Of a stretch of 35,953 bases of DNA, positions 1 through 35,953 are shown one piece after another; position 1 is the stretch's first letter, and every line of letters starts with the position of its first letter. Source of the DNA: Cytophagales bacterium (GTDB lineage: Bacteria; Bacteroidota; Bacteroidia; Cytophagales; Thermoflexibacteraceae); contig JAAFJS010000032.1 in NCBI GenBank assembly GCA_013298985.1, positions 1-35,953 on the forward strand, written 5' to 3'. Below the pieces are notes generated by a model, which worked only from the letters and a program-made list of their open reading frames with translations, did no database searches and was not told where the DNA came from. The position numbers and the translations under genes are program-made.

Positions 1-26
1 TGCTCTTTGATTTGTTGGGTATCCAT
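1..26 (-). CDS. start of a gene leaving the window (first 8 codons)
   Basis: An ATG at 26 on the minus strand opens a frame reading MDTQQIKE before the window ends. It is preceded by an AT-rich leader with the TTCATAATT repeat that also precedes other starts here, which supports a real start. The N-terminus would fit a Bacteroidota transketolase N-terminal half, which often begins similarly, but eight residues cannot decide this. Product left open. Confidence 0.4.
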
Positions 27-59
27 TTTTTAGAATAAATTTTAATGATTTTCTTTATA

Positions 60-98
60 AGTAATTATGAATTATTAGTTATAAATTATGAATTAATC
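60..98 (-). repeat. leader repeat copy, TTCATAATT type
   Basis: Read on the minus strand this stretch holds AATTCATAATTTATAAC followed by AATTCATAATTACTTA. It lies about 35 bases upstream of the ATG at 26. Closely similar sequence, in the same orientation relative to the gene, precedes the starts at 8143 and 16552. The rest of 27-280 is AT-rich with no recognisable gene. Confidence 0.5.
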
Positions 99-115
99 AC
101 AGCAACGAAACGTAC

Positions 116-138
116 AAAATATTGATAACCAATATTTT
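116..138. repeat. perfect 9-bp AT-rich hairpin
   Basis: AAAATATTG and CAATATTTT pair perfectly around the loop ATAAC. It lies between the end of the oxidoreductase gene at 281 and the gene starting at 26. No T-run follows on the minus strand, so it is a poor intrinsic terminator. It could be an operator-like palindrome for the gene at 26. Confidence 0.35.
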
Positions 139-280
139 AAATAACAATTATGATATAGACTAATTTTGTGCAGTTACTTAAACCGTATAATTTCTAACTC
201 GATAGTCTTTTGGCACTATTCTTACTTTAATTATCTAACTACAAAATGAAGAAAAAAGTTAGCATTTTATCGTTTATTCC

Positions 281-1267
281 TCAAAGTTCTTTTCCTGTCA
301 GTTGCCCCATCACCCGGTTTGCCCTTGCACCGTTTGCGCCAGTGCTGATACATTTTTCTCCACCAAGTAATTCATTTACAATGGCTTGTATCAAATAGAT
401 TTGCACATTTTCAGGTGTTTCTACCTCGATAATTTGTTTTCCATTTTCATTTTGTAGCATGACAGGCTCGCTATCAAAAGTAGCAAAACTAATGCTTCCT
501 TTGCTTCCATAAATCTTGGTTTCATCTTTTTCACTGCTTTTATCTAAGGTGAAGCACCAAGTACCGTTGCCTAAAATGCCCGATTCAAAGGCAAAAGAGC
601 CTACCACTATGTCTTCGGCGGGGTACAAACCTGCCTGATTGGTAGAAAAGCCTTTGGCAGCAACAATTTTTCCAAAGAAAAAATCCAAGAGGTCTAACTG
701 ATGAGAAGCCAAATCGTAAAAATGTCCGCCACCTGCTATCCCAGGTATCACGCGCCAAGGCAGATGTTGGCGGTTTTCATCGCCATTTTTGGGGGCAGAG
801 GTAAGCTGAATATTGACAAAACGAATCTCTCCAATGGCTTTTTGGTCTATTAATTCTTTGACTTTCAAAAACTTAGGCAAATAACGGCGATAATAAGCCA
901 CAAAGAGAGGAACGTTTGCCTGCGCGCAGGCATGGAGCATTTGGAGGCACTCTGTATAGGTACGCGCCATAGGTTTTTCCACATAGACAGGTTTGCCCGC
1001 CGCCGCCGCTTTCAGGGTATATTCGAGGTGCGAATCGGGCGGCGTAGCAATGTAAATAGCATTTACTTCGCTATCATTAATCAGTTCATCAGCAGTGAGA
1101 TACCACTTAGGAACACCATTTTTTTCTGCGTATTTTTGTGCTTTTTCAGGCGTGCGATTCATCACCGCCACCAAGTGCGAATTAGGAATTTTATTAAAAG
1201 CAGGCGCGCTTTTTTTTTCAGTTACATTGCCGCAACCTATCATTCCCCAACAAATTTGCGTGTCCAT
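281..1267 (-). CDS. Gfo/Idh/MocA family NAD(P)-dependent oxidoreductase
   Basis: A 328-residue cytoplasmic dehydrogenase of the Gfo/Idh/MocA family, which oxidises or reduces sugars, inositols or related compounds with NAD(P). The N-terminal Rossmann motif is at 11-15 (GCGNV). The family EKP motif is at 97-99, with K98 the expected catalytic lysine. GGGHFYDLASHQLD at 179-192 carries the usual D185 and H189 catalytic pair of the C-terminal domain. Length is typical. It begins 10 bases after the hppD stop codon on the same strand, so the two are probably cotranscribed, but nothing in the sequence ties it to tyrosine degradation. The substrate cannot be predicted. Confidence 0.88.
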   Translation of the reverse strand: MDTQICWGMIGCGNVTEKKSAPAFNKIPNSHLVAVMNRTPEKAQKYAEKNGVPKWYLTADELINDSEVNAIYIATPPDSHLEYTLKAAAAGKPVYVEKPMARTYTECLQMLHACAQANVPLFVAYYRRYLPKFLKVKELIDQKAIGEIRFVNIQLTSAPKNGDENRQHLPWRVIPGIAGGGHFYDLASHQLDLLDFFFGKIVAAKGFSTNQAGLYPAEDIVVGSFAFESGILGNGTWCFTLDKSSEKDETKIYGSKGSISFATFDSEPVMLQNENGKQIIEVETPENVQIYLIQAIVNELLGGEKCISTGANGARANRVMGQLTGKEL

Positions 1268-1277
1268 TTTCTTTATT

Positions 1278-2372
1278 TTACAGGTTTCCTCTTAATTCTT
1301 GCTCTCTTTCTATTGCCTCGAAAAGGGCTTTGAAATTGCCTTTACCAAAAGAAATCGCACCTTTGCGCTGAATAATCTCAAAGAAAAGCGTAGGTCTATC
1401 CACCAACGGCTTGGTAAAAATTTGTAATAAATAGCCTTCTTCATCTCTGTCCACCAAAATATTGAGCTTTCGCAATGCCGCTAATTCCTCGTCTATCTTG
1501 CCTACGCGGTCGAGCAAGTCTTCGTAATAAGTATCAGGGACTTGCAAAAAATCAATACCTCTTTCTCGTAAGCTACTGACTGTGTGGACAATATCGTCTG
1601 TTGCGATGGCGATATGCTGTACGCCCGCGCCTTCGTAGAACTCTAAGTATTCCTCGATTTGTGATTTTTTTCTGCCCTCCGCAGGTTCATTAATTGGGAA
1701 TTTGACAAAGCCCGACCCATTAGAAACCACTTTGGACATGAGCGCGGTGTATTCGGTGGAAATATCTTTGTCATCAAAAGTGATGAGCAGTTTGAAACCC
1801 ATGACTTTTTCGTAAAAATCTACCCACTGGTTCATCTCACCCAGCCCCACATTGCCTACACAATGGTCGACATATTTTAACCCAATAGGCGTAGTTTTCA
1901 GATTGGACTTGGCGGCGCGATAAGTAGGCATAAAAGCACCCTGATAATCAGTGCGTTCCACGAAAGTATGGATAGTTTCGCCATAGGTCTGAATCGAGGC
2001 AGTAACGACCTTCCCAAATTCGTCGCGCAGGGTAGTAGGCTCGCTTACAGACTTTGCGCCTCTGCTCATGGCATTATAAAACGCTGATTCTGCGTCATCT
2101 ACCCACAGTGCCAAGACCTTCACGCCGTCGCCATGTTTCTTGACGTGTTCGGCAATAGGCGAGCGCGAATCGAGCGCGCCTGTGAGTACGAAGCGCAATT
2201 TCCCTTGCTGCAATACATAAGAAACGCGGTCTTTCACGCCTGTTTCGGGACCTTGGTAGGCAACTAAGTCGAAGCCAAAAGCCGTTTCGTAGTAGTGGGC
2301 GGCTTGGCGGGCATTGCCTACATAAAACTCAATGTAGTCTGTGCCTTTGAGTGGCATAAAATCGTGTGTCAT
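1278..2372 (-). CDS. hppD: 4-hydroxyphenylpyruvate dioxygenase
   Basis: This 364-residue non-haem iron dioxygenase converts 4-hydroxyphenylpyruvate to homogentisate in tyrosine catabolism. It shows the two-lobed vicinal-oxygen-chelate fold of the family. The three iron ligands are visible: H170 (VDHCVGNV), H253 (VQHIAIATDD) and E332 (LFFEIIQRKG). The C-terminal helix GKGNFKALFEAIEREQELRG is characteristic and gates the active site in known HPPDs. Start choice is clear, because a TAnnTTTG box and a palindrome lie just upstream. The other genes of homogentisate breakdown are not in the window. It is followed 10 bases later by the oxidoreductase gene. Confidence 0.96.
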   Translation of the reverse strand: MTHDFMPLKGTDYIEFYVGNARQAAHYYETAFGFDLVAYQGPETGVKDRVSYVLQQGKLRFVLTGALDSRSPIAEHVKKHGDGVKVLALWVDDAESAFYNAMSRGAKSVSEPTTLRDEFGKVVTASIQTYGETIHTFVERTDYQGAFMPTYRAAKSNLKTTPIGLKYVDHCVGNVGLGEMNQWVDFYEKVMGFKLLITFDDKDISTEYTALMSKVVSNGSGFVKFPINEPAEGRKKSQIEEYLEFYEGAGVQHIAIATDDIVHTVSSLRERGIDFLQVPDTYYEDLLDRVGKIDEELAALRKLNILVDRDEEGYLLQIFTKPLVDRPTLFFEIIQRKGAISFGKGNFKALFEAIEREQELRGNL

Positions 2373-2404
2373 TGTCGTATTGGTTATGGTTATTGGTTCT
2401 GATA

Positions 2405-2412
2405 CAAAGTTA
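2405..2412 (-). promoter_or_regulatory. -7 box of the hppD promoter
   Basis: On the minus strand this reads TAACTTTG, a full match to the Bacteroidota -7 consensus TAnnTTTG, 33 bases upstream of the ATG. No clear -33 TTG is visible; that region is occupied by the inverted repeat at 2411-2441. Confidence 0.55.
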
Positions 2413-2441
2413 AGATTTTTATTTTTTAGATAAAAATCTTA
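2411..2441. promoter_or_regulatory. 12-bp perfect inverted repeat at the hppD promoter
   Basis: TAAGATTTTTAT (2411-2422) is repeated as its exact reverse complement at 2430-2441 around a 7-base spacer. It abuts the -7 box and covers where the -33 element should be, which is the position of an operator. Most of it lies upstream of the predicted transcript, so a protein-binding site is more likely than an RNA hairpin. The regulator is unknown. Confidence 0.5.
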
Positions 2442-2646
2442 GAAGTTAGGCTGTAAAATAATCACGACGTACTTTTTGTGTTAAAAGTCAATGAAAAAAT
2501 ACTCAACTTATAATACAGTATATCAAGCATTTCTCTTAATGTTACGAAATTGAATCATATTAAACCCCTTTTTTATTACAAAACGGTTCGTCGTTCCAAC
2601 GGTTCACTAATACTATGAAGTATCTCCTTTATTTGGAATGAATTAA

Positions 2647-2687
2647 AAAAAGATGTGAACCCTAAAATTACGGGTTTACATCTTTTT
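2647..2687 (-). terminator. intrinsic terminator downstream of rnr
   Basis: AAAAGATGTGAACCC (ending at 2662) and GGGTTTACATCTTTT (starting at 2672) form a stem of about 15 bp with one G-T wobble around a 9-base loop. On the minus strand the stem is followed by a run of T. It is about 130 bases past the rnr stop codon and could work in both directions. Confidence 0.75.
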
Positions 2688-2819
2688 AATTTGTAACTAT
2701 TTGATAATCAGAGGTATAAACTTAAAAACACATTGTTTTGTCAAATAGTATTTTATTACATCAAAAGTTCTCAATTACATTTCCTGCATTTGCAATATTC
2801 ACTTTCAGCATCTTTATTC

Positions 2820-5042
2820 TTACGCCATCAGCAAATCAATCACTCGTTTTTCCAGATTGGTGGCTTTGATGCGGACTTTTACCTTGTCGCCAAGGCGGAA
2901 AGTACGTTTGTAGCGTGCGCCAATCGCAGCATAGCTTTTTTCATCAAACTCATAGTAATCGTCCTGAATATCAGCGAGTCTGACCATGCCTTCGCACTTG
3001 GTTTCAGTGATTTCTACATACAATCCCCACTCGGTAACGCCTACGATAATGCCCTCAAATACGTGCAAGGGGTGATTTTGTGAGGCGATAATTTGCATCA
3101 GTTCTACTTGCTTGTACTTGGTAGAGGCGCGTTCGGCATCTGCGGCGCGTTTCTCGCGTTCCGAATTTAGCTTACATTTTTGCTCTAATTCTACCTTATT
3201 TACTGGCTCGCCACCTGCCAAATAATGCTCTAAAAGCCTGTGCGCCAATACATCAGGATAGCGGCGAATGGGCGAAGTAAAATGCGAATAGTGCTTGAAA
3301 GCCAATCCGTAGTGTGGGAGCACATCAGAGGTATATTTTGCCTTTGCCATCGTGCGAATCGCCAAGTTTTGCAGTACATTTTGCTCTGCTTTCCCCTCAG
3401 CATCTATCGCCATTTTGTTTAGTGATTTGGCTATATTTTTTCCTTCTGTATCCAATTCATACCCAAACTGTTTGGCAAAAACTTTGAGGTTTTCTAATTT
3501 TTCAGCGTCAGGCGCATCATGCGTGCGATAAACCATCGTGTTTTTTATTTTGCCTTTGCGCTGTCCATGCACAAATTCTGCCACGCGTTTGTTTGCCAAT
3601 AGCATAAATTCCTCAATCAGTTTGTGCGCTTCCTTGCGAACTTTGGGTACAAGTTCCAACGGTCTGCCGTTTTTGTCCAATTTGAATTTTACTTCCACCG
3701 TTTCAAAGGAAATAGCACCACTGCGATAACGATTTTTTTGTAAAATCAATGCCAAGCGGTTCAGCGTTTGGATTTCATTTACAAAATCACCTTTGCCTGT
3801 TTCTATCACTTCTTGCGCTTCCTCATAGGCAAATCGGCGGTGCGAATTGATAATCGTTTTCCCAAACCACTCACTTATCAATTTTCCGTTGTCTGTCATC
3901 TCAAAAACGGCAGAAAACGTCAATTTGTCCTCATGCGGTCTAAGCGAGCAGATGTGATTGGAGAGTTTTTCGGGCAACATTGGCACGACTCTATCCACCA
4001 AATAAACCGACGTGCCGCGTTCGAGTGCCTCGCGGTCTAAAATCGTATCAGGTTTTACATAATGCGTAACGTCAGCAATATGCACACCTATTTCCCAGTT
4101 TTCATTTTCTAAACGCCTGATAGACAGTGCATCATCAAAATCTTTGGCATCAAAAGGGTCAATCGTAAACGTAGGAATTTTCCTAAAATCTCTCCTGAGT
4201 TTGATTTCACTTTCAGGAATTTCCTCACTAATTTTTTCAGCAGATTTCAGCACGCTTTGCGGAAAATCTATGGGCAGGCTGTATTCCGCCATGATAGAAT
4301 TCATCTCCGTTTCGTGTTCGCCTGCCTTGCCCAGCACCCTGACGATTTTGCCCACAGGATTTTTGCCTCTTTCGTCCCAGCCCGCGAGCTGCGCTATGAC
4401 CTTATCGCCATGACTTGCGCCCTTGATGTCTTGGAGATTGACAAAAATATCATAAAACATTTTTTTGTGGTCAGCAATGACAAATGCAAAGCGCGAAGAA
4501 AGCTCTACTCGCCCTACAAACTCAGTTCTGGCACGCTTCACTATCTCTACCACCTCGCCTTCGGGTTTGTTACTTTTGCGAAATTTATGGATAATCAATT
4601 TGACCGTATCGCCGTCAAGTGCCGTATTCAGATGCTTATTGCTCACCCAAATATCTTGTTCCTGCCCCTCTACCATAATGTAGGCAAAATCACGACTTAC
4701 AAAATCGACTACACCTTCTATAAGGTCAGCCACATCAATTTTTATCTGATAATTTTCGGCAACCTTGTTTATATTGCCACTTTTGGTCAAATCTTCTAAC
4801 AAAAAAGCAATTAATGCTTTGATTTTGATATGTTTGGCTTGAAGTTTTTTAAGAATTTGTTTGAGAGAAAGTTGCTTTTGCGGAGAGGAATGTAGGAGGG
4901 AAAGTAAGACTTCTCGGACTTTATCTGGTTGAAATTCAGTAAATTCAGTGTTTCGGTTTTTGTTGTTGTTGCGATTTTCTGGTTTCGTTTTGCGTTTGCT
5001 TCGTTTCGCTTTGGTTGGTTGTTTTTTTTCGTTTTTAGACAT
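2820..5042 (-). CDS. rnr: ribonuclease R (RNB family 3'-5' exoribonuclease)
   Basis: A 740-residue processive exoribonuclease that degrades structured RNA in the cytoplasm. The order is a lysine-rich N-terminal tail (KKQPTKAKRSKRKTK), a winged-helix region, cold-shock/OB domains, the RNB catalytic domain and a C-terminal S1 domain (GIIVGVTEWGLYVEITE). The RNB metal-binding aspartates are in DPFDAKDFDDALS (D295, D298, D301, D303, D304 by this start). The frame stays open upstream to 5081, but the ATG at 5042 gives the normal lysine-rich start and the upstream codons (hydrophobic, with a cysteine) look non-coding. Length fits the Bacteroidota family. It ends at a strong hairpin terminator and appears to be monocistronic. 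Confidence 0.95.
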   Translation of the reverse strand: MSKNEKKQPTKAKRSKRKTKPENRNNNKNRNTEFTEFQPDKVREVLLSLLHSSPQKQLSLKQILKKLQAKHIKIKALIAFLLEDLTKSGNINKVAENYQIKIDVADLIEGVVDFVSRDFAYIMVEGQEQDIWVSNKHLNTALDGDTVKLIIHKFRKSNKPEGEVVEIVKRARTEFVGRVELSSRFAFVIADHKKMFYDIFVNLQDIKGASHGDKVIAQLAGWDERGKNPVGKIVRVLGKAGEHETEMNSIMAEYSLPIDFPQSVLKSAEKISEEIPESEIKLRRDFRKIPTFTIDPFDAKDFDDALSIRRLENENWEIGVHIADVTHYVKPDTILDREALERGTSVYLVDRVVPMLPEKLSNHICSLRPHEDKLTFSAVFEMTDNGKLISEWFGKTIINSHRRFAYEEAQEVIETGKGDFVNEIQTLNRLALILQKNRYRSGAISFETVEVKFKLDKNGRPLELVPKVRKEAHKLIEEFMLLANKRVAEFVHGQRKGKIKNTMVYRTHDAPDAEKLENLKVFAKQFGYELDTEGKNIAKSLNKMAIDAEGKAEQNVLQNLAIRTMAKAKYTSDVLPHYGLAFKHYSHFTSPIRRYPDVLAHRLLEHYLAGGEPVNKVELEQKCKLNSEREKRAADAERASTKYKQVELMQIIASQNHPLHVFEGIIVGVTEWGLYVEITETKCEGMVRLADIQDDYYEFDEKSYAAIGARYKRTFRLGDKVKVRIKATNLEKRVIDLLMA

Positions 5043-5142
5043 AAAAAATAAATATAAAATTGTATTACATTTGGCAAACAAAAGACCTGATAAAAAAGTT
5101 TCAAAATGAAAAATATTTTTTTGGGTATGATTCTAATTAGGT

Positions 5143-5207
5143 GATAACCTTCCCATACCTCCTCCAAAGGGGGAAAACAGCCTTTTGGGGTTAGGGGGTG
5201 AAATTTT
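5143..5207. repeat. GC-rich dispersed-type intergenic repeat
   Basis: A short GC-rich patch in an AT-rich spacer. On the minus strand it contains CACCCCCTAACCCCAAAAGG followed by CCCCCTTTGGAGGAGG. The CCCCTAACCCC / AAAGGGGG arrangement is typical of dispersed intergenic repeats in Bacteroidota genomes; that family assignment is from memory. It lies between the phosphatase stop (5248) and the rnr start (5042). Only one copy is in the window. Confidence 0.45.
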
Positions 5208-5247
5208 GAGCATGATACATTATACACTACCAATTTTTTAACGGTTA

Positions 5248-7452
5248 TCAAACCTTAAATCCAATCACCAATACATCATCAGTTTGGTGTTCCTTTGTGC
5301 CTTGCCAGCGCGTAAGTTCTGCCAATAGCATTTTTTCTTGCTCACCAAAGGGGAGGTTATGAATCGCGAAAAGAAAATCTTTCAACTGTCTTAACCCGTA
5401 TTTGCGTCCTTCGTCGCCGCCAAATTGGTCTTGGAAACCGTCTGAAAAGATATAAAACGTAGAACCTTTTTTTAGTTCGATGGTGTGTTTATGGAAGTCC
5501 TTGTGTTTGTGTGCCTTATCGATGCCCCCAATCCCAAATCTATCGCCTTTCAGCACCTGCAATTCTTCGTCTTGAATCAAAACTAAGGGGTTTTTTGCGC
5601 CTGCGTATTCCATGATTCCTTCGTCAAGGTCTATCACGCAAAGAGCCAAGTCCATGCCGTCTTGGTTGTGTGTGTCGTGCTGTTTGAGGGTTTCCTTTAC
5701 GCCTTCGTCCAGTTCCATCAAAATTTGTTCGGGTGAGGTGATTTTGCGCGTATGCACAATTTCTTTGAGCAAGCTACTGCCCACCAACGACATAAAAGCA
5801 CCAGGCACACCATGTCCCGTTCCATCTACAGCAGTAAAAATGAGTTTTTGCCCACCCTGTGGCTTTGGTACTTTGCCAAACCAATAAAAATCGCCACTGA
5901 CCACGCTTCTTGGCTGGAAAAATAGGAGGCAGTCCGAAAGAATAGATGCTAATTCGTTTTTTTGAGGCAAAATAGCACTTTGGATTCTCGAAGCATAGTT
6001 CAAGCTACTGATTACGGCGTGATTTTTTTTGTCCAGTTCGGTCAGGGCAACTGTCAGTTCGTGGCTTTGGTGGGCTAAAGCATCGCGCTGGGCTATAATT
6101 TCTTGTTTTCGTTCCAAAATTTCTTCATTCTGCCCTCTAAGTAGTTTATTTGCTTTTTTGTTGAACAAATAACGATGGTAGAGTACAAAGCCTAAAATGG
6201 TGGCAAGGACTAACCCCAAACCCAAAAACACAAGAAATTGATTGCGTCTTTTGAGTTCTAAGCCATTGATTTCGTTTTCTTTGGAGAGAATTTCTATGGA
6301 TTTTTGTTTTTGTTCGCTGTCGTAGCGAGTTCGCATTTCTGCGATTTGTTTTGCCGTTTGGACTGTATAAAGTGTGTCTTTGGAAAGATTATACAGATGC
6401 TCGTACTCATAAGCACTTTTGTAGTCGTTCATTGCCTTGTAAGTTTCTACCAGACTTTGGTAACTTTCTATCATTCTTTCCTTGGCGTGCGACTTGCTGG
6501 CAACGTACAGAGCCTCTTTGTGGGAATCCAATGCCTTTTTCAACTCTCCTGCTTGGAGGTAAGTATCTCCAATATTATCCAAAATAATATTGGTCATCAG
6601 GAAATCATCACTATGCACATTTGCCAGCAGGTTTAGTGCCTCTGTAAATTTGGCAATGGCGATGGTATTATTTCCTCTCGCTCTTTCTATCAAGCCTAAG
6701 TTATTGATAGACTTGGCGATTTCATTAAAATTCCCTTGCTTATTTTTGAGTGTGTATGCTTTTTCGAAATAAAAACTTGCGCTATCATAATTTTGCATAA
6801 AGTAATAAGCCGTACCAATATTGCTGAAAGTTTCGCCCAGCTCCTCTTGCAGGTCTGGGTTTTGCCTGAGCAGGTTGAAGGCATCAGTAAAATAGCGGAG
6901 AGATTCCTTGTAGTTTTTTTGTTCGCGAAACACAATACCTAAGTCGTTCATCACATTGACTATGCCTTTGTTATCTGATTTGTCCTCTCTGATTTTGAGC
7001 AAATAAAGGTAATACTGGAGAGCAGAGCCATACACGCCCTCGTTGCGATAAGTGTCGCCTATTTCTTTGAGAGTTTTGGTAAGTTCGAGTTCATTATTGG
7101 TTTTTTCGTAGTAAGCGGCAAGTTGGATTTCGTATAATACTGCTTTTTCGTACATTTCTATTTTCAGAAACGCTGCTTTTAAGGTGTTAAGTGCCTGAAA
7201 CTCATCTTCGTTGGAGATGAGCTGGTGAGAAAGGTCTAAGGCGCGGGTGGCATAGCGAATAGATGAATCAGGCGCACTTTCCAAATAAGCCTGCGCCAAT
7301 TCATTACTCAATTTCATCTCCGCCCCCTCCTCTTTGACGAGAGGGAGTGTTTCTTTCAACTTTTTTATTTGGTCATTTTGCGCCCATAAAGCAATGCTCT
7401 GCAATACGAAAAATGGGATAAAAACCAATAAAAATGTAATTCTTCTATACAT
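5248..7452 (-). CDS. TPR-repeat membrane protein with SpoIIE/PP2C phosphatase domain
   Basis: A 734-residue signalling protein. A signal peptide or anchor is at 1-25 (ending ALWAQ), then a run of TPR repeats from about 45 to 360 that would lie in the periplasm. A transmembrane helix follows at about 405-429, then a coiled coil at 435-480, then a cytoplasmic SpoIIE-type PP2C serine phosphatase. Metal-binding motifs are VVSGDFYW (D521), DGTGHGVPGAF (D543), SDGFQDQ (D671) and TDDVLVIGF (D725). Such proteins usually act on anti-sigma-factor antagonists; no partner STAS or kinase gene is adjacent. TPR sensor plus SpoIIE output is a common Cytophagales architecture. The ligand and target are unknown. 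Confidence 0.9.
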   Translation of the reverse strand: MYRRITFLLVFIPFFVLQSIALWAQNDQIKKLKETLPLVKEEGAEMKLSNELAQAYLESAPDSSIRYATRALDLSHQLISNEDEFQALNTLKAAFLKIEMYEKAVLYEIQLAAYYEKTNNELELTKTLKEIGDTYRNEGVYGSALQYYLYLLKIREDKSDNKGIVNVMNDLGIVFREQKNYKESLRYFTDAFNLLRQNPDLQEELGETFSNIGTAYYFMQNYDSASFYFEKAYTLKNKQGNFNEIAKSINNLGLIERARGNNTIAIAKFTEALNLLANVHSDDFLMTNIILDNIGDTYLQAGELKKALDSHKEALYVASKSHAKERMIESYQSLVETYKAMNDYKSAYEYEHLYNLSKDTLYTVQTAKQIAEMRTRYDSEQKQKSIEILSKENEINGLELKRRNQFLVFLGLGLVLATILGFVLYHRYLFNKKANKLLRGQNEEILERKQEIIAQRDALAHQSHELTVALTELDKKNHAVISSLNYASRIQSAILPQKNELASILSDCLLFFQPRSVVSGDFYWFGKVPKPQGGQKLIFTAVDGTGHGVPGAFMSLVGSSLLKEIVHTRKITSPEQILMELDEGVKETLKQHDTHNQDGMDLALCVIDLDEGIMEYAGAKNPLVLIQDEELQVLKGDRFGIGGIDKAHKHKDFHKHTIELKKGSTFYIFSDGFQDQFGGDEGRKYGLRQLKDFLFAIHNLPFGEQEKMLLAELTRWQGTKEHQTDDVLVIGFKV

Positions 7453-7624
7453 AATCTAAATTCATAGTCAGAGAAGCCTACCGAAAATTAATACAAAAAG
7501 GGGAAAGATGATTGTCAAAAAGCAAATCACATAAATTAATTGCCTAAATTTAGTGCCAATTAAGTCAAAATTTATGTAATATCATAAAATACGCGTAAAT
7601 ACACACACAACTTTACCATCTTTT

Positions 7625-8143
7625 TTAATCCTCGAACAATAACTTCAACTCAGTAGCCTCATCTGGTTTCATTCTTCCTGACAAAATCAAGCGCAACTGC
7701 CTGCGACGCAAAGCACTTTCATACAGCTTTTTTTCGTCTTCTGTTTCAGGGATAAGTTCAGGAACATTGATGGGATTGCCTGCTTGGTCTATCGCCACAA
7801 AGGTCAGGAAAGCCTTGTTGGTCAGCACTTTACTGTCCAATGCCAGATTTTCCATATAGACCTCCACATAGATTTCCATAGACGAGTTAAATGCCCGAGT
7901 TACCCGCGCCAGCAAGGTAATCACACTGCCCAGCTTGATAGGCTGGTGAAAGGAAATATTATCCACCGAAGCCGTTACGACGATTCTTTGTGAGTGCTTT
8001 TGTGCAGAAATCGCGCCCGCAATGTCTATGAGGTGCATCATGCGCCCGCCCATGAGGTTGTGCAGTGGATTGGTGTCATTTGGTAGCACCATTTCGGTCA
8101 TAGTAACTAAGGAATCTTGCGGACTTTTTTGTTTCAATGCCAT
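7625..8143 (-). CDS. acyl-CoA thioesterase, hotdog fold (YciA/BACH type)
   Basis: A 172-residue hotdog-domain thioesterase that hydrolyses acyl-CoA to fatty acid and CoA. The family signature NPLHNLMGGRMMHLID at 25-40 carries the conserved GG and the aspartate (D40). The next core segment, VTASVDNISFHQPIKLGS, is also typical. The last 35 residues are charged. The start is 27 bases after the methyltransferase stop codon and the leader between them carries the TTCATCATT repeat, so it may be the third gene of an apaG-methyltransferase-thioesterase transcript or have its own control. Confidence 0.88.
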   Translation of the reverse strand: MALKQKSPQDSLVTMTEMVLPNDTNPLHNLMGGRMMHLIDIAGAISAQKHSQRIVVTASVDNISFHQPIKLGSVITLLARVTRAFNSSMEIYVEVYMENLALDSKVLTNKAFLTFVAIDQAGNPINVPELIPETEDEKKLYESALRRRQLRLILSGRMKPDEATELKLLFED

Positions 8144-8147
8144 ATTT

Positions 8148-8170
8148 ATAAAGTAATGATGAATGATGAA
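8148..8170 (-). repeat. leader repeat copy, TTCATCATT type
   Basis: On the minus strand the sequence is AGTTCATCATTCATCATTAC, followed by TTTATAAAT and then the thioesterase ATG. It shares the CATMATTACTT end with the copies before the genes at 26 and 16552 and has the same orientation and a similar distance to the start codon. Confidence 0.5.
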
Positions 8171-8971
8171 CTATTTTTTTAACTTAAAATGTTGCTTGGG
8201 CTGTTTTTCTGAAAAAAATACCAAGCCAATATCAAACAAATCGACTGTAACCCTCACGCGTGGGTGCGCCTGAATCTGCTTCCATGCCGCTTTCATTTCT
8301 TCTGACCAATAAATATCATCAAAAACAAAAACCGAATTTTCGTGCGCTTTGGAGAGGCAAATGTCAAAATACCGTAATGTAGGCTCGCTACGGTGGTTGG
8401 CATCAAAAAAAACAAAGTCCAATTTATCTATTGTATGTGTTTTTTCTGTCAAAGTTTTGTCCAAGTTACCAAGCACAAATGCTATTTTTTTCTTGATATG
8501 CCCAGAGGTATTTTGCTCATATTTTGTGGAGATTGACTTTGCGGTTTCTATCAAACTTTCACTTCCTTCAAATGTATAAATTATTGATTTAGAAGGCATT
8601 GCTTCCATCATATACAATGTGGTCAAGCCCAGACAAGTGCCTAATTCAAAAATGGTTTGTGGCTGAAAAAAGTCAATCAGTTTAAAAATAAGCTGGGCAA
8701 TGTTAGGTTTGGAAACTGAGGTTTTCACCACTTGGGCAATAGTGCGCTCAGGTGAGGTCAGTACCTTTGAGCCTGCGCCTAAGTCATTGATTACTAAGGG
8801 AGTTTTGTCCGAAGATAGCTGCCAACGCAGTTCCTCTATTTCGCCAAAGCAATAATACGTTTTGTCAGAGGCAATCACCTCGTTGTAGAGCTGGAAAACA
8901 AAAGGAGAATGAAGTCCATGTGCGTTGGAGGCACTGAACCAAAAGGAAAGGTAGTCTAAAAAAGTTTTCAA
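8171..8971 (-). CDS. class I SAM-dependent methyltransferase (O-methyltransferase-like)
   Basis: A 266-residue Rossmann-fold methyltransferase. SAM-binding motif I is FELGTCLGLTTLY at about 108-120, the acidic ribose-binding residue is in TFEG (133-136), and motif IV FFDANH is at 188-193, followed by VFDDIYWSEEM at 216-226. This resembles the O-methyltransferase/TrmR-like group, but the substrate is not evident. The start codon is TTG at 8971: the upstream frame meets a stop at 8978-8980 and no ATG fits, and HGLHSPFVF at 19-27 is the normal N-terminal family motif. The apaG stop is one base away, so the pair is probably translationally coupled. Confidence 0.82.
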   Translation of the reverse strand: MKTFLDYLSFWFSASNAHGLHSPFVFQLYNEVIASDKTYYCFGEIEELRWQLSSDKTPLVINDLGAGSKVLTSPERTIAQVVKTSVSKPNIAQLIFKLIDFFQPQTIFELGTCLGLTTLYMMEAMPSKSIIYTFEGSESLIETAKSISTKYEQNTSGHIKKKIAFVLGNLDKTLTEKTHTIDKLDFVFFDANHRSEPTLRYFDICLSKAHENSVFVFDDIYWSEEMKAAWKQIQAHPRVRVTVDLFDIGLVFFSEKQPKQHFKLKK

Positions 8972-8972
8972 C

Positions 8973-9359
8973 TTAATTTAAAATATAAGGTGCAATCATT
9001 ACAAAAGCAGGAATCGCAACCATAAATTGATGTCCATCACTCATGCGCTCCATCAGATAAGTGCCTTCCATCTTGCCAATGGGCGTTCGCAAGTTACAGC
9101 CAGAGCTATACTGATGCACTCCGCCCTGCTCCAAGATGGGTTGCAAGCCTATCACGCCCTCGCCTTCTACCTCGCCCCGCGTACCATTAGAATCAAATAT
9201 AAACCAATGACGGCGAAGGAGTTGCACTGCATACTCGCTGTGATTCTCAATCGTGATGTGGTAGGCAAAAACATAGTGAAAGTTCTCAGGCTTTGAGTGT
9301 TCGAACATAAACTCTGTCAGTACGCTTACTTTAACGCCTCGTGTGATTTCTGTTACCAT
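8973..9359 (-). CDS. apaG: ApaG (DUF525) protein
   Basis: A 128-residue single-domain protein of the ApaG family, an immunoglobulin-like beta-sandwich. The family hallmarks are FAYHITIENHSEYAVQLLRR followed by HWFIFDSNG, then GEGVIGLQPIL and the segment FMVAIPAFVMIAPY near the C-terminus. In enterobacteria ApaG affects Co2+ and Mg2+ resistance; its biochemical role is unsettled. The length matches full-length ApaG. The stop codon TAA nearly touches the TTG start of the following methyltransferase, so the two genes form an operon. Confidence 0.93.
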   Translation of the reverse strand: MVTEITRGVKVSVLTEFMFEHSKPENFHYVFAYHITIENHSEYAVQLLRRHWFIFDSNGTRGEVEGEGVIGLQPILEQGGVHQYSSGCNLRTPIGKMEGTYLMERMSDGHQFMVAIPAFVMIAPYILN

Positions 9360-9417
9360 ACATTTCTTTGCGTTTTTTTGTTTTAAAGTTACATTGATGA
9401 TACTTCATTCCCAAAAT

Positions 9418-9438
9418 TTGTAGTCAAAAAAACTACAA
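9418..9438 (-). terminator. possible weak terminator at the end of the RND adaptor gene
   Basis: TTGTAG/CTACAA form a 6-bp stem with a 9-base loop that overlaps the stop codon of the adaptor gene. On the minus strand it is followed by ATTTT. It is short, so activity is uncertain. Confidence 0.3.
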
Positions 9439-10611
9439 GCCTGTGCCACTCATTTGTTTTCTTTGCATTTCCAATGCCGCTACATTATTTTGAGCAATCG
9501 TCAAGTTTGCAGGCATTGTATTGGGGAAAACAATTTCGGTAAAATTTTCATCTTTATCACCCAAGTTCACCTTGTACTTTCTGATGCGTAGTTTACCGCT
9601 ACCAGCCTCAGAATCAGTACCAAAGACAAAATAATTATCTTCTTCTTGAAGCACTGCCGCAAGCGGGACAGCATGGGCTGTAACGTCATTGTCCTTGTTT
9701 AACACAATCGCGCGCACACTCATTCCAGGAAGTACCAGCGCGCCTTTGGGTGGGTTGAAGGTTACGTGAACCTCTATCGCCTTGGTTTCTGGGTCTATGG
9801 AACGTGAAATATTTTTCACCGTACCTTTGACTGTTTCGAAAGAATGATTGATAAAATCTATCTCTACTGTCTGCCCTTCTTCTACCAAATCAATGTCTTT
9901 ATCATAGACATAAATCTCTGCATGAAGTTCGTTTACGTTTACGATTTCAGCCAGCACACTTTGGGTAGAGGCAAGTACACCCACCGAAACGGGTAATTTG
10001 ATAATGTAACCATCTATGGGCGAGGCAATAGTTACGGCACTGACAACATTCGCGTTTTTGGGGTCTTGGAGGTTGGCTGTATTGACACCGAGCAAATCCA
10101 GCTTTGCTTTCAAGGTTTTTTCTCTGCTCAAAGAAGCATTATATTTTGCCTCTGCTGTTTGCAAATTTACCAGCGCGCCCACGTTGCTTTTGATGAGTTC
10201 TTTTTGTCTGTCCAGTTCAATGATAGAGAAATCGGTTTCACTTTCTGCGGTCATGTAATCATTCTGTAACTCAATCAGTTCCATACTTGTTAGCGTCATC
10301 AGTGCCTGTCCTTTCCTGACTATATTTCCCTCCACCACAAAAATCTTATCTACTTTGCCATCAATATTTGAGCTAACGGTCGCGCTCAGGTTGGGGAGTG
10401 ATTTGACTTTTCCATTGAGATACACATTTTCTACAATCTGCTTTTGGTCAGCCTTGGCAAACTTAATATTTAGCGTAGCCAGCTGATTTTCAGAAAGTTC
10501 TAAGAAGTCATTTTCCTTAACAACTTTATCTGTTTGTGCTACTTCTTTTTCACTACAATTTGATAATAAGATAATTACAAAAAGTATAAGTAAATTTTGT
10601 GTGTGTTTCAT
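9433..10611 (-). CDS. RND efflux periplasmic adaptor lipoprotein (CusB/CzcB type)
   Basis: A 392-residue membrane-fusion protein that would link an inner-membrane RND pump to an outer-membrane channel. A lipoprotein signal is clear: LLILFVIILLSNC with lipobox LSNC and acylated C19. The barrel-sandwich half-motif FVVEGNIVRKGQALMTL is followed by an alpha-hairpin (about 125-180), the second lipoyl half (VVSAVTIASPIDGYIIKLPV), and beta-barrel and membrane-proximal domains. The family commonly serves heavy-metal (Cu, Ag, Zn, Co) or drug export. No pump (CusA/AcrB) or TolC-like gene is adjacent: a serine hydrolase gene lies upstream and apaG downstream. The gene has its own TAnnTTTG box. Confidence 0.9.
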   Translation of the reverse strand: MKHTQNLLILFVIILLSNCSEKEVAQTDKVVKENDFLELSENQLATLNIKFAKADQKQIVENVYLNGKVKSLPNLSATVSSNIDGKVDKIFVVEGNIVRKGQALMTLTSMELIELQNDYMTAESETDFSIIELDRQKELIKSNVGALVNLQTAEAKYNASLSREKTLKAKLDLLGVNTANLQDPKNANVVSAVTIASPIDGYIIKLPVSVGVLASTQSVLAEIVNVNELHAEIYVYDKDIDLVEEGQTVEIDFINHSFETVKGTVKNISRSIDPETKAIEVHVTFNPPKGALVLPGMSVRAIVLNKDNDVTAHAVPLAAVLQEEDNYFVFGTDSEAGSGKLRIRKYKVNLGDKDENFTEIVFPNTMPANLTIAQNNVAALEMQRKQMSGTGL

Positions 10612-10659
10612 AACTAATATAAATTTCTATAATTGATTTAGAAAAATCGTATTACTATA

Positions 10660-10667
10660 CAAAGTTA
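10660..10667 (-). promoter_or_regulatory. -7 box upstream of the RND adaptor gene
   Basis: Minus strand TAACTTTG, matching TAnnTTTG, 48 bases upstream of the adaptor ATG and downstream of the serine hydrolase stop at 10711. This argues for independent transcription. No good -33 element was seen. Confidence 0.5.
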
Positions 10668-10710
10668 ATAAAAAAAATCAATGTTGGCTATTTGTAAATT
10701 TTCTTGCGCC

Positions 10711-11817
10711 TTAAAATCCATGACAAGACCTTTCGCTTTCGTTCATAATGCGATTCACCTTGTAAATCATGTCCCAAGAATTCATTTTGGACATGACGGG
10801 GTGCAGCGAAATGACGGTGCGGTTACACTCCACAAGGCGAATCAACATAGGATTTGCGCCCTGCCACAAGCCCTTGTGATAGACAATCTTTTCTCCATTG
10901 TCGCTTTGGGTGAGTCGCCAGCCGTAGCCATAGTCAAACTTGGTTTCGTCCAGCGTAACCCCTTGGCTAAAAGCCTCTTCTCTGGTACTTTGCTTAATCA
11001 ATTTTTCGGTATAAAGTGCCTGGTCCCACCTAAACATATCCTCCACAGTGGAAAAAATGCCCTTATCGCCGAGTACGCCATCTTTGGGGTCTTGCTCGCG
11101 CAACATCTTGATTTTCATGGATTTGCTATAGCAAAAAGTCCTTGTCATTCCCAAAGGCATAAAAATATGGGTGGACATAAAATCTCTAAAAGGCATACCT
11201 GACACCTTTTCTACAATCAAGGCAAGTAGCGCATAACCTGTATTGCTGTATTGGTGTTTTTCGCCTGCTTGGAAAGATTGCCTAATTTTTTGCGGATTTT
11301 GTTCCAATATTTCCAACAAACCCTGATTGGTCAGTTCTTCTCGCTTACCAATGTGTTTATCAAAAACCCAAGCGTGGTTCAGGTAATCTGGTAAGCCCGA
11401 AGTATGATTGAGTAAGTGCCTGATAGTGATGTTTTTATATTTTAATTTGGGAAAAAACTTTTGAATCGTATCTTGGTAAGAAAGTAAACCTTTTTCCTTC
11501 AAAATTAGCACTGCCATCGCCGTAAAAGGTTTGGAAACAGAAGCCAGCTGCATAGAAGTATTGATGGTAAAAATCTGCGTAGTATCAATCCAAGACCGCC
11601 CATACGCCTTTTTGAACATGATTTCCGCGCCTTCTGCTACCAAAAAAACGCCTGTATATTTACCTGCGCGGTGCATACTGTCCATGTAGAGGTCAATCAT
11701 CGAAGTTTGAAAGTCGCGCTTGCACTGTTCGTATAGATTTTTATCAAATTTAGGGGAAGGCTGTTCTCCCTTTGTAAGCGCAAAAATGAAAGTAATACCC
11801 AGTAAAAGATATTTCAT
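10711..11817 (-). CDS. serine hydrolase, beta-lactamase class C / DD-peptidase family
   Basis: A 368-residue secreted serine hydrolase. An N-terminal signal peptide starts MKYLLLGITFIFALTKG. The active-site tetrad ASVSK (S93-V-S-K96), the YSN motif (Y190) and HKG (314-316) are all present. This set is shared by class C beta-lactamases, DD-carboxypeptidases and esterases; ordinary antibiotic resistance should not be assumed. The frame is open to 11865, but the ATG at 11817 gives a clean signal peptide. The histidine kinase gene ends 59 bases upstream of this start, so the two are probably cotranscribed. Confidence 0.87.
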   Translation of the reverse strand: MKYLLLGITFIFALTKGEQPSPKFDKNLYEQCKRDFQTSMIDLYMDSMHRAGKYTGVFLVAEGAEIMFKKAYGRSWIDTTQIFTINTSMQLASVSKPFTAMAVLILKEKGLLSYQDTIQKFFPKLKYKNITIRHLLNHTSGLPDYLNHAWVFDKHIGKREELTNQGLLEILEQNPQKIRQSFQAGEKHQYSNTGYALLALIVEKVSGMPFRDFMSTHIFMPLGMTRTFCYSKSMKIKMLREQDPKDGVLGDKGIFSTVEDMFRWDQALYTEKLIKQSTREEAFSQGVTLDETKFDYGYGWRLTQSDNGEKIVYHKGLWQGANPMLIRLVECNRTVISLHPVMSKMNSWDMIYKVNRIMNESERSCHGF

Positions 11818-11876
11818 GGTTAATTTTTGGAGTCTTTGAGTGAAAAAAGTAAATTTTTTTGACAAATTAAATAAAA

Positions 11877-13280
11877 TTAAACGTATATATTCGCATTTTC
11901 ATTATTTCTTTTCAGCGTAAAGCAAAACTTGCTTCCTTTGCCTTCTTCACTTTCTGCCCAAACTTTGCCCCCATTATTGCTCACAAATTCCTTGACCAGC
12001 ATCAGCCCCAGCCCTGTGCCATGCTCGCCCTCTGTGCCGCGTTTACTCAGTATTATATTGGGGTCAAATAACTTTTCTACCTGACTTTGCCCCATGCCTA
12101 CGCCTGTATCTTTGATGCAAACAGTGATGAATTGGGCATCAACCGTTGCCGAAATGTCTATTTTTCCGCCTTTGGGCGTGAACTTTACGGCATTCGTGAG
12201 AAGATTTCTGAGAATAAGCCGCACTTGGTTCGTATCTGCATACACAAGGGTATGGGCGCAAATATGATTGGTGATGGTAATTCCCTTTGCACGAGCCAAC
12301 TCGCAGAATAGCAGCGTCTTATCATTTATCATTTCTACCAAATCTACTGAAATAGGATTGCTCACCATGCCCTGCATTTGCGATTTAGACCATTCCAATA
12401 GGTTTTCCAGCATTTGATAGGTATTATCTACATTGGATTTGAGCAAATCAGAAAAACTGTCAAATCCTTCCTTGCTCATCTCCTCTTCCTCCACTACATT
12501 CAAAATAGATTTTAAACCCGCAATGGGTGTGCGGAGGTCATGCCCTATGATAGAAAATAACTTGTCTTTGGTCTGATTGAGTTTTGAAAGCTCAATGGTC
12601 TGTGCCTCCAATATCTCACTTTGCGCCAAAATTTCATTGTTTTTTTCATGCAAAACCTTATTTTTTTCTTCTATTTCGGCTTGATAGTTCCAATACTCAA
12701 AGCGAAAAAAATTAAGTGCAAAAAATAAAAATATGAATAATGTAAACATTCGTACATAAACGCCCGCATTGATGATGTAACCAAAAATAGCCTCATTTTT
12801 CTGGGCAATATTGACCAAAAGGACAGTAAAACACGCAAAACAAAGCAGAAAAATGGGTATGATAAATTTATTTTGGTCAAACATAATGAAAACAAAAACA
12901 GCAATCAGCACCATAAACATTTCACCTTCGTAGGGTTTGCCAGAAGAAAAGCCCACGTAGGTATAAAATAAAATGATAACCACCAATCCTATCACCTTCG
13001 CCAATATATAATAGTGCATGGAGTGGAGAAAAAGCACAATGACAAAGGTGAAAATAAGTATAAAATTAAGGTAATAAAACGGGTCAATCGAGGTGAGTGT
13101 AGCGGCAGGAGGTAGCGTAAATAAGGTAAATAGCATATAAAATGTCGTCCCAGTACCTCCCACCACAGCCATTCCATTCAGCAGTCGTGTCTTCCTTCTT
13201 TGTGCAAACGAAAGAGAAGCACTAATGCCTATATTGGTGATTTTGTCCCAATAAGATTTGATTTGATTGAGTAGAAACAT
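11877..13280 (-). CDS. membrane-bound sensor histidine kinase
   Basis: A 467-residue kinase. Hydrophobic segments between about 36 and 192 give roughly six transmembrane helices with no large periplasmic domain. A coiled coil (about 200-240) leads to the HisKA domain with phospho-acceptor H247 (FSIIGHDLRTPI). The HATPase domain has the N box NLLTNAVKF (N363), G1 DTGVG (391-395) and G2 GTGLG (421-425). No response regulator gene is adjacent and there is no receiver domain, so it is an orphan kinase here. It has its own promoter box and precedes the serine hydrolase gene in the same transcript. Confidence 0.93.
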   Translation of the reverse strand: MFLLNQIKSYWDKITNIGISASLSFAQRRKTRLLNGMAVVGGTGTTFYMLFTLFTLPPAATLTSIDPFYYLNFILIFTFVIVLFLHSMHYYILAKVIGLVVIILFYTYVGFSSGKPYEGEMFMVLIAVFVFIMFDQNKFIIPIFLLCFACFTVLLVNIAQKNEAIFGYIINAGVYVRMFTLFIFLFFALNFFRFEYWNYQAEIEEKNKVLHEKNNEILAQSEILEAQTIELSKLNQTKDKLFSIIGHDLRTPIAGLKSILNVVEEEEMSKEGFDSFSDLLKSNVDNTYQMLENLLEWSKSQMQGMVSNPISVDLVEMINDKTLLFCELARAKGITITNHICAHTLVYADTNQVRLILRNLLTNAVKFTPKGGKIDISATVDAQFITVCIKDTGVGMGQSQVEKLFDPNIILSKRGTEGEHGTGLGLMLVKEFVSNNGGKVWAESEEGKGSKFCFTLKRNNENANIYV

Positions 13281-13303
13281 TCAGTTTTTGTGCTATTTTG
13301 CTA

Positions 13304-13311
13304 CAAAGGTA
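13304..13311 (-). promoter_or_regulatory. -7 box of the histidine kinase promoter
   Basis: Minus strand TACCTTTG, matching TAnnTTTG, 23 bases upstream of the kinase ATG. It lies just after the terminator of the VWA gene, as expected for a new transcription unit. Confidence 0.55.
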
Positions 13312-13331
13312 GCATTTTTTTGTAATTAAAA

Positions 13332-13361
13332 AACCTGTGAGGCTTCAAGACCTCACAGGTT
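13332..13361 (-). terminator. strong intrinsic terminator of the VWA gene
   Basis: AACCTGTGAGG and CCTCACAGGTT form a perfect 11-bp stem with an 8-base loop, followed on the minus strand by TTTTTTAATT. It starts 7 bases beyond the VWA stop codon. Its core resembles the sdhB terminator at 19376-19409. Confidence 0.88.
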
Positions 13362-13367
13362 AAATTT

Positions 13368-14642
13368 TTATCTTTTTTTCTTTTGCATATATGATACGCT
13401 ACGCGTCATTTTTTGAGCCATCATAAAGTCTTGCTTACTCATTTCCTTCATCGTTGCTAATTGCGCTTCGTAGTCTATAACTGCCTGATACTGTTTATTT
13501 AGCTCCTCAGTAGGCGAGATTATTTTGAAAATCGTTTCCAAATAAACCCTGTTTTTGAGCGTCCATTCTTTTGCCTTTTCAAAATTGCCTTTGTCTGCCT
13601 CGTCAGTGGCAATGTCCAGCCATTCATTCGACTCAAAAAGCGCAATATTCGCCAATACTTCGTGATGAATACCCATGCTGTGCATGTGGGTAGAAATAGT
13701 AGTCTGTACGTTTATTTCTTCTTGATGCACTACTTGGTTATAGGTTTCAGCCACATCATTATAGGAAAGTCTGACCGTAAATTGGAAATTTTGTTCTATG
13801 GGTTTTTTTACCTCAAATTTGAGAAGAATTGCTTTTTTCTCCCCCGAAAAAACATCATTAAAATTAACATTAACTTCGTTATTTTGAGGCGAAGAAGGAT
13901 AACCATACACTTTCTGACAAGAAAAATACTCAGCAGGAAAGGTGATTTTCAAGTGCGTATTTTGGGCAACCACCGCCAGCAAGCCTTCCAATTCCTTCGC
14001 AAAAATCTGTGGAATTTTGTCTGGGGAATCTATGAAATAATAGTTTGCACCGCCGTACTCTGCCAAATTGGTCATCAGTTTTTCATCAAAATCAGCCCCC
14101 ACGCCAAAGGTAGAAAGAGCAATCCCTTCTTCTCTAAACTTTTTTTGTGCAATTTCTTGGAGCTTGGCAGGCTCGGTAACGCCCACATTCGCCAGCCCGT
14201 CAGAGAGCAACAGCACGCGATGGACAAAATTACTTGCTTTGGTACTATGTACTTGGCTGTATCCCTCTAACATTCCGCCACTTAGGTTAGTAGAGTTGCG
14301 CGCGCTTATCTGTTTTACTTTTTGGTGTAAGGCGGCTTTGTGCTGTACTTTTTCAGATTGCTGCACCACTTCTACCAAGTCATCATACTGGACGATAGAA
14401 ACGAAGTCCGCTTCGGAAACATTATCTATCACAAAATCAATGGCTTTCTTGGCATAATTTAGTTTGTCGCCTGCCATAGAGCCGCTTCGGTCAATGACCA
14501 AAGAAATATTCAAAGGAGGCTTTTTCTGTGTGTTTACCAGCTTTTTCCCTTGCAGTTCTATGTAAAGATAACACTCTTTTTTGTCATCTCCCCAAAGCCA
14601 ATACTGGTTTTCGGGAAGAACTTTTACGTCAATGATTGCCAT
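13368..14642 (-). CDS. von Willebrand factor type A domain protein
   Basis: A 424-residue protein without signal peptide or membrane segment. The VWA domain (about 44-220) has a complete MIDAS: D51-R-S-G-S55, T118 (RNSTNLSGG) and D148 (LLLSDGLAN), so it should bind a divalent metal and a protein ligand. Beyond it are a beta-rich region (about 230-320) and a charged helical C-terminus ending YMQKKKR. The architecture resembles YfbK/YegL-like bacterial VWA proteins. No MoxR-type AAA ATPase is adjacent. It follows by 14 bases a 50-residue membrane protein gene and ends at a strong terminator. The cellular role is unknown. Confidence 0.87.
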   Translation of the reverse strand: MAIIDVKVLPENQYWLWGDDKKECYLYIELQGKKLVNTQKKPPLNISLVIDRSGSMAGDKLNYAKKAIDFVIDNVSEADFVSIVQYDDLVEVVQQSEKVQHKAALHQKVKQISARNSTNLSGGMLEGYSQVHSTKASNFVHRVLLLSDGLANVGVTEPAKLQEIAQKKFREEGIALSTFGVGADFDEKLMTNLAEYGGANYYFIDSPDKIPQIFAKELEGLLAVVAQNTHLKITFPAEYFSCQKVYGYPSSPQNNEVNVNFNDVFSGEKKAILLKFEVKKPIEQNFQFTVRLSYNDVAETYNQVVHQEEINVQTTISTHMHSMGIHHEVLANIALFESNEWLDIATDEADKGNFEKAKEWTLKNRVYLETIFKIISPTEELNKQYQAVIDYEAQLATMKEMSKQDFMMAQKMTRSVSYMQKKKR

Positions 14643-14656
14643 AGTTTTGTTGTTTT

Positions 14657-14809
14657 TTAGTTAAAATATTCCCAAAGATATGAAAATACCCACGCGCCCA
14701 CTGTCCACTTAAATACCAACCAAAGTACGTAAAACAAGATAAATTTCTTACCATGTTTCTTATATTTTTCTTGAAAATTTGTTTTGATTTTTTGGAAAAT
14801 CTGTTTCAT
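14657..14809 (-). CDS. small membrane protein, 50 residues, unknown function
   Basis: An intact small gene ahead of the VWA gene. It starts MKQIFQKIKTNFQEKYKKHG, a basic amphipathic segment, then turns hydrophobic and aromatic (FILFYVLWLVFKWTVGAWVF) and ends SYLWEYFN. This basic-then-hydrophobic layout suggests one transmembrane helix or a short hairpin with the N-terminus inside. Its stop codon is 14 bases upstream of the VWA ATG on the same strand, which suggests cotranscription. Similar short basic-hydrophobic proteins are common in Bacteroidota but have no assigned function. Confidence 0.6.
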   Translation of the reverse strand: MKQIFQKIKTNFQEKYKKHGKKFILFYVLWLVFKWTVGAWVFSYLWEYFN

Positions 14810-15016
14810 AAAAAAAATGTTTTTAATATTTAAAAATAAATTTAGTTTAATCTAAAAAACGGAATATCAAGAAAAAAGTTTTAAATAAAATGATGTTTTT
14901 AATGTTTTGCGTAATTTTAACGGTCAAAACCACAAAAATTGTATGCTGGCGAACTTGGCACGAATACGTTTTTGTAAGCCCAGATGCTTTTGTGGCAAAA
15001 TAAAAAGATTATTTGT

Positions 15017-15613
15017 ATGGCAACCAATAGAATAGAAGCATTCAGTGATGGCATCATTGCTATCATCATCACCATCATGGTTTTTGACCTGAAAGTCCCC
15101 GAAATAGCAGGGGGAATCAATGCGGGTAATGTCTGGAAGGTGCTATCCATGCTTTTGCCCAAATTTGTTTCGTACCTGATAAGTTTTGTGATTTTGGCAA
15201 TCATGTGGATAAACCACCACCAAATGTTTCACCACATCAAGCGCGCAACTGTTACCTTACTCTGGCTGAATAACTTACTACTTTTTTTGATGAGCCTGAT
15301 TCCTTTTTCTACCAATTTTATTGGCGCAAACCCTTTCCTACCCGAAGCTGAGTTATTTTATGGGCTTATCTTTTTTATGAATGCGCTATGTTTTTGGTTA
15401 TTAAGGAATTATGCTATAAATGCAAAGCTGGTGAGTGAAAATATTTCTGCCCGAACCAAGCAGAGAATCATGATAAAAAATATATTGAGTATAATGGTTT
15501 ATTTATTTGCGGCATTTTCTGGTTATATTTCTGCCTATATTTCTTTTGCGTTGTTTTTGATAGTACCACTTATTTATTTTATTCCCGAAAAAATCACTTT
15601 TGAAGAATCATGA
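15017..15613 (+). CDS. TMEM175-family (DUF1211) membrane protein, putative K+ channel
   Basis: A 198-residue integral membrane protein. It opens with the TMEM175 signature RIEAFSDGIIAIIITIMVFDLKVP, including the FSD motif at 9-11 on the first helix. About six hydrophobic helices follow, as in single-repeat bacterial homologues, some of which form potassium leak channels. The frame is open from 14984, but the ATG at 15017 begins directly with the conserved first helix. Its TGA stop overlaps the ATG of the carbonic anhydrase gene (ATGA), so the two are translationally coupled. It is the first plus-strand gene of the window. Confidence 0.88.
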   Translation: MATNRIEAFSDGIIAIIITIMVFDLKVPEIAGGINAGNVWKVLSMLLPKFVSYLISFVILAIMWINHHQMFHHIKRATVTLLWLNNLLLFLMSLIPFSTNFIGANPFLPEAELFYGLIFFMNALCFWLLRNYAINAKLVSENISARTKQRIMIKNILSIMVYLFAAFSGYISAYISFALFLIVPLIYFIPEKITFEES

Positions 15614-16254
15614 AAAATACATTTGAACACATTTTTGAAAATAATAAAGCATGGATTGCAGAAAAATTAAGTACCAATCCTGCCTATTTTGAAAATCTTT
15701 CTAAAGGACAAAGCCCTGAATATCTGTATATTGGCTGCTCAGATAGCAGAGTTACCGCCGAAGACCTCATGGGCGCAGAGCCAGGACAAATCTTTATTCA
15801 TCGCAATATCGCCAACCTGATTGTTCCCACAGACAGCAATGTCAATGCGGTGGTTCAGTATGCGGTAGAACATCTCAAAGTGAAGCACATCATCATTTGC
15901 GGGCATTATGAGTGTGGAGGTGTGAAAGCTGCGCTGCAACCCAGCGACATGGGGCAGCTAAACAGTTGGCTACAAACGCTTAGAGATGTTTTTCGTTTGC
16001 ACCAAGCTGAATTAGAAAGCATTAAAGATGAAAAAAAACGTTTTGACCGCTTAGTAGAGCTAAATGTGCGGGAGCAGTGCATCAATATCATCAAGATAGA
16101 CCACGTACAGCGAATGTGGTACAAAACAGGCTTTCCGCAGATTCATGGCTGGGTTTTTAATATCAGGACGGGTGAACTGATAGATTTGGACTTGGATATG
16201 CCAAAGGAGTTTAGCGATATTCGCAAGATTTACGATTTAAAACCTTTGGGATAG
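15610..16254 (+). CDS. beta-class carbonic anhydrase
   Basis: A 214-residue zinc enzyme interconverting CO2 and bicarbonate. The zinc ligands are C43 (GCSDSRV), H99 and C102 (CGHYECGG), with the D45-R47 dyad present. The segment PGQIFIHRNIANLI is also typical of the family. Length matches bacterial beta-carbonic anhydrases, and there is no signal peptide, so it is cytoplasmic. Its start overlaps the stop of the TMEM175-type gene by four bases, suggesting a functional pairing of ion and bicarbonate balance; that link is an inference. No strong terminator follows. Confidence 0.95.
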   Translation: MKNTFEHIFENNKAWIAEKLSTNPAYFENLSKGQSPEYLYIGCSDSRVTAEDLMGAEPGQIFIHRNIANLIVPTDSNVNAVVQYAVEHLKVKHIIICGHYECGGVKAALQPSDMGQLNSWLQTLRDVFRLHQAELESIKDEKKRFDRLVELNVREQCINIIKIDHVQRMWYKTGFPQIHGWVFNIRTGELIDLDLDMPKEFSDIRKIYDLKPLG

Positions 16255-16551
16255 TGGAGGGAATAGAGAGGCTCTCATGCCCAAAAAAGAAATAATTACG
16301 TGCTATTTTTTTCATCAAAAAAATTTCTATTACATTTATTCCCAAATTCTTAAAACAATCAATTAGCACAAAAAATTAAAGGATAGTAAATAGAGTATAA
16401 TTGACTTATTGGGGTTTCAAATAATAAGTAATCGCTGAAAATTAGTTTATTATTATAGATTTTATATAAAATTTATTATTAGTAAATTATATTAATTCAT
16501 AATTCATAATTACTTAGCAGGTTCATCATTCCAGATTCATCATTTACATAT
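16255..16551 (+). other. AT-rich intergenic region and leader of sdhA
   Basis: 297 bases without a gene. It is too short to hold the missing cytochrome b subunit of succinate dehydrogenase. It has a weak inverted repeat ACTTATT (16404-16410) / AATAAGT (16423-16429), AT-rich low-complexity sequence, and the TTCATAATT leader repeat just before sdhA. No TAnnTTTG box was identified. Confidence 0.55.
16493..16545 (+). repeat. leader repeat copy upstream of sdhA
   Basis: TTAATTCATAATTCATAATT followed by ACTTAG, then two further TTCATCATT units (16522-16530 and 16537-16545), ending 6 bases before the sdhA ATG. Same orientation relative to the gene as the copies before the genes at 26 and 8143. Confidence 0.55.
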
Positions 16552-18465
16552 ATGAAGTTAGATTCTAAAATTCCAGACGGACAGTTAGCAGAAAAATGGG
16601 GCAAACACAAGTTTAATGTGAAATTGGTAAACCCAGCTAACAAGCGCAAGTATGACATTATCGTGGTGGGAACGGGACTGGCTGGCGCATCTGCGGCGGC
16701 TTCCTTGGCAGAGTTAGGCTATAATGTCAAGGCTTTTTGTTTTCAGGATAGCCCTCGTCGCGCGCACAGCATTGCGGCGCAGGGAGGTATCAATGCCGCC
16801 AAAAACTACCAAAATGACGGCGACAGCGTACATCGCTTGTTCTATGACACCATCAAAGGTGGTGATTTTAGGGCAAGAGAGAGCAACGTTTATCGCTTGG
16901 CGGAGGTCAGTACGAGCATCATAGACCAGTGCGTGGCGCAGGGCGTACCTTTTGCACGCGAATATGGTGGCTTGCTTTCCAACCGTTCTTTTGGTGGCTC
17001 GCAGGTTTCCAGAACTTTTTATGCACGTGGGCAAACAGGGCAGCAGCTTTTGTTGGGGGCGTACAGCGCACTCAGCCGTCAGATTGCGGCAGGTAAAGTC
17101 GAAATGTTTACGCGTTCGGAAATGCTTGACGTAGTGATAATTGATGGAAAAGCACGCGGAATTGTTACTCGTAACTTAGTTACAGGCAAGATAGAATCAC
17201 ATTCTGCTCATGCCGTTTTGCTTTGCACAGGTGGCTACGGCAACGTTTTCTTCCTTTCTACTAATGCGATGGGAAGTAACGTAACTGCCGCATGGCGCGC
17301 CCACAAACGCGGTGCATTCTTTGCCAATCCATGTTTTACGCAGATTCACCCGACTTGTATCCCCGTTTCGGGCGACCACCAGTCCAAGCTGACGCTGATG
17401 TCCGAATCTTTGCGAAATGACGGCAGGGTTTGGGTGCCAAAAGCCAAAGGCGACAAACGCAAACCACAAGACATTCCAGAAGAAGAAAGAGATTATTTTT
17501 TGGAAAGAAAATATCCTGCTTTTGGAAATTTAGTGCCTCGCGACATCGCTTCGCGCAATGCCAAGCAAGTTTGTGATGAAGGCAGAGGCGTAGGGACAAG
17601 CGGTTTGGCGGTTTATTTAGATTTTGCAGATGCCATCAAGCGCGATTCTCAAAAAGTAGTAGAGGCTAAATATGGCAACCTATTTGATATGTACCAGCAA
17701 ATCACTGGTGAAAATCCTTACCAAATGCCTATGCGTATTTATCCTGCCGTTCACTATACCATGGGCGGTTTGTGGGTAGATTATAACTTGATGACCACCG
17801 TACCTGGGCTGTATGCACTTGGCGAGGCAAATTTCTCTGACCATGGAGCTAACCGATTGGGTGCCAGTGCGCTCATGCAAGGCTTGGCAGATGGTTATTT
17901 CGTTGCGCCTTATACAGTGGGCGATTATTTGGCGGCTATGCCTGCGACCAAAATTCCTACAGACCACGCCGAGTTCAAAAAAGCAGAGGAAAACGTAAAA
18001 GGCATTATTAGCAAGTTATTGAGCATCAATGGCACAAAAACAGTCGACCATTTCCACAAAGAAATGGGCAAAATCATGTGGGATTACTGCGGTATGTCCC
18101 GCGATGCCAAGGGCTTGACTTTTGCCAAAAAACGTATGCAAGAAATCAGGGAAGAGTTCTGGAAAAATGTCAAGATTGTAGGTGTAAATGAAGAACTGAA
18201 CATCACGCTGGAAAAAGCTCTGCGCGTGGCGGATTTCCTCGAACTTGGCGAACTGATGATTGACGATGCCATGAGTCGCGAAGAATCTTGTGGAGGACAC
18301 TTCCGCGAGGAGTACCAAACCCCAGAAGGCGAAGCAGACCGCAATGATGATAAGTTTGCCTACGTAGCTGCTTGGGAATACACAGGCGATAACAAACCCG
18401 AAAATTTGCACAAAGAAGAATTAGTATTCGAAAATGTAAAACTTTCGAAACGAAGCTATAAATAA
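16552..18465 (+). CDS. sdhA: succinate dehydrogenase / fumarate reductase flavoprotein subunit
   Basis: The 637-residue FAD subunit that oxidises succinate to fumarate at the cytoplasmic membrane. The Rossmann motif [19 protein letters not shown] places GTGLAG at 40-45. The segment [14 protein letters not shown] carries H72, the expected site of covalent FAD attachment. [11 protein letters not shown] and the [11 protein letters not shown] segment are typical substrate-domain parts. The sequence belongs to the larger type B (fumarate-reductase-like) group found in Bacteroidota, which works with a single cytochrome b subunit. No sdhC lies upstream; sdhB follows after 96 bases. A repeat-rich leader precedes the start. 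Confidence 0.95.
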
Positions 18466-18472
18466 GTAATTC

Positions 18473-18552
18473 AGTTATGAATTATAAGTTATGAATTTTT
18501 TTTTTTAATATAGTTCATTGATTTTCAAACTTATGATTTATAACTCATAACT
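18473..18552. repeat. imperfect inverted repeat between sdhA and sdhB
   Basis: An arm of about 24 bases starting AGTTATGAATTATAAG (18473) is the imperfect reverse complement of an arm ending TTTATAACTCATAACT (18552), with a T-rich spacer between. The right arm is a degenerate form of the leader repeat seen before sdhA. The folded RNA could modulate expression of sdhB relative to sdhA; it lacks the GC content of a good terminator. Confidence 0.45.
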
Positions 18553-18561
18553 AAAAAAATT

Positions 18562-19317
18562 ATGAAAATAACATTAAAAGTTTGGCGACAAAAAAACGCC
18601 CAAGACAAAGGCGGTTTAGTTACCTACAAAATAGACCATGTTTCGCCTGATATGTCATTTTTAGAAATGTTTGACGTATTGAATGAGGATTTGTTGCTCA
18701 AAGGCGAAGAACCTATTGCTTTTGACCACGACTGTCGCGAAGGCATTTGTGGCTCTTGTAATATGGTCATCAATGGAAAGCCACATGGACCTTTGCAAAC
18801 TACGACTTGTCAGCTACACATGAGGTCTTTCAAAGATGGCGATACGATAGTAGTAGAGCCATGGAGAGCCAAGGCGTTTCCTGTCATTAAGGATTTGGTA
18901 GTGAATAGAACAGCTTTTGACCGCATCATTCAGGCGGGCGGCTACATTTCGGTCAATACAGGCGTAACCGTAGATGCCAACGAAATCCCAATCCCCAAAG
19001 ACATCGCAGATAATGCCTTTGATGCGGCAACTTGCATAGGTTGTGGAGCTTGCGTGGCAGCTTGTAAAAATGCTTCCGCCATGCTTTTCGTTTCCGCCAA
19101 AGTATCGCAGTTGGCTATGCTCCCACAGGGCAAGGCAGAAAGCAAGCGCAGGGTAGAAAAAATGGTAGCAACGATGGACGCAGAAGGCTTTGGGGCGTGT
19201 ACAAATACAGGTGCGTGCGAGGCAGAATGTCCTAAGCAAATCTCCATCACCAATATCGCTATGCTCAATCGCGAGTACCTCAGTTCTAAACTGACCTCTG
19301 ACTATGTAGAAAGTTAG
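18562..19317 (+). CDS. sdhB: succinate dehydrogenase / fumarate reductase iron-sulfur subunit
   Basis: The 251-residue electron-transfer subunit. The 2Fe-2S ligands are C58, C63, C66 (CREGICGSC) and C83. The 4Fe-4S motif [11 protein letters not shown] (158-168) and a third cysteine set C213, C219, C223 ([13 protein letters not shown]) complete the usual three clusters passing electrons from SdhA to quinone. The length is usual for type B enzymes. It is cotranscribed with sdhA across a 96-base spacer containing an inverted repeat, and ends at a strong hairpin terminator. The membrane anchor gene is not in the window. Confidence 0.95.
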
Positions 19318-19375
19318 TTTTTTTATGAGTGTATTCAAAGACTGATTATCTAACCTTTTCTCTATGGAAAAACTA

Positions 19376-19409
19376 AAACCTATAAGATTTTCAAAAATCT
19401 TATAGGTTT
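19376..19409 (+). terminator. intrinsic terminator of sdhAB
   Basis: AAACCTATAAGATTTT and AAAATCTTATAGGTTT are exact reverse complements (16 bp) separated by two bases, followed by GTTTTTC. It is 58 bases after the sdhB stop. A T-rich tract on the other side makes it potentially bidirectional. Confidence 0.85.
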
Positions 19410-19455
19410 GTTTTTCAGTATCTTACGGATAAAAAATATGGTAGTCTTAAACAAG

Positions 19456-19518
19456 TAATGCTTTTATGCCTTTGTTGTGTGTTGAACGCTGTGTGCAACA
19501 CCAACAACATAGCATTAC
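19456..19518. repeat. 63-nt two-level hairpin
   Basis: The inner stem is TTGTTG-t-GTGTTG (19472-19484) with CAACACCAACAA (19496-19507): 12 bp with one bulged T and an 11-base loop. The outer stem GTAATGCT (19456-19463) pairs perfectly with AGCATTAC (19511-19518) across an internal loop. No T-run follows, and the sdhB terminator already lies upstream. It may be a small non-autonomous palindromic element, a structured RNA or a regulatory site of the following gene. Confidence 0.5.
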
Positions 19519-19530
19519 ATATTTAGCTAT

Positions 19531-19544
19531 ACCAAAATTTTGGT
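19531..19544. promoter_or_regulatory. 14-bp perfect palindrome, possible operator
   Basis: ACCAAAATTTTGGT is its own reverse complement. It lies 33 bases upstream of the TAnnTTTG match at 19577, in the promoter region of the gene at 19606, which is a plausible operator or activator site. No known regulator can be assigned. Confidence 0.4.
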
Positions 19545-19576
19545 CAATTTAGGAGAATTTTCTTGTTTTTTCCATG

Positions 19577-19584
19577 TATTTTTG
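19577..19584 (+). promoter_or_regulatory. -7 box of the unknown gene at 19606
   Basis: TATTTTTG matches TAnnTTTG and lies 21 bases upstream of the ATG at 19606. It argues against the alternative TTG start at 19540, which would be upstream of the promoter. Confidence 0.45.
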
Positions 19585-19605
19585 GAAAAAAACAAAATAA
19601 TAGAA

Positions 19606-20367
19606 ATGTTAGCTGCTGATACTCCTTTTTACTTTTTTGGCTCTCACAATAGCCAAGACAAAGATGTTTTGCTGGAATGTGCGGATATTCCTGACAAACA
19701 AACCGCACACCTTTGGATACAAGACTACAAAGCTACGCAGCAGGTGGATTGGAATATCAACCTAATCACTGTCCAACATGGGCAAATCGTCAATACCATT
19801 CCCTCAAAAGCAACAATTGATGGTGTAAATAATGCGTTGCTCTATACCTACGCGCTACACGAACAAAAATTTCCACTTCCTATCCTACACAGCGTCAAAA
19901 GGCATCTCTTGCTGAATACGTATCGGTGTATTCGCACTGTGCTGACTTTCTGCACACGCACGCAGTATCGTAGCCAGATTCGCCCAACCCTGAACGGTAT
20001 TCACCCCTTTGCTCATAAAATAAAATCACTGCAAATCATTGATTTTAAAGAAATTAATTCTTTTGAGGCAAAATATACAGCAGATGTAAATATCTGGAAA
20101 GCCATTGCTTTTTATCTGGGGCAGACACTCGCGCTCTGGCAAGGAATAGAAATTTATACGAAAGACGATTTGGTCAAGCATTTTCCTGCTTTTGAAAAAT
20201 TTATTTACAGGCAGGAGTTGGCGCAAGAAAATATACAGTATTTGCAACAAATGAAAGACTTGTTTGTAGAGAAATTACAGGAAATGGATTTTCAAAATAC
20301 AGCAACGAGTATTTTAAGTTTGGGAGAAGAAAAGATTAATATGGATTTAGAGATAGCCATTGCTTGA
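19606..20367 (+). CDS. protein of unknown function, possible nucleotidyltransferase fold
   Basis: A 253-residue protein without signal peptide or membrane helix. The N-terminus FYFFGSHNSQDKDVLL has the order G12-S13...D18-x-D20 in a strand-turn-helix context, and D48 (VDWNINLI) could be a third acidic residue on a following strand. This recalls the GS-(x)n-DxD plus D pattern of minimal nucleotidyltransferases, but the gap between GS and DxD is shorter than normal. A conserved-looking basic helical region, KRHLLLNTYRCIRTVLTFC and TRTQYRSQIRP, follows. The frame is open to a TTG at 19540, but promoter and sequence favour this ATG. It faces the BamA-like gene tail to tail with a 20-base gap. Function is not assigned. 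Confidence 0.7.
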   Translation: MLAADTPFYFFGSHNSQDKDVLLECADIPDKQTAHLWIQDYKATQQVDWNINLITVQHGQIVNTIPSKATIDGVNNALLYTYALHEQKFPLPILHSVKRHLLLNTYRCIRTVLTFCTRTQYRSQIRPTLNGIHPFAHKIKSLQIIDFKEINSFEAKYTADVNIWKAIAFYLGQTLALWQGIEIYTKDDLVKHFPAFEKFIYRQELAQENIQYLQQMKDLFVEKLQEMDFQNTATSILSLGEEKINMDLEIAIA

Positions 20368-20387
20368 GCTATCGTGATTGGATTCAG

Positions 20388-22835
20388 TTAAAATGGATAA
20401 CCAATCCCCACATTGAGTGTGGTATCGCTTAACTTCCATTCCGATAGTACAAATCGCTGATTTTCAGGGAGTGCGGGATTCCAAACCTTGATACCAAAGT
20501 CAAAACGCATGATAACTAAAGAAAAATCAAAGCGCAAGCCCAGCCCTGTTCCTATGGCTATTTCTTTCCAAAAATTTTGTAATAAGAACTGAGAACCCGC
20601 CCGCGAGTCGCGGTTTATCATCCAAATATTACCCGCATCTACAAAAAATGCACCATGCACAAAGCCAAAAAGTTTTTGGCGGACTTCCATGTTCATTTCC
20701 AATAACATCTCTCCAGGTTGCTCCACTGCATCACTGATTTGCTTTGTATTCGGGTCTATGTACGCAAAACTTCCAGGCCCCAAGCGGCGTGGTCGCCAAG
20801 CGCGGATACTACTGGTGCCTCCCGTAAAAAAATATTTTTCATAAGGCAAGACGGTATTGGGTTTGTCGCCAATTTTTCCATAAGGCGTGATGATACCCAA
20901 ATTGGCGCGCAAAATAAGCGTGCGACTTTTGTCAGGTTTCAAATCAAAATAACGGCGCACCTCTACATTTGCCTTTACGTAGCGAAAAGTAGTTAGCCCA
21001 AAGATAGTGCCACCATCATTTCTGAAAAGACTGTTACTGAGTAAGTTAAGTGTAGTGCCGCCCAGCTCTCCCAAGGCTCTGACGTAAAAATTTTTGTTAT
21101 TAAAATAAGTATAGTTAAACGAAATACTCGAAATAAACAAGCGGTCAAAACTTTTTAATAAAGTATTGCCGCCTGCCGAGATGTTGAACAAATATTTCAC
21201 AAAATCGTCCGTAACCTCGCGAGTATTCACAACGGTCATGTCAAACAAATTAAAGGAAAAAGTAGAATTTTTCTTATCTGTCCAATCGTAGGTAAGCGTA
21301 GTTCTGAAATTGGTACGGCTGTATTCGGGTCGCGTGATGTCAGTATAGCCAGTGGTGAGTCGTGTACGCGGCAGGTACGCGCCCACGCGATTGTTAAATT
21401 TTTCTCCAAAAAACAACAATTTAGGAAAGTTTAGCGTGGCATTGACCCCAATTTCCTGCCCCACATAGCCCCTGCCCGTTCCAATCACACCTGCCTGCGC
21501 CTCTAAGGAATATCGCCCACGTATCTCTAAGGTTTCGCACCCCCCAAAAGTATTTCTGTTTTTTAGCGTAATGCCCACAAAAGGACCTGGAAAAGTCTGC
21601 ACCATATTAAGCCCTGTTTCTATACTGAGGTCATTGATGGGTGATGGGCTTGCGAAAATATTGGTTCTCAGCACGTTATTCACTGTGTCGGGTTTTACAT
21701 TCACAAATTTGAAAACGTCCAAGGCGGCTAAGGCGCGCTGCGTATCTTCTATTTTGCTTCTGTTATACAAATCTTCTGGGCGAATACGAATACGCGCATT
21801 GAGTAGCTTTTTTGAGTATTTTTGTTTAAAAGCAAGGTAATTAATGCCTTTGTAGGTTTCCTTTTGCCGTTCTAATTCCACGTTTTCGCCCTCGACCGCG
21901 CCCACATCTGTAATCATATTGACCTCGCCAATCTTAAACTGCTGATGTGCTATTTGTTTGCCTTTTTCCTCATTAGGAGCTATCGTGAGGCGTACATCTA
22001 AGGAATCTCTGTCGACATTGACCGTATCCACATCAAAATAAATAAATTGCTTCCCAAAGGTCATGTAGCCTTCATTTTGGAGTAGCTTGCCTATGCGGTC
22101 GCGTTCGTTGCTCAATATGCTCTCATCAAACCGCTTTCCTGCCCTCACCAGCGCATTTGCCTCGTCTTTCTTGATAATTTGCAAAATAGTAGTATCTACT
22201 GATTCCACCAAAAAGCGATAAATGAGGCGCGGCTTATTTTCTTCCACCAAATAAGTTACCGTTGCGTGTTTCTTTTTAACTGAAAATGAGGGCGTTACCT
22301 TTGCTTTAAAAAAACCTTTCTGCCTCATAAATAGTTGCATCTGCGAGGCAGTCTTTACCATCAGCACGCTATCAAAAATCACAGGTACATCACCTACCGA
22401 ACTCATCAGCCAATTCCCTTTTTCTATTTTTTGTTCTAAATCATTGATTTTCTTTTCAATCTTAGCATTTAACTTGTCTGATTTTGAGGCTTTTACGGGC
22501 TTTGCTTCTGTTTCTTCATCTGTGGAATCTTTGCTGGTGGGGGAAACATATTGTTTTTGTAAACTATCCAATTCCTGTTTCCACGCGCCCACTTTTTTGT
22601 CATACCCTTTCTTGCCCACATAATAAGCGACCACGTAAGGCTCGCCAAATAATGGAATTTTGCGGTTAGGTTTTTGCCGAAAAAAAGGCACTAAAACATC
22701 TGGGGAAACATCTTTATTCCCTTTAATTACTTGTGCTTCAAGCAAATATTGTTTCTCTTGCAAGTATTTCGTGCCTGAACAAGCGCAAAAAAGCAGAAAA
22801 ATCAAAAGCTGTACGGTACATTTTATCAGTTTCAA
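20388..22835 (-). CDS. BamA/TamA-family outer-membrane lipoprotein
   Basis: An 815-residue outer-membrane protein. A signal sequence ends at the lipobox-like FCAC (C19). POTRA-like domains follow up to about 400, with a charged, lysine-rich insertion at about 95-135. The C-terminal half is a beta-barrel of the surface-antigen (D15) type. GGTSSIRAWRPRRLGPG at 672-688 corresponds to the loop-6 (V/I)RG(F/Y)-like motif, and the last residue is F, as in barrel insertion signals. The lipoprotein N-terminus separates it from canonical BamA and is typical of TamA-like proteins in Bacteroidota. It probably helps insert or export outer-membrane components. The neighbours do not clarify its role. Confidence 0.88.
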   Translation of the reverse strand: MKLIKCTVQLLIFLLFCACSGTKYLQEKQYLLEAQVIKGNKDVSPDVLVPFFRQKPNRKIPLFGEPYVVAYYVGKKGYDKKVGAWKQELDSLQKQYVSPTSKDSTDEETEAKPVKASKSDKLNAKIEKKINDLEQKIEKGNWLMSSVGDVPVIFDSVLMVKTASQMQLFMRQKGFFKAKVTPSFSVKKKHATVTYLVEENKPRLIYRFLVESVDTTILQIIKKDEANALVRAGKRFDESILSNERDRIGKLLQNEGYMTFGKQFIYFDVDTVNVDRDSLDVRLTIAPNEEKGKQIAHQQFKIGEVNMITDVGAVEGENVELERQKETYKGINYLAFKQKYSKKLLNARIRIRPEDLYNRSKIEDTQRALAALDVFKFVNVKPDTVNNVLRTNIFASPSPINDLSIETGLNMVQTFPGPFVGITLKNRNTFGGCETLEIRGRYSLEAQAGVIGTGRGYVGQEIGVNATLNFPKLLFFGEKFNNRVGAYLPRTRLTTGYTDITRPEYSRTNFRTTLTYDWTDKKNSTFSFNLFDMTVVNTREVTDDFVKYLFNISAGGNTLLKSFDRLFISSISFNYTYFNNKNFYVRALGELGGTTLNLLSNSLFRNDGGTIFGLTTFRYVKANVEVRRYFDLKPDKSRTLILRANLGIITPYGKIGDKPNTVLPYEKYFFTGGTSSIRAWRPRRLGPGSFAYIDPNTKQISDAVEQPGEMLLEMNMEVRQKLFGFVHGAFFVDAGNIWMINRDSRAGSQFLLQNFWKEIAIGTGLGLRFDFSLVIMRFDFGIKVWNPALPENQRFVLSEWKLSDTTLNVGIGYPF

Positions 22836-22904
22836 GTGCTAAACTTGGGTTTTCATCATTCAAAAAAATCTTTTCAACATCTTTGCAAAACTACTAATTT
22901 TCCT

Positions 22905-25421
22905 TTAAAACCGAAACCTTTTTACACCCCAAGTAGTGAATAAAATTACAGTAATCGAACTGACAGGCATCAGAATCGCCGCAATCAGTGGCGATAAAAG
23001 TCCCTGTACCGCAAAAAATAACCCTATCAGGTTATAAACAATGGCTATTCCAAAACTTTGGCGAATTTTATTGACTGCAAAACGGCAAAAATTGATAAAC
23101 TTGGGCAGGAGAGGCAGCGCAGTCGCGTCAAGAATTGCATCAGACGCGGGCGTAAAATAAGTAGTATTTTCCGTAATAGCCACGCCCACATTGCTTTGCA
23201 GCAACGCGCCAGCATCGTTCAGTCCATCACCTATCATCATCACATGGCTATTTTGGGCTTGTAAATGCTGGATAAAAGCCAGTTTTTGATGAGGATTTTG
23301 CTGAAAAAACAAATTACTTTCTTTTGGAAAAAACAGTTTGAGATTTTCTTTTTCGCCTTCGTTATCGCCCGAAAGTAAGTATAAATCCAGTTTGGACTGA
23401 TGTAAGTTTTTGATAGTTTCTTTGATTTCCTTTCTATATTTATTTTTGAAAACAAAATAACCTTTATAAATAGCATCAACAACCACATAAACTTTTGTAT
23501 CTAATTCATTTTCATTGGTTTGAGAGCCTGAAAAATTATTTATGCCATTTTCTATCATCATTTTTTTTGAACCAAGCAAAAGGTGATGACCGTTTACTAT
23601 TCCCTCCAAGCCTTTTCCTGCGTGTTCCTTGAATGAAGAAATCGTATTTGTATTTTGAATTTCCTCAAAATAAATCTTTTCCTTTAATTTGTTTTTTAAA
23701 AAACGTACAATTTTCGCCGAAAGTGGGTGCATAGAATTACTGCAAAGTGCTGAAATAGAGGTAATTAATTCCTCGCTTAACGCTTGGGCTGGTGCTAAAC
23801 CTTCGTAAGTTTTAAAAGCTATCTCACTTTCTTGATTTTCTGTGATAGTGCCTGTTTTGTCAAATACAAGTGTATCATTTTCAGCGATTTGCTCTACGGT
23901 ATGCACATTTTTTAGGTAAAACTTATACTTGCCCAATATCCGCAAGGCAGTTCCCAAGGCAAACTGACTCCCCAAAGAAAGCGCGCAAGGGCAAGCTATC
24001 ACCAAGACGGCTGTAAAAACATGGATAGCAATAGATACCTTTTTCTCAAAAAATAGCCAGTAAGATGCTGAAAAACAAGCAATTAAAATCAAGACTATGG
24101 TAAAATATTTATTCAAAATTGCTTGAATAATACTATTTTCTTCTTTGCTTTTATCAAAACTCACATTGTTCCAAAGTTGCGTCAAATAGCTCTGAGAGGC
24201 TTTTTTTAGCACTAATAGCTCTATTTGTTCTCCTTTCTGTCGCGCCCCTGCGTAGATGGTTTCGCCTACTGCCTTGGGTATGAGGTTTGCCTCGCCCGTA
24301 ATGAAGCTGTAATCAATCTGTGCATTGCCTCTAAGTAGCTGTGTATCAGCAGGAATAATCTCCTCATTGCGAATAATAATTTTGTTACCTACCTCCAAAT
24401 CAGTTATTTGCACTGGTTTCTCCTCATTATTTTCTGTTTTTACCATCACAGCCACAGGAAAATAAGATTTAAAATCGCGGTCGTAGCGCAAGGTTTGGTA
24501 GGTGTGTTGCTGAAACCACCTGCCAACGAGCAAGAAAAAAATCAGCCCAGACATAGAATCTATATAGCCCGCCCCTGTTTCTGTAAAAATCTCAAAAATA
24601 CTGCGAATCCACAAAACCAACATTCCCAGTGCCAATGGAAAATCTACTTGCAAGATGCCTTTTCGCAGGTTTTGGTAGGAAATAGCGATATAATTCTGCC
24701 CACTAAAAAACAGCACAGGCAAAGAAAGTATCAAGTTCAGCGCATTGAAAAGTGGCTTGAAATGATGCTCAGAGAAGCTATCAAATCCAAAATATTCGGG
24801 AAAACTCAGCATCATCACATTGCCAAAAACGAAACCAGCTACAGCGATTTGGGCAATCAGTCGGCGGTTAGCTTGGCGTATTTTCGTATCTTTTTGGGCA
24901 TTATTTTGCTCCTGCACGTCATTTAGCGTAATCAGAGGCTCATAGCCAATGTTCGATAATAAGGCTACAACTTCACTCAATTTTATTTTTTGTGTATCAA
25001 AACTGACAGCTAATTGTTTTTTTAGGAAATTGATTTGAGAAAAAAATATATTTTCATTGAGTTTATACAAGTTTTCCAAGAGCCAAATACAAGAGCTACA
25101 ATGGATTGTGGGAATAAAAAAAGTCAGGTTAGCAGTTTTTTCATCTGTAAAATCAAACAGTTTGGACTGGACTTCGGGTAAATCTAAGTAAGTAAATTTC
25201 TCTATTTTGGCATTTATTTGCTGGCGAATACCCGCTTTGTCGTTCAAATCATAATATTGGCAAAGTTCGTTTTCTTTGAGTAGCTCATAAACAGTCAAGC
25301 AACCATGACAGCAAAAATGTTTTTCATCTTGCTCAAAATGAGTAGTTTGGCAAGATTCCCCGCAGTGGAAACAGGTGGGTTTGGGTGTTTTTTTCGTATT
25401 TTTGCTTAATTGAACTTGCAT
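22905..25421 (-). CDS. ccoI: cbb3 oxidase-associated copper-translocating P-type ATPase
   Basis: An 838-residue heavy-metal P1B ATPase that delivers copper for cbb3 oxidase assembly. The N-terminus has a cysteine cluster (C17, C20, C37, C38, C41) typical of Bacteroidota FixI/CcoI, then an HMA-like domain with C108-S-S-C111. Eight membrane helices include the metal-selectivity motif C477-P-C479. Other motifs are TGE (375-377), the phosphorylated D521 in DKTGT, HP at 565-566 and GDGLND at 731-736, so it should be active. It is the last gene of the cco region, 24 bases after the stop of a AAA-ATPase/nuclease-like gene and well away from ccoS and ccoNO. No obvious promoter of its own is seen. Confidence 0.94.
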   Translation of the reverse strand: MQVQLSKNTKKTPKPTCFHCGESCQTTHFEQDEKHFCCHGCLTVYELLKENELCQYYDLNDKAGIRQQINAKIEKFTYLDLPEVQSKLFDFTDEKTANLTFFIPTIHCSSCIWLLENLYKLNENIFFSQINFLKKQLAVSFDTQKIKLSEVVALLSNIGYEPLITLNDVQEQNNAQKDTKIRQANRRLIAQIAVAGFVFGNVMMLSFPEYFGFDSFSEHHFKPLFNALNLILSLPVLFFSGQNYIAISYQNLRKGILQVDFPLALGMLVLWIRSIFEIFTETGAGYIDSMSGLIFFLLVGRWFQQHTYQTLRYDRDFKSYFPVAVMVKTENNEEKPVQITDLEVGNKIIIRNEEIIPADTQLLRGNAQIDYSFITGEANLIPKAVGETIYAGARQKGEQIELLVLKKASQSYLTQLWNNVSFDKSKEENSIIQAILNKYFTIVLILIACFSASYWLFFEKKVSIAIHVFTAVLVIACPCALSLGSQFALGTALRILGKYKFYLKNVHTVEQIAENDTLVFDKTGTITENQESEIAFKTYEGLAPAQALSEELITSISALCSNSMHPLSAKIVRFLKNKLKEKIYFEEIQNTNTISSFKEHAGKGLEGIVNGHHLLLGSKKMMIENGINNFSGSQTNENELDTKVYVVVDAIYKGYFVFKNKYRKEIKETIKNLHQSKLDLYLLSGDNEGEKENLKLFFPKESNLFFQQNPHQKLAFIQHLQAQNSHVMMIGDGLNDAGALLQSNVGVAITENTTYFTPASDAILDATALPLLPKFINFCRFAVNKIRQSFGIAIVYNLIGLFFAVQGLLSPLIAAILMPVSSITVILFTTWGVKRFRF

Positions 25422-25445
25422 TATTACACTATTTTCCCTGTTTTT

Positions 25446-26978
25446 TTAAATCAGTTCTATCAAAAAATCTTCCATTTCCCTTTGCTCACTCACCAAGTTT
25501 ACACCTATCAAGTAGATTTGCTTGCCCTGACCCAAGTATGGCGCATGATAGTTTCTTTCCTTAATTTGTGCGATTGCTTTTTCTCTTGTTTGGTCTAATT
25601 TGAACTCAAACAAAAATATTTTATTTTCTATAAAAACAATGCAATCGAGCTTCCCACGCCCGCTATTTATCTCTATTTGAGTGAAATAACCCAACAAACG
25701 CAAGGCAAGAAAGCAAATGGCATGATAAAATTTTTCTCTGTTTTCTATGAAATAATCTTGAGGAATTGCCGCAAATAAGGCATTAAAAATGATTTTTACC
25801 TCGTTGAAATTGTTGGTTTTCAGGGCATTAAACAAATTGAAAACCAAAGGCTGCATACGAGTAGGCTGTAAATCGGCGTATTCTGCCAATAAAAACTGAT
25901 TAAAAGCATCAGCGACTTCTGTATTGGGAAAATCCAAACGATACATTTCAAAACCAACGTCCTCTTTGATGGTCAAATAGCCTGTTTGGAATAGCACAGA
26001 CACATAATCCAAGTTTCCCAAATCACTTGTATCAAAAGAAGTATGCCCTACGTTGATATTTTTGAGGTCATATTGGAAACCCTTTTTTAATAATTTGGTC
26101 AAAAATGTAGGTGTTCCTGTCGAAAACCAGTAGTTATCAAACTTTTTATGCTGAAAAAAAGACAAAATAGAATAGGGATTATAAACAAAATTTTGTGCGT
26201 CCCAGCTATAACCGTTATAGCGTTTTCTGATTTCTTCTAACAGTTGTTCTTTACTTTTGTTGAAAAGTGTACTCATTTGCGTGATTCTTTCAGCAAAATA
26301 AAACTCCAATTCTTCCTGAGTATAGCCCATAATTGTTGTGAAAGCAGGCACAAGCGTAATATCTGAAATATTATTGAGGTCAGAGAAAATACCTACTTTG
26401 GAAAACTTAGAAACCCCTGTGAGGAAAACAAATTTGAGGTGTGTGTCCAAAGGCTTGATAGCTGCATAAAGGTTTTTCAAAATATCTCTATTTTCGTTGG
26501 CTTTGCTTGGCTCTTCCAGATAGTCAATGATTGGCTTGTCATACTCGTCTATCAGTAGCACCACTTTGTTTTGACCAGCAGACATTTTCAAAATTAACTC
26601 CCTCAATTTCAGCCCAATTCCCATGCCTTCCAGCACAAGCCCATAGCTTTGTGCTACTTCGTCAAGCATCTTATGAATGGCATTTTCTGTACCAATTTCC
26701 TTGTGTCCTGCCGCCCCAAAATCCAATTTGATGACAGGGTACGCCTGAAAATTCCATTTATTTTCTATCCAAAGCCCCTTAAAATAATATTTGTTTCCTA
26801 AAAATAATTCTTTTAATGTATTGACTAACAACGATTTACCAAAACGACGAGGGCGAGAAAGAAAATAATATGCTCCTTCTGTTATTAATTTATGAATGAA
26901 TATGGTTTTATCTATGTAAAGTAAATTTTCTTCTCTTAACTTGCTAAATTCCTGTCTGCCAAGCGGTAAGTTTTGCAT
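25446..26978 (-). CDS. AAA-ATPase-like / PD-(D/E)XK nuclease-fold protein
   Basis: A 510-residue protein of the AAA-ATPase-like (PF09820-type) family with a C-terminal PD-(D/E)XK domain (PF08011-type). The N-terminus PLGRQEFSKLREENLLYIDKT is a hallmark. Walker A is SRPRRFGKS (G47-K48-S49), Walker B is VVLLIDEYDKP (D144, E145), and the C-terminal nuclease-like residues are D445 and E458-F-K460. The family is often present in many copies in Bacteroidota and is of unknown function; defence or selfish-element roles have been suggested but not shown. It interrupts the cco cluster between the SafE-like gene and ccoI and has its own promoter box. Confidence 0.9.
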   Translation of the reverse strand: MQNLPLGRQEFSKLREENLLYIDKTIFIHKLITEGAYYFLSRPRRFGKSLLVNTLKELFLGNKYYFKGLWIENKWNFQAYPVIKLDFGAAGHKEIGTENAIHKMLDEVAQSYGLVLEGMGIGLKLRELILKMSAGQNKVVLLIDEYDKPIIDYLEEPSKANENRDILKNLYAAIKPLDTHLKFVFLTGVSKFSKVGIFSDLNNISDITLVPAFTTIMGYTQEELEFYFAERITQMSTLFNKSKEQLLEEIRKRYNGYSWDAQNFVYNPYSILSFFQHKKFDNYWFSTGTPTFLTKLLKKGFQYDLKNINVGHTSFDTSDLGNLDYVSVLFQTGYLTIKEDVGFEMYRLDFPNTEVADAFNQFLLAEYADLQPTRMQPLVFNLFNALKTNNFNEVKIIFNALFAAIPQDYFIENREKFYHAICFLALRLLGYFTQIEINSGRGKLDCIVFIENKIFLFEFKLDQTREKAIAQIKERNYHAPYLGQGKQIYLIGVNLVSEQREMEDFLIELI

Positions 26979-27002
26979 ATTTTTATTTGGTTTATTGCGT
27001 TA

Positions 27003-27010
27003 CAAATATA
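27003..27010 (-). promoter_or_regulatory. -7 box upstream of the AAA-ATPase/nuclease-like gene
   Basis: Minus strand TATATTTG, a full TAnnTTTG match, 25 bases upstream of the ATG at 26978. It could also drive ccoI, because only 24 bases separate the two genes. Confidence 0.5.
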
Positions 27011-27051
27011 CGAAAATCAACACATTATAGAGAAATATTAAATACAGTCTT

Positions 27052-27711
27052 TCAGCCATGACACGAGGTAATTTCCTGATAAGGCTCTATGTATGGGCTT
27101 AGGTAAGGAATATTGAGGTTTAAACCTCTAATAATCAATAAAATACCTATAAAAACTACAAAAACAGGCACTGATTTACTCAAGCGGGAACGCAAGGAAA
27201 TGGGTATTGCTTTTTGCGAAATACTGAGTGCGAAAAGCATGGGCATCGTGCCTAAACCAAATAAAAATAGGTAGCTTGCCCCATAAAAAGCATCTGCGGT
27301 TGCCATTGCGACAAAAACTGCTGAATAGACCAAGCCACAAGGCAATAATCCATTCAACATTCCCAATACGAAAGTTGCTAAAAATGAATGTTGGAGTTGG
27401 AATGGTTTTAAAAATGTTTTTATTTTTTGATACAACTGATAAAACAGTGGAAATTTTTGAGGAGGCAAAAGTACAAAAATAATCATGCACACGCCTAAGC
27501 AAATAGACAAATATTGCTGAAAACCAGCAATATACAAACCTCTGCCAACTAATCCTAAAAGAAAACCTATCCATGCGTACATCAAAGAACGCCCTAAGTG
27601 ATACACCAGTGCGTTTTGCCAATGCCTTGCTTGTAGTGCCAATACAATGCCGCCGCACATTCCTACGCAGTGAAAACTTCCCAAAAGACCTGTCAAAAAA
27701 GCGATTAACAT
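27052..27711 (-). CDS. SafE/UreH-like membrane protein of the cco cluster
   Basis: A 219-residue polytopic membrane protein of the TauE/SafE-UreH_2 group that commonly sits beside ccoG in Bacteroidota and other cbb3 loci. The N-terminal motif GSFHCVGMCGG at 11-21 supplies H14, C15, M18 and C19, suited to copper binding. A second motif, MLNGLLPCGLVY at 118-129, contains C125. About six helices are predicted. The context suggests a role in metal or cytochrome maturation for the oxidase rather than sulfite export; this is inference. It starts 15 bases after the ccoG stop. Confidence 0.82.
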   Translation of the reverse strand: MLIAFLTGLLGSFHCVGMCGGIVLALQARHWQNALVYHLGRSLMYAWIGFLLGLVGRGLYIAGFQQYLSICLGVCMIIFVLLPPQKFPLFYQLYQKIKTFLKPFQLQHSFLATFVLGMLNGLLPCGLVYSAVFVAMATADAFYGASYLFLFGLGTMPMLFALSISQKAIPISLRSRLSKSVPVFVVFIGILLIIRGLNLNIPYLSPYIEPYQEITSCHG

Positions 27712-27726
27712 ATAAAAATAGTAATT

Positions 27727-29115
27727 TTATGGTGAAGCGAAAGAAGTTTCTGTTACAGTCATTAATTTTCCGTTGGTGTAGGCTTCTATCTGTAATTTCG
27801 TTTTGTATGTATGTAAGTTTTTCTTTGGAATTAAAATAAAAAAAGATGTTTTGAATACTTCTTGCCCTTGTACTGTGATGCTTGCGCTTTGATTTACGTT
27901 TACAAATCTGATAGAACCTATCTCATTTTTCAGTTTCAGGGTTAAGTCCAATTTTTGGGCAGTTTTATTCATTAACTCCAAATTATACAAATTGCTGATA
28001 GTCAGTGCGTCAGGCTGTTGGTAGAGTAAGCCCTGCGCTCTCAATACCACCATTTCGACTGCCTTCCTACTGGCGAGCAAATAAGTCAGCACACTCACCA
28101 AAAGCACCAAAACAGTAGTATAAGCGGCAATACGGGCGGTGAATTGGAGTGGTTTTTTTTGCGTAATTCCATCAATAGAATCATAGCGAATGAGCTTTTT
28201 AGGTCTGCCTATTTTCACCATTACCTCATCACAGGCATCAATGCAGGCGGTGCAATTAATACATTCTAACTGAGTTCCGTTGCGAATATCGATTCCTGTG
28301 GGGCATACCTGCACGCACAGACCACAAGCAATACAGTCGCCTTTGGGCGGGGTAACAACTGCCTCATTTTTGTTGATTTTTCCGCGCGGTTCGCCACGCA
28401 CAAAATCGTAGGCAACGACAATACTTCGGTTGTCCAAGAGTACACTTTGCAAGCGTCCGTACGGGCAGACGATAATACAAACCAATTCGCGGAAATGTGC
28501 AAAAACATAGTAAAAAACAGTAGTAAAAATCACCAAACTGACAAACAAAATTATGTTTTCAAAAGGGGAGTGCGTTGTCAGCTTTTGCAGTTCGTCGATG
28601 CCTACCAAATATGCCAAAAAAGTGTTGGCAATGAGGAAAGAAATTATCCAAAATAAGGCGTGTTTCAAGGTTTTTTTCCAAATTTTTTCATTTGTCCATT
28701 TTCCTTCGTTGAGTCTGCGCTGTGCATTGGCATCACCTTCTATCCAATACTCTATTCGCCTGAAAATCAGTTCCATAAACACAGTTTGCGGACAAGCCCA
28801 ACCACAAAAAACCCTGCCAAAAACAACCGTAAAAAGGACGATGAAAACAATAAAAATGAGCATTGCTAAGGCAAAAATAGGAAAGTCTTGTGGGAAAAAT
28901 AATTGCCCAAAAATGATGAATTTCCTTTCTAAAATATTGAAAAGTAGGAGAGGTTGTCCATCAACTTTGAGGAAAGGCGCAACAAACAAAAAAACAAGTA
29001 AACTATACCCAAAAATGCTTCGTGCCTTAAACAAGAAGCCATCTACACTTTTGGGATACATTCTTTTGGTGCCGCCCTGCCTGTCCAATATGCCTACGTT
29101 ATCTCTGAAATCCAT
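27727..29115 (-). CDS. ccoG: cbb3 oxidase accessory ferredoxin-like protein CcoG
   Basis: A 462-residue membrane protein (RdxA/FixG family) involved in cbb3 oxidase maturation, where the family is linked to copper reduction. Membrane helices are at about 35-50 and 80-100, followed by the CGWACPQTVFME motif (C104, C108), then more helices. A double 4Fe-4S ferredoxin segment follows: CIACGLCVQVC (261-271) and CINCTACIDAC (285-295). A C-terminal membrane helix (about 325-345) leads to an Ig-like periplasmic domain. It starts 23 bases after the ccoP stop. No ccoH follows, which is unusual for the family neighbourhood. Confidence 0.95.
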   Translation of the reverse strand: MDFRDNVGILDRQGGTKRMYPKSVDGFLFKARSIFGYSLLVFLFVAPFLKVDGQPLLLFNILERKFIIFGQLFFPQDFPIFALAMLIFIVFIVLFTVVFGRVFCGWACPQTVFMELIFRRIEYWIEGDANAQRRLNEGKWTNEKIWKKTLKHALFWIISFLIANTFLAYLVGIDELQKLTTHSPFENIILFVSLVIFTTVFYYVFAHFRELVCIIVCPYGRLQSVLLDNRSIVVAYDFVRGEPRGKINKNEAVVTPPKGDCIACGLCVQVCPTGIDIRNGTQLECINCTACIDACDEVMVKIGRPKKLIRYDSIDGITQKKPLQFTARIAAYTTVLVLLVSVLTYLLASRKAVEMVVLRAQGLLYQQPDALTISNLYNLELMNKTAQKLDLTLKLKNEIGSIRFVNVNQSASITVQGQEVFKTSFFILIPKKNLHTYKTKLQIEAYTNGKLMTVTETSFASP

Positions 29116-29138
29116 TTTTGCGTTATTTTTACGGTTAT

Positions 29139-29888
29139 TTACTGCATTTGCTCTCCTTGTGGTGCTTTGCCATTGGGAGGATTTGAGCCTTTGAGTGATG
29201 TAATAAAATTAGAAATATTGCTGATTTGTGTGGGCGTTATTTGTGTACCCCACGCCACCATTCCTCTTTCGGGTACGCCGTACTTGATGGTTTTGAAGAT
29301 GGAAGCAAGTGTGCCACCATGCAGCCAATAATTATCTGTAAGGTTAGGACCTACTCCGCCTTCGCCCGCTTGTCCATGGCAGGCAGCGCAATATTGGGTG
29401 TAAGTAGCTTTACCAGAAGTAATTACGGCTTGGTCTTTACTTTCTTTGACATTGTTTTCATTGATGTCATCAACGGGCGTATTTTTGAGGCGTTCTTGGC
29501 TCGCTAACTGGGCGATATACACTTCTTTATCGTATTCTTGACTTTGCAACGGTGCGGCGTTCCACTGATGATAGACCAGCAAATAGACTAACCCAAAAGC
29601 AACTGTGCCGTAGAAAAGTGCGTTGAACCACGCAGGAACGGGATTATTGAGTTCTTTGATGCCGTCATAGTCCTCATGTAGGAGTAATTCTTGTTCTCGC
29701 GAAAGCGGCTTTAAGCCTGCGACTTTGAGCCAAAACTTATTAGCGTCAGGTGCTGGTGCTTCCTTTTCGCCTGCTATGCTTTGTACCATACTCGCCAAGG
29801 AGAGGAGCATGACCAAAAGCACAAATACTACAGAAACTAAGATTCCTATGGTGAAAAGTAAGAGTAAGTCGTTTCCATCTTTTATCAT
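29139..29888 (-). CDS. ccoP: cbb3-type cytochrome c oxidase diheme-type subunit CcoP (single haem here)
   Basis: The 249-residue subunit III of the oxidase. Two N-terminal membrane helices (about 8-32 and 88-106) bracket the FixP_N signature HEDYDGIKELNNPVPAWF (71-88). The periplasmic cytochrome c domain has one haem site, C167-A-A-C-H171, and a likely axial Met in RGMVAWG (M210). CcoP of Proteobacteria has two CxxCH sites; only one is visible here and the protein is correspondingly short. The start is separated from ccoQ by 138 bases containing a repeat-flanked hairpin segment. Confidence 0.93.
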   Translation of the reverse strand: MIKDGNDLLLLFTIGILVSVVFVLLVMLLSLASMVQSIAGEKEAPAPDANKFWLKVAGLKPLSREQELLLHEDYDGIKELNNPVPAWFNALFYGTVAFGLVYLLVYHQWNAAPLQSQEYDKEVYIAQLASQERLKNTPVDDINENNVKESKDQAVITSGKATYTQYCAACHGQAGEGGVGPNLTDNYWLHGGTLASIFKTIKYGVPERGMVAWGTQITPTQISNISNFITSLKGSNPPNGKAPQGEQMQ

Positions 29889-29921
29889 AATGTGTAAAAT
29901 TTATATGTAAGTTTTTTGTGA

Positions 29922-30036
29922 TTTTTCCTTAGTTATCATTTTTTGTAACAGAGTAGTTTCCACCGTTAAAACGGTGGGTTCAACATGGCAACTCAGCCCC
30001 ACAAATTTTATTAGCTTGCTTTTTCCTTAGTTATCA
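29922..30036. mobile_element. small hairpin-bearing insertion flanked by 17-bp direct repeats
   Basis: TTTTTCCTTAGTTATCA occurs at 29922-29938 and again at 30020-30036, exactly 98 bases apart. The right copy covers the last codons and stop of ccoQ. Between them is a palindrome, CCACCGTT (29960-29967) with AACGGTGG (29970-29977). No coding sequence is present. The pattern looks like a miniature element or REP-like hairpin inserted with target duplication, or a slippage duplication; a 17-bp duplication is long for most transposases. Confidence 0.45.
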
Positions 30037-30197
30037 AAATTTTTATCTAATGGAATATTTTTGAGATACTCTATTTCTTTTTTGTCGAAAAAAAACAAGC
30101 GAACTGCAATTCCTATAAAAAACAGCAAGAAAATAAGCAATGAGAGTATCAAATAAGCATCAAAGCCTGTAACTCCCGCAAGGTGTTGTTTGAACAT
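30027..30197 (-). CDS. ccoQ: cbb3 oxidase small subunit CcoQ
   Basis: A 56-residue membrane protein in the ccoQ position, between ccoNO and ccoP. It starts MFKQHLAGVTGFDAYLIL, has one helix (LILSLLIFLLFFIGIAVRLF, about 16-35) and a charged tail DKKEIEYLKNIPLDKNFDN. Single-helix topology with an acidic/basic cytoplasmic tail is typical of CcoQ/FixQ, which stabilises the oxidase. The start is 60 bases after the ccoNO stop. Its final codons and stop lie within one copy of a 17-bp direct repeat. Confidence 0.82.
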   Translation of the reverse strand: MFKQHLAGVTGFDAYLILSLLIFLLFFIGIAVRLFFFDKKEIEYLKNIPLDKNFDN

Positions 30198-30257
30198 AGT
30201 TTTAATGAAAATTAGTTTAGTATTTAATTGTTTGATTATGAATAAATTACTGGCTTA

Positions 30258-32417
30258 TTACTCTTTCTTAACGTCTGTTCCTAACCGTTGGAGGTAGGCA
30301 ATGAGGGCGATGATTTCGCGGTCAGGCTTGACCTCAATTTTCTCTGCTTTCAAGTTGGCGGTGATGGCATCAGCTTGCTCTTTTAACTCGTTCCTGGCAT
30401 TATTGATGCGCGTATCGGAGTAAGGCACGCCCAGCGATTTCATTACTTTCATTTTTGCTTGTGTATTGGAAATGTCTAATTCGTTTTCCAATAGCCAAGC
30501 ATAATTTGGCATGATAGAGCCTGGCGACATGGAGGTCGACTCGCGCAGGTGGAAATAGTGCCAAGCGTGCGGATATTTACCGCCTTGGCGCATCAAATCG
30601 GGACCTGTACGCTTCGAACCCCACAGAAAAGGGTGGTCGTAAATGTATTCCCCTGATTTGGAGTAAGTTCCGTAGCGTTCGGTTTCCGAACGGAAAGGGC
30701 GAATCATCTGAGAGTGGCAGTTGTTACAGCCTTCTTTGATGTATAAATCTCTCCCTTCCAGTTCCAGAGGCGTGTAAGGTTGCACAGAGGCAATCGTAGG
30801 AATATTGCTTTTGATGAGCAAGGTAGGTATAATTTGCACCAATCCGCCAATAGAAACGACGATTAAGGAAGAAATCATCAATAAAATAGGGCGGTTTTCA
30901 AAAACTTTGTGCCAATACTCGCCTTTGTGGTCTATTTTTGTATAGACAGTAGCTTCTGTTTTTTCGTTTGCCAAGAACGAGCCTTTTTGGGCGGTTTTTG
31001 CCAAATTGTAGAGCATAACTAAGAAACCCGCCAAGTAAAATGTGCCTCCTACGCTTCTGGCGGCATACAAAGGGATAACTCTTGTTACTGTTTCCAAAAA
31101 ATTAGGATAGCGCAACACACCCTCAGGCGTAAATTCCTGCCACATCAAGCCCTGCATAAAGCCCGCCCAATACATAGGAATTGCATAAAATAAAATGCCC
31201 AGTGTGCCAAGCCAAAAGTGGACGGAAGCCAAAGATTTGGAGTACAAATTGGTATTATACAGTCTGGGGACTAACCAATACGCTATCGCAAAGAGCATGA
31301 ACCCATTGAAACCCAGCGCGCCCACGTGTACGTGAGCAACGACCCAATCCGTAAAGTGGGCAATCGCATTGATGCTTTTCAAAGAAAGCAGAGGTCCCTC
31401 GAAGGTTGCCATGCCATAGGCGGTCAGCGAAACGACCATAAATTTTAACGTAACATCTTCGCTAACCTTGTCCCAAGCCCCGCGCAAGGTTAGCAGTCCG
31501 TTAATCATGCCTCCCCAAGAGGGCGCAATGAGCATTACGGAGAAAACAACGCCCAAAGACTGCACCCAATCAGGCAGAGAGCTATAAAGCAAGTGATGAG
31601 GTCCCGCCCAGATATACAGAAAAATCAGCGTCCAAAAGTGCAAAATAGAGAGTTTGTAAGAATAAATAGGGCGGTTTGCCATCTTGGGCAAAAAATAATA
31701 CATCATGCCCAAAAAAGGCGTGGTCAAGAAAAAAGCCACCGCATTATGCCCATACCACCACTGCACCAGCGCATCTTGCACGCCTGCATACACAGAATAA
31801 CTTTTTAGAAAACTTACTGGAAAAGCAAATGAGTTGAAAATATGCAAAATAGCCACTGTTACAAAGGTTGCGATGTAAAACCAAGCCGCTACGTAAATAT
31901 GTTTTTCGCGTCTTTTGATGATAGTGCCAATCAAATTGATGCCAAAAACGACCCAAATCAGGGCAATCGCAATGTCGATAGGCCACTCCAGCTCTGCGTA
32001 TTCTTTGGAAGTAGTAATCCCCAAGGGCAGGGTAATTGCGGCAGACAAAATGATGAGTTGCCAGCCCCAAAAGTGAATTTTGCTTAGGTTGTCGCTATAC
32101 ATTCTGGTTCGGCAAACGCGCTGCAAAGAATAGTAAATTCCTGCAAAAATTCCGTTTCCCACAAAGGCAAAAATGATGGCGTTGGTGTGTAGCGGTCGAA
32201 TCCTGCCAAAAGTAGTGTAGGGCAAATCAAAATTTAAGACGGGGAAAACTAATTGCAAAGCGACCGTTAAGCCCACCAGCATACCTACCAAGCCAAAAAT
32301 CAAGGTAGCCAATCCAAAATTGCGAACACTGGTATTGTCATACTCAAATTGTTCGACTCGCTTTTCAATCATTTCTTTTGCTGCCATCGGCGCAGTCAAG
32401 ACAGTGGTTTGTTCCAT
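30258..32417 (-). CDS. ccoNO: fused cbb3-type cytochrome c oxidase subunits I and II (CcoNO)
   Basis: A 719-residue fusion of the catalytic haem-copper subunit and the monohaem cytochrome c subunit, as is usual in Bacteroidota. In the CcoN part (about 30-475), H77 (RPLHTNA) and H364 are low-spin haem ligands, H362 (AHVHVG) is expected at haem b3, and H224 (WWYGHNAV) with H274-H275 (AGPHHLLY) binds CuB. Y254 (YSYKLS) is the likely active-site tyrosine. In the CcoO part (about 505-719), a membrane helix is followed by C564-N-N-C-H568 and M636 (GSIMPNY). All ligands are intact, so the enzyme should reduce O2 with high affinity at the cytoplasmic membrane. Confidence 0.97.
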   Translation of the reverse strand: MEQTTVLTAPMAAKEMIEKRVEQFEYDNTSVRNFGLATLIFGLVGMLVGLTVALQLVFPVLNFDLPYTTFGRIRPLHTNAIIFAFVGNGIFAGIYYSLQRVCRTRMYSDNLSKIHFWGWQLIILSAAITLPLGITTSKEYAELEWPIDIAIALIWVVFGINLIGTIIKRREKHIYVAAWFYIATFVTVAILHIFNSFAFPVSFLKSYSVYAGVQDALVQWWYGHNAVAFFLTTPFLGMMYYFLPKMANRPIYSYKLSILHFWTLIFLYIWAGPHHLLYSSLPDWVQSLGVVFSVMLIAPSWGGMINGLLTLRGAWDKVSEDVTLKFMVVSLTAYGMATFEGPLLSLKSINAIAHFTDWVVAHVHVGALGFNGFMLFAIAYWLVPRLYNTNLYSKSLASVHFWLGTLGILFYAIPMYWAGFMQGLMWQEFTPEGVLRYPNFLETVTRVIPLYAARSVGGTFYLAGFLVMLYNLAKTAQKGSFLANEKTEATVYTKIDHKGEYWHKVFENRPILLMISSLIVVSIGGLVQIIPTLLIKSNIPTIASVQPYTPLELEGRDLYIKEGCNNCHSQMIRPFRSETERYGTYSKSGEYIYDHPFLWGSKRTGPDLMRQGGKYPHAWHYFHLRESTSMSPGSIMPNYAWLLENELDISNTQAKMKVMKSLGVPYSDTRINNARNELKEQADAITANLKAEKIEVKPDREIIALIAYLQRLGTDVKKE

Positions 32418-32507
32418 TGGGTTTAAAGTGAAAATAGTTTTGTGCGTTTTGTTTATGAGTAATTTTCATCAATCCTTGAAAAAAATTGCTGACAGTGTAT
32501 CAAAGTA

Positions 32508-32654
32508 TCATTTCTTTTTATCGTCAAATAAAATTCTGACTGACGGCGTGTAGTCATCATCAAACTGCCCCTTTCGGAGATTATAGATAAATATTCCCAA
32601 AAAGAGCAACGAAATAGACAAACTGACTGAGAGCAATACATAAATTATTTCCAT
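32508..32654 (-). CDS. ccoS: cbb3 oxidase assembly protein CcoS
   Basis: A 48-residue single-helix protein starting MEIIYVLLSVSLSISLLFLG, with the family tail GQFDDDYTPSVRILFDD. FixS/CcoS is needed for cofactor insertion into the oxidase. The reading frame extends upstream to 32720, but the ATG at 32654 gives the canonical N-terminus. It is the first gene of the cco transcript, 90 bases ahead of ccoNO, and faces the divergent crp/fnr gene. Confidence 0.92.
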   Translation of the reverse strand: MEIIYVLLSVSLSISLLFLGIFIYNLRKGQFDDDYTPSVRILFDDKKK

Positions 32655-32676
32655 GATTTTTCTTTTTTTATGAGGA

Positions 32677-32683
32677 CAAAATA
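32677..32683 (-). promoter_or_regulatory. probable -7 box of the cco operon
   Basis: Minus strand TATTTTG, one base shorter than the TAnnTTTG consensus, 22 bases upstream of the ccoS ATG. If transcription starts about 6 bases downstream, the FNR-like palindrome at 32707-32720 is centred near -41, the position used by class II FNR activation. Confidence 0.35.
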
Positions 32684-32706
32684 CGGTAGGAATGAGAAAA
32701 ATAAAT

Positions 32707-32720
32707 ATGACATATATCAA
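32707..32720. promoter_or_regulatory. FNR/FixK-like box between ccoS and the crp/fnr gene
   Basis: Plus strand ATGACATATATCAA; minus strand TTGATATATGTCAT. This is TTGAT-N4-GTCAT against the FNR consensus TTGAT-N4-ATCAA, with one perfect half-site and the TGA-N6-TCA core intact. It sits between a divergent Crp/Fnr regulator gene and the oxidase operon, the classical location for oxygen control of cbb3 genes. Confidence 0.55.
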
Positions 32721-32750
32721 GTCAAATGATGATTTTTGTCATGTATTGTT

Positions 32751-32758
32751 TATTTTTG
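32751..32758 (+). promoter_or_regulatory. -7 box of the crp/fnr gene
   Basis: TATTTTTG matches TAnnTTTG, 28 bases upstream of the ATG at 32787. It lies downstream of the alternative start at 32736, which supports 32787 as the real start. Confidence 0.5.
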
Positions 32759-32786
32759 TCTAAGCAAGTTTTTCCATATATTAAAC

Positions 32787-33482
32787 ATGAAAAAGCATAC
32801 AGATTTCATTTTTTGTGAGAAGTGTAGAAACTCCAACTCGTCTTTGGTCAAGTTCTGTACTGCCCAAGAAGTAGAAGAAATAAACCAAACCAAGACCTGT
32901 ATCAGCTACAAGCGCGGCGAAACCCTATTTCATGAAGGGGGATTGCCATTAGGTATTTTTTGTGTAAATTCGGGCGCAGTCAAGATAGTAAAAGAGGCGA
33001 GTGGCGGCAAAGAAATGATAGTGCGAATCGCCCAAGCGGGTGATGTGATTGGCTATCGTTCGCTGATTATGCACCAGCGTTATGCGGCAAGTGCAGTGGC
33101 AGCCGAGGACTGCAAGGTCTGCCTGATTCCCAAAGACGAATTTATCAAACTATCGATAAATAACCGCAAATTTTATGACGAACTGATGAAAATGATTTGT
33201 GAAGACCTCAAAGACTCACAAAATAAAATGGCGGAAATTGCCTACAAACCTGTGCGCGGCAGGGTAGCTGAGGCATTGATTCTGCTGGGACAAATGGCTA
33301 AACCACAGGGAGTTATCAACCTGACTCGTGAGGATTTGGCGAGCTTCGTCGGCACTGTCAAAGAAACAGTGATTCGCGTACTTTCTGAGTTCAAAAACGA
33401 ACATTTTATCGAGATAGACAAGCGCAATATCAAAGTGATTGACCTCAGTGGGTTGGAAAAATTGAGTGGAATGTACGATTGA
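32787..33482 (+). CDS. Crp/Fnr-family transcriptional regulator, probable oxygen/redox sensor
   Basis: A 231-residue regulator. The N-terminus has C10-x2-C13 and C24 (IFCEKCRNSNSSLVKFC), then a cyclic-nucleotide-binding-like beta-roll (about 35-130) with further cysteines C38, C59, C109 and C112. The C-terminal winged helix (about 155-220) has the HTH segment NLTREDLASFVGTVKETVIRVLSE. E. coli FNR uses four cysteines for an O2-sensitive 4Fe-4S cluster; the spacing here differs, so cluster binding is plausible but unproven. Divergent from the cco operon, with an FNR-like box in the shared region, it is the likely regulator of that operon. Start chosen at 32787, after the promoter box. Confidence 0.9.
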   Translation: MKKHTDFIFCEKCRNSNSSLVKFCTAQEVEEINQTKTCISYKRGETLFHEGGLPLGIFCVNSGAVKIVKEASGGKEMIVRIAQAGDVIGYRSLIMHQRYAASAVAAEDCKVCLIPKDEFIKLSINNRKFYDELMKMICEDLKDSQNKMAEIAYKPVRGRVAEALILLGQMAKPQGVINLTREDLASFVGTVKETVIRVLSEFKNEHFIEIDKRNIKVIDLSGLEKLSGMYD

Positions 33483-33538
33483 CAGTCATTTTTTTCAAAA
33501 ACTTTATTTTTAAATTCGCAACCAAAATAGGAAAAATA

Positions 33539-34060
33539 ATGAAAAGACGAGAAACACTGAAATATTTGGGGTTGAGCATGGGAAGCGTGCTAACTATGCC
33601 TGTGTGGGCGGCTCAGTGGCGAGCCAATGACCTCACTGCTAATGCCTTGCAGATGTCATTAGAAAACGAAAATCTCCTTGCCGAAATCGTGGAAACCACC
33701 ATTCCGACCACAGACACCGCAGGGGCAAAGTCGCTGGGCATTCATCAATTTATCCAAAAAATAGTGATAGACTGCCTCGACAAGCCTTCCAGAGAAATGT
33801 TCAAACAGGGCTTGGGAATGATTGACGAGCAGATGAAGAAAAATTACGGAAAATCCTTTGTGGAGTGTAGCGCACAGCAACGCTTAGAGGCTTTGCAAAA
33901 ATTGGAAGCAGACAAGGGAAATGAACTTAGTAAGTTCTACGGACTCGTCAAAGAGCTAACGATTCAGGGTTATTTGAGTTCGGAGTACGTCATGGTCAAT
34001 CATTATGGCTACAAGATGATTCCCAATAAATTTGAGCCTTGCGCGGCAGTGAATAATTAG
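33539..34060 (+). CDS. gluconate 2-dehydrogenase subunit 3 family protein
   Basis: A 173-residue exported protein. It starts MKRRETLKYLGLSMGSVLTM, a twin-arginine-like signal (RRETLK) with cleavage probably near PVWA. The remainder (EIVETTIPTTDTAGAKSLGIHQFI, then DEQMKKNYGKSF) is characteristic of the small subunit that accompanies membrane-associated GMC dehydrogenases and carries them through the Tat system. The expected partner, a GMC oxidoreductase, is found at 34788, but another gene lies between. The frame is open upstream to 33479; this ATG gives the proper signal. The crp/fnr stop is 56 bases upstream. Confidence 0.87.
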   Translation: MKRRETLKYLGLSMGSVLTMPVWAAQWRANDLTANALQMSLENENLLAEIVETTIPTTDTAGAKSLGIHQFIQKIVIDCLDKPSREMFKQGLGMIDEQMKKNYGKSFVECSAQQRLEALQKLEADKGNELSKFYGLVKELTIQGYLSSEYVMVNHYGYKMIPNKFEPCAAVNN

Positions 34061-34106
34061 GTTTTAGCTAATTTTTTTACATTTTCACATAAAAACAAAC
34101 CAAATT

Positions 34107-34757
34107 ATGGCAAAGAAAATAAAGCAATACAGTGAAGCAGAGCTAATTAAGCTATTTGGATTGGAACGTCTAAAAGGAAACGACCAGCACCCTCTCATGG
34201 CAGAGTGGACAGGTGTAACTACAGCATTGAATATAGGCGAACAGTACCTTTTTGATGAAATTTCTAAGAATCTGCTGGAGCAAATAGATGGCTGGAACGA
34301 AGAAATGCTCAAAATGAATTTTATTTCTCCTGTACTGATTTTAGGGCATATTAGAGAAACGAAGCAGTACAAGACCTATTACGAGAGTGTCATAGAGGCT
34401 ACTGTAGAGGGGTATTTTCTGAAAGTGCGAGCAGACATGATGATAGCCAAAGGGATTTTGGAAATTCCCGAAACTCCTTATTTTTATTGTCAAGAATACA
34501 AAAAGCGTAAAGACCCCAGAGGAGATGTTTTTGGACAATTAATAGAGGCATTGCTCATTTCAAAGGAAAATAACAAAAATGGAAAACCACAGTACGGTTG
34601 CACAGTTTGGGGCAAAGATTGGGAGTTTTTTGTTTTAGAAAACAAAACCTACTGTATTTCAAAAGGTTATGACTCAACAGATAAAGATGACCTACTCCAA
34701 ATCATCGCTATCCTCCGCAAATTCAAGGAAATATTAGAAACAAGATTATTAGATTAA
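34107..34757 (+). CDS. protein of unknown function, putative PD-(D/E)XK nuclease fold
   Basis: A 216-residue cytoplasmic protein with an N-terminal helical part and a C-terminal region that shows the order expected for a PD-(D/E)XK core: D110 (KVRADMMIA), E130-Y-K132 (FYCQEYKKRKD) and Q144 in the following helix (DVFGQLIEALLIS), then the strand CTVWGKDWEFFVLE. I know similar hypothetical proteins from Cytophagales but no experimental function. It sits between the gluconate dehydrogenase small subunit and its likely GMC partner, both intact, on the same strand with short gaps (46 and 30 bases). It may be a late arrival in the operon. Confidence 0.75.
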   Translation: MAKKIKQYSEAELIKLFGLERLKGNDQHPLMAEWTGVTTALNIGEQYLFDEISKNLLEQIDGWNEEMLKMNFISPVLILGHIRETKQYKTYYESVIEATVEGYFLKVRADMMIAKGILEIPETPYFYCQEYKKRKDPRGDVFGQLIEALLISKENNKNGKPQYGCTVWGKDWEFFVLENKTYCISKGYDSTDKDDLLQIIAILRKFKEILETRLLD

Positions 34758-34787
34758 TTTTTTTAATTTTAAAATTTTCAGAAAACA

Positions 34788-35953
34788 ATGTCAAACATCA
34801 ATATAGATAGTAAAAAGAAAAATACATTTGATGCCATCGTCATTGGCTCAGGCATTAGTGGTGGCTGGGCAGCAAAAGAATTGACTGGTAAAGGCTTGAA
34901 AACCTTAGTCTTAGAACGTGGACGCAATGTGAAGCACATCACTGATTACCCAACCACGACCATGAATCCTTGGCAGTTTGAGCATCGTGGACGCTTGCCG
35001 CTTGAGGTCAAGGAGGCAAACCCAATCGTTAGTAAGTGTTACGCGTTTTATGAAGGAACTACACAATTTTTTGTCAAAGATGCCGAACAACCTTACATAC
35101 AAGAAAAACCGTTTGACTGGATTCGTGCCTACCAAGTGGGTGGAAAATCATTGCTCTGGGCAAGAGAGGTGCAGCGATGGAGCAAGTACGACTTTGAGGG
35201 TCCCGCACGCGATGGCTTTGCTGTACCTTGGGCGATTGGCTATGATGACTTAGCTCCTTGGTACAGCTATGTAGAAAAATTTGCAGGAATTTCAGGAAAC
35301 AAGGACGGGCTGGAAGAACTCCCTGATGGTGAGTTTTTAAAGCCTTTTGAGCTGAACTGTGTGGAAAAACATTTCAAAGAAAAATTAGCCGCAGAATACA
35401 AAAATCGTCATGTGATTATCTCGCGAAAGGCGCATATCACTGAGCAGAAGCCTATTTTTGCAGAGCAAGGACGCAATCCATGTATGAGCAGGACGATTTG
35501 CGAGAGAGGTTGCCCGTTTGGTGGGTATTTCAGTAGTAACGCCTCCACGATTCCATGGGCGGCAAAGACAGGAAAAATGACCTTAATGCCTGATTCTGTG
35601 GTTCATTCACTCATTTATGATGAGAAAAAAGGCAAGGCAACAGGCGTGCGCGTCATCAATGCACATACAAAGGAAATGACGGAATATTATGCCAAAATCA
35701 TTTTTGTCAATGCGGCAGCACTCAATACGAACCTGATTTTGTTAAATTCTATTTCAAATCGCTTCCCGAATGGCTTGGGCAATGACAATGGATTCTTAGG
35801 AAAATTTGTTGCTTTTCATAATTACCGCGCAAGAATCAATGCAGAATACGAAGGAATGTCAGGGTTCAAAACCAACGGTCGCCAGCCCGCAGGAGGCTAC
35901 ATTCCGCGTTTCCGCAACGTATTCAAGCAGGAAACAGACTTCCTCAGAGGCTA
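34788..35953 (+). CDS. GMC-family oxidoreductase, large subunit (cut by window end)
   Basis: The frame opens at ATG 34788 (MSNINIDSKK) and runs for 388 complete codons to the window edge without a stop. The FAD-binding Rossmann motif is AIVIGSGISGGWAAKELTGKG. YQVGGKSLLWAREVQRW is the typical second FAD contact, and the cysteine-containing RTICERGCPFGGYFSSNAST is characteristic of Bacteroidota gluconate/choline-type GMC enzymes. It should be the flavoprotein dehydrogenase that pairs with the Tat-signal small subunit at 33539. The substrate (sugar, sugar acid or alcohol) is not evident. The catalytic C-terminal His/Asn lie beyond the window. Confidence 0.9.
   Translation, partial: MSNINIDSKKKNTFDAIVIGSGISGGWAAKELTGKGLKTLVLERGRNVKHITDYPTTTMNPWQFEHRGRLPLEVKEANPIVSKCYAFYEGTTQFFVKDAEQPYIQEKPFDWIRAYQVGGKSLLWAREVQRWSKYDFEGPARDGFAVPWAIGYDDLAPWYSYVEKFAGISGNKDGLEELPDGEFLKPFELNCVEKHFKEKLAAEYKNRHVIISRKAHITEQKPIFAEQGRNPCMSRTICERGCPFGGYFSSNASTIPWAAKTGKMTLMPDSVVHSLIYDEKKGKATGVRVINAHTKEMTEYYAKIIFVNAAALNTNLILLNSISNRFPNGLGNDNGFLGKFVAFHNYRARINAEYEGMSGFKTNGRQPAGGYIPRFRNVFKQETDFLRG

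Follow-up and report, generated by a model that had tools for sequence, protein, structure and literature searches.

The window analysed here is a stretch of 35,953 nucleotides from a Cytophagales bacterium of the family Thermoflexibacteraceae (assembly GCA_013298985.1, contig JAAFJS010000032.1). Its minus strand carries ccoS (32508..32654), which matches PF03597 and TIGR00847 above cut-off. This is followed, on the same strand, by a ccoNO fusion encoding cbb3 oxidase subunits I and II (30258..32417; PRK14485, 1276 bits, cut-off 1080), ccoP (29139..29888; PF14715 and PF13442), and ccoG (27727..29115; TIGR02745 above cut-off). Together, the domain and family-model matches identify a cbb3 oxidase operon. 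Directly after ccoG (the two genes span 27052-29115) is a minus strand gene for a DsbD_2-domain membrane protein (27052..27711; PF13386). A CcoI-like metal P-type ATPase is encoded further along the same strand (22905..25421; PF12156 and PF00122). The 510-aa ORF between them, at 25446-26978, bears a possible resemblance to AAA-ATPase/nuclease-type proteins. A tblastn search of the window, using two ccoH-like ORFs taken from relatives, did not detect ccoH (best hit E 0.073). On the plus strand, a divergent gene encodes a Crp/Fnr-family regulator of 231 aa (32787..33482). Between the ccoS ATG (32654, minus) and the regulator ATG (32787, plus) is a gap of 132 bp.

Two dyads lie in this gap. Dyad 1 (TTGATATATGTCAT, minus strand, 32707..32720) had been picked out in the initial annotation, as a lone FNR-like box near -41 of the cco promoter. 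We confirm the box as written, the ccoS start, and the position of the divergent regulator gene. A second dyad had been missed (ATGATTTTTGTCAT, 32729..32742) and the element is a pair. Both members have the form TGA-N6-TCA, dyad 2 being the more symmetrical, and their centres are 22 bp, or two helix turns, apart. Downstream of dyad 1 on the minus strand is TATTTTG (32683-32677), the candidate -7 element of the cco promoter. There are 23 bases between these elements, and 33.5 bp between their centres. The terminal G, at 32677, is at offset 42 from dyad 1 and offset 64 from dyad 2. Note that, in PMC9723704, the TAnnTTTG box of one flavobacterium is assigned to -12 to -5. If the G is at -5, cco transcription is predicted to start at 32672 (minus strand), 18 bases 5' of the ccoS ATG. 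For the cco promoter, dyad 1 would then be the proximal member, with a predicted centre at -41.5, in line with the position first proposed. Dyad 2 would be the distal dyad, at a predicted -63.5. Were the cco -7 box read as the TAnnTTGY variant, also given in PMC9723704, the proximal centre would move to -42.5. In the other direction, TATTTTTG (32751..32758, plus strand) fits TAnnTTTG and is the putative -7 element of the regulator promoter. The same convention predicts a regulator transcription start at 32763 (plus strand), with dyad 2 at -27.5.

The FNR-type assignment of dyad 1 was made by comparison with the textbook box TTGAT-N4-ATCAA, as given in PMC7888657. That resemblance is at chance level. 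Dyad 1 has 2 mismatches and, with up to 2 mismatches permitted, the window contains 40 matches, compared to 38.2 (sd 7.1) expected from shuffles. A genome-wide motif search gave no support either. The related pattern ATGAYNNNNRTCAT occurs at 20 places, versus 16 for the reversed control, which is no enrichment. Inspection of ORFs indicates that 2 of the 20 places are clearly intergenic. One is dyad 2. The other, ATGATAAAAATCAT (G000:C358:5553-5566, L096), lies before a universal-stress-protein-like gene and has a half-site 22 bp on. This site has TTTG at neither 42 nor 64, and we do not claim it. The TTGATATATGTCAT 14-mer itself has a single occurrence in the 6.06 Mb assembly. When the dyad pair and a correctly placed TTTG are combined, the window promoter is the sole match without mismatches in the genome; the composite was built from the window and related promoters, so the match is by construction and its uniqueness alone is informative. 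With up to 2 mismatches, the composite (dyad, half-site at +30, and TTTG at 64) has 36 matches, versus 31 for the control, and no wider regulon is readable.

What distinguishes the dyad is its conservation. Within the order, ccoN is found in 196 of 291 genomes, and we took upstream DNA from 80 of these, spread over 12 families. In 71 of the 80, the pattern TGAY-N4-RTCA occurs within the 680 bp directly upstream of ccoN. This is the best of 1408 inverted-repeat variants, the next being present in 30 (mean 3.8, sd 4.5). Adding 400 bp before ccoI, where ccoI leads, raises the count to 74/80 (next best variant 32). The other six loci are L099, L113, L114, L115, L123, and L174. For the first four, a dyad is located just outside the scanned intervals; L123 and L174 have none anywhere in the fetched stretch. 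Outside the order, 77 genomes had ccoN. From other orders of the class we fetched 40 loci, as a held-out set, after the motif and offsets had been fixed. Of these, 39 have the dyad upstream of cco, again the best of 1408 variants (next best 23). Some counted dyads fall inside ccoS (for example at L120, L122, and L124), and the count was repeated with ORFs of at least 100 aa masked. The dyad was then detected in 68/80 loci of the order (next best 26) and 34/40 of other orders (next best 15). A dyad conserved in this way at orthologous promoters has the behaviour of a Crp/Fnr-type operator. Hence, the case for an operator comes from relatives, and not from the match to consensus. The concern voiced in the initial annotation, that the box might not be conserved in relatives, can be set aside. 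Note that the sampled genomes are related, and counts of dyads, pairs, and offsets are not independent.

The spacing of the pair is also conserved. Pairs of dyads separated by 22 bp number 30 in the order and 31 in other orders, where the next commonest spacings reach 2; for 23 bp, the numbers are 9 and 2. A full pair at 22 or 23 bp is present at 27/80 loci of the order and 27/40 held-out loci, with other spacings at no more than 2 loci. At most loci of the order, the second dyad is only partial. If a strict dyad and the outer half-site of its partner are required, at 22 bp, there are 42/80 and 25/40 loci respectively (best other spacing 7 and 4). The dyads are similarly fixed with respect to the -7 box. 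Measured from a strict dyad, the G of TTTG stands at offset 42 or at 64/65 in 46/80 loci (10/12 families) and 30/40 loci (19/23 families). These three offsets had been selected from the loci of the order, and the class set served to test them. As a control, shifted TTTG offsets gave means of 1.2 (order) and 0.5 (held-out), with maxima of 5 and 2. TTTG is missing from the expected offsets at 34/80 and 10/40 loci. Since 64 minus 42 is 22, the two offsets belong to a single design, 42 to its proximal dyad and 64 to its distal dyad. The register between the proximal dyad and the cco -7 box is fixed at 36.5 bp. The DNA sequence, then, shows that the dyads are paired, that the pair is conserved through the order and the class, and that it stands in fixed register with the cco -7 box.

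We consider it probable that both divergent promoters are served by one operator in the intergenic region, through which the 32787 regulator would switch on cco when oxygen is low and repress its own gene. In this scheme, a fall in oxygen would allow the N-terminal cysteines of the protein, together with C112, to carry an oxygen-labile Fe-S cluster. The loaded regulator would dimerise and occupy both dyads. On dyad 1, at -41.5, the dimer would be a class II activator of ccoS-ccoNO-ccoP-ccoG. A dimer on dyad 2, at -63.5, may assist, by cooperative binding or a further contact with RNA polymerase. Counted from the predicted regulator start, dyad 2 is centred near -27.5, where it would cover the upstream part of that promoter, and the same occupancy would cause repression and negative feedback. 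Position and conservation argue for the activation step. We infer oxygen sensing from the alignment of cysteines and the nature of the target. Self-repression, to which geometry in three loci points, is the weakest step. According to PMC9723704, cbb3 oxidase is strongly up-regulated under oxygen limitation in a flavobacterium.

The regulator belongs to the Crp/Fnr superfamily, with PF00027 (cNMP) followed by PF13545 (Crp HTH), both above cut-off. Against the NCBIfam Fnr model PRK11161 it scores 74.2 bits, for a cut-off of 228. Its cysteines are arranged C10-x2-C13-x10-C24, with C112 further on. When the protein is aligned by profile with FNR chains of solved structure, three of these residues (C10, C13, and C112) fall in register with their FNR counterparts. 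Aliivibrio fischeri FNR (5cvr and related chains) is a close comparison: the domain order is the same, and those three residues match cluster cysteines of that protein. The differences are the third N-terminal cysteine, after x5 in FNR and x10 here, such that 3/4 are in register, and the recognition helix, ETISR in FNR and ExxIR here. Given a score far below the Fnr-model cut-off, and the differing third cysteine, these comparisons describe a protein that is FNR-like, not Fnr. Across 21 sequences there is no variation at C10, C59, or C112, nor at E193, I196, and R197 of the recognition helix; the ExxIR motif is likewise invariant, and C13 is nearly so. A search of named genomes returned 44 loci, mostly distant Crp/Fnr proteins, the best being a Bacteroidota record with 35% identity.

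These features leave some room for a regulator that reads the dyads without Fe-S oxygen sensing, responding through a thiol or metal switch, or to another signal such as NO, redox state, or carbon. We regard this as possible, if rather doubtful. The cysteine spacing is unlike that of FNR. The third cysteine, C24, does not occur throughout: 3 of the 21 sequences (L080, L092, and L089) lack it or have it at a shifted position. The invariant C59 is no FNR ligand in the profile alignment. Carbon sensing has been predicted for related Crp/Fnr proteins of Flavobacteriales and Saprospiraceae, in PMC8510549, but on the basis of loose similarity to MalR. Furthermore, C10, C13, and C112 are in FNR register and the target is a low-oxygen oxidase, both of which favour the Fe-S cluster.

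We now consider which protein reads the dyads. The initial annotation proposed that the regulator at 32787 controls cco, and perhaps its own gene. The first part gains support from genomic context. Among the 13 genomes of the window's family, 11 have the regulator and the same 11 have ccoN; both are missing from G001 and G002. In the window's own genome it is the sole gene of its kind, with no further relative at E ≤ 1e-15. The second part is plausible for some genomes. The divergent ccoS/regulator arrangement occurs in three (the window's own, G011, and G005). All three have a strict distal dyad and the cco-side TTTG at offset 64. The proximal dyad is strict in the window and G011, with the dyads 22 bp apart; G005 retains only the cco-side half (ATCA). 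On the regulator side, TAnnTTTG occupies offsets 21-28 relative to dyad 2 in the window and in G011 (which has TAAATTTG), and lies one base further along in G005 (which has TATTTTTG). No TGA-N6-TCA was found in roughly 600 bp upstream of the regulator at the other 9 of 12 regulator loci in the family. Hence, self-control is plausible in the divergent arrangement only. Two further arrangements were seen. In G003, the cysteine-type regulator is present in two tandem copies (L182:1506-2957), on a contig other than that of the cco operon. At L085 (G014), two dyads 22 bp apart lie upstream of an ArsR-like gene, which is followed by a cysteine-type regulator; this genome has no ccoN match at E ≤ 1e-100.

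A second type of regulator is found at cco clusters elsewhere. In several genomes of family f10 (L178, L179, L183, and L188), ccoG is followed in the cluster by a gene of DsbD_2 type and then by a radical SAM gene resembling hemN. The cluster ends with a PAS histidine kinase beside a receiver-cNMP-Crp fusion (L178:3495-5846, L179:2759-5059, L183:3314-5614, and L188:2938-5289). Kinase and fusion are possibly a one-chain analogue of FixJ plus FixK. The fusion is without the cysteines, and its recognition helix, VGTATETVIR, is as in the cysteine type. Using cut-offs of E ≤ 1e-68 for the cysteine type (from the ranked list) and E ≤ 1e-60 for the receiver type, the 196 cco genomes of the order comprise 67 with the cysteine type only, 97 with the fusion only, 27 with both, and 5 with neither. 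The two sampled from the last group nonetheless score a dyad. One or other type is present in 191/196 cco genomes, compared to 27/95 without ccoN (Fisher p 1e-37, ignoring relatedness). Dyads beside a correctly placed TTTG are similar in appearance between cysteine-only and fusion-only genomes. From the counts of each regulator type, we infer that two types of sensor serve one operator.

The dyads could also be genuine Crp/Fnr operators of cco read by another paralogue, with the 32787 neighbour regulating something else. The abundance of genomes with the fusion only, carrying the same recognition helix, fits this, as do the 9/12 family regulator loci that are not beside a dyad. It is nevertheless unlikely to hold for the window. 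The fusion, found in 144/291 genomes of the order, is absent from 13/13 of the window's family (E ≤ 1e-60). In addition, the window's genome offers no second relative of the regulator at E ≤ 1e-15, and regulator and ccoN come and go together in the family. In a further alternative, dyad 1 alone would matter for cco and dyad 2 would serve the regulator gene only. Dyad 2 does overlap the regulator promoter region, and one strict dyad is kept at many loci. However, the pair recurs at cco and ccoI promoters with the regulator elsewhere (for example at L152, L154, and L157), and in other orders. Moreover, TTTG offset 64, from the distal dyad, is as frequent as offset 42. We therefore think such a division of labour quite improbable. 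Finally, TGAY-N4-RTCA might be bound by a transcription factor unrelated to Crp/Fnr, or form part of a promoter or of an RNA element. We can scarcely credit this, given that Crp/Fnr dimers have just this spacing and half-site, that pairs two helix turns apart in a class II position fit protein dimers, and that cco is strongly tied to ExxIR Crp/Fnr genes.

The shared operator that we favour has known counterparts. According to PMC7888657, it is established that Fnr/FixK proteins of proteobacteria control cbb3 oxidase from a box near -41. The anaerobox recognised by FNR, FnrN, and FixK at fixNOQP shares with our dyads the TGA-N6-TCA core and the target enzyme and, on the predictions made above, the Crp/Fnr dimer and an activator site near -41. 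In contrast to the proteobacterial TTGAT-N4-ATCAA, the element here is [AC]TGAY-N4-RTCA[TG], is paired 22 bp apart, and is tied to a TAnnTTTG-type -7 box. For rhizobia, PMC7888657 describes one box on which two inputs converge, from the Fe-S protein FnrN and from the two-component route FixL-FixJ/FxkR-FixK; here, the two-component input is fused in one receiver-Crp/Fnr protein. The paper also describes two anaeroboxes at the R. leguminosarum fnrN promoter, for activation and self-repression, as proposed here. Those boxes are at -34 and -2 of one promoter, 32 bp apart, whereas ours are separated by 22 bp and belong to two divergent promoters. Our literature search, which had little reach into subscription journals, yielded no account of cbb3 regulation by Fnr in Bacteroidota. 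Fnr and Crp have 0 occurrences in the main text of PMC9723704. The literature searched did not yield the 22-bp pair, its tie to a TAnnTTTG-type promoter, its class-wide spread, or the fused receiver-Crp/Fnr reader; these appear to be new.

On balance, we lean towards a class-wide arrangement, in which one operator design (TGAY-N4-RTCA, often paired at 22 bp, and fixed to the -7 box) would govern cbb3 oxidase, and the sensor would be exchangeable. The reader may be a cysteine-bearing FNR-like protein or a single-chain receiver-Crp/Fnr fusion. Operator and recognition helix would stay fixed, with the input switching between direct oxygen sensing and phosphorylation. If right, this identifies an operator and its geometry, a core target (the high-affinity oxidase), and two proteins that may read the operator, all of which lend themselves directly to tests in tractable strains. 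It would also provide a natural case of a fixed operator with two kinds of sensor.
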